64,000 nucleotides of DNA from Bacteroidota bacterium (GTDB taxonomy: Bacteria > Bacteroidota > Bacteroidia > Bacteroidales > JAAUTT01). Position numbers and translations under genes: made by a program. Shown piece by piece: positions 1 through 64,000 of this stretch. The first letter of the stretch is position 1. Every line of letters begins with the position of its first letter. The notes beneath the pieces were generated by a model. The model saw nothing but the letters and a program-made list of their open reading frames with translations, did no database searches and was not told the DNA's origin. The stretch lies in assembly GCA_020048915.1 (NCBI GenBank), contig JAIFLU010000017.1:1-64000 (forward strand), written 5' to 3'.

Positions 1-280
1 GGGTATCCGTTTCTTCACTACCGGTTTGTAATGTCAACGAAGCCAAAATAATTTCGGCACCGTTAGCAACTGCTTGTTCAACAGTTTGTGCCATAACCGT
101 ATATGCATTGTTGTAATTCCAATGAAAGCAATATACCGAACTCCAATTTAATCTCACTATAGGGATTGGAGCTCCTTTGAAATTAAAAACGAATTTTAAA
201 TTCTTCAACATTCCGGGACTTAATAATACTCCGTCAATACAAGGGTTAATTTTCTCGGCTGTTTTTTTTAAATCTATCAT
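1..280 (-). CDS. Class I aldolase, DhnA/DeoC-LacD type (partial, runs off left edge)
   Basis: The reading frame runs off the window edge, so only about 93 N-terminal residues are visible from the ATG at 280. They resemble DhnA-type class I aldolases, (beta/alpha)8 enzymes that form a Schiff base on a lysine and cleave sugar phosphates: the stretch IDGVLLSPGM is followed by a core strand (PIPIVRLNW) and AQTVEQAVANGAEII. The Schiff-base lysine would lie beyond the edge. Family-like sequence seems to continue upstream of the ATG in the same frame (IIYDHLTIPGM, resembling the family's N-terminal DHG...G segment) back to a TGA near 325, with no ATG, GTG or TTG. Either the gene uses an unusual start or its 5' end has been lost. 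It is divergent from the DeoR remnant, a common pairing of sugar-phosphate enzyme and regulator. The family call is moderately sure; the substrate is unknown. Confidence 0.6.
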   Translation of the reverse strand, partial: MIDLKKTAEKINPCIDGVLLSPGMLKNLKFVFNFKGAPIPIVRLNWSSVYCFHWNYNNAYTVMAQTVEQAVANGAEIILASLTLQTGSEETDT

Positions 281-355
281 CCCCGGAATTGTTAAATGAT
301 CATATATGATCGTTTTTAATTTGAATCAAAGTTATATAATATATATATATATAAA

Positions 356-433
356 CAAATATAATATTAATTATATTTTTGTTATAAGCTCAAATATGAT
401 TGAAAATACTTATATTTGTCATAAACAATCATA
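356..433. promoter_or_regulatory. Divergent promoter region with nested inverted repeats
   Basis: The spacer between the two divergent units carries a Bacteroidota -7-like TATATTTG on the plus strand (411-418), 35 bases before the ATG of the DeoR remnant, and another on the minus strand (356-363) facing the aldolase. No TTG box sits at the usual 19-21 base distance from either. Two nested inverted repeats surround the plus-strand box: CAAATAT (391-397) with ATATTTG (412-418), and ATGATTG (396-402) with CAATCAT (426-432). These could be an operator for the former DeoR-type protein. An (AT)n run lies at about 332-352. Confidence 0.4.
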
Positions 434-452
434 ATTTTATCATTTGAATCAT

Positions 453-725
453 ATGGTGCCTGAAATAAGACAAAAATTAATACTAGACCATATAGACAGA
501 AAGGAATTTACAAAATGTCCAGTAAATAATCACCAAGTGCAATGTATCAGAAATAACTGCAAGGCGAGACCTAAGTTTACTTGAAACAAAAGGGTTGCTA
601 GTAAGAACTCATGGAGGTGCTGTGAAAGCTGAAAATATTATCGGATTGTTTGATTTTAATAATAAAGCAAGCAATCACTTTGAACAAAAGCTCGAAAACT
701 GCAAACTAGCTGCACGAGGAAGCAC
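453..725 (+). pseudogene. DeoR-family transcriptional regulator, N-terminal remnant with frameshift
   Basis: The ATG at 453 begins MVPEIRQKLILDHIDRKEF, a typical DeoR N-terminus, but this frame stops at 582-584. The rest of the helix-turn-helix continues in another frame from about 545 (NVSEITARRDLSLLE, then GLLVRTHGGAV). The helix-turn-helix is therefore split by an indel near 543-546. Similarity to the start of the sugar-phosphate sensing domain continues to about 715 (NKASNHFEQKLE) and then stops abruptly where glycosidase-like sequence begins. Intact DeoR proteins are about 250 residues, so most of the effector domain is missing. It probably once controlled the divergent aldolase and nearby sugar genes. 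A functional product is unlikely. Confidence 0.75.
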
Positions 726-2331
726 CTCATCGCGCGATACATTTAACCTTAATCATGAAATACTGGTATGGCATAAAATTAAGACAGATAAGCTTGGTAA
801 TATTGCCCCATGGTATTCCGACAACGTGGGATATTCATTTGATTTTGCAATTGATAGAGTATTTGATTTTTGGTATACCATGCGTACCGACCTCAACGGC
901 TTACCCTATTACATGAATCACATGATTTGGGCAGAGAATTATACAAACGAACGTGGCCTTGGGGGCGACCAATTGAATATGGCCTTATCATCGTGGCGGC
1001 TTTATTATGGATACACAGGCGATAAACGCGTTTTCGAAAACATGAAATTTATAGCTGATTATTACCTCACGCATTCGTTATCATTACCTACAGATGAGTG
1101 GTCTAATATTCCTTACCCATATAACACGCTCATCTATTCGGGTGTTTATGATGGCGATATGATTCTAGGGAAAGGATTTACACAGCCCGACAAAGCAGGG
1201 GCATTTGGATTTGAACTATTACAGATGTACAAGATGACAGAAAACTCCCTGTATCTTGACGCAGCCGTTAACATTGCTAATACACTAGCTAAACACACTA
1301 AAACGGGCAACAATGAGTATTCACCTCTTCCGTTTAAGGTAAATGCCAGAACTTGAGAATCAGGCATGCTTTTCAATCATGAAACAGGAGAAAAAGAAGG
1401 AGAGTCGGGCTATTCAACCAATTGGACTTATACCCTTGACCTTTTTGAAGAATTAATACAACTCCAAAAGGGCGACACCCTAGCATACCAAAAGTCATTT
1501 GATTTGATCGTGAAATGGTTTACAGCATATCCGCTAAAAACAAACAAATGGGGACCCATGTACGAAGATGTAACAGGTTGGTCGGATACCCAAAGCACAG
1601 CTGTAACTTTTGCATGGTATATGCTTAAGCACACCACTTATTTTCCAAACTGGAAAAAGGATGTTACTGGTATTTTCGATTGGGTGTATAAGGAATTAGG
1701 AAATGATATGTGGAAATCATATGGCGTGACAGTGGTGAACGAGCAAACAGCCTTCCGTTATGAAGGAAACAGCCACACATCGCGACAGGCATCAGTTGAG
1801 TTGTTATATGACAAGTTAAGAGGAGAACATTCGCATTACAACAATGCAGTGCGTCAACTTATTTGGGCTACCTACATGGTAAATGAGCGTGGAGAAAACC
1901 AATATCCGGTTAACGAAATATGGTTAAGTGACAGTTATGGCGACTACATTAGGCATTATATTAGGGCAATGGCAGTATGTCCAGAACTTGCCCCTGACAA
2001 TGAGAATCACCTTCTTGAATCCACATCCGTAATTCAAGATATTGAATATTTTCCGCACTTTAAATTCAATCCATGGGCTATTGCCGAAAGTGAACAACAA
2101 CTAATAGCAGGAAAAAATCACTTTACCAGAATATGGTATAAAAGCTATGATAAAAATTCAACAGAGTTATTCCGACTTACAAAAAAGCCAGTAAGCATTT
2201 TGGTAGACACAATTGAAATAGCTGAAAAACAAATACTCGATTCCCAATCATGGACATGGTTACCACTCGAATCTGGCGGCATATTGCGCATTAGTCATAA
2301 TAGCGGTAAAATTATTAGAATTAATTATTAG
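726..2331 (+). pseudogene. Glycosidase-like secreted enzyme, 5'-truncated and interrupted by an in-frame TGA
   Basis: This continues in frame from the DeoR remnant. It reads as an alpha/alpha-barrel type carbohydrate-active protein with helix-pair repeats (WYSDNVGYSFDFAIDRVF, RGLGGDQLNMALSSW, ENMKFIADYYL, AGAFGFELLQMYK). The frame is cut by TGA at 1354-1356 between KVNART and ESGMLFNHETG and continues in the same frame to 2331. A GGA-to-TGA change in an original TGE triplet explains this most simply. No signal peptide is present because the 5' end was replaced by DeoR sequence. Together the two halves give about 535 residues. I cannot name the GH family. Both the start and the middle are damaged, so a working enzyme is improbable. 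Confidence 0.7.
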
Positions 2332-2357
2332 AATATAATTAATTGGACGCAAAATAA

Positions 2358-2387
2358 AATACCTCGCAGCAGTGCTGACGAGGTATT
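2358..2387. terminator. Bidirectional stem-loop terminator between convergent units
   Basis: AATACCTCG (2358-2366) and CGAGGTATT (2379-2387) form a perfect 9-bp stem, extended inside by CAGC/GCTG. On the minus strand the hairpin is followed by a T-rich run (TTTTATTTT), as expected for an intrinsic terminator of the long minus-strand array. On the plus strand it lies 26 bases after the stop of the glycosidase-like pseudogene. Confidence 0.75.
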
Positions 2388-2399
2388 ACTGAAAATATT

Positions 2400-2768
2400 T
2401 TATATTGAATTTAATTCAAAATTTGAACTTGATATTTCAGATTCATTTATTACATATTTATAAAATGTTTTTCCATTAACGGCATGCAGGTTAATAGTTG
2501 AAGACATTTCCTTTTCCGAATCATTTAAAATAAAGATAGAAATATTATTATTTTCAGGACTCATATAAGCAGCTGTAAATACGCGTTTGTATTCATCAAT
2601 TTCGCCGCCTTCAACAGTTAATTTATAGCATATTTGGGTACAAAACGCGAAAGCATTCCCCACATGTAAAAAGGCACATTTTGAGGGTTTATATTCTCGG
2701 TGGGTAAAAACGTATTTTTCTTCATATCCCAGGTATTTACGAACTGCCATTGGCCAATTCCCACGATA
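2400..2768 (-). pseudogene. C-terminal remnant of a secreted glycosidase-like protein
   Basis: About 120 codons with no start context of their own. The frame is open immediately after the TAA that ends the MFS permease and in the same frame (FFYRGNWPMAVRKY), with an internal ATG at 2750. The C-terminal half resembles the beta-sandwich ending of glycosidases (AAYMSPENNNISIFILND, then NGKTFYKYVINES). No signal peptide or catalytic domain is visible. This looks like the 3' end of a larger gene whose body was lost when it became joined to the permease gene. It could instead be a small independent cytoplasmic protein, but the absence of a separate ribosome binding site argues against that. Confidence 0.45.
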
Positions 2769-2774
2769 AAAAAA

Positions 2775-3914
2775 TTACAATTTAAAAGAAGTAAACAACA
2801 AATAAATAATTGCTAATAACAAAACAGCAAAACCAAAAGTTTGATTAGAAGCGTCAGATATAAGTGCCATAATCATTGGCATTAATGCCCCACCAGCAAT
2901 ACCCATCACCATTAAACCTGAAACTTCGTTGGCACGTTCGGGCAATCTTTTTAGAGCAACTGAAAATATAATTGAAAACACATTTGCTATTAATAAACCA
3001 ACAATGAATATTAAAGCAAATAACATCCACAATTGCGAAACAAAAAGCATAATTATAAAAAGAGGTATGAGAGCAACCATGCTATACATAAAGAATTTTT
3101 TTGCAGATAATTTTACCAATAACAACGCCCCAACAAATGATCCAACAGTACGTGCAATAAAATACAAACTAATACCCCAACTCGCATCTTCAAGCGAAAT
3201 AGAACATTTCTCCATTAAAAATTTAGGGATACTGGTATTTAGGCCAACATCAATACCAACCACAAAAACAATTCCGATAAAAAGTAAAAGAATTAATTTA
3301 TCTTGTAACAGTTTAAAACAACCAGCAAATGAAGTTGTAGATTGTGATACCTTTTCTTTTTCAATGGGAGTAAGAAAAAGCCAAAGCGCAGATAAAATAG
3401 TAACTATGGCATAAACGGGAAAAATTAATTTCCATGAACCATAATGCAAAGAGGCATAAGCAGCAATAATAGGACCTAAGAAAGCTGCAATTGCTTTTAC
3501 AAATTGACCAAATGTAATACTACTTGCTAATCTATCGCCACTTACAACATTAGATAATAATGGATTTAAAGCAACCTGAATAATAGTATTACCAATGCCC
3601 AATAAAGAGAAAGCAACAAGAATAGCTACAAAAGAATACGAAATAAATGGTAACAACATAGCGAGTAAAGAAACGAACATACTTAATAGAACAGTATTTT
3701 TACGACCCATTTTATTCATTAGCAAACCCGTTGGCACAGAAAGAATTGCAAACCATAAAAAGAGCATCATGGGCAACAAATTTGAAATACTGTCGGTAAG
3801 TGAAAAATCTTTCTTCACATAATTGGTGGCAATGCCAACCAAATCGACAAAACCCATGATGAAAAACCCAAATAAAACTGGAAGTAAAGCTACATTGCTC
3901 GTTTTCTTTTGCAT
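2775..3914 (-). CDS. MFS sugar permease, FHS (FucP/GlcP-like) type
   Basis: The 379-residue protein is almost entirely hydrophobic with about 12 predicted membrane segments, as in the FHS branch of the major facilitator superfamily, which imports fucose, glucose/galactose or related sugars with protons. Visible marks are the N-terminal LPVLFGFFIMGFVDLVG, the loop GLLMNKMGRKNTVL, the helix GIGNTIIQVALNPLL and a central charged loop near residue 190 (EKEKVSQ). It is slightly shorter than typical FHS members (about 400-430). It is the last intact gene of the minus-strand array, so it would bring a released monosaccharide across the inner membrane. The sugar cannot be read from sequence. Confidence 0.85.
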   Translation of the reverse strand: MQKKTSNVALLPVLFGFFIMGFVDLVGIATNYVKKDFSLTDSISNLLPMMLFLWFAILSVPTGLLMNKMGRKNTVLLSMFVSLLAMLLPFISYSFVAILVAFSLLGIGNTIIQVALNPLLSNVVSGDRLASSITFGQFVKAIAAFLGPIIAAYASLHYGSWKLIFPVYAIVTILSALWLFLTPIEKEKVSQSTTSFAGCFKLLQDKLILLLFIGIVFVVGIDVGLNTSIPKFLMEKCSISLEDASWGISLYFIARTVGSFVGALLLVKLSAKKFFMYSMVALIPLFIIMLFVSQLWMLFALIFIVGLLIANVFSIIFSVALKRLPERANEVSGLMVMGIAGGALMPMIMALISDASNQTFGFAVLLLAIIYLLFTSFKL

Positions 3915-3930
3915 ATTATATTTTTATTAA

Positions 3931-4071
3931 TTATTCTATTGTTAATTCGATTGATGCTGACTTTAGGTTTTTAACTGTAACCAAAGTTTTTCCTTTATTA
4001 GAAGCAACCTGTATGGTTGCCAAAAGCTTCCCATTAAAAGCATTCCTGAAATTTGTTTTATACCTGTCATG
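3931..4071 (-). pseudogene. 3'-end scar of a GH2 beta-galactosidase-like gene
   Basis: A frame offset from the neighbouring gene encodes HDRYKTNFRNAFNGKL and then LLATIQVASNKGKTLVTV, ending KSASIELTIE and TAA. This matches in order the C-terminal beta-sandwich of the intact GH2 at 49553-52057 (FKSNKRKAYEGRLLVILQ, then GLKSATWLL). Only the last 47 or so codons remain, directly against the 3' end of the propeller lipoprotein gene. No start codon or promoter is seen. It marks a deletion or replacement in which most of a GH2 gene was lost. Confidence 0.7.
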
Positions 4072-4072
4072 A

Positions 4073-5374
4073 TTATTTTGATAATTTCAGTTTTAAGGTA
4101 AACGACTGTGTCATAAAACCGTAATACTCGGGTTTTCGGTTTGTATAATCTCCGGCGAAAAGAATTGTTCCTGAAAGTCCGTCGGCGCTGAACCATTTAG
4201 AAGGCATTTGTCCCAGGTAAGCGGTATGGTTGGCTCCACCCCACGGCATTTCAGTATGAACCACATACCATGGGCCCCACGGGTTCGGGCTTTCGTAAAT
4301 CTGCAATTCCGACTGGTAATTCCATTTTTTGAATTCTTCAGGAGAAGCATTTTCATGGTGAGGAACGACATCGCTGTAATTAAGTAGAAAATATCGTTTT
4401 AGTACTTTGTTGTAGCTTATTGTTGGATGTCCGGTATGGTCTATGTCGGTAAAAACAGGTTTTGCTTTTTTTAATTCAGAAGACCAAGAAGGCTGGTTAT
4501 TCTGGCCTGCATCGGCAAAAAACTGCCATGCATTCCGCTGCAGAATGCTGTCGCGGTGAACACGGCCAAGTCTGATGTTATCGCCTGTAGCCCAACTTCC
4601 ATCGTTCGAAATGGCATAAACGTATGGATCTAAAGCCTCTGGTGTTTCGGTGTTTCCCTTGCCAAAGGTTAAAAAGGCAGGTGCGCCAAATTCAGGTTCA
4701 AAAAAGCGTGGTGTAGTTTCGTTAGGAATGTTAGTCCAGGTTTTACCAAAATCAACAGATTTAATTATTCCTGCTACGCCGCCAAGTTTCGAATAGCCAT
4801 CAATAAAACCCATATTGTAGCCCAAGGTTGAATCTAAGTTGTACCATGAATCGAATAATTTTATGCGGTGATAAAGGGTATCGTAATTCAATGGTTTTGA
4901 AGGAATATCCCAGTCATAGTCATAAATACTTACATATAATACGGAGTCAATAGCCACAGGACCGCATACATAACGCCGTAACAATTTATTTGGGATGTGA
5001 GCCCTGAAATCGATGGTGTCGAAGTCAGTAGCCGTTTCAACAGTATGGTTTGGCGGAATTCCTGTAACCCGCAATACGTGTGCGTACCAACCCTTTCCAC
5101 CAAAATTGGCGCCATCGTCTTCAACGGTATAAATAGCATCATCAATTCCCCATGTCCACCAGTGCATGTCTGAGCCCGAGCCCGGATAACGGTAGGGTTC
5201 CGAAGTCCATTCCAATTTTTCGATGAATTCACTTTGCGGATAGGGCAACTGCCTGTAAAACCCTACTTTTTTCTCCATACAAGAAGTCAATAGCAATGAG
5301 CAAAAAACAAAGTAAATCAAAATATTACTTGTGTTTAATCTAAATATCATGTGATTTTTTTTTCTGTATTCCAT
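4073..5374 (-). CDS. Beta-propeller lipoprotein (DUF4185/GH43-like), copy 1
   Basis: A 433-residue surface lipoprotein. The signal peptide ends in LLLTSC, giving a lipobox cysteine at residue 32; Met9 is an equally good start. The mature part is rich in Trp, Tyr and Asp repeats of a five-bladed propeller: WTSEPYRYPGSGSDMHWW near the N-terminus, DFGKTWTNIPN in the middle, HPTISYNKVLKRYFLLNYSD and YESPNPWGPW towards the end. Such folds occur in GH43-type and DUF4185 proteins that bind or cut glycans. It is clearly paralogous to the lipoprotein at 62659-63933, so the two copies lie near the two ends of the array. Catalytic residues cannot be assigned, and it may only bind glycan. Confidence 0.6.
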   Translation of the reverse strand: MEYRKKNHMIFRLNTSNILIYFVFCSLLLTSCMEKKVGFYRQLPYPQSEFIEKLEWTSEPYRYPGSGSDMHWWTWGIDDAIYTVEDDGANFGGKGWYAHVLRVTGIPPNHTVETATDFDTIDFRAHIPNKLLRRYVCGPVAIDSVLYVSIYDYDWDIPSKPLNYDTLYHRIKLFDSWYNLDSTLGYNMGFIDGYSKLGGVAGIIKSVDFGKTWTNIPNETTPRFFEPEFGAPAFLTFGKGNTETPEALDPYVYAISNDGSWATGDNIRLGRVHRDSILQRNAWQFFADAGQNNQPSWSSELKKAKPVFTDIDHTGHPTISYNKVLKRYFLLNYSDVVPHHENASPEEFKKWNYQSELQIYESPNPWGPWYVVHTEMPWGGANHTAYLGQMPSKWFSADGLSGTILFAGDYTNRKPEYYGFMTQSFTLKLKLSK

Positions 5375-5543
5375 ACTGTTTATGTTGCTTTAATAAATCA
5401 CTATTTTATCTACTCTAATATTTGTTAGGTTGCAGCCAAAAAGGGATTTTTATATTGCCTTTTTATAGATATTTTTTATAAATATCTGATGAAACTACAA
5501 ACTGTCAACTATTTGGTCTGTTCACAGGGTATTTATTGTAATG

Positions 5544-5572
5544 CCATTGCCTTTTAGGTTTTTCAGCAATGG
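5544..5572 (-). other. Stem-loop downstream of the GH106 gene
   Basis: CCATTGC (5544-5550) and GCAATGG (5566-5572) form a perfect 7-bp stem with a 15-base loop, about 40 bases after the GH106 stop. No T-run follows on the minus strand, so a processing or mRNA-stability role is as likely as termination. The rest of the 235-base spacer (5375-5609) shows no gene I can support. Confidence 0.4.
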
Positions 5573-5609
5573 GAAATGGTATCATAATAAATATACTATA
5601 AATAAAATT

Positions 5610-8600
5610 TTACTTTACCCAATACGTTGATATTTTAACTGGTCCAATTAAACCTGCCTCCCAAAGTTGGTCCTCCGAAGAATATTTTTCCCGCTCGCTA
5701 TCAGCTTGATAACCTTTTACAGGATATATTGTATATCGGGGCTTGTCGGGGTGCAGATCATCACCAATTATCCGGTTATCCCAAGTATTAGTGACTTTTA
5801 TTTCAATGGTATTTTTTCCAGTCTTTAATGCACCGCTAATGTCACAAGAATATGGTGGGAAAATTCTGGTTGCAATTAATTTACCGTTGACATGTATTTC
5901 AGCAATGTCCTTAACTTTTCCTAAATCAAGAATATACTTCATGTTATTTTCGATATATTTTGAAGGTAGTTCTATAACTTTTGAATAGCTGGCAGTGCCG
6001 GAATAAAATCTGATATTATCAATTTTACTTTTTGTCCAGGAATATAACGTATCGAAAATTACAGTAGAAGGTACAACACCCATAGAATCAGAAAAAGTCA
6101 CATTCCATCGGTCTTTCAAAAGGATATCGGGTTTACTACCCTTAGCTTTAAAACGTGTAACATCACCTCGTGAATCTGTAATTACGTAATCTGAATTACG
6201 ATTGGTTGATATGGAGATTGACTGCTTGGAATTATATACAATTTCAGGATACTCTGTTTGTGTCTGAGCAAAAGGGAACAATACCTTATTGTTTTCAAGT
6301 ATTCTGGTGCAGTAAGTTTGTTTAGGTGCAGACCGAAATACGAACATAACAGATTGGTATGGTTTTAGATTTACAGGAATGCGTGTTTGTTTGTCTTGGA
6401 AACTGAATACGGGAAGAATTGAAATTTCACCTGTTTCGGTATTCCACATTTCAGGCTGCAAACCTTGCATTCTGAAGATTAATTCAGCTTGCAAACCCTC
6501 ATTTTTTTGGTTCGAAACAAAATAGACATGCGATCCTTCAATTTCTTTGTGAATATACAGCAATTCGGGGTTTTGTACCGATGTAGTATACGTAAAATCG
6601 GGTAAGATTTTTTCTTTCGATAATACCTCACCTATTTCCATTCCACTATAAACACGTCCTTTTCCATAAGTATTTAAAGCTGGAAAATTTTTATTATGAT
6701 TTTCCCAGATCCTGTCTGCAATTACTTGTAATTGCTTTTCATTCTCACCTAAATCGGTTAAACTATAACATGATTCGGGTTTCTGACCTATAATAATTCC
6801 ACCGTTTAATAAAAACTCCTCGATTTTTAGTAATACATTAAGCGACATCTTGTTTGCTTTTGGGAGCACTAACACTTTATATTTTATCCCATTAGGCAAA
6901 TTAAAAATTCCATCTTTACAAGTAATTGCGTTTAACATTGTATTTTTATCAAGCATATCACATGTATATCCATGAGGCATAATATGATAGGGAGAGGTTG
7001 CGTGGTATGCAAATTCAAAGTCGGTGGGGATATTTTCTCCGGTATAAAAAAGAACATCTGCAATTGTTTGTCCTTTTTGCATAACCGACTGTATTTTAGT
7101 GAAATAATTATTTAATTCTCCGGCATATTTCCACCATGTAAGTTTTCTACCATAGAATATACCAAAAAGATGCTGCAATCCTGGATATGATTCATCGGGT
7201 TGATGGATGTATTTATGCAATTCTAACTGGTTGATACCTATCGTGAAAGCTTTATCGGCAATAGGTTTTAAAATGGCCGGAGTAACGCTGAAATCGTTGA
7301 ATAACGCAGTAAATGCTTCGGTTGGAATAACAGGGTGGTTATTTTGCCGCGAAACGGATATCACATCGTATAACGAGCTAAAACCCTTGAAACTAAAATT
7401 GCGTTTATCATCTCTGTCAACCCAAATCTCCATAGCTGGAACATCAACCTGTTGACCATATAGCATGGGGTTTGTCTGCATTTGTTGTTCACCTCCCACC
7501 TGGGCTACAAACTTTATCCCATGTTCATTACAAAGAGTATTCAATTTTTTGTAATAATTATCTGCAAGCATCTCTGAGAGTGTTAATCGCAGATCAAACA
7601 AAAATCTTTCACTAACATCAATGTTGTCAACAACTTCGCCTGATAAAACAACAAACCAATCCATCATATTATATCCTCTGCGTTTTTGAAATTCAGAAGG
7701 TAATGATTCAGTCCAGTTTTGCGACAATGCCTCAAAACTATCGTGGAATAATCGGGTTAGAGCAGTGTCACCTGTATTTTTTATAGTATCAATCCATTTA
7801 CCGGCATACCCGTTAAAGAACAATTCTATAGCCTCACTACTTAATTTGTCGCATTCAAGCCCGGTACCTTCTTTGGTTGCAGGTCCATTTTCTCTTCCCG
7901 TAAGTGTATATCCCATTCGTACTATGGTCCAGTTACCGGCAGGTGCATTCCATTGCAGCAAACCGTTTTTATCCATATATTGAGTTATATCCAATATCTT
8001 TTCACGAGGGATACAGTTTTTAACGGGAACATCAAGTGATTCCATACAGCCACGCCTCCGATGCCATACAGCAGCTTTCACTTCAAAGTCGTTAATTTTT
8101 GGCAAATCAGACACATTGGTGGGTGAAAGCATTTCAATTTCAGAAATAAATGCCCAACTGCCATTTCCACTTGCAGGGGTAAATTTATTAATCTTTATCC
8201 TGTAATATTTAGCTTCTATGGGCCGAAAAGAAAAACTACCCATAATATCGTTTAATTTAAACCTTCCAATGGTAGTATAATTAATGCTGTCATTTGAAAA
8301 TTGAAGTTCACATTCCTGTATTCCGACAGGCGATTCTTTACTTGTATGATAAATATTGATTTGGCTTATTGGGGTTGTCTTTTTAAATTCAAAATTTATC
8401 AATCGTTTTGTATCATCAGTTTTGTATCCAAACATGGTTTCAGAATACCGATCTCCATCAATCAGATGCTGAGGATTAACATTCCAGCCACCAAAAGTTA
8501 CCTTAATATTAGCTTTGTTGAATAAATGTAACGAATTATCTATTTGCGGAAAGGCATATACCTTTATATCCTTATAAAAATTCAATTTAGTATGTGGTTG

Positions 8601-9068
8601 TGGAAGACTTGCAACTATTTTTTTTCCTCCAGCAATGTTTATTTTTGATGAACTTAAAAATTTCATAGCATTTTCAGGCAAAACCCACGGCCCCCCGCTG
8701 GCACCCCAGCCATCGCAAAGCTGAAAACTAAAATCGAGCCCTAACCGATTGCACTCACTCACTGTAAACAAAAATAAGCTATCCCATTCAGGTGTCCCAA
8801 AAGTTATCTCTCCCTTTGGGTAAAATGCACCGAGATTAAAGAATGTAATTCCATTTATACCTTTAGCTGAAATTTCTTCTAAATCTTTTGTAATCCCTTC
8901 CTTAGAAACATTTCCTCCAATCCACCTCCACCAAACTCTGGGTTGATATTGCTTTGAAGGTTTTTGAAAATCGCTTTGTAATAGCACTTGAGACTTAGCT
9001 ATAAATCCGAATACTAATAGCATTAGTATGAGTAGGTTCTTTTTTAAATTAATTGATTGCATGTTCAA
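5610..9068 (-). CDS. GH106 alpha-L-rhamnosidase
   Basis: The 1152-residue secreted protein has a signal peptide (cleavage near SQ at 26-27) and the GH106 N-terminal block RVWWRWIGGNVSKEGITKDL (about 44-63). A discoidin-like (F5/8 type C) carbohydrate-binding insert spans about 195-315, and a C-terminal galactose-binding beta-sandwich with a jellyroll is visible in the last 150 residues. GH106 enzymes are inverting alpha-L-rhamnosidases. Glu446 (HDSFEA) and Glu584 (PTEAF) lie where the two catalytic glutamates of the Bacteroides enzyme BT0986 are expected; this alignment is inferred. The size fits the family. It is downstream of a GH2 gene, which it follows after a 101-base leader containing a motif shared with that gene. 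The family is sure; linkage and context of the rhamnose are not. Confidence 0.88.
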   Translation of the reverse strand: MNMQSINLKKNLLILMLLVFGFIAKSQVLLQSDFQKPSKQYQPRVWWRWIGGNVSKEGITKDLEEISAKGINGITFFNLGAFYPKGEITFGTPEWDSLFLFTVSECNRLGLDFSFQLCDGWGASGGPWVLPENAMKFLSSSKINIAGGKKIVASLPQPHTKLNFYKDIKVYAFPQIDNSLHLFNKANIKVTFGGWNVNPQHLIDGDRYSETMFGYKTDDTKRLINFEFKKTTPISQINIYHTSKESPVGIQECELQFSNDSINYTTIGRFKLNDIMGSFSFRPIEAKYYRIKINKFTPASGNGSWAFISEIEMLSPTNVSDLPKINDFEVKAAVWHRRRGCMESLDVPVKNCIPREKILDITQYMDKNGLLQWNAPAGNWTIVRMGYTLTGRENGPATKEGTGLECDKLSSEAIELFFNGYAGKWIDTIKNTGDTALTRLFHDSFEALSQNWTESLPSEFQKRRGYNMMDWFVVLSGEVVDNIDVSERFLFDLRLTLSEMLADNYYKKLNTLCNEHGIKFVAQVGGEQQMQTNPMLYGQQVDVPAMEIWVDRDDKRNFSFKGFSSLYDVISVSRQNNHPVIPTEAFTALFNDFSVTPAILKPIADKAFTIGINQLELHKYIHQPDESYPGLQHLFGIFYGRKLTWWKYAGELNNYFTKIQSVMQKGQTIADVLFYTGENIPTDFEFAYHATSPYHIMPHGYTCDMLDKNTMLNAITCKDGIFNLPNGIKYKVLVLPKANKMSLNVLLKIEEFLLNGGIIIGQKPESCYSLTDLGENEKQLQVIADRIWENHNKNFPALNTYGKGRVYSGMEIGEVLSKEKILPDFTYTTSVQNPELLYIHKEIEGSHVYFVSNQKNEGLQAELIFRMQGLQPEMWNTETGEISILPVFSFQDKQTRIPVNLKPYQSVMFVFRSAPKQTYCTRILENNKVLFPFAQTQTEYPEIVYNSKQSISISTNRNSDYVITDSRGDVTRFKAKGSKPDILLKDRWNVTFSDSMGVVPSTVIFDTLYSWTKSKIDNIRFYSGTASYSKVIELPSKYIENNMKYILDLGKVKDIAEIHVNGKLIATRIFPPYSCDISGALKTGKNTIEIKVTNTWDNRIIGDDLHPDKPRYTIYPVKGYQADSEREKYSSEDQLWEAGLIGPVKISTYWVK

Positions 9069-9070
9069 AT

Positions 9071-9156
9071 ATTATAACTTGTTCTTTTATCGGTCAGATG
9101 GAACCGCCAACAACCATCCACCAGAGTGCGAAAGGTTTACTAATGGCTCGTTTCAT
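9071..9156 (-). promoter_or_regulatory. Conserved 5' leader element, copy 1 (before GH106)
   Basis: On the minus strand a 63-base segment (9156 to 9094) begins ATGAAACGAGCC and ends TTCCATCTGA. It reads as a complete 20-codon ORF starting MKRAISKPF. It is followed by AAAGAACAAGTTATAAT and lies 26 bases before the GH106 ATG. The GH2 gene upstream has a segment with the same length, the same two ends and the same distance to its start. It could be a leader peptide, an RNA element or a duplicated upstream region. Confidence 0.4.
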
Positions 9157-9169
9157 GTAATTCGTTTTT

Positions 9170-11476
9170 CTATTTTTCATACAACTTAATGGTGCGGTAA
9201 CTGCGCACTACTTTATCTTTTCTACCGTGCAATTCAGCTATTATTTCGTAAGTGCCGGGTGTATTTGGCAATTCAATTTTTACATATCTCCGGCTCACTT
9301 CATAAGGCAAAACTTCATAGCTGTATCTTTTGGTTTGAATAATAGAATCTCCTTTGGCTATAATAATGTTGAAATTATCATTAAAAGTTGTTCCCAAATC
9401 ATTAATAACGGCAACAGAAAATTCTGCCTGTGTGCCCGACCACTGTACAATTTCAAAATCGGTTTTCCAGAGTTCGGCACAAATAGCAAGAGCCGAAAAA
9501 GCATCAGGAACATATTTTTTGTAATATTTGTCGAACTCCAGTTTGGCGACATCAATAAAATTGTCGTTGGTTGCGCCATTGGGTATAGAAGCGGCAAGTC
9601 CAAAAGGATAAAGGATTCCAAAGCATGAACGTGTTGCCCGCCAATATTCGGTAACGGCAGCAAGATTGCGTGCATATAACTCCCTGCATTGGTCGGCATT
9701 AGCTTTGGATCCAAGCACTGCATCGTAATATGGTTTGGTTAGAGAGGTTGGCGTACCATCCCTGTTAAGCCATAAGTAAGAATATTCGTTAATAACACAT
9801 GGTTGGTCCCAGTGCCAGTTTGGAGAAAGCCCATAGGTATATTGGTATGGTAAGTAAAATGTAGACGGTAGCTTTTCTGCCGTTGCCATGTATTCCATAG
9901 AAAAAGGTTTGTCCTTATGTCCATCAGGCTTTATCATTTCCGATCCCGCTGTCCAACTTTCGAAATACGGATGTGCTTCACGAATATCTCCAGCACTTAC
10001 AGGGGGCGACCAACCATTGTCCCAAACGCGGTTGGATAAATCAAGTTTACTAACTTCTTTAATTGCTTCTCCGGTTTCTTTCGACCACGATTCGTTTTGG
10101 GCATCCCATACTATTACGCTTGGGTGGTTCCAACGCTCCCGCATCCAATCAGTATATTCTATAATCAACTGTTTTGATTTCAAGTTTTTTGGCCAAATGC
10201 CCCATTTTTTAAAAGGATCTGCTGCTTGTTCTTCCACACTTCCTATATCAGGTTGATAGGCATACCAGATGGCATATTCATCGAAAATCATCATTCCTTC
10301 TTCGTCGGCTATATCATACCACATTTCAGGCGCGGGGCCAATTGCAAAACGCACACCATTCATCCCCATTTTTGTAAAACTCCTGAATAATTGTCGTACC
10401 CATACCGAATCCCATGGGAGCTGTTTAGAGAGAGTATCTTCAAAAAACCGATGAATGCCAAAATTTGTACCGCGTATAAAGCAGGGTTCATTGTTCAAAA
10501 GGGCTTTATTGGAATAAGAACTGTCAACTGCAAAAGAGCGCATTCCAAAACGGGTTTGATAGGAATAATTGCTGTTTGAAAGTCGCAAAACATACAGGTT
10601 CGGTTCTTCCGGTGTCCACAGCTTGCAATCCTTTATTGGAATGTTAACCGCCTTTATCGTCTCTGTCCCTGATTCAATATCACCACTTTTTATGATGGTA
10701 TGGCCAACCTTTTTACCCGATATTAATTCATAAACATTTGCATTAAGTTCGAGTGATTGCCCAGCCTTTTGGTGGGTAGCAAAATAGACAACCGCTTTTA
10801 TACTTTCGGCTTCAATATCGGGAACAATTTGTGTACGGGTCACGATTGGATCTCCTGAAAAAAGCAATTGCACATGGTCATAAATGCCTGATGGATAACG
10901 ATGCCTCTCCGGATCACCGCCCGAAACTACAGAATCAGGCACCGAAGAAATAAATGCTCCAACCCTTATAATTATTTCATTTTCAATATTATTGCCTTTT
11001 AAAAATGGTGTAACTGAAAAATACAGAGGGGTGAAATTCTTTGGGCTTTCCCCAACTTCTTTCCCATTTATAAAAACCTTGGTACCAAACATAGATTTGA
11101 AAATTTTTAAACGTACCAATTCGGGTATGTTACCAGCAATGGTAAACTTTCTGCGGTACCAGTAAGCCGAATTTTCAGGTTTTTCTTCGCCCGCGTTTTT
11201 AAAAGCTGGAGTGGCCGAAGTAATCAAACCCGGAACTGGAACGGTTGCTGAAAACTGAGATGGAATTTGTAACTTGTTGCCTTCAGCCACTTCCCACTGG
11301 CCATCCAGAGATATTATTCTTCCCCATTCCCGGTTTTGAGGAGTATAGGATTGGTTTTGGCTAATTGTTTTATGATACACTTGAGCAAAAAGCTGATTCA
11401 AAGCAAATTGAAATAAAAGAAGAGAAGTTATAAAAAGTAGTAACGGTAACTTCTTGATTTTGTATATTTTATTCAT
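9170..11476 (-). CDS. GH2 beta-glycosidase (galactosidase/glucuronidase type)
   Basis: The 768-residue enzyme has a signal peptide (cleavage after LFAQ, about 32). In order it shows the sugar-binding jellyroll (about 50-205), an immunoglobulin-like domain (about 210-315) and the TIM barrel (about 320-620). The acid/base is Glu462 in WDAQNESW and the nucleophile Glu564 in VINEYSYLW, both standard GH2 positions. It hydrolyses a terminal beta-linked sugar by a retaining mechanism. The nucleophile context NEYS differs from the GTE(T/S) of typical beta-galactosidases such as the one at 49553, so another beta-linked sugar is possible. It follows a 271-base spacer containing the second leader element and a gene scar. 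The C-terminal 100 residues form another beta-sandwich. Confidence 0.85.
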   Translation of the reverse strand: MNKIYKIKKLPLLLFITSLLLFQFALNQLFAQVYHKTISQNQSYTPQNREWGRIISLDGQWEVAEGNKLQIPSQFSATVPVPGLITSATPAFKNAGEEKPENSAYWYRRKFTIAGNIPELVRLKIFKSMFGTKVFINGKEVGESPKNFTPLYFSVTPFLKGNNIENEIIIRVGAFISSVPDSVVSGGDPERHRYPSGIYDHVQLLFSGDPIVTRTQIVPDIEAESIKAVVYFATHQKAGQSLELNANVYELISGKKVGHTIIKSGDIESGTETIKAVNIPIKDCKLWTPEEPNLYVLRLSNSNYSYQTRFGMRSFAVDSSYSNKALLNNEPCFIRGTNFGIHRFFEDTLSKQLPWDSVWVRQLFRSFTKMGMNGVRFAIGPAPEMWYDIADEEGMMIFDEYAIWYAYQPDIGSVEEQAADPFKKWGIWPKNLKSKQLIIEYTDWMRERWNHPSVIVWDAQNESWSKETGEAIKEVSKLDLSNRVWDNGWSPPVSAGDIREAHPYFESWTAGSEMIKPDGHKDKPFSMEYMATAEKLPSTFYLPYQYTYGLSPNWHWDQPCVINEYSYLWLNRDGTPTSLTKPYYDAVLGSKANADQCRELYARNLAAVTEYWRATRSCFGILYPFGLAASIPNGATNDNFIDVAKLEFDKYYKKYVPDAFSALAICAELWKTDFEIVQWSGTQAEFSVAVINDLGTTFNDNFNIIIAKGDSIIQTKRYSYEVLPYEVSRRYVKIELPNTPGTYEIIAELHGRKDKVVRSYRTIKLYEK

Positions 11477-11480
11477 GCGT

Positions 11481-11564
11481 ATATAATTTGTTCTTTAATT
11501 GTCAGATGGAACTTGCCAACGATAATCATGTGTGTGTGAGATTATCTCTCACGGTTCGTTTCAT
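11481..11564 (-). promoter_or_regulatory. Conserved 5' leader element, copy 2 (before GH2)
   Basis: On the minus strand the segment from 11564 to 11502 begins ATGAAACGAACC and ends TTCCATCTGA. It is 63 bases long like copy 1 and ends 26 bases before the GH2 ATG, also like copy 1. The centre differs: it has a 6-bp hairpin GTGAGA-GATAA-TCTCAC, and the reading frame is broken by a TGA at codon 13. The conserved ends, length and position with a divergent middle suggest that the ends or the spacing matter, or that one copy has decayed. Confidence 0.4.
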
Positions 11565-11573
11565 TATTTGATT

Positions 11574-11719
11574 TTATAAATTAATGCTTACATCTTGCCC
11601 ATTGGAGTATTTCAATTTCAAAACTCCGCCATTGTCAAGTACACACATATAATGGCATTTTTTTTCTCTGCACAAAAAATAGCAACTAAAAATAATGCGC
11701 AATAAAATAAATATTTCAT
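11574..11719 (-). pseudogene. Internally deleted secreted-protein gene (signal peptide joined to a C-terminal scrap)
   Basis: ATG at 11719 opens a good signal peptide (MKYLFYCALFLVAIFCAEKK), but the frame stops within 37 codons. A different frame continues as VLDNGGVLKLKYSNGQDV and ends SINL, TAA at 11574, which looks like the C-terminal strands of a glycosidase. A start and an end with almost nothing between them indicate a large internal deletion. The parent family cannot be identified from so little. Confidence 0.5.
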
Positions 11720-11747
11720 TATGATTTTGTTATTGAACAAATTCTAT

Positions 11748-13172
11748 TTATTTAGACAAATTAGTCACTTTGATCATCTTAGCATATTTAAAATCCATAT
11801 TTTTAGGGAGTTTAATTTCAATTCCATTGACTACACTTGAAAATGAAAGTGATTCTTGTGTTTTTCCAAATAGCAAAATTTTTGATGATTGACTTATTTT
11901 GCAATTAGGTATGAATATAGAATTGTTTTTTGGTGCAGAAAGCAAGAATATGTATAAATCCTCGTTCTTTTGAGTAAATCTTACTTGGGTTTCATCATTT
12001 AATACTGCCGAAGGAATAACATATGGATGCGTATCGTAAATTCCTTCACTGTTTATTTTCATCCATTCGCCTAAGTCGGTCAGTCGTTTCAACTGATTTT
12101 CAGGAATTGTACCATCGGCTTTGGGGCCTACGTTTAACAGTAAATTCCCGTTTTTGCTTACTATATCAATGAACAAATGAATTAATTCTTCGGAAGACAG
12201 TAAATGTTCATCACCTTCCACCTGATTGTTCCCAAACGAATATCCGATCCCTCGATAGGTTTCCCACTTTTTAGCAACAATAGAGTCCATCACCTGATAT
12301 TCGGGGGTGGTAAAATTGTACATTTCAGGATATTGATTCCAACGATCGTTGGTGACAGCCTGCGGATTTAAATTAAATAATTCGGAGAATATGCCTAAAA
12401 AATCCCCATTTTTTGGATAATTCACATCATTCCATAAAATATCGGGTTTATAACGATGTATCAGTTCGTGAACCTGGCAATCGGCATAAGCAGTATAAGC
12501 TAATGACTTTGGCATGCTTTCAAATAAATCGGGCCAGAGATTTGTTATCGGGCTTTGGTTAAAGGTCAAGTCGAGGCCACCACAATAATAAACTCCAAAC
12601 TTCATCCCTTTAGCCCGTACCGACTGGCACAATTCGCCAGTAAAATCAAGGGGACTGTTTATTTTTTCCTTTTCCATGAAAGGATTTGTAATTCTGGAAG
12701 GGTACATGGTAAAGCCATCCATGTGTTTTGTGGTAAAAACAACATAGCGGGCTCCAATATTTGAAAATATGGTTGACCAAGAATCAGCATTCCATTGCTT
12801 TGCTTGATTGATTAAGGTGTCACTGAAATTGTAATAATCGTAATCCTTTCCATATACTTTTTCATGGTGCGTCTGAGTTGGCGAACCGTTTATCCGAAGT
12901 GAATTCAAATACCATTCTGCATAAGGATTGCTTTTGTAAAAAGCTCTCCAATCGGTAACTTTATCGGGTGTGGTTGTAGGAGTTGCCCATGCAGGAACAG
13001 AATACAAACCCCAATGAATAAAAATACCAAGTTTAGCATCATTATACCATTGGGGAGCTTTCCTTGTTGAAAGCGATTCTTTTGTTGAAAGATAAACTTT
13101 TTCAGAAGTTTCCTGGGCAAATGTGATTCTTGCTATTGCCAGAATAGCCATTATTAAAATCATTTTTCTCAT
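11748..13172 (-). CDS. GH29 alpha-L-fucosidase, divergent copy
   Basis: The 474-residue protein has a signal peptide (cleavage after TFAQ, about 20) and a full GH29 TIM barrel followed by a C-terminal beta-sandwich. The nucleophile is Asp249 in DILWNDV. It is about as long as, and very similar to, the GH29 at 53757-55208, but it differs at fucose-pocket positions: the canonical KHHDGF is KHMDGF here (Met151), and the YYSGGLDWT of the paralogue is YYCGGLDLT. In known GH29 structures the histidine pair contacts fucose, so either specificity has shifted or the copy is drifting. Family certain; activity on fucose less so. Confidence 0.85.
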   Translation of the reverse strand: MRKMILIMAILAIARITFAQETSEKVYLSTKESLSTRKAPQWYNDAKLGIFIHWGLYSVPAWATPTTTPDKVTDWRAFYKSNPYAEWYLNSLRINGSPTQTHHEKVYGKDYDYYNFSDTLINQAKQWNADSWSTIFSNIGARYVVFTTKHMDGFTMYPSRITNPFMEKEKINSPLDFTGELCQSVRAKGMKFGVYYCGGLDLTFNQSPITNLWPDLFESMPKSLAYTAYADCQVHELIHRYKPDILWNDVNYPKNGDFLGIFSELFNLNPQAVTNDRWNQYPEMYNFTTPEYQVMDSIVAKKWETYRGIGYSFGNNQVEGDEHLLSSEELIHLFIDIVSKNGNLLLNVGPKADGTIPENQLKRLTDLGEWMKINSEGIYDTHPYVIPSAVLNDETQVRFTQKNEDLYIFLLSAPKNNSIFIPNCKISQSSKILLFGKTQESLSFSSVVNGIEIKLPKNMDFKYAKMIKVTNLSK

Positions 13173-13208
13173 ACCTTAAAACCATTTTTAATTGCTACTT
13201 GTACATTT

Positions 13209-15164
13209 TTAATTGGTTATTGATCCTCCTAATGTCATATTATCTGGTGATTTACCATCAATAGACATATATATCAATTTACTTTCATGAGGATTTAATT
13301 CGATATGAATAACTGTTTTAACACCTAAATTAATTGCACCATTTACACTCCAATCAAAACAGGTAGTTGATTTATTTCCAATAAGTTTTTCAATTGTAAA
13401 ATTGGCGCTTTCCTTTTCATCACTTCTATTCACAAAAAGAGTTGCATAGCTATTTTTAGAAGGATACTCACGCACCATGACTTCAAATTTCTCAGGTTTA
13501 TCGATAAAAGGCAATGTAGAATTCAGTTTTGTTGTAGAGGGTTCTAAAAATCTAAAAAGATCAGTCCTAAATTTTGGAATATCATGAAATAAATCTGAAG
13601 TATTAATTACACCTCCAAGCATACCCATCCAAAGAATCATAGATTGAGCTTCGTCATTATTCATGTGGTTATATTTCTCACGTAAAATCATCGCATCGGG
13701 ATCATTTTGCCACCAAACATTATTAATGTGTTGCGCACCTATTGACTCATCAAACATATTTTTGCCACCCTCCCACATAGGTCGAATATCCGCTGAAATA
13801 CGCATTCCATCGACATAACTAATCATAGGCGCAAAAGGAGCAATACAACCTAACCAATAGGATTCTGGACCAATTTCCTGACGAATCATTTCGAATAATT
13901 CATGTTGATATTCAAATGATGTTTTACCGGGAGTAAATCTTTTCACATTAGCAGAAGATTCGGAACCATACAACATAAAATCTGTTTTAAAGAACGTAAT
14001 ACCCATCTTTCTAAATGCTCTAAATACTTGACGTAAATATTCCATCACTTCAGGATTACTGGTATCTAAAGTATAAATTTCTTCATCCATCTGGCCCCAC
14101 AAACGTTCCTCACCATAAAAGGTCATGTTAATAATTGGTGTTTCATCTTTCTTATATAAAATCCAATTGGGATGTTCTTTATACAATTTACTTTTATTTC
14201 CAATCATGTAGGGACCAATCCATATACCCGCTTTGTAACCATTATCAATAATTTCTTTTACTGATTTATCGAGACCTTTTGGAAATTTATAAAATGGTTC
14301 TAACCAATCGCCAGCATGCGGAAAATAACCCGCATCTATTTGTATGGTTTGAATGGGAACATTGGGTGTAACAGTTTTGAAACCTTTTAAGTATTCTGAA
14401 AGCATCTCATCGGTTAAGTGATAATAAGCATAATACCATGAACACCAATGATACGACTGAGGTTTGTCATTTTTTACATTTTTGGTTTTAGCAACTTCTG
14501 ATGCTTCATTTTTCATAGCTTCAAAAGCTGATACATTCTCTGTAATATAAAAAGTGGGCAATTTATCAGTTCGAACCATTTCAGTTGATATACATACATC
14601 AATCATTTTTTTGCCACCATACCTGGCTGTGGGGTAAAAATTGGTATAGGATTGATATTTTGAATAATCGCGTGTTGAAATTACCATTGTTGACCCACTA
14701 TCAGGAAGCATTCCTGAAATTAATGAAGAGCTGCTAAAATCTAATTTATCAATAGGCCATTCTTTTATACCCCCCGCTCCCATAATTGCTGACGGAGTTC
14801 GGTAAATACGGTTAGCGTTTACAACTATTGCATCATGAATAGGAGAAATAAATGCAGTTTTAATATTATTTATTAAGATATTAGTATTTACCGTTATCGC
14901 ACTGCCTTCATTGGCCAATATAATTTCAAATTTCCCGTCAGTCAGAAAATATTGAATAGTTTTTTGATTGTTTTTGGCAATAATTTTAACACTTGTTGGC
15001 TTAAGCATTATATTATCGATGGCAGGATAACAATTCAAAATTTTAACACTTGTTCCTATGATATCAAATGTTCCATCATTTCTTACACTAAATTGAATGT
15101 TTTGTGAAAAAACATCCGCTATTCCTATAAAAAAGGAAATACTAATTGCTAAAATAATCTTCAT
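13209..15164 (-). CDS. GH36-like alpha-galactosidase
   Basis: The 651-residue secreted protein has a signal peptide (about 1-20), an N-terminal beta-sandwich (about 21-230), a TIM barrel (about 235-560) and a C-terminal beta domain. Clan GH-D features are seen: WCSWYYAYYHL and IQIDAGYFP near the barrel start, the nucleophile Asp395 in FFKTDFM and the likely acid/base Asp459 in RISADIRP. GH36 enzymes release terminal alpha-galactose with retention. Neighbours are GH97 upstream and GH29 downstream with gaps under 40 bases, so they are likely co-transcribed. Some clan GH-D relatives act on other alpha-linked sugars, so the galactose assignment is probable but not proven. Confidence 0.8.
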   Translation of the reverse strand: MKIILAISISFFIGIADVFSQNIQFSVRNDGTFDIIGTSVKILNCYPAIDNIMLKPTSVKIIAKNNQKTIQYFLTDGKFEIILANEGSAITVNTNILINNIKTAFISPIHDAIVVNANRIYRTPSAIMGAGGIKEWPIDKLDFSSSSLISGMLPDSGSTMVISTRDYSKYQSYTNFYPTARYGGKKMIDVCISTEMVRTDKLPTFYITENVSAFEAMKNEASEVAKTKNVKNDKPQSYHWCSWYYAYYHLTDEMLSEYLKGFKTVTPNVPIQTIQIDAGYFPHAGDWLEPFYKFPKGLDKSVKEIIDNGYKAGIWIGPYMIGNKSKLYKEHPNWILYKKDETPIINMTFYGEERLWGQMDEEIYTLDTSNPEVMEYLRQVFRAFRKMGITFFKTDFMLYGSESSANVKRFTPGKTSFEYQHELFEMIRQEIGPESYWLGCIAPFAPMISYVDGMRISADIRPMWEGGKNMFDESIGAQHINNVWWQNDPDAMILREKYNHMNNDEAQSMILWMGMLGGVINTSDLFHDIPKFRTDLFRFLEPSTTKLNSTLPFIDKPEKFEVMVREYPSKNSYATLFVNRSDEKESANFTIEKLIGNKSTTCFDWSVNGAINLGVKTVIHIELNPHESKLIYMSIDGKSPDNMTLGGSITN

Positions 15165-15198
15165 GTTTTAGTTTATTAGTAAGTTATGTTTAACCCAA

Positions 15199-17109
15199 TT
15201 AATTTCCAGAAATATAAATAGCAAAACCTCCATTTTTTGCCATGGTAATAGAAAGAGGTTTAGTAGTTGAAACAACAACATCTTTTACCTCACAGCTATT
15301 AAAAGCGTCGTTACCATCGCAGTATAGTTTAACCGTTTGGTCATTCTTTAAAAAGTCAGTTTTAATTTCTACTGTTCGTTCATCACCAGCATTAATTCCG
15401 GCAATAAACCAATCGCTATTATTACGGCGGGCGATACAAAAATATTGACCGGGATATCCATCTAAAAATTTAGTTTCATCCCAGGTAGAAACTAATTTCG
15501 ATAACAATTCTTTTGCCGGAGAATTCAAATACATTTCGGGTTTATCGCACATAACCAGCCATCCCGATTCAACTACAACCGACAAGGCTAATTCATGTGC
15601 ATACGACGTAGTTCTATTTGGAGTAGAAAAAGCAACTGGCGTATAATCCATAGAACCAATTACGTTACGAGTAAATGCAACAGCACAATTATGCTCAGGT
15701 GTTGGAGGTTGCCAATTAAAAATGTAATATTCCGAACCTTTAATGCCTTCTTGTGTCATTAGATTTGGATATGTTCTTCGTTCGCCACGTGGAGGATAAT
15801 CGCCATGAAAACTAACCAACAAATGATATTTTAGGGCATCACTTAAACAGGCTTCGCGAAAAGCCATGGCTTCCTGATTGGTACTATTAATAAAATCTAT
15901 TTTAATACCTTTTATACCTAAATCGCGATAGCGACCAAAAATATCGGCTCGTTTTTCGGGCGTATTCAAATTTCTTCGTTCATCCCAACCATATACTGAT
16001 ACGCCTTTTGATGCAGCATAATCCACAATGCGTTTTACCCAGGGTGTTGTTTTCCATTTATCTATTGCATAAGAAGGAGAGCCAATTAATGAAACATCAA
16101 ATTCAACAAATGTCCAATTCATAGCCGATGCCAAATCAATATATTCTTTTAATGCCACAGTATCGCCATTGGCTAAGTTATTTCCCCACCATGGAAACAC
16201 AGAAACGCCGGGCTTAATCCAAGAAACATCAGACTGTGTGGGAGCAGGACATAAGGCTTCAATTAACGTTGATTCAACTATTGGCTTCAACGTTTCACCA
16301 ACCATAATAACCCGCCATGGAGAAGAAAAATTAGGTGATGCAATAATATCTGTTCGTTCATTTTCGAGAACTAATTCATACGTTTCTTTATAATTAACAT
16401 TAGTGTGTTTAAATTTAGGATAACGAATATTGATGTTGAAAATATTATCGCCTGAATTTCCACTCAGACTGCTTGCGCAATACTTGCTCATTACATCGGC
16501 TTCATGAATAAGTATAAATTTATTAGAAGGCGTTTGAACTAAGAAAGGCATCACATAAATGGCGGCTTTCATGGTATCAATTTTCTGCTTTGGATAAAAA
16601 CCTTCATTGTCAATTCGGCTTTCCATAGCCCATGCCAATGAGCCAGTAGGGATTTTAAAACCGCTAATTTCGTCTTCAACAATTTCATTTTTATTATTCG
16701 ACAACTTATAACGATAGGCAATTCCATCATTATAAGCCCTAAAAACGACATTCATTTTTTCGCCATTATTATTTACTACCTGCAATATAAGTTCATTACA
16801 AGAGTTATAACTTTTCTTTTGTTTACCTGAAAACAACATAAGCGTATCGCGTAAAGAAGCTACATCACTTTGTGTAATTTTTAAGTTAGACGTAAAATCA
16901 AATGCCTCATTTTCAAATTTAATACCCAAAGGAGATTGCTCAATAATAAGCGTGTCGTTAATAGAAACCGAATAAAACAGTTGATTGTTAATTTCCACTA
17001 TTTCGGCTTTCAACCTTCCATCAGGAGATGTAATATTTTTTTGAATATTATTGCAAGCAAAACTTACAATTAATAAAAAAAGTGCTGTAATTTTTATAGA
17101 TATCTTCAT
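15199..17109 (-). CDS. GH97 alpha-galactosidase-type enzyme, lipoprotein
   Basis: The 636-residue protein has a lipoprotein signal (LIVSFAC, Cys19), then the GH97 N-terminal beta-supersandwich (TSPDGRLKAEI at about 27-37), the catalytic barrel (about 280-540) and a C-terminal beta domain. Family blocks include FRAYNDGIAYRY, SRIDNEGFYP and FVEFD. The motif IKIDFIN places an aspartate (Asp405) where retaining GH97 alpha-galactosidases have their nucleophile; the inverting alpha-glucosidase branch uses glutamates instead. TQEGIKGSEYY contains the expected acid/base glutamate. Family sure; alpha-galactosidase subtype likely. GH36 next to it would act on the same sugar. Confidence 0.87.
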   Translation of the reverse strand: MKISIKITALFLLIVSFACNNIQKNITSPDGRLKAEIVEINNQLFYSVSINDTLIIEQSPLGIKFENEAFDFTSNLKITQSDVASLRDTLMLFSGKQKKSYNSCNELILQVVNNNGEKMNVVFRAYNDGIAYRYKLSNNKNEIVEDEISGFKIPTGSLAWAMESRIDNEGFYPKQKIDTMKAAIYVMPFLVQTPSNKFILIHEADVMSKYCASSLSGNSGDNIFNINIRYPKFKHTNVNYKETYELVLENERTDIIASPNFSSPWRVIMVGETLKPIVESTLIEALCPAPTQSDVSWIKPGVSVFPWWGNNLANGDTVALKEYIDLASAMNWTFVEFDVSLIGSPSYAIDKWKTTPWVKRIVDYAASKGVSVYGWDERRNLNTPEKRADIFGRYRDLGIKGIKIDFINSTNQEAMAFREACLSDALKYHLLVSFHGDYPPRGERRTYPNLMTQEGIKGSEYYIFNWQPPTPEHNCAVAFTRNVIGSMDYTPVAFSTPNRTTSYAHELALSVVVESGWLVMCDKPEMYLNSPAKELLSKLVSTWDETKFLDGYPGQYFCIARRNNSDWFIAGINAGDERTVEIKTDFLKNDQTVKLYCDGNDAFNSCEVKDVVVSTTKPLSITMAKNGGFAIYISGN

Positions 17110-17205
17110 GTTAAAATATTTGTTAATAGTTTATTGCAAACAGTTTAGAACAATTCTGATTTTAACTTATAAAATCGAAAACGCAACAACCATAATTCTT
17201 ATAAA

Positions 17206-19767
17206 TTATTTGTTAAAGACATAAGAAAGTATGTTAACTTGATATGGAAGAAGCTTACAATTAACATAAACCGACTTGCCCACAGTTTTAAGTTGATAAG
17301 GAATTGTTACTCCATTTAAGCTTACGCTCGCAACACCTGTAAATCCAGAAGGTATAAGCATTTGAATAATTGAAGTACTTCCGCTAGATGTAAAATGTAA
17401 CTGAATAGAATTTCTTTCCTTATCCATTTTGTAATTATATGCAGCATAAGCGCCCGAAGCTTCAAGGCAAGCCACTACACCCACACTATCGACACCTGCG
17501 GTTGACCAACGCGGAGATACAATCACGCTGTCGTAGGCCAAGCCGGCATTTTTAACACCCGCCAAGCCTTCAATTAGCGCACTCATTCCATTGGCTGCCG
17601 CCCAGTTGTCGGGTCCCCCGTACGATTCGCCCTTTGGCGCAATGTAATGGGGCTGGTTGGAGAGTGAAATGCCCATTACAGCATAGATACCTCCTTCCAA
17701 AGGCGCTAAGAATCTGAGTTTGCTTATGCTTTTTTCGGGCTTTGGATTATCGATGGCAGCCCAGCATACACCAACCTTTGTACTTTTTAAATTTGGGCCC
17801 GACCAGGCAACTCCTGCACTTTCGGTATCTAAATCGGGAAACCACCAGTTTGTGACTTCTTTATGTTTAAACAGATATTGCGAGGACTCACTACCGTCGG
17901 AATACACAAAAGTGATGGCACCAGCCACATTGCCTGGAACATTATCGGATGATGAATGCAGCAAATAGATAGCACCCGCTGTTTTGTTTACAGGCACTTC
18001 CACCTCTCGGGGTAATCCGGCCTTAACCGAAACAGCAATAGCCGATTTTCGATTATTTAATTCAGGATCAATAACATTAAAGTCAATACCTCTAAAAATC
18101 TGTTTTCCTGTAGGCAATCCGCGCATATCGTTACCCGAAGCTTTTTCAGTTCCCATCCAGTTCAAGGCACTTATAGATCCGGTATCCCATAAGTCCATAT
18201 TTGCCTGTTTTCTGATGTCGATTGGCTGGAAGACTGGCTCTGGAGGAGGAGGAGCAATAATGCCGGTATAAGAAAAATATATTTTATCATTATATTTTTT
18301 CCCCAATTGATAAAAACGATCCATAATATCGGAAGCATAGTTCTCATAACCGTTTTCGTAGGCTCCCTTGGCAAGTTCGCCAATTGCATGACCGGCAATA
18401 CCTCCGTTCATATATTGCCACTTCTCGTTGTGATCACCAAAACCCCTTTCAAAAGGAGGATAAATAGAATACCATTCACCCGGTGAACCAGCAGGCAGAT
18501 TATTCCTAAAGTCTAGATAGTTTTGAATAATCGCCTTATTGATATCGGCAGGCAAACCTCTGTTAATAGAATACATATTACCTTGAGCAATTTGAGACTT
18601 TTCATCTACTCCCAAATTTCTTTTTACTAAAGAATTCTCATCAATAAAATGAGTAAAAAACTTCCCATTCCATGACAATTTCAATAAATTTTTAAGTATT
18701 AAATCGGCTCTATCTTTATACTTCTTCGCCAATTCAACATTCCCAATAAAAGCGTACATTTCTGCCACCTGATTGCAAGCTTCAAAATAGCCGGTATTAT
18801 CGCCAAAGAAAACTCCATACTTTGTTTTTCCTGGAACCAAAACCATAGTATGACTTATAGGCGCAGTAGGCGTGTATTCATCATCTACCTGAAAATCCCA
18901 TGAATCGATACAATATGGCCGTTTGATCAATTGGAAACGATTCGACCAGCGAACTGAATCGGTATAGCAATAATCGAGCGCTTTGGCTGCTGATTCAATC
19001 GTTATTTTCATCCATTCGTTATCGGCTGAAGCTTTCCAATGTTTATAAAACTGATTTACGAAATTATAATCGGAATGATTATCCACCGGTTGACGAACCG
19101 CCCAAATACCATCGTACTGACGATAATAATCGGCTGCACCATAGGCTGTTTTATAATAATCATCACCTTCTCCATTGCGCACAAAACTCCAAATCAAACC
19201 ATCCTCACGTTGAACTAAGCGAAGTAAATCGGTGTTTTCGCCGCCATAAGGCAGAAAATACTGCATACCATTAAGTACATTATTATTATCTAAATCCCAT
19301 GGAACATAGAATTTATATGTTTTCCCCTGATAAAAATGCTCACCATATCCTGTTTTTCCATGCCAAAACATACCATCTTTCAGGATGTTGAAAAAATCGG
19401 CGTATTTGCCGCCATCGTCAACTTTTGTTTTGGCTTTAAGCGTAAAAGATGTTTCAGCAATATTTTTACCTTTTTTGTTAAGAAGAGTTATTTTTTGGAT
19501 TCCAGCTGCACCTCCGGCTTTAAATGCAATATGCCCATCGGCATACGATTGAAAATATTCATTACCCTCAGCATCAGTAACGATAATTTTCCCCTCACCA
19601 TGACACATCACGACGACTTCTTCGAAAGGACTTACCAAAGTTGCCGATTTTAGTGCTAAAATATGATTTGTATTTTGCGCAACCAGATAATCTGATAATA
19701 GTAAAAAACAAAATATCAGGATTTGGTTATGATTCAATCGATTCACTGTAATTAGTATTGTTTTCAT
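17206..19767 (-). CDS. Six-hairpin glycosidase with an inserted beta-sandwich domain
   Basis: The 853-residue secreted protein has a signal peptide ending near VAQ (about 31). An N-terminal beta domain (about 35-115) precedes an (alpha/alpha)6 barrel with KRPYCIDSWDF (282-292), FFGDNTGYF (320-328), NMYSINRGLP and YMNGGIAGHAIGELAKG. The same motifs occur in the 550-residue protein at 38747-40399. There the last barrel helices follow directly; here about 200 residues (505-710, beginning with a Pro-rich linker PPPPEP) are inserted before WAAANGMSALIEGLAGV. The insert reads as a beta-sandwich, possibly carbohydrate-binding (VPVNKTAGAIYLLHSS, VYSDGSESSQYL). A C-terminal beta domain ends the protein. 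Glycosidase by fold; the GH family and substrate are unclear. Confidence 0.65.
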   Translation of the reverse strand: MKTILITVNRLNHNQILIFCFLLLSDYLVAQNTNHILALKSATLVSPFEEVVVMCHGEGKIIVTDAEGNEYFQSYADGHIAFKAGGAAGIQKITLLNKKGKNIAETSFTLKAKTKVDDGGKYADFFNILKDGMFWHGKTGYGEHFYQGKTYKFYVPWDLDNNNVLNGMQYFLPYGGENTDLLRLVQREDGLIWSFVRNGEGDDYYKTAYGAADYYRQYDGIWAVRQPVDNHSDYNFVNQFYKHWKASADNEWMKITIESAAKALDYCYTDSVRWSNRFQLIKRPYCIDSWDFQVDDEYTPTAPISHTMVLVPGKTKYGVFFGDNTGYFEACNQVAEMYAFIGNVELAKKYKDRADLILKNLLKLSWNGKFFTHFIDENSLVKRNLGVDEKSQIAQGNMYSINRGLPADINKAIIQNYLDFRNNLPAGSPGEWYSIYPPFERGFGDHNEKWQYMNGGIAGHAIGELAKGAYENGYENYASDIMDRFYQLGKKYNDKIYFSYTGIIAPPPPEPVFQPIDIRKQANMDLWDTGSISALNWMGTEKASGNDMRGLPTGKQIFRGIDFNVIDPELNNRKSAIAVSVKAGLPREVEVPVNKTAGAIYLLHSSSDNVPGNVAGAITFVYSDGSESSQYLFKHKEVTNWWFPDLDTESAGVAWSGPNLKSTKVGVCWAAIDNPKPEKSISKLRFLAPLEGGIYAVMGISLSNQPHYIAPKGESYGGPDNWAAANGMSALIEGLAGVKNAGLAYDSVIVSPRWSTAGVDSVGVVACLEASGAYAAYNYKMDKERNSIQLHFTSSGSTSIIQMLIPSGFTGVASVSLNGVTIPYQLKTVGKSVYVNCKLLPYQVNILSYVFNK

Positions 19768-19788
19768 TTGTATCTCATTTATGAGTTA

Positions 19789-22098
19789 TCAATTATTTAT
19801 TGTTTTGAATGAATATTTGCCGTCAGTAACCTTAAACATTAATCGGTCTTTATCATACCCAACAAAACTAACCAGTTCATTTTGTATAAACTGCCCGTTT
19901 TTATATATACTCTGGCCATTCAAAAGGATTTCATTTCCCTTTAAAATGTTCACAATGGCTGATGATTGAATTGGCACAATAACTTCAATAAGGTTTTCTG
20001 ATGCGTTCAATGCCAGAATTCCTTCCTTAACTGGAAATTCAGCATTAATGCTTGCTAAAACTGATAAATCGGGACTTATTCGATAAGTATTGGGCAGCTT
20101 TTCATCGGGAACAATTCCAGCAAAGTATTTACTGAGTAATATGAGTGGCCCGCCAGCCCACCCATGGTTATAGCCGCTATTGCCATGTTCTGCACCTTCA
20201 CTTTCATCATAAGTCCAAAGTTCCCATAAAGTAGAATATTTGCTGTTAACCATGGGTTGAAATCTTGTCTTCATTCGTTGCAGCGCTAATGCAGGCTCGC
20301 CCATTATGAGGAGGCTTTCGAGAACATATTTTTCCATATAAGGGCTGGCATGAAACTGCGTGGAGAAAACCTTTTTAAGTTTTTCCCATTTCAAAGTATC
20401 TGCAACACCAGTATATACCATAAGCGCATTGGCACGATCGTCTGTTTGTCCTTTGTAGGAACTAAAGCGATATGATTCTCCGTTCCAGCAGTCAGGACTA
20501 TTCAAAAAAGCAACCATTTTTTCAGATCTCTCATTATAGATGGCCGCTTCGTTGGATTTTTCTAATATGGTTGCAATTTTCTCCAGTGTTTGCATGCATT
20601 TTAAATACCAACCATGCTGAACTAATACTAAATCGACATTCTCACCCCAGTCTCCCCAGTCCCATCCACCCGGTCGGTAAACTAATTGACCGTTGTCTTT
20701 TAATGTCCAAAGGGAAATATACTTTTTAAAAGGTTCATATATTTCTTTTAATAATGAGGTATCGCGCGTGAATTTGAAATACTCCCAACTTTCGGCCAAA
20801 GGCATTAAACCGTGTGCGGGCAACTCATTTTTCCAGTCTTTCTCTGGAACAGGATTATAAATGACCCCGTCGGGTTTTTGCCAGTTTATAAGGTCTGTAT
20901 ATATTTTACGCCCCAGCGCCCATGACTTTGAATCGAGGCAATAAAATGATTGTTCCATATCAATAGTAGCATCGCCAGCCCATTGAGCCCGCTCACGATC
21001 GGGACAGTCGGTATAGGTATCGCCCATATTCAAATACAAAGTACGCACTATTTTTAACCAGAGTTTATTGTAAAAAGTGTCGTTGCAGGTAAAACTTCCG
21101 GAAAATTCAGTATCATATCCAGTTTCGCGATATTTTAAACTGATAATTTCAACATCGTCAGGAATGGTATATTTAATTACATGGCCGGTAACCCAATTGT
21201 AACTTTCAAACTCCTGAATACCATTTTTGGTAATATAATCGGAGCATAAGGTATATAATGAATCTGTAGTACTCAGTCCGCCCAAATAATAAGTATCAGA
21301 GCGTATAAATATTTTCTTGCCCGCTTTCGCCTTTACTTTAAGGTATGGAGAGGCATGGCAGTTATAAGGCAATTGGCAGTATACTATGTCGCCATCTCTT
21401 TTCACCGAAACGTAGTCTTTGAGTCCCAAATCGCGAAAGAGTGGTATTGGTCTTTTGACCAGTTTATTCCATGGTTTTGAAGGGTTAGCGCCTACTTCAC
21501 AAGCTGTGTTCCATTTAGAATCGTTATATGCAATCATTTTCCAGCCCGCGATGTCCTTTTGCGCATCGAAAAACAGGTTTGGCTCCGACAATCGAAAATT
21601 AGGCTTTGGCCTATTGCTTGGAGCATAAGCAGGATGTTGCAATGTTTTCCAGGTTTTATCGCTCACTAATTTTTGAGTGCCCAAAGTACCATTGAACCAC
21701 AAACCGCAACGACCGCTGCTATTGTGCGAAAATCCTTTACCTCCCCAATACCAAACTAAAACAGAGATGTTATTGTTTCCTTTTTTCAAAAAGCGGGAGA
21801 AGTTTACTTCATCAAAGTAGGTGTCTTTAGGATTTGGGCCACGTTTTAAACCTCCTTCCAAAACTACAAGCGAATCATTCACCCAAAGGTAATAACGGGT
21901 GTCAACAGCTATTTGCGCAATGGCTTGTGTTGGTAATTCTTTCAAATTGAAGTTTTTCCTGAAACAATACCAGGTATTGGCCTGGGTTATTGAATCTTGG
22001 GTTAAAGTTATCCATAAAGCTTTTTGGGATTGCGCATTGGCAAAACTTATTGAAGCTAATGCACACGATATTAAAAGAGTAAGTATTTTTTTCTTCAT
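19789..22098 (-). CDS. GH78 alpha-L-rhamnosidase (copy A)
   Basis: The 769-residue protein has a signal peptide (cleavage after NAQ, about 23), N-terminal beta-sandwich domains with carbohydrate-binding character (about 40-330), an (alpha/alpha)6 barrel (about 335-680) and a C-terminal beta domain. The GH78 motif DCPDRERAQWAGD is at 364-376, with Asp364, Glu369 and Asp376 at the same spacing as Asp567, Glu572 and Asp579 of the Bacillus RhaB structure. NHGWAGGP near residue 650 is another family block. It would release terminal alpha-L-rhamnose by inversion. It is downstream of a second GH78 with an 87-base gap. Confidence 0.88.
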   Translation of the reverse strand: MKKKILTLLISCALASISFANAQSQKALWITLTQDSITQANTWYCFRKNFNLKELPTQAIAQIAVDTRYYLWVNDSLVVLEGGLKRGPNPKDTYFDEVNFSRFLKKGNNNISVLVWYWGGKGFSHNSSGRCGLWFNGTLGTQKLVSDKTWKTLQHPAYAPSNRPKPNFRLSEPNLFFDAQKDIAGWKMIAYNDSKWNTACEVGANPSKPWNKLVKRPIPLFRDLGLKDYVSVKRDGDIVYCQLPYNCHASPYLKVKAKAGKKIFIRSDTYYLGGLSTTDSLYTLCSDYITKNGIQEFESYNWVTGHVIKYTIPDDVEIISLKYRETGYDTEFSGSFTCNDTFYNKLWLKIVRTLYLNMGDTYTDCPDRERAQWAGDATIDMEQSFYCLDSKSWALGRKIYTDLINWQKPDGVIYNPVPEKDWKNELPAHGLMPLAESWEYFKFTRDTSLLKEIYEPFKKYISLWTLKDNGQLVYRPGGWDWGDWGENVDLVLVQHGWYLKCMQTLEKIATILEKSNEAAIYNERSEKMVAFLNSPDCWNGESYRFSSYKGQTDDRANALMVYTGVADTLKWEKLKKVFSTQFHASPYMEKYVLESLLIMGEPALALQRMKTRFQPMVNSKYSTLWELWTYDESEGAEHGNSGYNHGWAGGPLILLSKYFAGIVPDEKLPNTYRISPDLSVLASINAEFPVKEGILALNASENLIEVIVPIQSSAIVNILKGNEILLNGQSIYKNGQFIQNELVSFVGYDKDRLMFKVTDGKYSFKTINN

Positions 22099-22185
22099 GC
22101 TATTTTTTTTAATATAATATTGTGTATTGGCGCTTTGTAATTTATAGTTTGTTGCATCGGATAATCTATACTAAGAAATCAATCT

Positions 22186-23922
22186 TCAATCATTAATAAC
22201 TTTTACTTTTATTCCTTTGGGAGCTTTGCAGGTTGTTTTGATCTCATTGTTTTTCAATCTTTCATGTTTGATGTGAATTACCCCAAATGGTGTTGGGAAA
22301 GTTCCCATCGCCCATTTTAAATCGCCTAAATGCGGTTTAATCGTTATTTCTTTGCAACCGGGTTTTACAACATTAATTCCTAAAACATGTTGAGTAAGCC
22401 ATGGAGTAGGTCCTGAAGCCCAACCATGACAAAGGCTATTCCTATATTTTATATAGCAAAAATCACCGTAAGTACCATGCAAATCAATCTTGCCAGCTTC
22501 TGGCATCTGACTAATTTTATTGGCGTTTAGTGCCCAATTCAGCTCAAATTGCTCCCAAAAAGTAGTGGCCCCCAACTCAATCATTTTTCCCCAATATTGT
22601 TTTATAAATTCCATGGCATGATTATAATCGCCGACTTTTGCCATGGCCTCTAACATGAAATAGCCAAAAAATGTCGAGAAATTTTGCGTACTATCTTTTT
22701 TTATGATTTCGTTCATTAATATAGGATCTGCCAGACCCGATAATGAAAGAATTGCTGCTTCCTGTTTTTGGTTATGAATTTCAGGCTTCTTTTTCCTCAT
22801 TAATTCAACAGTTTCAAAACACTTTGCCGCTAATGCATCTTCATTTAAAACTGACAATAAATAAGCTCCTTTTTCAATGGTGTTTAATAATAAGGCATTT
22901 GTTGCACTTAAAGCAGCCGGATTATTTTTTGTTGATGGCCAGTCAATAAAACCCCACTCAAACGTGGAGTATCCGGTTTCACCAACTTTCGTAAGGAGTA
23001 TTTTTAATAGCCCGGTTAGATATAACCGTTGTTTTTCCAGGTAGTTATGATCTGCGTGGTAAGAATACCAAAGATATTGGTTCTGCACCCACCACATACT
23101 TGAAGTAGATAAACCGTGCATCCATTCTGGCAGGGGAGTTTGATCCCGGATTAAGTCTAAGCTTGACGGGACAATATCATTATAACCAAAAACCGTATTG
23201 ACTGTTAAATTCTCAACATAGAGGTCTCCACTCCAAACTAATCTGTCGCGTTTAATACCATCCCACAAATAGTCCTGCATATTCAGATGAACGGTATAGG
23301 CGCCAATATCCCATATTTTATTGAGTAAAGTATCACTGCACGCAAAAGTACCTTTATACTCAATGTCCCTAATTTTCAGGTTAGCCCTAATTGATAGGAT
23401 TTCACAGAAACTATTCTTGTCGAGAAAGTCTAATCGTACAAATCGGAAACCGGTATTGCCTATTTCAATTTTTCCTTTCCATGGGAGTAAAAATTGATAA
23501 TCCCTGATGGCGTGATCATTTGTAGCATTATGAATAGTATCAATTTCGGCCATTGCTTCACCCACTGATTCACCAAATCGAATCCGAAAACGGGCAGGCA
23601 AATTATTTTTTATGTTATTGCTGATAATAGAAACAGATCCATTCAATTCCTTTCCAAAATCTAATAATATACTCAATTCTTTTTCATTGGAAACCATTTT
23701 AAAACATTCTGCATTTACAGCAGTCGCCTGGTCGATTTTTGAGCGAAGAATAAAATGTGAATTAGATATGCTATCAGACTGCCATAATATTTTTAACGGA
23801 TTGAATTGGTAAGTTTTATGTTGAAAACTACTTTCAACCGCATTTAAACCAGCAGTAATACTTTGCGCATTTAATTTTATGGTGCAAATGCCAATACAAA
23901 AGAAAATCCAAATTTTTCTCAT
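22186..23922 (-). CDS. GH78 alpha-L-rhamnosidase-like enzyme (copy B, Asp in place of the acid Glu)
   Basis: The 578-residue secreted protein (signal peptide 1-19, ending NAQ) is shorter than copy A because it has fewer N-terminal beta domains. The barrel motif is DGIKRDRLVWSGD at 221-233: compared with DCPDRERAQWAGD in copy A the spacing is the same, but the glutamate thought to be the general acid is aspartate (Asp226). HGWASGP and the C-terminal TIKPHLGDLKWAMGTFPTPFG block fit GH78. This Asp variant may define a natural subgroup or alter specificity. It is followed by copy A, with both in the AT-rich block. Confidence 0.78.
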   Translation of the reverse strand: MRKIWIFFCIGICTIKLNAQSITAGLNAVESSFQHKTYQFNPLKILWQSDSISNSHFILRSKIDQATAVNAECFKMVSNEKELSILLDFGKELNGSVSIISNNIKNNLPARFRIRFGESVGEAMAEIDTIHNATNDHAIRDYQFLLPWKGKIEIGNTGFRFVRLDFLDKNSFCEILSIRANLKIRDIEYKGTFACSDTLLNKIWDIGAYTVHLNMQDYLWDGIKRDRLVWSGDLYVENLTVNTVFGYNDIVPSSLDLIRDQTPLPEWMHGLSTSSMWWVQNQYLWYSYHADHNYLEKQRLYLTGLLKILLTKVGETGYSTFEWGFIDWPSTKNNPAALSATNALLLNTIEKGAYLLSVLNEDALAAKCFETVELMRKKKPEIHNQKQEAAILSLSGLADPILMNEIIKKDSTQNFSTFFGYFMLEAMAKVGDYNHAMEFIKQYWGKMIELGATTFWEQFELNWALNANKISQMPEAGKIDLHGTYGDFCYIKYRNSLCHGWASGPTPWLTQHVLGINVVKPGCKEITIKPHLGDLKWAMGTFPTPFGVIHIKHERLKNNEIKTTCKAPKGIKVKVIND

Positions 23923-24101
23923 AATTATGATTGATTTAAACAGTTACTTTGAAATCGAGAATAATCTTGGCCCATGTCGGTTTCTGGCATGGCGTGGATG
24001 TTTTATTGCATGAAATACAAACGATATGAAAACCATACATTTTTTCCGCTTTATATTGTGCCACGGTTGAGTGAGGTAAGTCTTTTTTCATAATTGAAGT
24101 T

Positions 24102-25613
24102 TTATTTTCTGTAAGATGAATTTTGAATTTTAATCTTTTTACTTCCTGGTGCATTAGGGTTAGATTTACCAACGAAATCGGTTATTAACAAACTTTTAAC
24201 TTCGAAACATTCAATTCCATTTGTAAAAAAATCAGGTAAGTCGTTGTTCCATTTCAGGTTAAAACTCCGAATGGACAAATTATTGATATATTGCGCATAG
24301 ATGCCTGGAATATCGTGCTCAAAAATTTGCATGTCTTTTGGAGAAGCGGGTCGTAAATCGAAATTTCCACCATAAGCCAATGTTTCTTTCCCTTTACGCA
24401 TCCGCAACTGCAAGTTGTTGAATTGAATGTTTTCCATGGGACTCTCTTTTTGGCCAAACACCAAAATTCCCTGCTCCCCGGTAGCATTTATATTGTTGAA
24501 CTGAACATTTTTAATCTGTCCGGCTTTTCTACCGGGAAACCGCGAAATACACGAAAGGTGAATGGGTTCGCCATGTCCCCACCACTGACCGTTCAACAAT
24601 TTGGTTTCGATAATGATATCGGTGAAAATCAGGTCTTCGATATTGCTGTCGTCGTGGGCAAAAATGCCGATGCCGCGGTGCGAATCGTGTATGATAATGT
24701 TGCTGAAAACACACCGCCGGATGGGGTGCTGACCGTATCCAATCCTTATCCCTGCCGAACTCGATTTGAGGATGCAGTTGGTCACCGTCATGTTTTCGGC
24801 ATAGATGGTTTTATTTCCATAGGTATGCTTATCCTGCTCTTCGGAAGTAAATACGGGAGTTTCTTCATCTTTCGGAAAACCGGTTAAAACGATGGCATCG
24901 TCGCCAGCCACAATATGGCAGTTGGAGATGCGGATATTCCGTGAAGCGGTGCAATGGATCCCGTCGCTGTTGGGAATGAGAATGTTGTTTTGAATGGTAA
25001 TGCCGTCGATTACAAGATCGTCGCAATACCCGAAGCGGGTAGCCCACACAGGAGTGTCGAGAATGGTGATACCTGTTATGGATACTTTTGTGCAATGAAA
25101 GAAAACAATCGTCATTCCGGGACTTCCTTTTCTTTTGAGCGGGCCGTCGGTGAAGAAGGTACCTTCGGGCATATAGTTCTGCTTCTGCCGGGTACGGTTC
25201 TTGACAAACTCTTCGTAGACATGGTTTTTATCTGTCTCATAAAATTTTATTCCATTGGCCTGAATGGCTCCTTTCCCCGAAATGGAAACATTGTAAGCAT
25301 CTTCACAAAAGATAATCCCTCTTGATTTGCTGTATTCGCCGAGGATTTCACTACCCGAAAGCACGGCACCCGCTTCGAGATGCAGGTTCACATTGCTTTT
25401 CAGGACGATAGTTCCGGTAACGAATGTGCCGGCAGGCACCAACACTGTTCCTCCACCGTTTTCAAAGCATTTGTTCACAGCGTCGTTAATGGCTTTCGTG
25501 TTTAGGTTGATGCCATCGGCCTTGGCGCCAAAATCGAGGATATTATATTCTCCGGCATTGAGTTGAAGGCTGAGAAAGAGTAAGCTTGTCAGGTAAATTA
25601 TTTTTATTTTCAT
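24102..25613 (-). CDS. GH28 polygalacturonase
   Basis: The 503-residue secreted protein has a signal peptide (cleavage after LNAG, about 20) and a right-handed beta-helix. The family start EYNILDFGAKADG is at 22-34. Catalytic blocks are NSDGIH (215-220) and AGDDA (236-240), supplying the three aspartates. AGIRIGYG corresponds to the RIK substrate-binding block, and WWGHGEP is also seen. GH28 enzymes hydrolyse alpha-1,4-galacturonic acid (or rhamnogalacturonan) linkages by inversion. The length is on the long side of the family, as for exo-acting bacterial members. Base composition changes within the gene: the 5' two-thirds are noticeably more GC-rich than the last 300 bases and the neighbours to the left. 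Confidence 0.87.
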   Translation of the reverse strand: MKIKIIYLTSLLFLSLQLNAGEYNILDFGAKADGINLNTKAINDAVNKCFENGGGTVLVPAGTFVTGTIVLKSNVNLHLEAGAVLSGSEILGEYSKSRGIIFCEDAYNVSISGKGAIQANGIKFYETDKNHVYEEFVKNRTRQKQNYMPEGTFFTDGPLKRKGSPGMTIVFFHCTKVSITGITILDTPVWATRFGYCDDLVIDGITIQNNILIPNSDGIHCTASRNIRISNCHIVAGDDAIVLTGFPKDEETPVFTSEEQDKHTYGNKTIYAENMTVTNCILKSSSAGIRIGYGQHPIRRCVFSNIIIHDSHRGIGIFAHDDSNIEDLIFTDIIIETKLLNGQWWGHGEPIHLSCISRFPGRKAGQIKNVQFNNINATGEQGILVFGQKESPMENIQFNNLQLRMRKGKETLAYGGNFDLRPASPKDMQIFEHDIPGIYAQYINNLSIRSFNLKWNNDLPDFFTNGIECFEVKSLLITDFVGKSNPNAPGSKKIKIQNSSYRK

Positions 25614-25643
25614 TTTGTGAAGTTTTGTTTAAAGTATTATAAA

Positions 25644-27731
25644 TTACGGCAATTTATTGAAACCCTCAACCACAACATTCCACTTGCCATTTTTTGGAAA
25701 GCCGGGAGCATTGGTATCCGGGCAACCGTCCCAACCGCCTGCCATCATTGCCACTGCTATGAGTAAACCTCCATTTCCGGGAAAATATACCCAGGAATTG
25801 TAACCCATTACATCGAAAGAAAACTGTTCATTAGGATACAAGAGCATGTCAACTGCTTTTTCCGGCATGTTCAATCTTGCGGCTGTCATAGCAACAACCG
25901 GGAAATCCCATCCCCAGGTTCGGTCGAAATTCCATGTTTTAAGTACTTCGTTAAAAGTACTTCTCAGGATTGCAGTATCTACGCCATCGCCAGGCAACAT
26001 GCCATAGGTTGCAATTAAGCCGGGATGTTCAAAGTTGTATTTTGTCCACATGTCTTTAATTCCCTCATAGGTAACATACTTGCTGTCTTCAATAGGCAAG
26101 GGTGCTAATTTTTTGAGCACCGAATTCCAGGACTTTGATTCAGGAAGTTGCAACCTTTTGCGCCATTCCATGGCCGTACGTAAACCAAATCGCCAATACG
26201 ATAGTTCGAAGGCCGGATTTTTAGTTGTGTTGTGATCGGTATTTTCCGACATGATAAACAAAGGCGGATTCAGGTTGTAATATCCTGAAATACTGTCTAA
26301 AACAGGGTAGGATGCCAGAAAATCGGCTGTTGCAAAAACTACATCTTTCCATTTATCTAAGGTTTGTGGGGTTGGGTGTAAGCGATAATCCAATTCGGCA
26401 AAATAGATAGGATGAGGTTGTTGCCAAATAAGAAAGGCATGAATAACATGAGGCCATTCCCTGTCAATATTTCCGGTTGCTTTTGGCCAACGTGCGCCTG
26501 AATATCCTTGTTTTTTTGCTCTTTCGATGGATGTGGGTAAGAATTTCTGATAGACATTCAGCATTTTGTCCAATTCATTCCACCGGTTCCAAAAAGCAAA
26601 ATGCGCACCATGCCACCAAATCATTTCAAAATGAAATTTGCCATGCCAATTATTTTTCAGAAATCCCGATTCCGGCGGAGGCAGCGAACCTGAATTATTA
26701 ACTTTCATATGGTATTGCGAAAGCACAACTCTTCGTTCCAGTTCAAAAGCTCTGGAATCAGTACATTGAGAGAAATCTATTGCAGCACCCGACAACCAGT
26801 ACTCTTTCCAACCCTGAGCACTTGCAGTAAAAACACTTTTGAATACTTGGGTATTATCCGGTTCCTTCGAGAAAGTAAAGGTGAATTGGGCTTGGTTGCT
26901 TTCAGGCTTAATGAGAAATTTATGCGGATTTTTTGTAGCGTCGATATATTCATATTCAATTGAATTTGGGGAAGCAATGCTCACGAAATAGTTAAAATCA
27001 TCCATCTTTCGTTCAACGAGCAGATTTTGTCCATTTCCCTTAATTACGGTTGAATGTTTTTGAATACCGTTATAATCTCCAATAAAATCAGCACCTTCCC
27101 GGTCATCGGCATATGGGAATTCAACTAAAATTTTTAATTGTTTTTTTGAAATAAGTGGAGAATTAATTTCAATGCCGAGTTCATTATTTTTTGGATGACT
27201 GGCTGTTTTTACCGTTACATTGTAATTGTCGAATACGAACGAACTTGTTATTATTCCTGTCCATAAATCCAACGTTTGAGTGGTATTTTTTAATTCTGAA
27301 ATATCAGCCAAAGAGCCATCGGCATGGGTAAGGTGTAGCCCAATCCGGCCTACATTTACAGGTTGTGGATTTGCTGCCAGCCACTTAGATAATTCTGGTT
27401 GTTGGGGATTGTCAATATCGAATGCAACAGGTCGGCCATTCACTGTATAAACCGGACCTTTAAAATCCTCAACTTTAACACCCTCGGGCAAAGGCATTGA
27501 ATGCCACGCCCAACGAGCCATTGTATTATGAGCACTAAAAGTCTGCATGCCGGTAATGTCAACATTATAAGCGAATTCTCCATTCCCAACCTGCATAGGT
27601 TTTTTTGGATTATTTTCTTGAATCGTAAGGTTGTGTCTTTGAACAAGCGCTTTCCGGTCAATTTTTCCTGCAAAACAAGCTAAATGGAGGGCAAAAAATA
27701 CAATTAAAAGGTATGTTGACTTTGTCATCAT
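25644..27731 (-). CDS. GH65-like glycosidase
   Basis: The 695-residue protein has a signal peptide (cleavage near CFAG, about 22), an N-terminal beta-supersandwich beginning HNLTIQENNPKKPMQVGNGEFAYNVDITGMQTF (two overlapping blocks at about 33-65) and an (alpha/alpha)6 barrel. The barrel blocks HFEMIWWHGAHFAFWNR and GYSGARWPKATG resemble the GH65/PGGHG group, which hydrolyses or phosphorolyses alpha-glucosides including glucosyl-galactosyl units. No family member can be singled out. It is preceded by a 341-base spacer with repeats, so it may start a separate transcript, and followed by GH28 after 30 bases. Confidence 0.65.
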   Translation of the reverse strand: MMTKSTYLLIVFFALHLACFAGKIDRKALVQRHNLTIQENNPKKPMQVGNGEFAYNVDITGMQTFSAHNTMARWAWHSMPLPEGVKVEDFKGPVYTVNGRPVAFDIDNPQQPELSKWLAANPQPVNVGRIGLHLTHADGSLADISELKNTTQTLDLWTGIITSSFVFDNYNVTVKTASHPKNNELGIEINSPLISKKQLKILVEFPYADDREGADFIGDYNGIQKHSTVIKGNGQNLLVERKMDDFNYFVSIASPNSIEYEYIDATKNPHKFLIKPESNQAQFTFTFSKEPDNTQVFKSVFTASAQGWKEYWLSGAAIDFSQCTDSRAFELERRVVLSQYHMKVNNSGSLPPPESGFLKNNWHGKFHFEMIWWHGAHFAFWNRWNELDKMLNVYQKFLPTSIERAKKQGYSGARWPKATGNIDREWPHVIHAFLIWQQPHPIYFAELDYRLHPTPQTLDKWKDVVFATADFLASYPVLDSISGYYNLNPPLFIMSENTDHNTTKNPAFELSYWRFGLRTAMEWRKRLQLPESKSWNSVLKKLAPLPIEDSKYVTYEGIKDMWTKYNFEHPGLIATYGMLPGDGVDTAILRSTFNEVLKTWNFDRTWGWDFPVVAMTAARLNMPEKAVDMLLYPNEQFSFDVMGYNSWVYFPGNGGLLIAVAMMAGGWDGCPDTNAPGFPKNGKWNVVVEGFNKLP

Positions 27732-27814
27732 TTCATTACTATTTAATGTCAGTTCGATGTGTTATTTAAAGTTAATCAATATATTACCCAATAAGATTAA
27801 TAGAATCAAGTGTC

Positions 27815-27859
27815 AAGAACCAAGTATCAAGATAAAAATACAGTTTTGCCTTGGTTCTT
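27815..27859. repeat. 10-bp inverted repeat in the long spacer
   Basis: AAGAACCAAG (27815-27824) and CTTGGTTCTT (27850-27859) are perfect inverted arms around a 25-base loop. Preceding it is the related short repeat TCAAGTGTCAAGAACC. It may form an RNA hairpin between the DUF1593 gene and the GH65-like gene. The 27732-28072 spacer contains no gene I can support. Confidence 0.5.
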
Positions 27860-27866
27860 AAGAAAC

Positions 27867-27957
27867 ACCTCACCCCCAACCCCTCTCCTTAAAGAGAGGA
27901 AACCCTGTATTTGAAGTCAAGGAGAAGTCCCGAAAGCTTTCGGGATTAGGATGAGGT
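27867..27957. repeat. Compound palindromic intergenic repeat (REP-like)
   Basis: A 91-base element is bounded by inverted ACCTCA (27867-27872) and TGAGGT (27952-27957). Inside are CCTCTC-CTTAAA-GAGAGG (27882-27899) and the perfect 18-base palindrome TCCCGAAAGCTTTCGGGA (27928-27945). The C-rich stretch CACCCCCAACCCC followed by such hairpins resembles repeats scattered between genes in Bacteroidota chromosomes. No second copy lies in this window. Confidence 0.55.
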
Positions 27958-28072
27958 AAATAAAATTGGTTCTCAATTTTGAATAGGTAACAGAACTTCA
28001 TTTTTATTTTCTTAAATAGAACTCACGTTAATTAGTTTCACTTTTCGATTGAGATTATCGTTTACCCTAAGG

Positions 28073-29524
28073 TTATTGATTCATCAGAACAACCCGCCGG
28101 TAGCTGAACAGAGCCGGAATTCCCGAATCTTTTACCTCAAGAATGATATGCAGTTTCTGATCTTTTTTGAGTTCCGGCATTTGAAAAGATATCTCTTCGG
28201 AAGTGCTGTTGCTGAGTTCCGTTGAACCGTTGAAAGCTCCTGCTTCACGATAGATAAACCAACGGCAATTCACCTTATGACCGTCAGAATCGCTGCTGCC
28301 TTTGGCTGAAAGCACCACTTTTTCTCCTGCTTGAACCGTAGCTTTGGCAATGCTTTTTCCGGAGTTGCCATTGAGAACAACAACAGGGTTATGGTTGGCA
28401 TTTTTAAAATCGGTGATGTTCCAGTCCATGCGGACGGCGAAATCGTGCTGGTAAGCTTCGCGCCAACGCCAGATGGTAGCCTGGTTGGAAGCTTCTTTTC
28501 TACCATCGGGCAGAATAATTTCATCCTGAGTGTTTACCGAGCTGGTCCATATTTTCCCTTTTTCGGCATAGGAGCGGTAAAGCTCGTAGCGGCCGCCCCA
28601 TCCTCCATAAGCAGGACTGATATACCAACCCAGACCGTTGTTGATTAAACCCAGGAACGAAGGAGTGTCTCCCTCCATGATGTAATCGAATTTAAGGTAA
28701 TGCGCTCCCAGCGGACCGTGGTTTTCCCTTATGTTGGCAGCCAGCCACGCATTGGTCACCAGCTCGTTGTGCATACCCGGGCCGTTCTTGTAGTACAGGT
28801 CGCCCGAAATGCCGGTCCATGTTGCCTTGTAATATTCGAACCACGAATCGCCAGCGGAGGGGTCGACAATGTAGAAAATATCGGGAAAGGTATTGCGGAT
28901 CCACTGACCGGCAAAATCCTGGTCGGAAATGGAATACACCTTAATTTTTGAAACAAACTTTTTAACAGCAGCTTCATCTCTTGTTTTCTGAACCTTCAAC
29001 AATGCCTGGGCAAGGCAGTTAGCTCCACCCCATGCGGTAACCCACAATGGACGATCGTCGGCTTTTTCAACAGCTTTGATCAGCAGTTCCGAGCCGGGCG
29101 AATCTTTTCCTGCGCCTACACCATCCATGCTGTAAAGAGGCAAATGTTCCGAGGTAATGCTTAACAAGTAATCCATGGTTGGGTATCCGCGAGCATGTTT
29201 GTCCAGACTGGGTTTCACCTTTCCATAATCGTTCACCAGAGCTACAATTTTGTCTTTCCGCACCAGCGATCTCAGGTGGGTAGAGGTTGTTGCTACCATG
29301 CCTTCAAGGTCATACTCATTCGAATAAACCAGCAAGCGAACCAGCGATTCCTGATCGTCGGGCTCGTTGGCGATATCCGTTAAAACAAAGAGTCTTTGCT
29401 TCACAGGCTGTTCGTACTGAAGGTTGGTTTGGGCATTTATCCCTGCAGAAAGCAGGATAATTGCAACAATTAACAGCCATTTGGTTGACGAAGGGTGCAT
29501 TCTATTTAAGTTTAACCGTTTCAA
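28073..29524 (-). CDS. DUF1593 (Sde182-like, nucleoside-hydrolase fold) secreted protein
   Basis: The 483-residue protein begins, after the signal peptide (ending INAQ, about 32), with RLFVLTDIANEPDDQESLVRL split as RLFVLTDIANEP and DDQESLVRLLVY. The aspartate cluster is the metal-binding signature of the nucleoside-hydrolase-like DUF1593/Sde182 domain (about 43-330). A C-terminal Ig-like domain (about 385-483, GEKVVLSAKGSSDSDGH) follows. Members are often annotated cellulose-binding but act on unknown glycosides. Met9 (ATG at 29500) is a better start than Met1: it lies one base after the stop of the thioredoxin-like gene and gives a normal signal peptide, whereas Met1 overlaps that gene by 23 bases. 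Confidence 0.78.
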   Translation of the reverse strand: MKRLNLNRMHPSSTKWLLIVAIILLSAGINAQTNLQYEQPVKQRLFVLTDIANEPDDQESLVRLLVYSNEYDLEGMVATTSTHLRSLVRKDKIVALVNDYGKVKPSLDKHARGYPTMDYLLSITSEHLPLYSMDGVGAGKDSPGSELLIKAVEKADDRPLWVTAWGGANCLAQALLKVQKTRDEAAVKKFVSKIKVYSISDQDFAGQWIRNTFPDIFYIVDPSAGDSWFEYYKATWTGISGDLYYKNGPGMHNELVTNAWLAANIRENHGPLGAHYLKFDYIMEGDTPSFLGLINNGLGWYISPAYGGWGGRYELYRSYAEKGKIWTSSVNTQDEIILPDGRKEASNQATIWRWREAYQHDFAVRMDWNITDFKNANHNPVVVLNGNSGKSIAKATVQAGEKVVLSAKGSSDSDGHKVNCRWFIYREAGAFNGSTELSNSTSEEISFQMPELKKDQKLHIILEVKDSGIPALFSYRRVVLMNQ

Positions 29525-29972
29525 TAATTCCTATAAGCTTTCCGTTTCCTTCGCCGGAATATCCTTTCTCCTGGTACAAAACTTTACCGTGACTATCGAT
29601 TATTACAACCTGTGGATATCCCTGAGTGAACTCTTCGGGTAAACCAAATTTCTTTTTCAATTCCTGGTTGTGCTTTAACTGTTCTTCGCTGATTTTTTTC
29701 TTCCTTGGAAAATCGACATCGAGGAAAATAAGCCTTGAGGTGCTATAGTTTACAAAGGTATCATTGCCAAAAACTTCCCGTTGCATCCTTATGCAAGGCG
29801 GACACCAGTCGGAGCCATGAAAAAACAACAGGATGGGTTTATTTTCCTTTTTTGCCAAATTGGTAGCGGAATCATACGAAGTCAGCCATTGAATCCCTTC
29901 CTGAGCGTTAACCTTTTGAATTCCCATGATCAACAACAGGCTCACTGTTAATTTTAAAAGAGTAGTCTTCAT
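29502..29972 (-). CDS. Secreted thioredoxin-like protein (WCPPC)
   Basis: The 156-residue protein has a signal peptide (cleavage near NAQ, about 24) and a single thioredoxin fold. The redox motif is WCPPC with Cys57 and Cys60 (FHGSDWCPPC), and the cis-proline block GYPQVVIID is present. It is likely a periplasmic thiol reductase or disulfide exchange protein of the thioredoxin-7 type. It is translationally coupled to the DUF1593 gene and starts inside the stop codon of a beta-helix gene scar (ATGA), which shows what used to precede it. Its partner is unknown; a surrounding glycosidase with cysteines, such as the GH5, could be one. Confidence 0.8.
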   Translation of the reverse strand: MKTTLLKLTVSLLLIMGIQKVNAQEGIQWLTSYDSATNLAKKENKPILLFFHGSDWCPPCIRMQREVFGNDTFVNYSTSRLIFLDVDFPRKKKISEEQLKHNQELKKKFGLPEEFTQGYPQVVIIDSHGKVLYQEKGYSGEGNGKLIGIIETVKLK

Positions 29973-30037
29973 TTTATTATAAGTTTTTCAGTGTTCTGCT
30001 GAAGAATTTTTGCGTCACCAGCCACCATCGCTTTGGT
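29969..30037 (-). pseudogene. 3'-end scar of a beta-helix glycosidase gene
   Basis: Twenty-two codons reading TKAMVAGDAKILQQNTEK and then LIIK, TGA, match the end of the intact beta-helix gene at 31419-32855 (EEAKIRQQNTEKLIIK). The TGA overlaps the ATG of the thioredoxin-like gene as ATGA, so the missing gene was once coupled to it. The rest of the gene is absent: the GH5 gene now lies immediately upstream. Confidence 0.75.
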
Positions 30038-30100
30038 TTAAAGTTTTATGTTTAAGACTGTTATTTTACCAGTTTCCTTCGTATTGTTTAATAGCCTTTG

Positions 30101-31417
30101 TTATAAACTGAACAGTTTCCCTGACTCAGAAAATATCCCTTTCGTATTTTTAATCTTTGCACTAAAAATATACATCCCCGAACTTCCGGCTTCGCCTGCT
30201 TTTTTTGGGTCCCAGGTTAGTTTCACCCGCCCTGGGACCAGGGTTCTTTGAATTAATACATGTGCATCTTTACCTCTGGTGTCCACAATTTTAATTTCTA
30301 CCTCCGATTGCTCGGTTAGGGTCAAATCAAAAAATATTTCCCTATTCGAAGGATTCGGGTAAACCACTAACGAGTGAGAACCCGATGAAATATTCTCATT
30401 ACCTGTTTGGAGATTTGAAGGACGAACCGATGTAGTCTTTATACTGTAAGGGTGGCTTACAGCAATTTTCTCGCCCCATGTGGAATTAGCCCATGTTCCG
30501 TATTTGCCGCTCGAATTCGATACAACTGAATGACAATCGCTCCATTTCCAAACCCAGGCAAGATAGCCTATGTCATTTTTATAAGCTTTTTCAATCAGGT
30601 ATTCCCAATTGATCGCAGATGTCGGGCACTTATCGCAATTTTCGCAGGGTCCAAATTCACCCACTATGAAACATATGTTTTTTTCAACTGCTTTATTGAT
30701 AATTCGTTCGATTTCAGAAATGGTGCCCGTTCCCCAGGTTTTGGGATCCCAAAGGTGCCATGAGAATATCAGGTTGTGGTCGGGATCCTGATCCAGGAGA
30801 TATTGCCCGTTATCCAGCACTGCGTCGGCATTTCGGCCATATTGGTCGGCATCAATTATCAAAGGAGTATGGATATTAGCGGTTCGCATCTGTTTAACAA
30901 TGTCAGCATATTTTTCTTTGAAAATTGCATCGCCCATGGCTTTGTCACCAGGTTCATTGGCAATATTTACCAAAAGATTTTTCTCGTACTTTTTCAGAAT
31001 AGCCGAAATAACTGGCGAACACCAATAATCAACACAAGTCGGTAATTGGTCCCATTTTCCGGTAGCATCCCAAAGGCAAATAATAGGAATCATTTTGTAT
31101 TTGATGCAGTTGGATAACACCAGGTCTAAATCCGCTGGCTGAGGGGTTGGATAGGCCAGGTTCCAGAAAATACGGCAAGTGTTGGCTCCTGTCTTTTCCA
31201 TTTCAGGAAAATTAACATTTCCATGAATGTCCCAATACACTATCATTGCATTAAAGCCTTTCAGGATAACCCTTTCCCCGGAATTGGTATACAAATATCG
31301 GCCATCTACATACATTCCTGGCTTCTGGGCATATGTTTGACCATTAAAAAGCAAAACGGCTATGCTTACCATGATATGGAACAAGTGTTTGCGTTTTTCA
31401 AAACAATTGGGTTTCAT
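30101..31417 (-). CDS. GH5 family endo-glycanase with type IX secretion sorting domain
   Basis: The 438-residue protein has a signal peptide (ending TYAQ, about 31) and a GH5-type TIM barrel (about 35-320). The acid/base is Glu155 in NIANEPG and the nucleophile Glu254 in IVGEFGP; ILKGFNAM and LAWVWKW support a mannanase-like GH5. A cysteine-rich loop (GPCENCDKCP) follows the nucleophile. The C-terminus from about 350 is a Por/T9SS sorting domain (VVYPNPSNREIFFDL, GMYIFSAKI), so the enzyme is exported through the outer membrane. It is the only T9SS cargo seen here. Mannan is the likely substrate but is not proven. Confidence 0.78.
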   Translation of the reverse strand: MKPNCFEKRKHLFHIMVSIAVLLFNGQTYAQKPGMYVDGRYLYTNSGERVILKGFNAMIVYWDIHGNVNFPEMEKTGANTCRIFWNLAYPTPQPADLDLVLSNCIKYKMIPIICLWDATGKWDQLPTCVDYWCSPVISAILKKYEKNLLVNIANEPGDKAMGDAIFKEKYADIVKQMRTANIHTPLIIDADQYGRNADAVLDNGQYLLDQDPDHNLIFSWHLWDPKTWGTGTISEIERIINKAVEKNICFIVGEFGPCENCDKCPTSAINWEYLIEKAYKNDIGYLAWVWKWSDCHSVVSNSSGKYGTWANSTWGEKIAVSHPYSIKTTSVRPSNLQTGNENISSGSHSLVVYPNPSNREIFFDLTLTEQSEVEIKIVDTRGKDAHVLIQRTLVPGRVKLTWDPKKAGEAGSSGMYIFSAKIKNTKGIFSESGKLFSL

Positions 31418-31418
31418 A

Positions 31419-32855
31419 CTACTTGATTATTAGTTTTTCAGTATTCTGCTGACGTATTTTTGCCTCTTCGGTGGTAGTAAGCCTTTTACCCATGTAGGTT
31501 AAATTTTCTATGGTAACACCTGATACGTTTTTCTGCTTGTCGAACCCGTGGAAAACCGAAAAGGGCATTAATCCTCCCACCACATGAATATCTTTGAACA
31601 CAATGTTGCTTACCTTTCCACGGAAGGTGCTGTGATACGCTTCTTTTCCGGCAGGGGGTTTCTGAACGCCATCCCAGGCTCCATGCAGGTAGTTCTTTTT
31701 AATGAACTCGGGATCGCGGATTCCGTCTGGTCCCCATTGGGAATAGAATATGGCCACATCGAAAAGCTTCTGGCGGGAATCTTCCACCCGGATATTTTCG
31801 AAAACCACATTATGAACATGCGCCTGCCCGGCATTATGTATGCTTATGGTGGCGCCGTCTTCCACATGGATAATATCAATGTTTTCGAATCGGATATTTT
31901 TTACCTCGTTGGAATAGAGTTCGAAGCCTATTTCGATGGCATTTCCCCAAATGGAATTCCAGAACACACAGTTTTTAACTAAAATGTTATCGGTTGGATG
32001 ATCGGCAGGGTAGTTGCCACCCGATTTTATGGCGACGCAATCGTCCTTGGTGTGGGCAAATACTCCATCAACCACCACATTGGTGCACCGGAAGATATCC
32101 AGGCCGTCGTCGTTGGCACTTTCGCTCACAATCCGGATTCCGTTTATTTCGGCCTTGTTGCAGTGAAAAAGGGCGACCTGCCAGGTGGTGCCATTATGAA
32201 GAACGATGTCGTTGATGGCGATATTCTCACAATTTTCGAGGTGAATAAAGCGGTTTTTGTTACCTTCTGTGGTTTTGTTGAACGATCCGTCCAGAATTCC
32301 GCGACCAAGAATTTTGATGTTTTTCTTTCCTTCAGCAAAAATGTAACCCTGAACCACGGCACCGCCCTCAATGTAAACCGTTTGATTGTCCTTCAACTCC
32401 AGCTTCACATCTTTATAGAGCTTGCCGCCTTCGAACCAGACTACATTTTTATCTGATTTCGATGGCTTCTCCTTTTCAGGATTTCCGGAGAAGATAAACA
32501 AAGGCTGCTGACGAATACGCCCGTTCAGCTCCAGGCTGATGTTTTCGGGCCTATTCATGGTAAATTTGAAAGAATTATCGTCAGTATACTCAGGCTTCAG
32601 TGCCGATTTCAGGGGACGGATGTCGACCCAGCGAACATCGTACATGGTGTTCACTTCTAAGGTTACTTGCCCGGTAAAGTCGAAAACTGCATAAGAGGCG
32701 ATGGGTGTGTCGTAAACCGGAACTTTCACACCATTAACCTTTACTGAGTAGTATTTATTGGATGCAAACCCTTCGGGTCCCTGCCAGGTGGTAACCTGAG
32801 CGGTTACATTGATAGCATAAAAAAGGATTGAAATAAATAAAAGTTTTTTCATCAT
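31419..32855 (-). CDS. Beta-helix glycosidase, GH28-like with N-terminal beta domain (copy 1)
   Basis: The 478-residue secreted protein (signal peptide ending VTAQ, about 20) has an N-terminal beta-sandwich (about 21-135) and a right-handed beta-helix. Paired aspartates occur at the GH28 catalytic positions (SANDDGLDI and HTKDDCVAIKSG), with GNAIEIGFE following. The canonical GHG and RIK are not clear, so GH28-like or GH49-like is safer than polygalacturonase. It is paralogous to the protein at 42000-43340, and a third copy is represented only by the scar at 29969. Its stop lies one base after the GH5 start, so the two are coupled. Confidence 0.7.
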   Translation of the reverse strand: MMKKLLFISILFYAINVTAQVTTWQGPEGFASNKYYSVKVNGVKVPVYDTPIASYAVFDFTGQVTLEVNTMYDVRWVDIRPLKSALKPEYTDDNSFKFTMNRPENISLELNGRIRQQPLFIFSGNPEKEKPSKSDKNVVWFEGGKLYKDVKLELKDNQTVYIEGGAVVQGYIFAEGKKNIKILGRGILDGSFNKTTEGNKNRFIHLENCENIAINDIVLHNGTTWQVALFHCNKAEINGIRIVSESANDDGLDIFRCTNVVVDGVFAHTKDDCVAIKSGGNYPADHPTDNILVKNCVFWNSIWGNAIEIGFELYSNEVKNIRFENIDIIHVEDGATISIHNAGQAHVHNVVFENIRVEDSRQKLFDVAIFYSQWGPDGIRDPEFIKKNYLHGAWDGVQKPPAGKEAYHSTFRGKVSNIVFKDIHVVGGLMPFSVFHGFDKQKNVSGVTIENLTYMGKRLTTTEEAKIRQQNTEKLIIK

Positions 32856-32947
32856 AGCTGCTTTATTTAATTATTATTTGCAAATATTACTACCCTCAAT
32901 ATTAAAGGTAATGAAATACTAATTTGACAATGCGTGGTTCAAAACTG

Positions 32948-34093
32948 TTAAATATTCTTTAACCCACACACTTCGTTTATTACTATTGCTGCTCCTCTTT
33001 CAGCCAATCTGAAAAACACCTCATCGGAAGTAAAAAAATTTCCGTTCTCATCTTTTGCTTTGAAGGAAAGGGATGCCAGAATGGCTTCCTTAATCAGGGT
33101 GTAAGGCATTCCAAGCCTCTGTGCAGCGTGTATAGGAGCGACTAAACGATCGTTGGGGCCAAGTTTTCGGAAGAGATCGCAGCCGACGCGGAAAATGGTA
33201 TCGCCCAACGCGCGGTTTTGAAAACGGATAAGCAGATCGTCGATATGACTGGTTAACTGCTCTTGGGTAAATTCCCCGGGATAAAGAGCCATGAGTATTT
33301 CGGCCGATTGCAGCATGGTATTCCGGGTTTGGGTGTACACCTCTGTGTGTGCTAATACCTCGTACAGGTAAACTGCCTGCGGATATTTCCTGAAACCAAT
33401 ATACGCTGCAGTGGCGTGTCCTAAATTGTGGATAAACAATTTCCGGTCGACCCAGGCTTTCATATTTTCCCTGGGTGCCAGGCCTTCCACTTGGGGAATT
33501 GGGTTTTTAAACCCTTTTTTATCGAGGATGAGCGTATTGTATGGTTCGGCATAAACCACCAATGGGTCGCTGGCCGAAACCGCTCCCGCCATAATAGGAA
33601 CCATTTTACCAATGCTGGTTTCCACCAACCCCACCATTTGGGTTAAAGGAAACTCTGCGGGCAGAAGTTTTGATAATTCACCAGCAATGTATTCCCGGGC
33701 ATTGCGCATGTTTTCAGCAATAATTATGTCGAGCGGCCACAAACCTTGATTTTTGAACCGTATTTGCAGCGCACCGGAAATTAATGGCAGAACAGAAGGT
33801 AATCCCTGTTGCCCAACCGAAACGGAAGCAATGGAAGCCGTGGCCAGTTCTTTTATCACCTCCTGCTCATTTTGAAGCAAAATACCACGCACATTCTCTA
33901 TTTCCAGAACATCATCGCCTGCTTCACTCTTAATCACTACCATATATTTCCTGGTTTTGTTGAGCTGATTAACGATAGAAGCACTTATATCGACAAAAAC
34001 CACCTCGTAACCTCCACGGCTGAAAAGCTGACCAATAAAAGAACGTCCTATTTTTCCGGCACCAAAAAGTACCATTTTTTTTAAAGAAGTCAT
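32948..34093 (-). CDS. MtlD-family polyol-phosphate dehydrogenase (mannitol-1-phosphate 5-dehydrogenase-like)
   Basis: The 381-residue cytoplasmic protein has the usual length of MtlD. The NAD-binding motif GAGKIGRSF is at 11-19, and the catalytic block KLFIHNLGHA is at 218-227, with the Lys, Asn and His of the polyol-specific long-chain dehydrogenases. It would interconvert fructose-6-phosphate and mannitol-1-phosphate; a UxuB-like hexuronate role is a less likely alternative. Its ATG overlaps the stop of the PfkB kinase by four bases, so the two are coupled. No signal peptide is present, unlike nearly all neighbours. Confidence 0.78.
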   Translation of the reverse strand: MTSLKKMVLFGAGKIGRSFIGQLFSRGGYEVVFVDISASIVNQLNKTRKYMVVIKSEAGDDVLEIENVRGILLQNEQEVIKELATASIASVSVGQQGLPSVLPLISGALQIRFKNQGLWPLDIIIAENMRNAREYIAGELSKLLPAEFPLTQMVGLVETSIGKMVPIMAGAVSASDPLVVYAEPYNTLILDKKGFKNPIPQVEGLAPRENMKAWVDRKLFIHNLGHATAAYIGFRKYPQAVYLYEVLAHTEVYTQTRNTMLQSAEILMALYPGEFTQEQLTSHIDDLLIRFQNRALGDTIFRVGCDLFRKLGPNDRLVAPIHAAQRLGMPYTLIKEAILASLSFKAKDENGNFFTSDEVFFRLAERGAAIVINEVCGLKNI

Positions 34094-35289
34094 AGCCCTA
34101 TTTGTTTGAGGTATTGTTGGCGGTATGGTTCAATAAGCGCTTTTTTTTCGCCGGCAGTTTTTTCAAACCATGTACCCCCCAGATAAAAGCATGTAAATCC
34201 ACCCGAGGCAACGCCCCAGGATATGGCATCGACCATATCAAATTCTCCCTCTGTACGCGAATTAAACTCACTTGCAACCGATGCTATAATTCCGCCTGTA
34301 AAATTATCGCCACACCCAGTTGTATCGCCTTTTCCGGAAGGGTTGATCCGCAATTGCTGCATCACCTCGCACGAAACCGGAAAGCTGCGAATATTCATAG
34401 GCTTGAAAAACGAACCGTTCGAATATGCTACCAGGTTTTGACTTCCGTTGGTAATGATGAATGAAGAAACACCACTCAATTCGAAATAAGCAGCCGCATC
34501 GTTTATGGTTGAAGTGCCACTGATTTTAAGTGCTTCTTCGCAATCCATCGTGAGTATATCAATTAACCGATAGCTTTGGACATTGTTTACCAAAGGCCAC
34601 TTTTGGTTAGGGCGTTCCTTCTCATTCCTGAAATCGAACACTGTATTAACCATCGTAAAGGCGTTGGCAGCTTTGGCTTTTTTGAGCAACATGGCTAAGT
34701 TATCGTGGATTTGCGGCACCAATGCTGTTCCACCAAAACAAACCAGATCGGCTTGAAAAAAAGAGGGTGGCAACATATCGGGATGATAGTTCCACGATGC
34801 TCCAATATTATTTATAAAAGTGCGTTCGCCATATCCACCATCAAAATCAGGATCGGACAGCACATGGGTGAAGGCAGTATTGCGGCCGGGCAAGGCAACA
34901 TAATTATCGAAATTAAGCGGGGTTTTTGCAACCTTTTCACGGATTACCGCCGAAGTATTGTCGTTTCCGGTACAACCGTAAAAGTTTACCTGGTATTGCT
35001 GCTGCGGCAGCATTTGGGCAGCATGAATAAGTGATACAAGTGAAGGCCCGCCCAAATTAACGCTGTCGAAATTTTTATTACCAACCAGTTCGCTGAGCAA
35101 ATCGAAATAAGGCTTTTGTGCAAATGTTTCCAATTCGCTGGTAAATACGAGTTTTCCGGGACTTAAGCCACCGTCGCCTGTTTTTAAGGAGAGGTATTTC
35201 CGAAAACCCGGTGCATTAAAATCGACTCTGGAATAGAGAAAATCGGCTAACGCACAACCTGTTCCTGCAATGTTTATTTTACGGCTCAT
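34090..35289 (-). CDS. PfkB-family sugar kinase
   Basis: The 399-residue cytoplasmic kinase has the PfkB signature GKGDTTGCGDNFTGG (about 319-333) with the catalytic base Asp328. NLGGPSLVSLIHAA and PGRNTAFTHV lie in the sugar-binding region. It is longer than the usual 300-330 residues owing to an extended N-terminal third. Placed between a mannose/lyxose isomerase and an MtlD-type dehydrogenase, it is most simply a fructokinase that makes fructose-6-phosphate. The gap to the isomerase is six bases. The phosphorylated carbon and sugar are inferred from context, not from motif. Confidence 0.78.
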   Translation of the reverse strand: MSRKINIAGTGCALADFLYSRVDFNAPGFRKYLSLKTGDGGLSPGKLVFTSELETFAQKPYFDLLSELVGNKNFDSVNLGGPSLVSLIHAAQMLPQQQYQVNFYGCTGNDNTSAVIREKVAKTPLNFDNYVALPGRNTAFTHVLSDPDFDGGYGERTFINNIGASWNYHPDMLPPSFFQADLVCFGGTALVPQIHDNLAMLLKKAKAANAFTMVNTVFDFRNEKERPNQKWPLVNNVQSYRLIDILTMDCEEALKISGTSTINDAAAYFELSGVSSFIITNGSQNLVAYSNGSFFKPMNIRSFPVSCEVMQQLRINPSGKGDTTGCGDNFTGGIIASVASEFNSRTEGEFDMVDAISWGVASGGFTCFYLGGTWFEKTAGEKKALIEPYRQQYLKQIGL

Positions 35290-35295
35290 GCTGAG

Positions 35296-35970
35296 TTATA
35301 AATATTTTATGTAATCGGAAACCAGCAAATGAACAGGAGGTTCGTCTTCGGTAATTTCAGGGAAGCGTCCTATAGGTTCGTAGAAACAGTTATCGGAGGT
35401 ATCGTCGTTAACGGCACTTACTTCTCCAACAAACACTTTCCCTTTCCCGGCCTCGCCAAAAAACCTGTGAAAAACTCCCTGTTCCAGGCAAATACTTTCG
35501 CCTGGGGTAAGAACCACCTTACCGCCAGGTTGAACGGAACGGAGTATGCCATCAGTTCGCAATGTAACAGGTTTGTCAGAAAAGCGGTCGTTGCCTGCTG
35601 AATTGTAGAGCTCTATTACAAGGTTGCCGCCACCCCGGTTGATAATGTCTTCCATTTTGTTCCAATGAAAGTGCATGGGAGTTTCCTGCATCTCCTCAAC
35701 AATCATAGCCTTTTCGGCATATGGCTTTTTGTTGTGGCCAAACTTACCATTGCGAATGGTAAACAGGATGAGCCCACGTTCGTGAAACCGTCCACTTCCA
35801 AAATCGGTAAGGTCCCAACCCAGCATGTTATCAGCTATTTCACCGCAGATTCCACCCTTACCTTTCCAGTCTTCGGGTTTCCAAAAAGCCCAGGGTGGAA
35901 GTTTAAAATTCATAGAATCGAAAAAGGCAATTGATTCGGCAATTAATTGATTTATTTGACTTCTTTTCAT
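35296..35970 (-). CDS. D-lyxose/D-mannose isomerase (cupin)
   Basis: The 224-residue cytoplasmic protein matches the small cupin D-lyxose ketol-isomerases in length. The metal site is visible as PMHFHWNKMEDI (His100, His102, Glu107) and VFHRF (His168). Such enzymes use Mn2+ and convert lyxose to xylulose and mannose to fructose. The neighbouring beta-mannosidase (25 bases upstream) and PfkB kinase argue for mannose as the natural substrate in this setting. No signal peptide. The family call is strong; substrate choice is inferred. Confidence 0.82.
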   Translation of the reverse strand: MKRSQINQLIAESIAFFDSMNFKLPPWAFWKPEDWKGKGGICGEIADNMLGWDLTDFGSGRFHERGLILFTIRNGKFGHNKKPYAEKAMIVEEMQETPMHFHWNKMEDIINRGGGNLVIELYNSAGNDRFSDKPVTLRTDGILRSVQPGGKVVLTPGESICLEQGVFHRFFGEAGKGKVFVGEVSAVNDDTSDNCFYEPIGRFPEITEDEPPVHLLVSDYIKYL

Positions 35971-35994
35971 AATTTGTTAATTATAACAACCTTA

Positions 35995-38547
35995 CTAGTA
36001 ACTATCTATTAATGTTATTGCCTTAATTTCGCCTTCCAGCTCGCCCGCATAGCTGATGGTGTAAGTTTTACCTGGCAGCATATCGAAAAAATTATTGCTG
36101 AAACGGCCTTCGGAAGTTGAGCTTAAGGCTACATTCTTAACCAGTGTGTTTGAAACTAGTGTGATTTTAAATTCTTTGCTGCCTGTTTTTTCAACAGTTT
36201 TAACAATTTCAGGCTTTTCCAACGATAAAGCTTTGATTTCACGGAAATAAAAAAGGTTTTCGGCCACTACATTCTGGCCTTTTTTAACCTTCACTTCCAG
36301 TACCATTTTGGTTGGGTTTCCTTTGGCTGCAAGTTCTTTTTCGGGAACCGACAAGTAAACCTGACTGGTATTTGCGGCCAAAACGATTTTTTTGTTTTGT
36401 TGCCAAAGTTTTTTTCCGCTGAAATCGTATAGAGTGGCTTCCAGTTGATGTTCTTCGGCTTCCAGTTTATCGTTGGCGATGGCTATTTTAATATCTGCGC
36501 CATCCCTGAAAATAACGGGCAGTACTGGTTTAAAAGCTTCGCGTACAAAGTAATGCAATGCCTTCCACCGGCCCAAATAATCAACACTGGACCACGACAT
36601 GGTAGGCCAGCAATCGTTTATCTGCCAGTAGAGCGAACCCATGCAATGTGGCATTTGCCGGCGGTGTGCTTCGATGGCAAACTTTACACCCTCCGCTTGC
36701 ATTACCTGGCTCAGGTAAACAAACGATTCAAAATCTCTGGCAGGTTTATAGTAGCGTTTTATATAGGTGTTTATCATTTCGTTACCGTTAAAGCCCGGAG
36801 CAATCCAAGGCATAAGGCTGCGCTGGCGGTGTTCCATAATAGGAGAACGGTATGCCTTATCGCTGTCGCTGGCAAAGGCATTTATGGTTTTCATTTCGGG
36901 GAACGATTGCAGCCCGTATTCGCTGATGAAGCGCGCTGTATTTTCTGCATAGGTTGAAAAAGGCACATCGCCAAACCAAATGCGCCAGTCGTGCTCATCG
37001 CCCGATGAAGGGTTTGAAAGCGTGTTGTTTTCGCCTTGTGGCGACGAAGGCCAGTAGGTTATTTCGGGATGATTTTCTTTAACCACCTCGGGCAGGATGG
37101 TGTAAAATATTTTTTTATAAACATTCCAGAGCGTGTCGGCCTGACCGGGTTTAACCTTAGCCGGCCATCCCCAGTCGTTCCAGGCTCGTAAATTTTCGTT
37201 GTTGCCACACCAGAGGGCTATGGAAGCGTGATTGCGCAACCGTTTTACGTTGTATTCGGCTTCTTTGCGGATATTTTCGAGATGCAAAGAGTCGTCGGGC
37301 TGCATATTACAGGCAAACATAAAATCGTTCCAGGCAAGTATGCCTTTTTCGTCGAACAAGTCGTACAGCTCATTACCTTCGTAGATAGCACCACCCCAAA
37401 CACGGATCATGTTCATATTGGCATCCACGGCATCCTGTACCACGCATTTATAGTTATCGAGGGTGTTGCGTGTTGTAAAAATATCGGATGGGATGTAATT
37501 GGCCCCTTTCATAAATACAGGTACGCCGTTAACCTTAAAGGTGAATGAAGTACCGGTGGAATCTTTTCCACGGGACAGTTCCAGTGTACGAACCCCAAGG
37601 CGGTGCGACAGGGTTTGCAGGGTTTTATTGCCTTTTACGAGCCGTAGCTCCAACTGATATAGTTTTTGGCTGCCAAGTCCGTTTGGCCACCACAGTTCAG
37701 GTTTGTCCATGGTAAATTCGATACCGGAGTTGTGGATTCCCGGTTGAAGCTCTATTTTTTGAGAGGCCATTTTTTTGTTATCCACCCACACTTCAAGACC
37801 TGCATCGAGGTTACCGGTGGCCTCAACTGCAGCAGAAACCCGGTATGTGGCCTTTTCGGAAGAAACATTCAGCGGTTTTATGTAGAGGTCGTTCATTTTA
37901 GCTTCATTCCAGGCCACTATCTTCGCAGGTTTCCAAACCCCGCAGGTTACCAGTCTCGGACCCCAGTCCCAGCCATAATGAAACGGTGCTTTGCGGGTAA
38001 ACACGTTGGTACGCTCGTTTTCCGGGGCTATTTCATTGGCGGCCATAATCAGGTAAGGCACCTTCTTAAGTTTTTCCATGCCCACTTTTACAGCAGAGTG
38101 GAAATAAATGCGCAAGGTGTTTTCGCCTTTCTTCATGAATTTTTTAGCTTCGACGTTCCACCCCAGAAACATGTTATCGGCTTTTAATACCAGCGAATCG
38201 TTCAGATAAACATCAGCGTAGGTATCGAGGCCATCAAACACAAGATCGATGTTAGGATAAGAAGCTATTTCGCCGGAGAGATTAAACCGGGTAGAATATT
38301 CCCAGTCGGCATTCTCGATCCATTTTACTGCTTGTTCATTTTTCCGGTAAAACGGGTCGGGGATTTTTTTGCTGGCGAGCAAATCGGTATGCACGCAACC
38401 GGGAACTTTAGCCGGCAGCCAGGCTGTATCACCGGCTTTGCGGAACTGCCAGGGCGAGTTTATTACTTCCGTAAATACCTGTTGTTTGGAAGCGCAACTA
38501 CACAAAATAATTAAAGTGATGCATATCAGGAGGATGTGTTTTTTCAT
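35995..38547 (-). CDS. GH2 beta-mannosidase, lipoprotein
   Basis: The 850-residue protein has a lipoprotein signal (IILCSC, Cys18). It then shows a jellyroll (about 28-215) with KAPFHYGWDWGPRLV, which is characteristic of beta-mannosidases, an Ig domain and a TIM barrel (about 335-680). The acid/base is Glu451 (WCGNNEN) and the nucleophile Glu543 (FISEYGLQSFP). Two C-terminal beta domains follow. It would release mannose from beta-mannosides at the outer membrane or periplasm. It is the first gene of a four-gene unit that continues with mannose-processing enzymes and has a good promoter 120-150 bases upstream. Confidence 0.9.
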   Translation of the reverse strand: MKKHILLICITLIILCSCASKQQVFTEVINSPWQFRKAGDTAWLPAKVPGCVHTDLLASKKIPDPFYRKNEQAVKWIENADWEYSTRFNLSGEIASYPNIDLVFDGLDTYADVYLNDSLVLKADNMFLGWNVEAKKFMKKGENTLRIYFHSAVKVGMEKLKKVPYLIMAANEIAPENERTNVFTRKAPFHYGWDWGPRLVTCGVWKPAKIVAWNEAKMNDLYIKPLNVSSEKATYRVSAAVEATGNLDAGLEVWVDNKKMASQKIELQPGIHNSGIEFTMDKPELWWPNGLGSQKLYQLELRLVKGNKTLQTLSHRLGVRTLELSRGKDSTGTSFTFKVNGVPVFMKGANYIPSDIFTTRNTLDNYKCVVQDAVDANMNMIRVWGGAIYEGNELYDLFDEKGILAWNDFMFACNMQPDDSLHLENIRKEAEYNVKRLRNHASIALWCGNNENLRAWNDWGWPAKVKPGQADTLWNVYKKIFYTILPEVVKENHPEITYWPSSPQGENNTLSNPSSGDEHDWRIWFGDVPFSTYAENTARFISEYGLQSFPEMKTINAFASDSDKAYRSPIMEHRQRSLMPWIAPGFNGNEMINTYIKRYYKPARDFESFVYLSQVMQAEGVKFAIEAHRRQMPHCMGSLYWQINDCWPTMSWSSVDYLGRWKALHYFVREAFKPVLPVIFRDGADIKIAIANDKLEAEEHQLEATLYDFSGKKLWQQNKKIVLAANTSQVYLSVPEKELAAKGNPTKMVLEVKVKKGQNVVAENLFYFREIKALSLEKPEIVKTVEKTGSKEFKITLVSNTLVKNVALSSTSEGRFSNNFFDMLPGKTYTISYAGELEGEIKAITLIDSY

Positions 38548-38666
38548 TTTTTCGGTGATTAATAGTTATCCAATAGTTTCGTTTATAATTCTTTCAGTTG
38601 CAATTCATGAGTTTACCATCAGTGCATAATTTGCCAGGTTTTTTTCAAAACCCCTTTTCAGACATT

Positions 38667-38697
38667 CAAATGTATTTTTATCGTGCATCACTGACAA
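38667..38697 (-). promoter_or_regulatory. Bacteroidota-type promoter of the mannosidase unit
   Basis: On the minus strand TTG (38697-38695) is followed after exactly 20 bases by TACATTTG (38674-38667), a full match to the TTG-N19-21-TAnnTTTG consensus. The ATG of the beta-mannosidase lies about 120 bases downstream, leaving an untranslated leader of roughly 110 bases. It is the only such match I found in the larger spacers of the array. Confidence 0.6.
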
Positions 38698-38746
38698 TAT
38701 ACATTTTGGTGTTTCCTTTATACATTCTGATCATGTCCTTTAATTT

Positions 38747-40399
38747 CTAATTGAAATTCACCAGGATTGTGTTGGAGTTTCCGTTTCCGCTGAAAACAGC
38801 GTACTTCGACTGGTTTACCTGGTCGACCGACACCTTAACATTTTTGCCGTTGATGGTAGCAGAAGCCGATTTCGCTTTATCAGGGAAAGGTACCCGCATG
38901 GTAAAGCGCTCGAATTTGCCACTGGTCTTAATCTCAACCCTGTTGTTCCGGAACGCATACTCGTAGCTCACCTGGTTGCCGTCGCTGCCGTAGCCCACAT
39001 CTACCTTGGTTTTTTCAACTCCTGCAAAATACCACCGCGGTGATATTTCCACTTCTTTGAACAGATTGCTTTTATCCACCACTCCGGCAAGTCCTTCCAC
39101 CAAGGCACTTACAAAAGCTGCCTGACCCCATTCGTCGGGAATAGCTTCTTCCTGGGCGGTGCCATCGGCGTTTACACAGCCCGGCACTTTGCGGTTGTTC
39201 TTTTTCATTATCTCTTCCAGTAGCCTGAACTGTTCAATCCCAAAGCGTTCAAAACCATTCTGAAGGGCAGCCTTGGCCAGCTCTCCGCCCACTAACGGCA
39301 AAATAGCGCCATTCATGTATTCTCCAACTTTGTAGTTTCCAAAATGGGGCGGGATGAATGGGTAAATTCCGTACCAGGGCGCTAGCGATTCGCTTTTTGT
39401 TTTTTCGCCGATCTCCTGGTAGGTTTTGATGATGGAAGCGGCCATTTCGCGGGTAGGTGCTCCACGATTGATGGAGTAGGTATTGGATAAGCCAATTGAC
39501 TGAATAGGATCAGTTTGAATATGAGAGGGAACAGGTTCTTCAGGAATAAAATGTGCGTAATGTTTTCCGTTCCAGCACAATGTATTTAGCCGGTGGCGGA
39601 ATAAATCGCCTTGTATATCCCATTCTTTGGCAGCATTAGCTTCTCCAATTGCACTATATAATTCGGATAGTATTTTACTGGCCATAAACATACCGCTGTT
39701 ATCGCCATGCATAATGCCCTTTGGCGTTTTATCGGTGTTGTCGATATGCCCTAAAAGCCGGTCAACGCCAGTGAGACTGTCGTGCTGCGATGTGAAATCC
39801 CAGGTATCGATGGTATAAGGACGTTTTACCAGCAGGTTTTTGCCCGACCACCGCAGGGGATCATTCATCAGGTACTTCATCCCTTTTACCAGCGTTGGCA
39901 ACCATTTTTTCACATATTCAGCATCGCCGGTAGCCTGCCAGTTGGTATACACCCCTTCAACCAACAGGTATTCGAGATCGGCTTCCATAGGCATGCGGAA
40001 GAAAAAATTTTGCTGGTTTACATCCACAAAATAAAACTGGCGGTCGAAGCAGTTGGTAAAGAACATCTGGCCCACGTTCTTATCTTTGTACGATTCCCAA
40101 TAATCGAAATACATTCCCTTATCGGTCTGGTGTTCCATAAAAAAAGCAATGTAGCTCGCAAGGTCTTTTTCCCAGTATTTGTAAGCTTTTGTGGTATGAA
40201 TATGATCGCGCACCCAGGTTACAAACATCAGCCGTTCTTTACCGTCGAGGGTTACTTTTTGTACACGGTTACTGGCATAAAGATTCTTTTTAAGATCGTT
40301 TAGCAGCGAGGCATAGAGGCCAGCCTCGGCAGAGAATTCGGTCTGGGCTGAAATTCTTATAAAGAGAAAGAGCAGGACTATGGTAATTCTGGTTTTCAT
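38747..40399 (-). CDS. Six-hairpin glycosidase (GH15/GH63-like fold)
   Basis: The 550-residue secreted protein (signal peptide ending ISAQ, about 19) is an (alpha/alpha)6 barrel from end to end with a small C-terminal beta domain. Marks are MFVTWVRDH (58-66), KRPYTIDTWDF (192-202), MHGDNSGMF, YSINRGAP, YMNGAILPLVGGELAKA and SALVEGLAGV. It shares these with the larger protein at 17206-19767 but lacks that protein's N-terminal domain and 200-residue insert. WVRD is reminiscent of GH15-like enzymes. The substrate is unknown. It ends 50 bases before the promoter of the mannosidase unit. Confidence 0.6.
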   Translation of the reverse strand: MKTRITIVLLFLFIRISAQTEFSAEAGLYASLLNDLKKNLYASNRVQKVTLDGKERLMFVTWVRDHIHTTKAYKYWEKDLASYIAFFMEHQTDKGMYFDYWESYKDKNVGQMFFTNCFDRQFYFVDVNQQNFFFRMPMEADLEYLLVEGVYTNWQATGDAEYVKKWLPTLVKGMKYLMNDPLRWSGKNLLVKRPYTIDTWDFTSQHDSLTGVDRLLGHIDNTDKTPKGIMHGDNSGMFMASKILSELYSAIGEANAAKEWDIQGDLFRHRLNTLCWNGKHYAHFIPEEPVPSHIQTDPIQSIGLSNTYSINRGAPTREMAASIIKTYQEIGEKTKSESLAPWYGIYPFIPPHFGNYKVGEYMNGAILPLVGGELAKAALQNGFERFGIEQFRLLEEIMKKNNRKVPGCVNADGTAQEEAIPDEWGQAAFVSALVEGLAGVVDKSNLFKEVEISPRWYFAGVEKTKVDVGYGSDGNQVSYEYAFRNNRVEIKTSGKFERFTMRVPFPDKAKSASATINGKNVKVSVDQVNQSKYAVFSGNGNSNTILVNFN

Positions 40400-40438
40400 G
40401 GATGTTTTATTAATGATGTAAAAGGATTAGGACAGTTA

Positions 40439-40490
40439 AACACGAAAACACTTAGAATAATTAACATCAGTGTCTTCGTGACTTCGTGTT
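40439..40490. repeat. Imperfect inverted repeat (AACACGAA/TTCGTGTT)
   Basis: AACACGAA (40439-40446) pairs with TTCGTGTT (40483-40490), and the next bases ACACT pair with AGTGT. The repeated TTCGTGACTTCGTG core is of the kind often found between genes of Bacteroidota. It lies between the Gfo/Idh/MocA gene and the six-hairpin gene and may form a hairpin in the transcript. No T-run follows, so termination is not implied. Confidence 0.4.
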
Positions 40491-40506
40491 AATCATTTCT
40501 TCTTTA

Positions 40507-41982
40507 TTAAGCTGGTAACGACCAACCTTGACGATAATTGTGCTTTGTGAATTCATCAGCTGTTTGCTTTGCGTTGAAGCTGGCATATTGTGTATCGAAT
40601 TTCGGATCGCCATCTATCACGGTAAACTTGTTTGAAGTGATTACTCCAATCTTATCTGTATCTGAGATGTTTGTAAAACGCATGTTTTCGCCATCCCACA
40701 GGAGTTTACGTTTGAGATCCTGAAGGCGGACTGCCAGAACACCCATCACCACCATTTCGTTAAACGGACCGGCATAGCCAAAATGAGAACTGGCTTCAAC
40801 CCGGTTTTTTGGTGATTCTTTACAAGCTCTTACCCAATCAGTCTGATGATTTAACCCGCTTGCCATTCGTGGAAGAACAACGGGAGCTTTGGGAATTCTA
40901 CCTGAAACCAGCCGTGGACGCGCTGAATAACAATCGGTTACCAGAATATCTTTTGAACCAACGAACATTACACCACCATTCCAGTCGCCCATTGGAAAGT
41001 TATCGGGCATTTTATCGGGGCGTTTCGGTAACAAGCCACCATCATACCAGGTAACTTTCACTTCAGGCATATTAACCAGTTTTTCATTTGGTCGCGCCGG
41101 AAATTCAAAATTTACCATTTGCGCATTGGGGGCGCATTCGGTATTCACAGGAGTTGAACTTCCCTGGATTGCAGCAGGATATTTCAGTTTTAAGGAACGG
41201 AAAACAGGATCGAGAATGTGGCAAGCCATATCGCCGAGTGCTCCTGTTCCAAAATCCCACCAACCACGCCAGTTCCAGGGGGTATAAATTTCGTGGTAGG
41301 GGCGCATGGGTGCCGGACCAACAAATAAATCCCAATTTAATGTTTCGGGAACTTTCATTTCACTTTCAGGACGCTGTAACCCTTGTGGCCAGATGGGACG
41401 GTTGGTCCATGCGTGAACTTCGCGTACTTCGCCTATTTCTCCATTCCATATCCATTCGCAAACCAGGCGGATATCTTCCGAAGAGCTTCCCTGATTACCC
41501 ATTTGGGTAGCAACTTTATATTTTTCGGTAAGTTTGGTAAGAAGACGCGATTCGTGCACCGAGTGAGTAAGCGGCTTTTCGCAATATACATGTTTTCCCA
41601 GGGTAATGGCCGACGCAGAAATGATGGCGTGCGACTGGTCGGAAGTTGCAACCATCACGGCATCAATATCTTTATTCATTTCGTCGAACATCTTTCTCCA
41701 GTCCCAATACTTTTTAGCATTAGGATAATCGAGAAAAGTTTTATTGGCATATTTCCAGTCGACATCGCAAAGAGCCACAACATTAATAGCATCTTTCATT
41801 CCGCGGAGGTCGCCACGTCCCTGGCCACCAACGCCAATACCAGCCACATTCAGCGTATCGCTGGGAGCACGGTGACCAAGTCCCGAAACCACATGGCTGG
41901 GAACCAATGTAAAAGCAGTTGCAGCGGCAGTAGTTCCAAGAAACCTGCGCCGAGTTATTGATGTAGTCTTATTTGTGTTCAT
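40507..41982 (-). CDS. Tat-exported Gfo/Idh/MocA-family oxidoreductase
   Basis: The 491-residue protein has a twin-arginine signal (SITRRRFLG at 8-16, followed by a hydrophobic Ala-rich run). Cofactor-loaded folded export is therefore expected. The NAD-binding motif GIGVGGQGRGD lies near 48-58, and the family block YCEKPLTH follows. Such secreted members include GH109-type enzymes that use bound NAD to cleave glycosides, and sugar dehydrogenases. The usual GH109 GGHG segment is not evident, so I do not assign it. It is 17 bases downstream of the beta-helix gene, in the same transcript. Confidence 0.78.
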   Translation of the reverse strand: MNTNKTTSITRRRFLGTTAAATAFTLVPSHVVSGLGHRAPSDTLNVAGIGVGGQGRGDLRGMKDAINVVALCDVDWKYANKTFLDYPNAKKYWDWRKMFDEMNKDIDAVMVATSDQSHAIISASAITLGKHVYCEKPLTHSVHESRLLTKLTEKYKVATQMGNQGSSSEDIRLVCEWIWNGEIGEVREVHAWTNRPIWPQGLQRPESEMKVPETLNWDLFVGPAPMRPYHEIYTPWNWRGWWDFGTGALGDMACHILDPVFRSLKLKYPAAIQGSSTPVNTECAPNAQMVNFEFPARPNEKLVNMPEVKVTWYDGGLLPKRPDKMPDNFPMGDWNGGVMFVGSKDILVTDCYSARPRLVSGRIPKAPVVLPRMASGLNHQTDWVRACKESPKNRVEASSHFGYAGPFNEMVVMGVLAVRLQDLKRKLLWDGENMRFTNISDTDKIGVITSNKFTVIDGDPKFDTQYASFNAKQTADEFTKHNYRQGWSLPA

Positions 41983-41999
41983 TTGAATATTAATTAGGT

Positions 42000-43340
42000 T
42001 TATTTAAATACAATATCATCTGCATGAATGGTAGTGATCATTCCGTTGTAAGTGCTATTGATTTTGGTTCCGTGAATCACAAAATTCTCGATTACCACGC
42101 CCGTAATCCGATGGTTTTCGTCAAATCCAATCAGCTGCGAATAAGGGGAAATATCTCCTTCCACGGTAATGTTTCTGAACCGCACATCTTCAATTTTACC
42201 ACGAACCTTATCTTTGGAATAGCTTGAATTGAGAATTTTAAAGTCGATAAGCCAACCCCGGCTGTCTTCCACGCGGATATCCTCATACAAAACATTCTTC
42301 ACCACAGCCCTGTCGCCGTTATGGATTGTGAATGTGCCTTCCGGACCCTCCACATGAATGAGGTCGCAATTTCGGAAAATGATGTTTTTAATGGTATCGG
42401 CACGGGTTTCGAAGCCTATTTCGATTCCGTTACCCCATACGCCGTTCCACAACACCGAATTTTGTACCACCACATTGTCAACATTAGAGCTGCTGTTGAA
42501 TTTTGTGAAGTAATTCACACCCGCCTTGATGGCGATGCAATCGTCCTTGGTTTGAATAAAGCAGTTATTCACGAGTACGTGCTGCGACGCGACAATGTCG
42601 ATGCCATCGTCCCAATCGTTGGAAGAGACAATTTTTAGGTTATCGTAGGTAACATTTTTAGAGGCATGCGAGGCACAACTCCAGTGACGACTTTCGGTGA
42701 GAATGATGCCTTCGATGCGTACGTCTTCGCTTTGGTTGATCTCAATAGGCCGATGCTGCCCTTTGTTATAGTGGCTATTGTCGAGAATGCCCCTGCCGGC
42801 AATCCGGATATTTCGCACCTTATCGGTCATGAAATGCCCCCGCACAATAGCACCACCTTCAATATAAACGGTCTGGTTGCTTTGGATCATCACCTCGCCG
42901 GGATAGTGGATTTTCCCTGCTTCAAAGAAAATTACATTCTTATCAGCTTTATTGGGAACTTCTTTTTCGAGCGGATTGGCAAAAATAAAAAGTGGTCGTT
43001 TCAGGTTTTTGTTAATTTCCACACTCAAATGTTCGGGTTTGTCAATCGAAAACCTGACCTGGTTCCGGTAGAGTTCACCGGCAATGTTGCGGCTTTTAGG
43101 ACGAATATCGAAGTCGTACACTTTGGCCAGGAATGTGACTTTCACTTCCACTTTGCCTTCGAACGAAAAATAAGCTACCGCGGCATTCCGGGTATTATAA
43201 ACAAAAACCGGACGGCCATTAACTTCAAGTTCAAACTCGGGAGCAGCCTCGGCACCTTCCGGAGCATTGTAGGTGACCAGTTTCTGGGCCTGAAGAGAAA
43301 AGCTTGTAAACAGAAGAACTGAAATTAAGTATTTTTTCAT
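42000..43340 (-). CDS. Beta-helix glycosidase, GH28-like with N-terminal beta domain (copy 2)
   Basis: The 446-residue secreted protein (signal peptide ending LQAQ, about 19) is a paralogue of the one at 31419-32855 with the same two-domain plan. Catalytic-type aspartates are in NDWDDGIDI and QTKDDCIAIKAG, followed by GNGIEIGFE. The N-terminal beta domain includes RPLFIFANPLEKEVPNKADK, shared with copy 1 (PLFIFSGNPEKEKPSKSDK). It probably cuts an alpha-linked uronic acid or related backbone, but could belong to the GH49/GH110-like helix enzymes. Confidence 0.7.
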   Translation of the reverse strand: MKKYLISVLLFTSFSLQAQKLVTYNAPEGAEAAPEFELEVNGRPVFVYNTRNAAVAYFSFEGKVEVKVTFLAKVYDFDIRPKSRNIAGELYRNQVRFSIDKPEHLSVEINKNLKRPLFIFANPLEKEVPNKADKNVIFFEAGKIHYPGEVMIQSNQTVYIEGGAIVRGHFMTDKVRNIRIAGRGILDNSHYNKGQHRPIEINQSEDVRIEGIILTESRHWSCASHASKNVTYDNLKIVSSNDWDDGIDIVASQHVLVNNCFIQTKDDCIAIKAGVNYFTKFNSSSNVDNVVVQNSVLWNGVWGNGIEIGFETRADTIKNIIFRNCDLIHVEGPEGTFTIHNGDRAVVKNVLYEDIRVEDSRGWLIDFKILNSSYSKDKVRGKIEDVRFRNITVEGDISPYSQLIGFDENHRITGVVIENFVIHGTKINSTYNGMITTIHADDIVFK

Positions 43341-43437
43341 TTGTATTGATTTAAGCCATTAAAGCACGAAGAAGTTATCTTTTTCATATCTATCAGGGAA
43401 ACGGGAAGTGGCTGTTTGTCTAATTACTGATTACTAT

Positions 43438-44379
43438 TTACTTAGTACTTTTATCTTTATTCAGCCAATTAAGCCACAACTGTAAATTTTTGGTCCACGA
43501 TGCAATATGGTTGTTATTGACACCCAACCCGAAACCATGACCGCCTTCGGAAAGGATGTGCAGCTCGGCAGGAATCTTCTTTTTCCGCATGGCAGCATAC
43601 ATCTGCAGCGAGTTTTCGACCGGCACTCCCTTGTCATCGTCGGCATGTACAAAGAAAGCAGGAGGCGTGTCGTCCTTCACCTGGAGCTCGTTGGAGTAAT
43701 ATTCAGCAAGTTTGGGATCGGCGTTTTTGCCCAGGAGAGCTTCTCTGGAGCCAGGATGCATCAACGGAGACGTGAACGAGATTACCGGGTACATCAGCAC
43801 CATAAAATCGGGTCGGCAGCTGAAGCGCTCCACAGTATCGCTGGCCGATTTATTGCCGTAATCGAAATGCGTCCCGAGGGTAGAAGCCAGGTGACCACCT
43901 GCCGAGAATCCCATGACTCCGATTTTGGCGGTATCAATGTTCCATTTGGCAGCATTTGTGCGCACCAGACGCATGGCACGCTGGGCATCCATGAGCGGAG
44001 CTTTATGCGGTTCGACGGTATTGCCCGCCGTTGGCAGGCGATATTTCAGCACAATGCCAGTCACACCAATGGAATTCAGGTATCGGGCAATGTCGGTACC
44101 TTCCAGGTCGTAAGCCAAAATCCAATATCCGCCGCCCGGACAAATCACCACAGCCTGTCCGGTGGAAAAGCGTTTCGAAGGTAAATACACAGCAATATTG
44201 GGTTCCTGAACATTGGATACAATAATGATATCTTTCTTTTCTACCTTTTCGGGGGTGTCCGTTTTTTTGGAATTGGGAATTTCGCCACTGTAAAGCGGAA
44301 GCACAAAATCCTGACCGCTTACCACCAGGGTCAACCCGGTGAAGAAGACATAGAGAGTGAGGATGCGTTTGATATACAT
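43438..44379 (-). CDS. Secreted carbohydrate esterase (alpha/beta hydrolase)
   Basis: The 313-residue protein (signal peptide ending VSGQ, about 23) has the alpha/beta-hydrolase triad in visible order: Ser159 in GFSAGGH, an aspartate in HADDDKGVPVE (about 248) and a histidine in EGGHGFGLG (about 280). The oxyanion segment CPGGGYW matches acetyl-xylan or feruloyl esterases of the BD-FAE type. It would remove acetyl or similar esters from the polysaccharide so that the glycosidases can act. It lies between GH78 copy C and a beta-helix enzyme. Confidence 0.8.
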   Translation of the reverse strand: MYIKRILTLYVFFTGLTLVVSGQDFVLPLYSGEIPNSKKTDTPEKVEKKDIIIVSNVQEPNIAVYLPSKRFSTGQAVVICPGGGYWILAYDLEGTDIARYLNSIGVTGIVLKYRLPTAGNTVEPHKAPLMDAQRAMRLVRTNAAKWNIDTAKIGVMGFSAGGHLASTLGTHFDYGNKSASDTVERFSCRPDFMVLMYPVISFTSPLMHPGSREALLGKNADPKLAEYYSNELQVKDDTPPAFFVHADDDKGVPVENSLQMYAAMRKKKIPAELHILSEGGHGFGLGVNNNHIASWTKNLQLWLNWLNKDKSTK

Positions 44380-44427
44380 TTTTATCTGGTTTATTCGTTT
44401 TTAGTTTGATATTATTTTAGATAAAGC

Positions 44428-46806
44428 TTAAAGGGTAATCACCTGTTTACCCGACTTCAATCTTATCGTTTTGCCATTCCAGAGGAATGTTCCGGCAAGC
44501 GTTCCGGGTAAATCCACTTCTGCTACCAGTTTACCACCCGTAAGCTTCATTTTCACCTGTATGTTTCCCTGCGGACAGGGTACTTGCCCTTCGGCGAATT
44601 TGAGACCGCCCAAATGAGGTTTGATGGTAACCGATTTAAAACCCGGGCTTCCAGGTTCCACGCCAAGCACCGTTGCAAGCAAGTCGTAGTTCGGGCTGGC
44701 ACTCCAGGCATGGCAATCGGAGCGGGTAGGTTCAGGTCTTTCGGCAAAGGTGGTAAGTCCCATAGATATCATGTCTCTCCAAGGTGTGAGCATTTCAATA
44801 TACTTTTCACCCAGTCGGGCTTTTTTCATTGCCTGGTTCAGATAAAACCTGTAATAAACAGTACATTGAATGATATTGGTATCAGCCACCGTCCGAAGCA
44901 TCAGGTTTTTTGCATCCACTTTTTGCAGTGCATCAGTAAGTACGGCCAGCACATTGGCATGCTGACTGAATTCCTTTTTGTCGGGCATGTCGGCCATCAT
45001 CATTTTATTGTTATCCCAGCACATGCGGAAAGTGCTTTGCTTGAGAGACGCCGAAACCTTTTTGTATTCCGAAGCTTCCTTTTTCATTCCGAACGCATCG
45101 AATATCTCAATTACCTTGTCAATAGCATAAGCAAACTGAAGAGTATGAATGGCGGAGTTTCCGTTGCGGGAACCTTTCGGAAGTCCGCTGTCTTCATCGT
45201 AACCTACCCAGGGCCATTCATTTGGCCAGTCGACAAAGTTCCAATAAGGAAGCGCTCCGAGCATTCCAGTTTTTGAGTCGATTTTACTTTTATGCCATTC
45301 GAGCACATCCAGCATGCCTTTCAGGTATTGACTTACAAAAGCATTGTCCTGCCGATACATCCAGTAATCGTGCACCATTACGGTCCAGAAAAGCGAGAAC
45401 GGGGGAATAATCTGTTTGAATATATTAGGATACCGGCTCTGGGTGATTCCCTCTGGAATGCGGGAATCATCAAATTGCGAGATGGCATTTCGCATCAGGC
45501 GGTCGTCGCCAGAAACGTACAGCGAAATAAGCGCCTGAATGCGGGTGTCGCCCACATATTGCAATTGCTCGTAGTAAGGACAATCCATATAGGTATCGAA
45601 AGCACATAACCGGGCTGTTCGCCATCCGGTTTCCCATATTTTGGCCAGACTGACATCGTCGCTTTTGAAAAAAGCATTCTCTTTAAAGGGATATCCCGTA
45701 AAATTTGAGCTGAAATCGTGAATGACTAATGGATCGATATAATTCTGAATTTTCAGTTCCACATACCTGAAAGTCCGGTAGAAAAGCGGACGGAAAACAA
45801 TGTTGGAATCGCCGTTTGGATAGATAACGTCATAAATGCCTTCAATTTTCTTCCCTTCCACTTCGTTCCGGTTGCCTTTATTGTCATTATGTTCGCTGAA
45901 AAGCGCTTCAGAATACGTTATGGTTATTTTGGCACCTTTGCCGCCACTGAAGCGAAGTTCGGGATAAGCAGTAGTAAGATGTTGCTGATCGAGTAAAATG
46001 GTAGTCTCCCCCCAGGGCTGAATCTCTAAATGCTCTTTACCTTTGATAAAATCATCGGAGAATGGAAGATTTTCCATCTTACGTACCGCTCCAAACCGTT
46101 GTGGAGTTTCCTCAGGCAGAGGTATATTCCGTTGAACCAACCTGCGGGAAGAAGACCCCTGTGCACCGGAAGGAATCGCTTCTTCGGAGAAAACAGCCGA
46201 CATAAAAAACTTTTCATCGGCTTCAGGTTTTTCCCAACCGAAGGGATAGCGTGCTGCTAAAAAGCTCTCGCGAGCCCCCACAAACTTGTGGATTTCGAAA
46301 AGCGGAGAATATGTGGTATTTTCCATTACTTTCCAGCTTTCATTGGTATTTACTACTGACTCAATGGCTGAATTCCCCTGCACTACCAGTCCGGTTCCGC
46401 CGGTAACCTGCCATGCCGCCCGGTAATCGCCCTGGTTGTATACTGTAACGGCAAGAACATTTTTCCCTTTTTGGAGATAGGGAGCAATATCCAGGCTTTC
46501 GAAACGCCAGTGTGCCATGTCGCCTTTGGCCGGACCAGTGCAAATGCGTTTCCCGTTTACAAATAGCCAATAGCGGTTATCGGCCGAGATATGAATGATA
46601 AATTTGGCAGGAACATCGCTTAACTCAAACGATTTACGGAAATGATACACTCCATATTGCTCATTTGTCGCCGGATGTTTGATCCATTGTGCCGGCCATA
46701 TTTTATTCGTTAAATCGGGATGAATCTCACCGGTAAGCTGGGCCTTTACGGAAATACTTACGATCAATAACCCAAAAATCACTGCTATTCTGAATGCTTT
46801 TCCCAT
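44428..46806 (-). CDS. GH78 alpha-L-rhamnosidase (copy C)
   Basis: The 792-residue secreted protein (signal peptide ending VKAQ, about 23) has N-terminal beta-sandwich domains (about 35-365), an (alpha/alpha)6 barrel (about 370-690) and a C-terminal beta domain ending in TIKPHLGGLKFAEG. The catalytic block MDCPYYEQLQYVGD has Asp408, Glu413 and Asp420 with GH78 spacing, and SDCHAWSASP is near residue 695. It belongs to a different branch from copies A and B, since YYEQ replaces DRER. It starts five bases after the stop of the six-hairpin gene upstream, so the two are tightly coupled. Confidence 0.85.
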   Translation of the reverse strand: MGKAFRIAVIFGLLIVSISVKAQLTGEIHPDLTNKIWPAQWIKHPATNEQYGVYHFRKSFELSDVPAKFIIHISADNRYWLFVNGKRICTGPAKGDMAHWRFESLDIAPYLQKGKNVLAVTVYNQGDYRAAWQVTGGTGLVVQGNSAIESVVNTNESWKVMENTTYSPLFEIHKFVGARESFLAARYPFGWEKPEADEKFFMSAVFSEEAIPSGAQGSSSRRLVQRNIPLPEETPQRFGAVRKMENLPFSDDFIKGKEHLEIQPWGETTILLDQQHLTTAYPELRFSGGKGAKITITYSEALFSEHNDNKGNRNEVEGKKIEGIYDVIYPNGDSNIVFRPLFYRTFRYVELKIQNYIDPLVIHDFSSNFTGYPFKENAFFKSDDVSLAKIWETGWRTARLCAFDTYMDCPYYEQLQYVGDTRIQALISLYVSGDDRLMRNAISQFDDSRIPEGITQSRYPNIFKQIIPPFSLFWTVMVHDYWMYRQDNAFVSQYLKGMLDVLEWHKSKIDSKTGMLGALPYWNFVDWPNEWPWVGYDEDSGLPKGSRNGNSAIHTLQFAYAIDKVIEIFDAFGMKKEASEYKKVSASLKQSTFRMCWDNNKMMMADMPDKKEFSQHANVLAVLTDALQKVDAKNLMLRTVADTNIIQCTVYYRFYLNQAMKKARLGEKYIEMLTPWRDMISMGLTTFAERPEPTRSDCHAWSASPNYDLLATVLGVEPGSPGFKSVTIKPHLGGLKFAEGQVPCPQGNIQVKMKLTGGKLVAEVDLPGTLAGTFLWNGKTIRLKSGKQVITL

Positions 46807-46811
46807 GTTTG

Positions 46812-49217
46812 TTATATTTCTGCGATTACTTTAAAAATTCCGGTGGAAGTACCTTCAATTAAGGTAAGATTATTATTGTTCATGCTGCTTTTAATCGTTT
46901 CTTCATTTTGGCCTTTCGGGTCGAGAATGATAACTGATTTTGATTTCCCAAAATTCTCGAAAGTCAACTGCCATGGAATGGTACTCCTAAAAGTGTATTC
47001 CACTTTTGATCCGCTTTCGCTGATGTTTAATAGTTGCGCTGTTGAGGAAAACAACCGGAAACGCGGGTTATTCACGGACCTTATCACCTGAATACTGTTC
47101 TGACCTGGTAGAAGTTTGTTATCAGGTACCTGAAGCGAATACCGCAATGTGTCGCCATTGAGAATAAAATAATCCACCGCATCGCCTTTGCCGGTCGCCT
47201 CTCCATTTAAGGAAGACAGCCGGTACCGGAAATTTGTGACACTGTCCACTTTATTACTTGCACGTATAGCAATTCCCTCAGGCAAACTGGTAATCATCTG
47301 CGCGCCCATGCTGAAGAAAAGACTTCCTGCTGAAAATGGTAATGCACGCCAGCTTTCAATTTGCCGGTTATATTCGGTTAACCCGCCCGGCATGGGGTAC
47401 TTCACTGTGAGGGTCAGGGCATCTTTCATCTGTGCTGCCAGCATGCTTTCATATTCAACTGAAGACATGCCGTATTCTGTCAATACTTTCGACAAGGTAT
47501 TCCAGGGACAATAGCCATAACCCTGTTTGGTAATTTTTGGCCAGGTGTTATAAATAAACCGTGCTGTTTTTAACTGCAGATCGGGTACCGGAAAATACGG
47601 TCCAATGGCATTGGCCCATGATCCTTCCCATGGATTGTCGTCGTTGCTGAAGGAGAGGTTACCTTCGGTGCCATCGGTATAATACTCTATGCTGCTGAAC
47701 AGGCAATCGTTGGCTTTGTCGTAGTATTTTGTTTTCAGGGATTGTTGAATATCGCTGGCAATGCTCAGGTAATGTTCTTTTCTTCCCTTATCAAGGTTTG
47801 GGTTTTGCGACAGAAGCTCCGAAACCATCATCATAATATTGTAAGTGTTCACCTGGTTGTATAAACTGGCATTCAGACTCATCTCCTTTCCCTGACTCTT
47901 GTGAAAGCTGTTGTTCTCGTAATTTCCGTTTACAACATCATATCCAAAGTAAGGATCGCTTTTTAGCGGAGTTTCACCTATGGTATTGCTTATGATCAGC
48001 TTTTTCTCACTGTTCCAGGTTTTTTCAAGATAGCGGTCGATAGCCTTCAGAAGCACTGAAAACTCCTGTCCCTGCAAAAGATCGTCCTGTCCGGTAGTTT
48101 TAAAGTAGCTGAATAGTGAAAGTGCAGAGTAAAAAACACCGTCGTCTTCGCTGCGGGTCCAACGGGAGCCTACAATTTGAAGAAATTCGGCAACCTGGGT
48201 GCTGTCGTCTTTTTGGATAATGGAAGGATTGTTCAGTAGAAATTTAGTCCAGATGCGAATGAGCTCCGGATTACCGGCACGTGCCATAAGTGAGGAAGTC
48301 ATAGACCCATCGCGAACCCAAATCAGGTAATAAATACGGTTCAATGCTCCAAAACAAGCACCGCCCTCATCGATTCCCGAATAAACAATGCGATGGTTAA
48401 TATCCAGCACTTTCTGGTACTCGCGATTGGAGAAATGCACCACACCCTGGTTCATTTTAGGTGCCAGCAGGGATTCATTCCGGGTGATAAGCTGCCCGAT
48501 TGTTCTGTTTTTAAGGTTTTCCAGTGTTCGCTGCATCTGGTATTCATTCTCCTCACCGCCAAAGAAAACAGTTTCATTTTCGAAAATCTGAATCACATAA
48601 GTTCCATCGCTAAGCACCCTGAAGCGGTTTGTTGAAAAATTGCTAAAGGCAACAAAGGAGACAATGTTCTCACCACGGTCGGTAAACTGCTCCATGAGCA
48701 ATCCGTTTCGCACTTCAAAACCCTTATGCGGTTTTATTGCAATCAGGAGAGGAGCTTTCGCGGCTATGGCAAATGCATTTTCGTTGGCTATGTTGAGAAA
48801 GGAAATTTCATTCTTTGCTTCCCACTGGTTTTTTACCGATATTTTTGTCAAGAAAGGATCGTAATCAAAACCAACGACATTGCTGGCATCAATCATGGGA
48901 AGCACCACTTCCTTAAACAAAATCGTGAAATTGTCGCGATTCGAAAAATTGCGGGCTTCAATTTCCTTCCGCCGAAAGGCATTGGGTTTATAAGTGAATT
49001 CGAGGTTAGAGTGTTTATCGTGAAGCAGCACGGTAAGCCGGTTTCCGCAACGGTTCTGAAGAATAATATTTCGTTTGCCCTCCTCCACCATGGGAGAAGC
49101 AAAAATGGACGGCATTGCACCGTTTATCTGAGTCTGTGTTAACACTTTATCGGGCAAAACCAAAATAAAAAGGAAGATGATGAATCGGGACATAATATGC
49201 AGGTTTAACTTTTTCAT
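46812..49217 (-). CDS. Six-hairpin glycosidase with N-terminal beta domain (GH15-like)
   Basis: The 801-residue secreted protein (signal peptide ending LTQ, about 28; Met9 is an alternative start) has a beta-rich N-terminal domain (about 30-265), an (alpha/alpha)6 barrel (about 280-650) with YLIWVRDGSM as in glucoamylase-like enzymes, DDNPWEGSWANAIGPYFP and YGYCPWNTL, and a C-terminal beta domain. No catalytic pair can be named with confidence. It is preceded by a truncated beta-helix gene and is coupled to GH78 copy C. Confidence 0.6.
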   Translation of the reverse strand: MKKLNLHIMSRFIIFLFILVLPDKVLTQTQINGAMPSIFASPMVEEGKRNIILQNRCGNRLTVLLHDKHSNLEFTYKPNAFRRKEIEARNFSNRDNFTILFKEVVLPMIDASNVVGFDYDPFLTKISVKNQWEAKNEISFLNIANENAFAIAAKAPLLIAIKPHKGFEVRNGLLMEQFTDRGENIVSFVAFSNFSTNRFRVLSDGTYVIQIFENETVFFGGEENEYQMQRTLENLKNRTIGQLITRNESLLAPKMNQGVVHFSNREYQKVLDINHRIVYSGIDEGGACFGALNRIYYLIWVRDGSMTSSLMARAGNPELIRIWTKFLLNNPSIIQKDDSTQVAEFLQIVGSRWTRSEDDGVFYSALSLFSYFKTTGQDDLLQGQEFSVLLKAIDRYLEKTWNSEKKLIISNTIGETPLKSDPYFGYDVVNGNYENNSFHKSQGKEMSLNASLYNQVNTYNIMMMVSELLSQNPNLDKGRKEHYLSIASDIQQSLKTKYYDKANDCLFSSIEYYTDGTEGNLSFSNDDNPWEGSWANAIGPYFPVPDLQLKTARFIYNTWPKITKQGYGYCPWNTLSKVLTEYGMSSVEYESMLAAQMKDALTLTVKYPMPGGLTEYNRQIESWRALPFSAGSLFFSMGAQMITSLPEGIAIRASNKVDSVTNFRYRLSSLNGEATGKGDAVDYFILNGDTLRYSLQVPDNKLLPGQNSIQVIRSVNNPRFRLFSSTAQLLNISESGSKVEYTFRSTIPWQLTFENFGKSKSVIILDPKGQNEETIKSSMNNNNLTLIEGTSTGIFKVIAEI

Positions 49218-49227
49218 TTTATGAAGT

Positions 49228-49545
49228 TTAAAGTTCTAAAGGTTGAAAAGCACCATACCAGGGTGATGGCTCATATTTCCACTTTCGACCGGATAATTTT
49301 ACGGCTGGAATTTTCTCAGGTACAAAATCAAAGTTCAGTTCGTCGCGGTACTCACCCGGCATTGCCATTTCCGATGCTTTGAATATACTTGCGAAAGGTG
49401 AATCTTTGGCTCCTGTATTACTGTCGTTTCCATCCAAACCAACAAAATATTCTTTACCAGAAATTGAAATGGATAACATAACTAAAATTCCAAATAATTC
49501 AAGTTTTCGTAAAATCCTTTTTTTCATATATCCTGTTTTCTCCAT
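49228..49545 (-). pseudogene. Internally deleted beta-helix (pectate-lyase-like) gene
   Basis: One hundred and five codons. After a signal peptide (ending ISGK; Met7 is the more natural start) comes the standard opening of secreted beta-helix lyases, EYFVGLDGNDSNTGAKDSPF then ASIFKASEMAMPG, but it runs straight into YRDELNFDFVPEKIPAVK and ends PWYGAFQPLEL, which resembles the closing segment of the same kind of protein. The whole helix between them is missing, apparently by an in-frame deletion near codon 65. It could still yield a small secreted peptide. Enzyme activity is very unlikely. Confidence 0.65.
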
Positions 49546-49552
49546 AAATAAT

Positions 49553-52057
49553 TCATTTGCTTTCAGTAGCCTGCAATAACCAGGTCGCTGATTTCAAACC
49601 TGTAGAACTTAACTCTACCTTTATCGGCCCGGCATTATTTGTTGCCTGAAGTATAACCAAAAGCCTTCCCTCGTAAGCTTTTCGTTTGTTTGACTTAAAA
49701 GCAGTTACATCCGATTGGTTTCCGTTATCCAGGCCAATCAGCTTTGCCGGTCCGGACACTTCGACCTTAATTTCCTGATTTGCATCGGGAACTACAATTC
49801 CATTCTTATCCACAATGGACACGTCGAGGGTTACCACATCTTCGTTGTTTGCTTTCAGACTTTTTTTGCTTGCTTCTATTTTGATTTCCGAAGCGTTTTC
49901 AGCCGTTCTGAGGGTGTGGTCGGTAACTTTTTTATTGTTTTTATAACCGATGGCCTTTACTTTCCCGGGTTTATAGGGAACTTCCCAACGGGCATAGTAA
50001 AGATTTTTATCTACTGGTTTTCTCCCGATTAAAGAATCGTTGATATACAGTTCTACTTCATCACAATTCGAATACATGTAAACAGGCAATAAAAAATTAC
50101 CAACCCATTTGTGGTTCCAATGCGAAACGGCTTTGCGCGGGTGCCACTCACTTTCGGGGGTAGCTGAGGTTTCGATGGCAATTTGCACAACCGGCTGGCT
50201 CGACCAGTAGCTTTTGCGAAGATAAAATTCAGGGTAGGGCACTCCGGCCATATCGATGAGTCCTGCATCCCAGCCACGTTTTGGCCATTTGCCAGCTTCT
50301 CCCAGGTAATCAAAAGCCACCCATACAAACTCGCCAATCACATTTTCGTTATCTCTTACTGCCAGCCAGTACCGTGGCCCATAAAATGTTTCTGTTCCTA
50401 ATAAAAGCCGCTTTGGTTTTTTTACCATTTCAGGGGCATACATGGCTTCGCCATTGTAGCGGTCAACATAGTTATAACCGGCAATATCTAAAGCGGAAAG
50501 GAAACCATTGGCATTCGCGTCTTCCACAAAATCGACGGCTGAAGTTACCAAACGCGTGGGGTCTTCGCTGTGACAAATATCCTGAAGTCTTTTGGCGATT
50601 GATACTCCATCGGGAGTGCGTTGGTTGGGTATCTCGTTACCAATGCTGTACATGATTACCGAAGGATGATTGCGGTCGCGGCGGATAATTGCACGCAAAT
50701 CGGTTTCAGCCCATTGGTTAAAATACAAATGATAGCTGTATGGCATTTTTCCATAGGTATTTTCGGTGCTGCCCCAGGGATAGCCTTTGTTCCATTCGTC
50801 AAAGGCTTCGTCCATCACATAAAAACCCATGGAGTCGCACAAATCGTAAAATTCGGGCGCAAAAGGATGATGGCTTGGACGGATGGCATTGCAGCCCATT
50901 TCCTTAAGCTTCTTTAACCTTTCGTGCCAAACTCCAATGGGTACGGCAACACCCAGCGAACCTGCATCCTGGTGTAAACAAACGCCTTTCAGCTTTTCCT
51001 GATTTCCGTTTACCAACATTCCTCTTTCGGGCGTAAACTCAACTTTGCGAATTCCTATCGTGGTGGAATAGTCGTCCATTACTTTCCCATCGTATTCCAG
51101 AGTTGTTTTCACCGTGTAGAGTTCAGGGTTTCCGGCACTCCAAAGCTTTGGGTTTTTCACCGGAATTGTCTGTGAAAAAGTATGTTCATGAAAATCACCA
51201 ATATTTTCTTTTACAGTTCCCTGAGCAACCACTTTTCCTTTGGTATCGAGAATTGTACTGGTAATAATAGCTTCCCTTGTTATGCGCTTATTGGCATGAA
51301 GATTTCGACGCCACCAAAAGAATTCTGATTCAGGAAAAGCATTGGCAACAACTTTGTATTGCACTCTCACCTCAGCATTTTCTTTGTTTACAGAAGGATA
51401 ACTTACATAAACGCCTGAATAATTATCGAAGTGAACCTGGTTGGTTGTGATAAGCCAAACATTCCGGTATATACCCGAACCGGCGTACCAGCGCGAGGCA
51501 GGTTGCAGTGAATTGTCCACTCTTATTGCAATAATGTTTGGTTTACCAAACTGAATATGTTCTGTAAGATCGTATTGAAATGTTGAATATCCATAAGGGT
51601 ATTGACCTAGAAAATAACCGTTGATATAAACCCGGGAATTCATGTAAACGCCATCGAACTGTATCACAATTCGTTTAGCGTTCAAGGAGTCGGGGAGTGT
51701 AAACGTTTTCCGGTACCAGGCTACACCACATGGTAAAAAAGCGCCATTTCCTTTTGCCGGATTGTCATCATCAAATTTACCTTCAACACTCCAGTCGTGA
51801 GGTAGGTTTAGCAATTGCCAATTACTGTCGTCGTAGGCTGATGATTCGAACCCAGCTTTATCTTCTAAAGTAAACTTCCAATCGAGGTTGAATTTGGTTT
51901 TTACCCGAACACTGGTTTCAGACTGAGCAAATAAAAGAGGCGGGAAAATCAAAGCCAAAAATAGGAGTTTAAAAAATTTTGAATACTTCCCTGTTATAGC
52001 TTTAGTAAGGTTTCTAAAGAAATTCTGTTTGTTTAAAAATGTGTTTAGTTCTATCAT
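49553..52057 (-). CDS. GH2 beta-galactosidase
   Basis: The 834-residue enzyme has a long, basic N-terminus before its signal peptide (core LLFLALIFPPLLFAQ, 31-45), a jellyroll (about 50-205), an Ig domain, a TIM barrel (about 345-620) and C-terminal domains ending in an invasin-like sandwich. The acid/base is Glu475 in SIGNEIP and the nucleophile Glu556 in LLGTETF, the pattern of Bacteroidota beta-galactosidases. DNGNQSDVTAFKSNKRKAY near the end is the segment also found as a scar at 3931-4071. No internal Met lets the N-terminus be shortened. Confidence 0.88.
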   Translation of the reverse strand: MIELNTFLNKQNFFRNLTKAITGKYSKFFKLLFLALIFPPLLFAQSETSVRVKTKFNLDWKFTLEDKAGFESSAYDDSNWQLLNLPHDWSVEGKFDDDNPAKGNGAFLPCGVAWYRKTFTLPDSLNAKRIVIQFDGVYMNSRVYINGYFLGQYPYGYSTFQYDLTEHIQFGKPNIIAIRVDNSLQPASRWYAGSGIYRNVWLITTNQVHFDNYSGVYVSYPSVNKENAEVRVQYKVVANAFPESEFFWWRRNLHANKRITREAIITSTILDTKGKVVAQGTVKENIGDFHEHTFSQTIPVKNPKLWSAGNPELYTVKTTLEYDGKVMDDYSTTIGIRKVEFTPERGMLVNGNQEKLKGVCLHQDAGSLGVAVPIGVWHERLKKLKEMGCNAIRPSHHPFAPEFYDLCDSMGFYVMDEAFDEWNKGYPWGSTENTYGKMPYSYHLYFNQWAETDLRAIIRRDRNHPSVIMYSIGNEIPNQRTPDGVSIAKRLQDICHSEDPTRLVTSAVDFVEDANANGFLSALDIAGYNYVDRYNGEAMYAPEMVKKPKRLLLGTETFYGPRYWLAVRDNENVIGEFVWVAFDYLGEAGKWPKRGWDAGLIDMAGVPYPEFYLRKSYWSSQPVVQIAIETSATPESEWHPRKAVSHWNHKWVGNFLLPVYMYSNCDEVELYINDSLIGRKPVDKNLYYARWEVPYKPGKVKAIGYKNNKKVTDHTLRTAENASEIKIEASKKSLKANNEDVVTLDVSIVDKNGIVVPDANQEIKVEVSGPAKLIGLDNGNQSDVTAFKSNKRKAYEGRLLVILQATNNAGPIKVELSSTGLKSATWLLQATESK

Positions 52058-52107
52058 TAATGTTATTTCGTATGATTTGTATTCAATTGTGCTATTAGTA
52101 TTGAATT

Positions 52108-53760
52108 TTAAGGTTTTATTTCTTTATAATCAAACCAATCATAAAGAGCGAAGCTATCTGAAACTTTTTGTGACTCTGCATATAATCCGATGAATGTACC
52201 CATGTACCCTCCTGATTTTTCTACAGAGAATAGACTACCATCAAAATCCATAACGGCTTCTTTCCAGTCACACTGGTTCTCTTTGTAGAAAAAAGAGAAT
52301 TGAGATTCTTTCTGGATAATTTTTAATGATAAGGCTTCTTTGGAAAGGACTTTTGCATTGAATAGTTCCGTTTCAACTGAGTCAGTTCTATTTATCACCT
52401 TTAACTCCGATTTGCTGTTTAATACAAATTTTAACAATGCTTTTTCTGATTTATAAATCAGCAATCCGGCCATTTCGCCGGTATATTTTGTATTAAATAA
52501 AACGGATGTTGAAATTTCCGCATCACGATATTTTAACCGTTGTCCAATAAAAGCAGGCTCGGGAGGAGCATTGGATATAGCATTTAAAGGTTTTATTTTT
52601 AGGAATCCTGGTTTTTCTGTTAATGAATAAAAATTCGATTTTGGAGTTCTGATAAAAGTCCAGATGTGAGCCAATTGGGTGGAATTAAATTCGTCTCTGC
52701 TGGAAATAGGAGGAACGGAGTGAACAGGCAAATTAGGGAAATTTTCGTTAACAGGTACCTGTCCGTATCCGGGACTAATAATAGGCCATTGATCCTTATC
52801 CCATTGCACCGGCACCAGAAAAGTCTCGCGCCCAAGAATACTGTTTTTTCGATTCAGCGGACGCGATCCCAGGCAAACCATCCACCATTCACCGGTTTGG
52901 GTTTGTACCAAATCGGCATGGCCAATGTTTATAAAAGGAGTGGTGTAACCCATTGACCTGTGAGAGAGAATAGGGTTTCCTTCATAATTCTCATATGGAC
53001 CCGTAATATTTTTACTTCGCGATATGGTTATTGCATGAAAAAGCCCGGTACCTCCTTCTGCAATAAGCAAATAATAATATCCATCCTTTTTAAACATTTT
53101 AGGGCCTTCCGGGTATTTGGAATCTATCATAGCCCCTCGTCCAATATAGGATGGAGAACCGATAAGCTTCAGTGAAGTTAAATCAATTTCCTGCAGCATA
53201 ACAGATGCCGCACCCGGATGGCTAAAGCCTACGGGAGGGTGGTTCATCAGCCAGTAGCATTTGCCATCATCATCAAAAAACAAAGAAGGGTCAATTCCCC
53301 AAATGGTGTCGGTAATAACATAAGGTGATGACCAAGGGCCTGAGGGATTATCGGCTGTAAGTATAACATTTTTAAATCCTACCTTCATTCGCCAGTCCAC
53401 CCAGGTGAGAGGCAAATAAAACGTTCCTTTATTGTAGCGGATGGTTCCTGCCCAGGCTCCTGCCGAAGAAGCAAGGCCGTCAAAATTAAACTGTTCCGGC
53501 CGATGTATCCCAAAGCCGGCATGTGACCAATTAACAAGATCTTTGCTATGCCAAATGGGTACACCGGGAAAGTATTCGAAACTGGAATTGGATAAATAAT
53601 AATCTTCACCCACCCTGCAAATGCTTGGATCGGGATAAGCTCCCGAAATAATTGGGTTTGTATATGTTGATGTTTGTGAATATATTCTGCTCCAATTCGT
53701 AAATGACAGAATTAATAAAAACAATATTGAAAGTCTATAATTTATCTCCTTCATAATCAT
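52108..53760 (-). CDS. GH43 beta-xylosidase/arabinofuranosidase
   Basis: The 550-residue secreted protein (signal peptide ending YSQ, about 29; Met3 is an equally good start) is a five-bladed propeller with the three GH43 acids visible: Asp44 (GAYPDPS), Asp157 (GIDPSLFF) and Glu218 (PEGPKMF). Ser-Phe-Glu-Tyr-Phe-Pro-Gly and GHADLVQ fit the beta-xylosidase/arabinofuranosidase subfamilies. A concanavalin-like C-terminal domain (about 355-550) completes it, as in those subfamilies. Its ATG overlaps the stop of the GH29 gene by four bases. Confidence 0.9.
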   Translation of the reverse strand: MIMKEINYRLSILFLLILSFTNWSRIYSQTSTYTNPIISGAYPDPSICRVGEDYYLSNSSFEYFPGVPIWHSKDLVNWSHAGFGIHRPEQFNFDGLASSAGAWAGTIRYNKGTFYLPLTWVDWRMKVGFKNVILTADNPSGPWSSPYVITDTIWGIDPSLFFDDDGKCYWLMNHPPVGFSHPGAASVMLQEIDLTSLKLIGSPSYIGRGAMIDSKYPEGPKMFKKDGYYYLLIAEGGTGLFHAITISRSKNITGPYENYEGNPILSHRSMGYTTPFINIGHADLVQTQTGEWWMVCLGSRPLNRKNSILGRETFLVPVQWDKDQWPIISPGYGQVPVNENFPNLPVHSVPPISSRDEFNSTQLAHIWTFIRTPKSNFYSLTEKPGFLKIKPLNAISNAPPEPAFIGQRLKYRDAEISTSVLFNTKYTGEMAGLLIYKSEKALLKFVLNSKSELKVINRTDSVETELFNAKVLSKEALSLKIIQKESQFSFFYKENQCDWKEAVMDFDGSLFSVEKSGGYMGTFIGLYAESQKVSDSFALYDWFDYKEIKP

Positions 53761-55208
53761 TTGTTTGAAATATTCGTAAGCTTTATCATCAAGGCATGAT
53801 TAAAATTAATTTTCTGCGGAAGCACTATTTCAAGACCGTCATTTGTTGGTTTGAAAGAAAGTTGTTCTGTTTTGACACCATAAAGAAAAACTTTGGATAA
53901 TTGACTTGTTTTGCACGAAGGAATGATAACCGTCTTACTTTTAGGTGCTTTAAGCAGAAACACATACAAATCTTCGTTCTTTTGGGTAAACCTGATTTGG
54001 GTACCATCTTTCAATTTTTCTGATGGAATTACATAAGGATGTGTGCCATAAATTCCTTCACCATTAATTTCCAACCAATTACCCAGATCGTTCAGCCGCA
54101 GCAATTGATTTTCAGGAATGGTTCCATCCGCTTTTGGCCCGACGTTTAAGAGTAAATTTCCATTCTTACTTACAATATCAATGAGCAAATGAATCAGTTC
54201 TTCTGACGATAAAAGTTGCGCATCACCTTCCACCTGGTTATATCCGAACGAAAATCCCATTCCCCGGCAAGTTTCCCATTTCTTTGACACAATGGAGTCC
54301 ATCACCTGGTATTCAGGAGTTGTAAAGTTTGTTAGTTCGGGATGCTGCTGCCAGCGGTTGTTTACAACAGCATTGGGATTGACATTGAACAATTCAGCAA
54401 AAATGCCAAGTATGTCGCCATTTTTTGGATAATCCACATCGTTCCACAATATGTCGGGTTTATAACGATGAATCAGTTCGTGTACCTGACAATCGGCATA
54501 CACGGTATAGGCTACTGATTTTGGCATACTTTCAAAAAGGTCGGGCCAAAGGTTGGTAATTGGGCTGTAATTGAATGTCCAGTCTAACCCGCCCGAATAA
54601 TACACACCGAATTTCATTTGCTTTTGGCGAACAGCTCGGCTTAACTCGCCAACAAAATCGCGTGTACTGTTTATTTTTCCTTTCTCCATGAAAGGATTGA
54701 TTATCTGGGAGGGATACATCGTAAAACCATCGTGGTGTTTGGTGGTAAAAACCACATACCGGGCACCGCTTTTGCTAAATATTTGGGCCCATCCATCAGC
54801 ATTCCAGTTTTTGGTTTGCAGCAGGAGCGAATCCCTGAAACTGTAATAATCAAAGTCCTTTCCATATTTCTTTTCATGATACTCACGTGTTGGCGAACCC
54901 TCGATGCGCAACGAGTTCAAATACCATTCGGCATAAGGGTTGCTTTTATAAAAGGCTTTCCAATCTTTCACCTTATCAGGCGTAGTTGTCGGAGTGGCCC
55001 ATGCCGGAACGGAATACAGTCCCCAATGAATAAATATCCCAAGTTTGGCATCATTATACCATTGCGGAGCTTTTCTTTTCTGCAACGATTCTACGGTTGA
55101 AATGTAAACATATTCTGACGGTTTCTGTGCAAAAGTGAATTTTACTCCTGCAAACAGAAAAAGTATAAGTAATAACTTAATTTTCATGTTCTTCGATTTA
55201 ATTCTCAA
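53757..55208 (-). CDS. GH29 alpha-L-fucosidase, canonical copy
   Basis: The 483-residue protein (signal peptide ending TFAQ, about 28) is a complete GH29. It has FIHWGLYS at the barrel start, KHHDGF with both substrate-contacting histidines (158-159), YYSGGLDWT and the nucleophile Asp257 in DILWNDV. It would release terminal alpha-L-fucose with retention. Met8 (ATG at 55187) gives a conventional signal peptide and avoids the 11-base overlap with the GH3 gene, so it may be the true start. It ends with TGA, which shows that TGA is a stop in this genome. Confidence 0.9.
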   Translation of the reverse strand: MRIKSKNMKIKLLLILFLFAGVKFTFAQKPSEYVYISTVESLQKRKAPQWYNDAKLGIFIHWGLYSVPAWATPTTTPDKVKDWKAFYKSNPYAEWYLNSLRIEGSPTREYHEKKYGKDFDYYSFRDSLLLQTKNWNADGWAQIFSKSGARYVVFTTKHHDGFTMYPSQIINPFMEKGKINSTRDFVGELSRAVRQKQMKFGVYYSGGLDWTFNYSPITNLWPDLFESMPKSVAYTVYADCQVHELIHRYKPDILWNDVDYPKNGDILGIFAELFNVNPNAVVNNRWQQHPELTNFTTPEYQVMDSIVSKKWETCRGMGFSFGYNQVEGDAQLLSSEELIHLLIDIVSKNGNLLLNVGPKADGTIPENQLLRLNDLGNWLEINGEGIYGTHPYVIPSEKLKDGTQIRFTQKNEDLYVFLLKAPKSKTVIIPSCKTSQLSKVFLYGVKTEQLSFKPTNDGLEIVLPQKINFNHALMIKLTNISNK

Positions 55209-57804
55209 CTACTTCAAACACTTTATTTAACCTGATATCTTCAGATGAACTTCCAATTTGTATTTCGAATTTGCCGGGCTCAACTACCCACTTCATATTC
55301 TTGTTAAGAATGGAAAGATCTTCGGGAGAAATGGTGAATCGAATAGTTTTCGTTTGTCCCGGATTTAGTTTTACCCTTTCAAAATCACGCAACATCTTTC
55401 GCAGCGGTGTCACACTCCCTACTAAGTCAACTACATATAATTGCGGTACTTCATCGCCGGGAACTGTTCCGGTGTTTTTCAGCTCGAACTCTATTTCAAA
55501 ACTATCCTGAGAGTTTATTTTTTGTTTGGATATCATCAGGTTCGAAAACTGAAAGGTTGTATAACTTAAGCCATAACCAAATGGAAACTGCGGCTCGTTC
55601 CCAAACTCCAGAAAGCTAGTGCCTGTTCCGGGGCGCATGAAATAATAGGCAGGAACCTGCCCGACAGTTTTAGGAAATGTTATGGGTAACTTTCCACCAG
55701 GATTGTAATCACCAAAAAGCACCTCGGCTACTGCTGTGCCACCTTCCTCGCCCGAATACCATGATTCGAGAATTGCGGGTGCTTCATCAATCCAATTGTT
55801 CATGGTAATAACATTTCCTGTTGCCAGCACCACCACAAATGGTTTACCTGTTTGAGCCACCCTATGAATGAGCTCTTCCTGATTTTTCGAAAGGTTCAGA
55901 TCTGCACGGTCCTTTCCTTCTCCATCAAGTGCACCGCAAACAATTACACAAGCGTCAGAGCTGTCAACCACTGCAACAGCTTCCTGAATTCCAAGGTCGT
56001 TAATTGCATCCCAACCAAGTTTACAAACAGCATCATGCGTGGAATCAAAATATTCAAGAGTAATGCGTACTTCTTTTCCTTGCTGAAAGTAATATGATAC
56101 CGTTGAAGAACGCTTTGCTCCTTTCGACCAGTTATCAAGAACCAATTCTGAATTTAGAAAGAGACGGGCGCCATCGTCGCAGGTAATACCAATATTGAAA
56201 GTACCAGACTTTGGCGCAACAAGAAAACCTGTCCATCGTACCGAAAAATTATCTTGATTGATAAATGGGTGTGCTACACCTTCGCCCCAATCAAAATCTA
56301 TTGATTCGTCAACCCTATTAAGAGCAGGAGAGCCTTCCATAAGATTATTGTTAAAATATTCGGCTTTTAATCCTGCTAGCTTTGTCCCATTCGAGTTGTG
56401 GTGAAGGTATTCCTTTGAAATTTTTGGTAAGAAATCCCGGTTTAATTCAACACCTTTAGCATAGTTTATTTTTGCAGAGTTACCTATTTTGTTGCGAATA
56501 CCTTCCAGAATATTTACTTTTTTCATTCCCCAAGGCGCATAATTTCCAAGCAATTGTTCATTTGCCAGCGGGCCAATAACTGCAACCGATTTTATATTTT
56601 TAGGGAAAGGTAAAATTTTATTGTTTTTAAGCAGTACGATAGCTTCTTTTGCTGCTTCAAGAGCCAAAGCCCTGTGATTTGCATGATCACAAATAGTATC
56701 AGCTGCTTCGGGGTTGGCAAACGGATTTTCAAATAAACCAATCCGTATTTTGGCTGACAGTGCGTTGCGAACAGCATTATCGAGGATAGCCATACTTAGT
56801 TTTCCTGAATTTACAGCTTCTATCAGGGAACTGCCAAAAATTACAGTTTCGGGCATTTCCACATCCATTCCGTTTGTAAGCGCAATAACTGCAGCATCTA
56901 CTTTGCTTTCGGCAAGGTTGTGCAGGTTCCAGATTTGTGCCACGGCACCGTAATCGGAACCAACGAAGCCTTTAAATCCCCATTCCTTGCGCAATACATC
57001 GTGCAGAAGCCATTTATTGGAAGAACACGGAATTCCATCGATGGTATTGTAAGCAGGCATAATAGAGCCACATCCGGCATCAACAGCCATTTTGAAGGGT
57101 GGAAATTCAACTTCGCGTAAAAACCGCTCGCTGTACATAATTGCACCTCCAAACATGCCATTGTGTCCAATATTTGCAACAAAATGCTTTGGTGTGGTAA
57201 TAATCCCGATTTCGAGCATCGGCTTAATATACGAAACGCCCATTAAGCCAACCAGATATGGATCTTCTCCATAGGTTTCGTGAGTCCGTCCCCAACGCGG
57301 ATCGTAAGCCACATTAACGGTAGGGCTTAAAACCTGTCGGTGTCCCCACGAATAGGTTTCCTTTGCTATTGCCTCGGCAATTTTGGTATGAAGCGGAATA
57401 TTAAATGTTGCTGCTTGCCCCAGCGGCTGGGGAAAACAAGTGGTGCCGGTAGCCATCAACCCAAATACAGCTTCCCCATGATAAAGTACCGGAATACCTA
57501 ATCGGGTATTTTCAATAAATGCTTTTTGAAGTGCATTAAATTTGGTGGCAGCTTCTCTGGGTTCTAACGCCAGAAAAACTTCAGTGAGACAACCCATCCC
57601 AGTAGCGGGTACTTTCGATGCATCGGTAATTGAAAGGCTTGTTTGCAATTGGGCTACTTTTTCTTCTAAAGTCATTTTGGACATTAGATCGGCAACTCTT
57701 TTTTCAACAGATAAACCAGGGTTTTTATAATCAGCTTTTTGAGCAAATATGCTAAAAGTACAGAGAAAGAGTAAGTAGAATAAACCTAATAGTTTGAATT
57801 TCAT
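55198..57804 (-). CDS. GH3 beta-glucosidase/xylosidase with PA14 insert
   Basis: The 868-residue secreted protein (signal peptide ending IFAQ, about 22) has the N-terminal TIM barrel with KHFVANIGHNG and the nucleophile Asp284 in GSDYGA, then the alpha/beta sandwich. A PA14 module is inserted at about 470-595 (GLKAEYFNNNL, VRWTGFLVAPKSGTF, YFQQGKEVRITLEYFD), and the fibronectin-III-like end spans about 760-868. PA14 inserts in GH3 shape the active-site entrance. Terminal beta-glucose or beta-xylose is the usual substrate. It is the first of three closely coupled genes, with GH29 and GH43. Confidence 0.9.
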   Translation of the reverse strand: MKFKLLGLFYLLFLCTFSIFAQKADYKNPGLSVEKRVADLMSKMTLEEKVAQLQTSLSITDASKVPATGMGCLTEVFLALEPREAATKFNALQKAFIENTRLGIPVLYHGEAVFGLMATGTTCFPQPLGQAATFNIPLHTKIAEAIAKETYSWGHRQVLSPTVNVAYDPRWGRTHETYGEDPYLVGLMGVSYIKPMLEIGIITTPKHFVANIGHNGMFGGAIMYSERFLREVEFPPFKMAVDAGCGSIMPAYNTIDGIPCSSNKWLLHDVLRKEWGFKGFVGSDYGAVAQIWNLHNLAESKVDAAVIALTNGMDVEMPETVIFGSSLIEAVNSGKLSMAILDNAVRNALSAKIRIGLFENPFANPEAADTICDHANHRALALEAAKEAIVLLKNNKILPFPKNIKSVAVIGPLANEQLLGNYAPWGMKKVNILEGIRNKIGNSAKINYAKGVELNRDFLPKISKEYLHHNSNGTKLAGLKAEYFNNNLMEGSPALNRVDESIDFDWGEGVAHPFINQDNFSVRWTGFLVAPKSGTFNIGITCDDGARLFLNSELVLDNWSKGAKRSSTVSYYFQQGKEVRITLEYFDSTHDAVCKLGWDAINDLGIQEAVAVVDSSDACVIVCGALDGEGKDRADLNLSKNQEELIHRVAQTGKPFVVVLATGNVITMNNWIDEAPAILESWYSGEEGGTAVAEVLFGDYNPGGKLPITFPKTVGQVPAYYFMRPGTGTSFLEFGNEPQFPFGYGLSYTTFQFSNLMISKQKINSQDSFEIEFELKNTGTVPGDEVPQLYVVDLVGSVTPLRKMLRDFERVKLNPGQTKTIRFTISPEDLSILNKNMKWVVEPGKFEIQIGSSSEDIRLNKVFEVVEN

Positions 57805-57844
57805 ATAGATATTGATTTAGTAATTAGTTGTTTTTGAATTATCA

Positions 57845-60115
57845 TTACTCTGACAGCGAAAATGGAAAATCTTGTTTTAATACACCTCTATTCATCTCTG
57901 GAGTATTAGACATATCAACGTTTATCACACCGCCTTTCAATAAATCAAAATGATCAAAATAGTTTTTCGTGTAGCGTTTTTTATTGAAAACGATATTTTT
58001 TATATAAACATTTTTAACCGAATTATTTGCGGAATTAATAACTAAAGTCTTTCCATTTTCAAAATTCAAAGTTGCTTTTTTAAATAACGGCGAACCAATT
58101 ACATACTGATTAGAGCCAGGGCAGACAGGATAAAAACCCAGGGCAGAAAACACATACCAGGCGGAAGTCTGACCATTATCTTCATCGCCGCACAAACCAT
58201 CGGGCTGGTCAGTATATAAACGGTTCATTATATTGCGCACATTAAATTGTGTTTTCCAAGGCTCTCCGGCATAGTTATACAAATAGGGCATGTGCTGAAC
58301 AGGTTGATTTCCATGAGCATATTGCCCCATATCCATCACCTGCATCTCAACCATTTCGTGAATAAGAAAACCATAAGCTGAATATTCAACCGTAGGCGCT
58401 GTGGTAAAAACAGAATCAAGTTTCTGGACAAAATCCCTTTTGCCTCCCATTAAATTAATCAAACCATCTATATCGTGAAACACACACCAGGTCCAATGCC
58501 ATGAACAACCTTCAGAGAAGGAATGCCCCCATGCATCGGGACGAAAAGGAGTTTGAAATTCACCATTTTTAGTCTTACCTCTCATAAAATTGATAGTGGT
58601 ATCAAAAACATTCTTATAATAAAATGCCCTCTTTTTAAAAGTATCAATTTCCGAAGCAGGTCTTTTAAGTTCAGTGGCCAGTCTATATATGGTAAAATCG
58701 GCATAGCTGTATTCAATAGATCGGGATGTGTTTTCGTAGCCGTGAATATCGAGTGGCACAAAACCCAGAGTGTTATAATAATCAGCACCTAACCTGCCCA
58801 CTGAAGCAATAGGACCTTCGTTTTCAGTATTCTTCAGTATGGCTTCATATAGCGTGTTAATGTCATATCCACGAATTCCTTTCAAATAAGAATCGGCAAT
58901 AATTGCAGCGGAATTTGAACCTACCATGCAATTCTTATGTCCTGGGCTAGCCCATTCAGGTAGCCATCCGCTCTCTTTGTAAGTATTTACAAGCCCCTCC
59001 ATAATATGACTGTTCAATTCAGGAAACATGAGGGTAAAGAATGGAAAAACGGCTCTAAAAGTATCCCAAAAACCATTATCGGTAAACATATATCCATCGC
59101 ATATTTTACCGTTATAGGGACTGTAATGAACAATTTTATTATTGGCGTCAATTTCATAAAATTTACGTGGAAATAACATGGTTCTGTAAAGAGCAGTATA
59201 GAATGTGCGATTCTCCTGTAATGAACCACCTTCAACCTTTATGCGCGACATAAGAGTGTTCCATTCAGCTTTTCCTTTTTGACAAATCTCATCAAAGCTT
59301 GAACCGCCTATCTCTCGTTTCAAATTTAACTCGGCTTGTTCTAAACTTATGAAAGAGGAAGCCACTTTCAAATTAATTATTTCTTTGTTTCGGGTTTTAA
59401 ATTGTAAAATAGCACCAACATGTTTACCCTTTGCTTCATTTTTATTTTGAAATAATATGCTGTCAATTGATAAGGTTAAATCTGTAAAATCTTTATCATA
59501 ATAAATAACAAAATAATTCTTGAAATTATCAGGCACTCCCCCGGTGTTAAACGTATTGTAACCAATAATTTTTCTTTCTTCTGGAATAACTTTTATGTAT
59601 GAGTTTTTATCAAACGCGTCCACTATAATGCAAGCCTTATTAGTAGCAGGAAACGTGAACCTGAAACATGCAGCGCGCTCTGTAGGGGCAATCTCTACAG
59701 TGGTATTATAATTTGCTAAATAATTTTTATAATAATAAGGTTTAGCAATTTCAGCTTTATGCGAAAACCACGACTCTCTTTTATTCTCATCAAAAACAAC
59801 TGTATCGGTAGTTGCAAATAAAGAAAAACATCCATAGTCATTAATCCATGGTGAAGGCTGGTGCGTTTGTTTAAATCCTCTGATCTTATTTTTTGAATAT
59901 TGATATTGCCATCCATCTCCCATTTTACCAGTCTGTGGTGTCCAAAAATTCATCCCCCAAGGCATAGCAATTGCCGGATAGGTATTCCCATTTGAAAAAT
60001 CGAATCTGGAATCGGAACCTACCAAAGGATTCACATAATCTACTAAACTTTGAGCGTTTAAATGAAGTGCTATTTGAAATAGAACTACTAAAACGAATAC
60101 TGTTGTTTTTCTCAT
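57845..60115 (-). CDS. GH92 alpha-mannosidase (copy 1)
   Basis: The 756-residue secreted protein (signal peptide ending LNAQ, about 22) has the N-terminal beta-sandwich (DYVNPLVGSDSRFDFSNG then NTYPAIAMPWGM) and an (alpha/alpha)6 barrel. Family blocks include MFTDNGFWDTFRAVFPF, AHGNQPVQHMPYLY and the catalytic-base region GLCGDEDNGQTSAW (from 640, Asp644 and Asp646). GH92 enzymes are Ca2+-dependent inverting exo-alpha-mannosidases. The CGDED form differs from the PGNDD of the next gene, so the two probably prefer different linkages. Confidence 0.9.
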   Translation of the reverse strand: MRKTTVFVLVVLFQIALHLNAQSLVDYVNPLVGSDSRFDFSNGNTYPAIAMPWGMNFWTPQTGKMGDGWQYQYSKNKIRGFKQTHQPSPWINDYGCFSLFATTDTVVFDENKRESWFSHKAEIAKPYYYKNYLANYNTTVEIAPTERAACFRFTFPATNKACIIVDAFDKNSYIKVIPEERKIIGYNTFNTGGVPDNFKNYFVIYYDKDFTDLTLSIDSILFQNKNEAKGKHVGAILQFKTRNKEIINLKVASSFISLEQAELNLKREIGGSSFDEICQKGKAEWNTLMSRIKVEGGSLQENRTFYTALYRTMLFPRKFYEIDANNKIVHYSPYNGKICDGYMFTDNGFWDTFRAVFPFFTLMFPELNSHIMEGLVNTYKESGWLPEWASPGHKNCMVGSNSAAIIADSYLKGIRGYDINTLYEAILKNTENEGPIASVGRLGADYYNTLGFVPLDIHGYENTSRSIEYSYADFTIYRLATELKRPASEIDTFKKRAFYYKNVFDTTINFMRGKTKNGEFQTPFRPDAWGHSFSEGCSWHWTWCVFHDIDGLINLMGGKRDFVQKLDSVFTTAPTVEYSAYGFLIHEMVEMQVMDMGQYAHGNQPVQHMPYLYNYAGEPWKTQFNVRNIMNRLYTDQPDGLCGDEDNGQTSAWYVFSALGFYPVCPGSNQYVIGSPLFKKATLNFENGKTLVINSANNSVKNVYIKNIVFNKKRYTKNYFDHFDLLKGGVINVDMSNTPEMNRGVLKQDFPFSLSE

Positions 60116-60139
60116 TTGATTAAATTTATAGTATTTAAA

Positions 60140-62377
60140 CTATCGGTTTTTTATTATTCCCCAATCAGTTTCAGTTGCTGACATTTCAAAAGTCAAAGCC
60201 CCACCTTTCATTATCTCCTGGTGTGTAATGCTCGTGCTATTAAATATTTTCCCGTTTAAATAAACCTTTTTAACGTACTTATTTTTTGCGTCAAAGTTTT
60301 TTGTATTCACAATAAATTTGTTTCCATTATCAAGTTTAATCTCTATTGATTTATACTTTGGAGAAGTTAATAAATAATAGTTTTGACCAGCATTCGGATA
60401 CAAACCCATCGCATGAAATGCAAACCAAGACGACATGGCACCAGAATCGTCATTTCCGGGAATTCCATCTTTTTGATGCGTAAATTTAGAATTAAGTATT
60501 TGATCAATTATTAAATTAGATTTATTGGGTTTTCCGATAAAATGGTACAAAACGGGCGTAAAAAAACAAGGCTCATTTGTAACATCGTAATATTTTTTTG
60601 CAAAAAAAGTATCCAATCGGTTTTCGAAAGACAAAGCGCCACCACATTTCTCAATCAGTGCAGGTACATCGTGCATAATGTGTAATGAATATTGATTTGA
60701 ATTGCCCTCATAAAAAACATCATCCCATCCCCAACCAAATGAATTGGGCGTAAAAATCCTTTTTTCTTTTTCAAATTTATATGTAACATCAGACCAATAT
60801 GTTTGATAAGTGCTATCAACCCATTTACCATCAATAGTTTTGGGCCAAATGAATCCTTTTGCATTATTAATAACCGTATCGCGCCAAATATTTTTCCAAT
60901 TAGAACTGCGCTGTAAGTATTTGTCAGCAATACTATTTTTACCTAGCCCCTTTGCAACCTTATAAATTGAATAATCGCACAAAGCATACTCAACCGTACG
61001 CGTGCAATGGCGTTCGTGATTATATGAAACATATCCATTATTGTTGTATTCATTCACACCACCACGACCTAGAAAACGGTGAAAATAACCTGGATCATTT
61101 TCAGAACCATCCATCATTGCTTTTAAAGCAAGATTATAATCAATACCCTTTATATCTTTTATAAAAGCATCGGCAATTACCACATCGGCATTAGTGCCAC
61201 CTTGCGTTAAACCGATACAATTTCCACTACTGGCATCAGGCAAAAATCCATATATTTTATAGCTATCCAGTAACGAATTTATCATGCCCGTAACCCTTAT
61301 TGGCGTAATAATAGTGAGCAAAGGAAACACAGTACGATAGGTATCCCAAATAGCATAAAAATCGTCGTAATAAGCATTATGGGATTCAAAAACTGGATTC
61401 TCGCCTGTTCTGTCAGACGGTATCAAACAAGAATGATACAGCGTAGTATAGAAAATTTTACGCTTATTTAAATCGCTTTCGTCAATCTCAATACGACCAA
61501 GCAAATCAGACCATTTTTTACGCGCATCCAAAACAACTTGCCCAAAATTCCATTCTGGCAATTCACGCACAAGATTCTGCTTGGCTTTTGCTGAACTGTT
61601 ATACGAAATGGCAACTTTTAATTTAACTTCGGCGTTATTCTTAAAACCAAAAGCCGCAATCCCATCTACAACAGTATTTTTAGAAGAATTATAATCGAAC
61701 TTAAGCGTAGTACTGCCATTATAAACAGAATCGAATGGAACATCAAAAACAGCATAGAAAAAAACGGTATATGTTTCGCCTTGATTCCAGCCTCCTCGCA
61801 CACGAGTATATCCGCACAATTCCGTTTGCGATAAAATTTCAAGTTCACTACCTACTAAATATTGAGACTCATTACTATTTTCTTTCCCCAAATGATGATT
61901 TAAATCGAAACGAACAAAGGATTTCTCAGAATTCTTGAATTTGTATTTATGAAAAGCTACACTATTCGTAGCAGTAAGTTCGAGTAATATATTTTTATTT
62001 TCAAGCTCGGTGCTATAATAACCAACGCTTACAGCTTCGTTTTGGCGATAAATCTTATAATTAGATGACAGATTGGAACTTAATTGAGGACAAACAAGTA
62101 TGTTTCCATATTTGGGCCCTCCACCGGTACCACTAACATGGGTATGACTAATACCAAACATGCTACTATCTTTCGAGGGGGCAACATATCCACTATTAGA
62201 ATTTAATGAACAATCGGGTCCGGGCTTAACCATTCCGAAAGGAAGTGTTGGGCCTATAAATATATTTCCCTCACCCATACTGCCAATGAGAGGATCCACA
62301 TCATTACTGAAATCGTGCTGCGAATATGTTTTTTGAAAACATAGAAAAGATAAAAGCACTAAAACAATATGTCTCAT
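60140..62377 (-). CDS. GH92 alpha-mannosidase (copy 2)
   Basis: The 745-residue secreted protein (signal peptide ending TYSQ, about 20) has the GH92 plan: DVDPLIGSMGEGN and IGPTLPFGMVKPGPD in the N-terminal sandwich, FGISHTHVSGTGG, YAIWDTYRTVFPL in the barrel and GIPGNDDSGAMSSW (from 638, Asp643 and Asp644). It lies 24 bases upstream of the other GH92 and downstream of a GH29 fragment. Linkage (alpha-1,2, 1,3 or other) cannot be read. The gene is in an AT-rich stretch. Confidence 0.9.
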   Translation of the reverse strand: MRHIVLVLLSFLCFQKTYSQHDFSNDVDPLIGSMGEGNIFIGPTLPFGMVKPGPDCSLNSNSGYVAPSKDSSMFGISHTHVSGTGGGPKYGNILVCPQLSSNLSSNYKIYRQNEAVSVGYYSTELENKNILLELTATNSVAFHKYKFKNSEKSFVRFDLNHHLGKENSNESQYLVGSELEILSQTELCGYTRVRGGWNQGETYTVFFYAVFDVPFDSVYNGSTTLKFDYNSSKNTVVDGIAAFGFKNNAEVKLKVAISYNSSAKAKQNLVRELPEWNFGQVVLDARKKWSDLLGRIEIDESDLNKRKIFYTTLYHSCLIPSDRTGENPVFESHNAYYDDFYAIWDTYRTVFPLLTIITPIRVTGMINSLLDSYKIYGFLPDASSGNCIGLTQGGTNADVVIADAFIKDIKGIDYNLALKAMMDGSENDPGYFHRFLGRGGVNEYNNNGYVSYNHERHCTRTVEYALCDYSIYKVAKGLGKNSIADKYLQRSSNWKNIWRDTVINNAKGFIWPKTIDGKWVDSTYQTYWSDVTYKFEKEKRIFTPNSFGWGWDDVFYEGNSNQYSLHIMHDVPALIEKCGGALSFENRLDTFFAKKYYDVTNEPCFFTPVLYHFIGKPNKSNLIIDQILNSKFTHQKDGIPGNDDSGAMSSWFAFHAMGLYPNAGQNYYLLTSPKYKSIEIKLDNGNKFIVNTKNFDAKNKYVKKVYLNGKIFNSTSITHQEIMKGGALTFEMSATETDWGIIKNR

Positions 62378-62398
62378 TTTTTATATAAGGCTATTAGA

Positions 62399-62635
62399 TT
62401 ATCTATTAGAATTGACTCTGGTAGGGGTTGCCCATGCAGGAACCGAATAAAGTCCCAAATGGATAAAAATTCCAAATTTGGCATCGTTAAACCACTGAGG
62501 AGTGGGTCGTTTGAGTAATGATTCCTTTGTTGAAATATAAACATTTGATGGTTGCTGAGAAAATGTTTCATTACACATCAGAAAAATTATTAGCGTACTC
62601 AACCCAATCCTACAATAATTTATAAAAGGCTTCAT
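62399..62635 (-). pseudogene. GH29 fucosidase, N-terminal fragment
   Basis: Seventy-eight codons with a good signal peptide (ending TFSQ) are followed by VYISTKESLLKRPTPQWF then NDAKFGIFIHLGLYS and PAWATPT. This aligns with the first 65 or so residues of the GH29 genes at 11748 and 53757. After ATPT the sequence changes (RVNSNR, TAA) and the remaining 400 residues are missing. The barrel Trp of FIHWG is Leu here, an extra sign of decay. It lies between a GH92 and a propeller lipoprotein gene. Confidence 0.8.
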
Positions 62636-62658
62636 GTATTTTTCTGTTATTTAGTTAA

Positions 62659-63933
62659 TTACTTCAATTTAAGAATAAACGACTGCGTCATCAATGCATA
62701 ATATTCATTATTGTTACCCACATAATCGCCGGCGAACATGATTGTGCCGGATAATCCGTTGTTGCTCCAACATTTATTGGGAATTTGAGGCAAATAACAC
62801 GTATGCTTGTCGCCACCCCAAGGCTTTTCGTTATAAAATATTTTCCATGGTCCCCAAGGGAACTTACTTTCGTACAACTGCATTTCCGATGCCTTGTCCC
62901 AGGAACTCCACTCCTGGGGAGTCGGGAATTCTTTATGTGGAACAACATCGCTGTAAATCCCGAGGATATACCGTTTAAGCCCTTTGTTATATGAAATGGT
63001 TGGATGCCCAACATGGCCGGGATCTTTAAATACCGGAAAGCTTTCGTCTTCCTGTTTTGACCATGCAGGAATATTCTTATCGGAAATAGCGGACAGGAAT
63101 TGCCATGCGTCCCGATTTAAAATGCTGTCCTTATGGACACGGGCCATAAATACATGATCGCCGGTTTCCCAGCTGCCATCGTTCGACATGGCATAAACGT
63201 AAGGAAACAGCTCATCGGGCACATCGCTGTATCCCGGGCCAAAATTGACGAATGTAAGCCCGGCAAAATTCGGCCCCAGGAAACGGGGAGACTGTGCATT
63301 AGGAATATTGGTCCACGTTTTACCAAAATCGCTCGATTTAATGATGCCTGCTATGCCATAATTTCTTGAATAACTGCCTGCGAACCACATAGCTCTAAGC
63401 ATTGCAGAATCTTTAACACCGGCATAACAATCATAAAGATCCATCCTGGGTCTGATCGAATCAAAATAAGGCAGGGTCTGTTTCAAATTCCAATCGTAAT
63501 CATAAATGGAAACATAAAGTTGCGAGTCCACTGCAATAATACCATCGACATACCTGCTAAGCAATTTGTTGGCGGGCATCATTTTACGAAATGGGATTTC
63601 CATAAAATCGGTAACCGTTTCTACTTTATGTTCGGGGGGAATTCCGGTAACTTTAAGCACATGAGCATAATTTATGGGGCCGCCAAAGTTTTTACCATCA
63701 TCATCCAATACATAAATTGCATCATCAATTCCCCATGTCCACCAATGCATGTCCGATCCGGTTCCCGGATATTTGTAAGGTTCTGACGTCCATTCAAAAG
63801 AAGCTATCAGATCGCTCTCGGGATAAGGCATCTTGCGATGGTATTTGCTTTTGTCATTATTCGTTTGAACACAAGCAGTTATAAGCATGATTGGAATTAG
63901 CAAAAACAATGAGTATTTAGTGCTGTTTTTCAT
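62659..63933 (-). CDS. Beta-propeller lipoprotein (DUF4185/GH43-like), copy 2
   Basis: The 424-residue surface lipoprotein (lipobox MLITAC, Cys21) is a close paralogue of the one at 4073-5374 along its whole length: WTSEPYKYPGTGSDMHWW, then GIDDAIYVLDDDGKNFGG, DFGKTWTNIPNAQSPRF, HPTISYNKGLKRYILG and YESKFPWGPWK. The repeated Trp, Asp and Tyr blocks fit a five-bladed propeller that binds or cleaves glycan. No catalytic acids can be assigned with confidence. It is the first complete gene of the visible array. Confidence 0.6.
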   Translation of the reverse strand: MKNSTKYSLFLLIPIMLITACVQTNNDKSKYHRKMPYPESDLIASFEWTSEPYKYPGTGSDMHWWTWGIDDAIYVLDDDGKNFGGPINYAHVLKVTGIPPEHKVETVTDFMEIPFRKMMPANKLLSRYVDGIIAVDSQLYVSIYDYDWNLKQTLPYFDSIRPRMDLYDCYAGVKDSAMLRAMWFAGSYSRNYGIAGIIKSSDFGKTWTNIPNAQSPRFLGPNFAGLTFVNFGPGYSDVPDELFPYVYAMSNDGSWETGDHVFMARVHKDSILNRDAWQFLSAISDKNIPAWSKQEDESFPVFKDPGHVGHPTISYNKGLKRYILGIYSDVVPHKEFPTPQEWSSWDKASEMQLYESKFPWGPWKIFYNEKPWGGDKHTCYLPQIPNKCWSNNGLSGTIMFAGDYVGNNNEYYALMTQSFILKLK

Positions 63934-63972
63934 AAAAATCCGCTGTTAATTATAAGAGTTAGTTTAAACCAA

Positions 63973-64000
63973 TTAAAAAGTAATTACCACGTCGTTTCCC
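63973..64000 (-). CDS. Possible C-terminal end of an upstream gene (partial)
   Basis: The last bases of the window read GNDVVITF and TAA on the minus strand, a plausible terminal beta-strand of a secreted enzyme running in from the right. Only nine codons are visible, so this is weak. The 39 bases to the next ATG contain no promoter I recognise. Confidence 0.25.

Follow-up and report, generated by a model that had tools for sequence, protein, structure and literature searches.

A Conserved Isomerase-PfkB Kinase-MtlD Module in Bacteroidales, Probably Directed to Mannose and Linked in the Window to Mannan-Degrading Genes

In Bacteroidales, a genuine module is made up of the genes for an isomerase of the D-lyxose/D-mannose family, a PfkB-superfamily kinase and an MtlD-like dehydrogenase; their clustering is far beyond chance. 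In the window, i.e., the whole stretch of 64,000 nucleotides that was analysed, the trio follows a GH2 beta-mannosidase gene. On balance we lean, by a little, toward a side-branch for mannan or mannosides within a plant-polysaccharide degradation cluster, in which mannose passes via fructose to fructose-6-phosphate, with an MtlD branch to mannitol-1-phosphate. In this scheme a mannanase and the beta-mannosidase would release mannose outside the cytoplasm; inside the cell the Lyx_isomer enzyme would turn it into fructose, and the 399-aa PfkB kinase would phosphorylate fructose at C6. The fructose-6-phosphate would go to glycolysis or, alternatively, be reduced by MtlD and NADH to mannitol-1-phosphate, which may serve as an electron sink or supply mannitol or a compatible solute. 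One point against the mechanism is that neither the isomerase nor the kinase nor the dehydrogenase reaches an NCBIfam equivalog cut-off.

The original prediction described four minus-strand genes, in the order beta-mannosidase-isomerase-kinase-MtlD, the first two intergenic gaps being 24 and 6 bases and the last pair of genes overlapping by 4 bases. The ORF coordinates reproduce these positions exactly, and the domain searches confirm the four families (Table 1).

Table 1. Features of the window discussed in the text.
Feature	Position	Strand	Evidence and remarks
GH2 beta-mannosidase (BtMan2A-type), predicted lipoprotein	35995..38547	minus	850 aa ORF; GH2/mannosidase-Ig domains
D-lyxose/D-mannose ketol-isomerase family (cupin, Lyx_isomer)	35296..35970	minus	224 aa ORF; PF07385 E=1.3e-96
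PfkB-superfamily kinase, distinct ~400-aa subfamily	34090..35289	minus	399 aa ORF; PF00294 E=5.2e-18
MtlD-like NAD(H) dehydrogenase	32948..34093	minus	381 aa ORF; PF01232 1e-29 and PF08125 1.9e-20
GH28-family protein between MtlD and mannanase	31419..32855	minus	PF00295 E=3.4e-19; gaps of 92 and 1 base; outside the conserved trio
GH5 endo-beta-mannanase, C-terminal secretion tail	30101..31417	minus	best matches mostly solved beta-mannanases (3jug 3.1e-28)
Bacteroidetes-type promoter-like site (ATTG, 20 bases, TACATTTG)	38667..38698	minus	consensus match only

A survey of 295 genomes from this order gave 9 with the isomerase, 7 with the kinase subfamily, 12 with MtlD and 6 with all three; in 6/6 of the latter the genes are adjacent and in the same order. 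The hypergeometric p of co-occurrence, a statistic that ignores shared ancestry, ranges from 2e-11 to 8e-10. Intact or near-intact, the trio is present in eight loci (the window, L021, L023, L024, L063, L064, L066 and L067) from several families of the order, L063 and L067 being cut by contig ends. In the first four relatives the identity to the window is 47–51% for the kinase, 53–59% for MtlD and 57–69% for the isomerase, hence the gene order has been kept despite deep divergence. Quick trees of the trio genes are broadly compatible and weakly resolved. Partial sets also occur: the window's own genome carries a second isomerase-kinase pair without MtlD that does not lie among glycosidase genes (L022, G000:C283, 6190-8082), and L065 contains the kinase and MtlD without the isomerase. 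The window's assembly consists of 317 contigs with 92% completeness, so absences from it are weak evidence. The four-gene unit proposed originally therefore survives in part: the trio is kept in eight loci, whereas the beta-mannosidase stands beside it in the window only (1/8). The conserved unit is isomerase-kinase-MtlD, and the glycosidases are locus-specific additions.

The GH2 protein is similar over its full length (residues 28-829) to the solved beta-mannosidase 2je8 of the B. thetaiotaomicron BtMan2A type (E=3.6e-208) and would free mannose from mannan oligosaccharides. It had been called a surface enzyme. Its N-terminus is indeed lipoprotein-like (LIILCSC-ASKQ) but, judged from the sequence and general knowledge, lacks an acidic surface-export motif. 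The GH5 mannanase, encoded on the same strand two genes downstream of MtlD, has a Por_Secre_tail match (5.1e-5) under the cut-off and likely belongs to the same degradation programme. The beta-mannosidase and the nearby mannanase are shared with mannan degradation as known in Bacteroidetes, whereas the attached isomerase-kinase-MtlD trio is a difference. All four genes are embedded in a long minus-strand run that consists mostly of glycosidases or related genes (two GH92, an alpha-L-fucosidase, rhamnosidases, GH28, GH43, GH3 and others). Thus they are no free-standing, isolated unit, and the cluster is not mannan-specific; the two GH92 genes were counted in favour of the mannose reading.

The promoter-like site is the sole minus-strand match to its consensus in 25000-47500, out of 8 matches in the whole window, and sits in the 199-base gap upstream of the beta-mannosidase gene. 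A transcript start at the beta-mannosidase would fit this consensus match. A sigma-70 scan of the sequence gave match numbers at shuffle level. Directly upstream of the beta-mannosidase (window 38747-40399) a secreted-looking protein of 550 aa is encoded that has no Pfam or NCBIfam match. A sugar MFS transporter (window 2775-3914), kin to glucose/galactose and fucose permeases, shares 38% identity with a transporter encoded close to the L067 trio and is a candidate importer of the freed sugar.

The isomerase matches PF07385 over positions 1-222 of 222 with 322.5 bits (cut-off 20.8), recovers the solved relative 3kmh/3mpb at 3e-62, and is 47% identical to LmuI of E. coli O157, which places it with the LmuI-type isomerases. 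On the NCBIfam equivalog NF051472 (D-lyxose/D-mannose isomerase) it scores 272.4 bits vs. a cut-off of 350. Its His-His-Glu-His set, H100, H102, E107 and H168, is invariant in 16 aligned rows, and we take these residues to correspond to the metal ligands of the E. coli isomerase. The enzyme would convert mannose to fructose. The choice of mannose draws on the neighbours. G441, a genome from a different family with only 3 mannosidase-type GH2 matches, has an isomerase gene that lacks the kinase and comes immediately after a GH2 beta-mannosidase gene whose product is 40% identical to that of the window (L097). This second beta-mannosidase/isomerase pair and the beta-mannanase two genes downstream of the trio in the window together make mannose the likeliest substrate. 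A GH38-type gene follows the trio in L021, its best NCBIfam match being a mannosylglycerate hydrolase, below the cut-off. On a Loktanella plasmid (L104, 4728-7934) the isomerase gene has a 'trehalase family glycosidase' gene on one side and a glycerate kinase gene on the other, neighbours that would be compatible with the breakdown of mannosylglycerate. Taken together, the L097 pair, the GH38-type gene and the Loktanella arrangement favour mannose over lyxose.

A pentose version of the pathway is rather unlikely in our estimate. The isomerase substrate would then be D-lyxose or some other aldopentose, the kinase would form xylulose-5-phosphate, the MtlD-like enzyme would interconvert this with a pentitol phosphate, and the mannosidase would be incidental. 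Such a version draws on the fact that 7/8 trio loci are missing the beta-mannosidase and that the kinase and the dehydrogenase fall under all curated mannitol and fructokinase cut-offs. It has to contend with beta-mannosidase/isomerase pairs at two separate loci, with mannan-degrading genes nearby, and with the MtlD family, which normally acts on hexitol phosphates. The isomerase family does act on lyxose, and E. coli requires lmuI for growth on this sugar, but lyxose is rare in nature (PMC10128022).

The mannose route has a precedent. The lmuKAIZYX genes (OI167) of E. coli O157:H7 serve lyxose/mannose utilisation: LmuI forms fructose from mannose, LmuK acts as a fructose kinase, and the genes support the growth of a manA mutant on mannose when the regulator is overexpressed, manA masking lmu in E. 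coli (PMC10128022). It follows from this work that an isomerase-first bypass of ManA is already known, so the path from mannose to fructose and on to a phosphate through an isomerase and a PfkB kinase is not new. The E. coli relative also adds to the second beta-mannosidase/isomerase pair and the nearby mannanase in upholding the mannose orientation of the module. As for the predicted bypass of hexokinase and mannose-6-phosphate isomerase, its E. coli counterpart is established, but the window's genome additionally encodes a type I phosphomannose isomerase (PF20511 profile) and ROK sugar kinases. A PF01238 probe missed the former gene in this genome because PF01238 models the C-terminal part only. 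The cell can thus probably use the ordinary mannose route as well, which makes the trio route an addition rather than a replacement; a pathway standing in for a missing ManA was rejected on account of the same genes.

The lmu loci read here (L105 and, on a Citrobacter plasmid, L103) share with the window the same isomerase family clustered with a PfkB-superfamily kinase, and hence a way from mannose via fructose to a sugar phosphate without ManA. They differ in that the window kinase is of another PfkB lineage (25% over 137 aa to LmuK) and in that the window has MtlD and glycosidase genes but no aldolase, ABC transporter or two-component system; no aldolase was found among the neighbouring ORFs. 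Three Bacteroidota loci (L025, L098 and L099) likewise have this isomerase family and a PfkB-superfamily kinase; theirs, unlike that of the window, is of LmuK type (41% identical to LmuK in L098) and is accompanied by a class II aldolase, without MtlD. All five loci with an LmuK-type kinase (L025, L098, L099, L103 and L105) contain the class II aldolase and none contains MtlD, whereas in the flanks examined the loci with the 399-aa kinase have MtlD in all cases but L022, and aldolase in none. An aldolase next to an LmuK-type kinase fits a product that is cleaved, and MtlD next to the 399-aa kinase fits one reducible by MtlD, which suggests fructose-6-phosphate.

This argument is one from gene partners. 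The kinase matches PF00294 with 65.9 bits (cut-off 25.8) and has the C-terminal catalytic motif GDTTG.GDN, in which D322-T-T-G-x-G-D328 is invariant in 10 aligned rows. Its subfamily is sharply set apart by score in the 295 genomes of the order (members >470 bits, all others <35 bits), and a collection scan gave one further relative only. All NCBIfam matches are far under the cut-off, including the curated fructokinase equivalog NF006957 (22.2 bits vs. 450), and the solved relatives, nearest first by profile, are adenosine kinases, YdjH and then fructokinases. The kinase is therefore unassignable as a fructokinase by sequence, which weakens the original prediction. A structure predicted from a two-sequence alignment has a mean pLDDT of 48.9, too low to support a fold comparison. 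We infer both substrate and C6 position for the reaction that the data suggest, fructose to fructose-6-phosphate. It is quite unlikely that the kinase instead makes, as in E. coli, fructose-1-phosphate, which would here go to an unlinked aldolase, with MtlD acting separately on fructose-6-phosphate. The kinase does stand beside the isomerase, the same position as LmuK in the E. coli cluster; against this are its distance from LmuK, the true LmuK relatives that sit with an aldolase in the same order, and the kinase-MtlD linkage in nine loci with no aldolase within the flanks examined.

In the MtlD-like protein both Mannitol_dh domains exceed their cut-offs (104.4 and 73.6 bits for PF01232 and PF08125), and the MtlD structure 3h2z is recovered at E=6e-45. 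Alignment with 3h2z reveals the catalytic Lys and His of the RKxFxxNxGH motif and the GAGxIG nucleotide loop; K218, G225, H226, G11-A-G13 and I15-G16 are invariant in 15 aligned rows. The protein nevertheless falls under every curated mannitol-1-phosphate 5-dehydrogenase cut-off (best 219.9 bits vs. 356), which weakens the original reading. Fructose-6-phosphate and mannitol-1-phosphate are its presumed substrates, with the direction likewise presumed. Related genomes (L023 and L094-L096) have HAD phosphatase genes following MtlD, one of which resembles, under cut-offs, the hexitol phosphatase HxpB and the phosphatase part of bifunctional MtlD. These phosphatases favour mannitol formation, from fructose-6-phosphate via mannitol-1-phosphate, as in Acinetobacter (PMC6291793), with which the trio shares the first step and, possibly through the adjacent HAD genes of relatives, the phosphatase. 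The window differs from bifunctional MtlD in having separate genes and no HAD phosphatase beside MtlD (NF046057 32.5 bits vs. a cut-off of 800); no mannitol PTS component is adjacent to the trio. Also quite unlikely is an oxidative MtlD, by which mannose and mannitol (or its phosphate) would both be carbon sources meeting at fructose-6-phosphate: MtlD reactions are reversible and the neighbourhood is catabolic, but no transporter or kinase giving mannitol-1-phosphate is linked, and the HAD phosphatases of relatives point the other way.

An MtlD paralog in the window's genome (C222) sits with a different isomerase, an FGGY kinase and an aldolase, hence the substrates of MtlD-like proteins here may include other ketose phosphates. 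This run (L060, G000:C222, 1997-7787) comprises an aldolase, a sulfoquinovose-isomerase-like protein (below the cut-off), the FGGY kinase, a DUF4432-like epimerase and the MtlD paralog. The latter is truncated by the end of its contig, with an apparent continuation in L100 (G000:C242, 2-685); where the two pieces overlap they differ at 2 residues, pointing to strain variation or a further paralog. In L093, L094, L095, L096 and L023, MtlD is found near a fused PDH-like E1 of about 820 aa, joined in three loci by E2; the conserved cluster also has HAD phosphatases, an aldo-keto reductase, a RhaD-type aldolase/dehydrogenase and a GntR-like regulator.

In general, these data suggest that the trio is a form of the E. 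coli isomerase-first mannose route in which a different PfkB lineage and MtlD take the place of the LmuK-type kinase and aldolase. No description of an isomerase with PfkB and mannitol, or of a lyxose isomerase with mannitol-1-phosphate, was found in the open-licence literature searched. A more specific proposal, that an undescribed PfkB subfamily feeds fructose-6-phosphate to a dedicated MtlD and so directs part of the mannan carbon to mannitol, as electron sink or solute, in Bacteroidales, is possible though doubtful. Labelling these genes as lyxose or mannitol utilisation genes on the strength of their names would be unsafe. The kinase marks a PfkB subfamily for which fructose 6-kinase activity is a prediction. 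If the mannose reading is true, the isomerase-first route of E. coli would have an independent Bacteroidales form, in which the kinase is of a different lineage, a polyol branch is added and some loci tie the route to mannan degradation.
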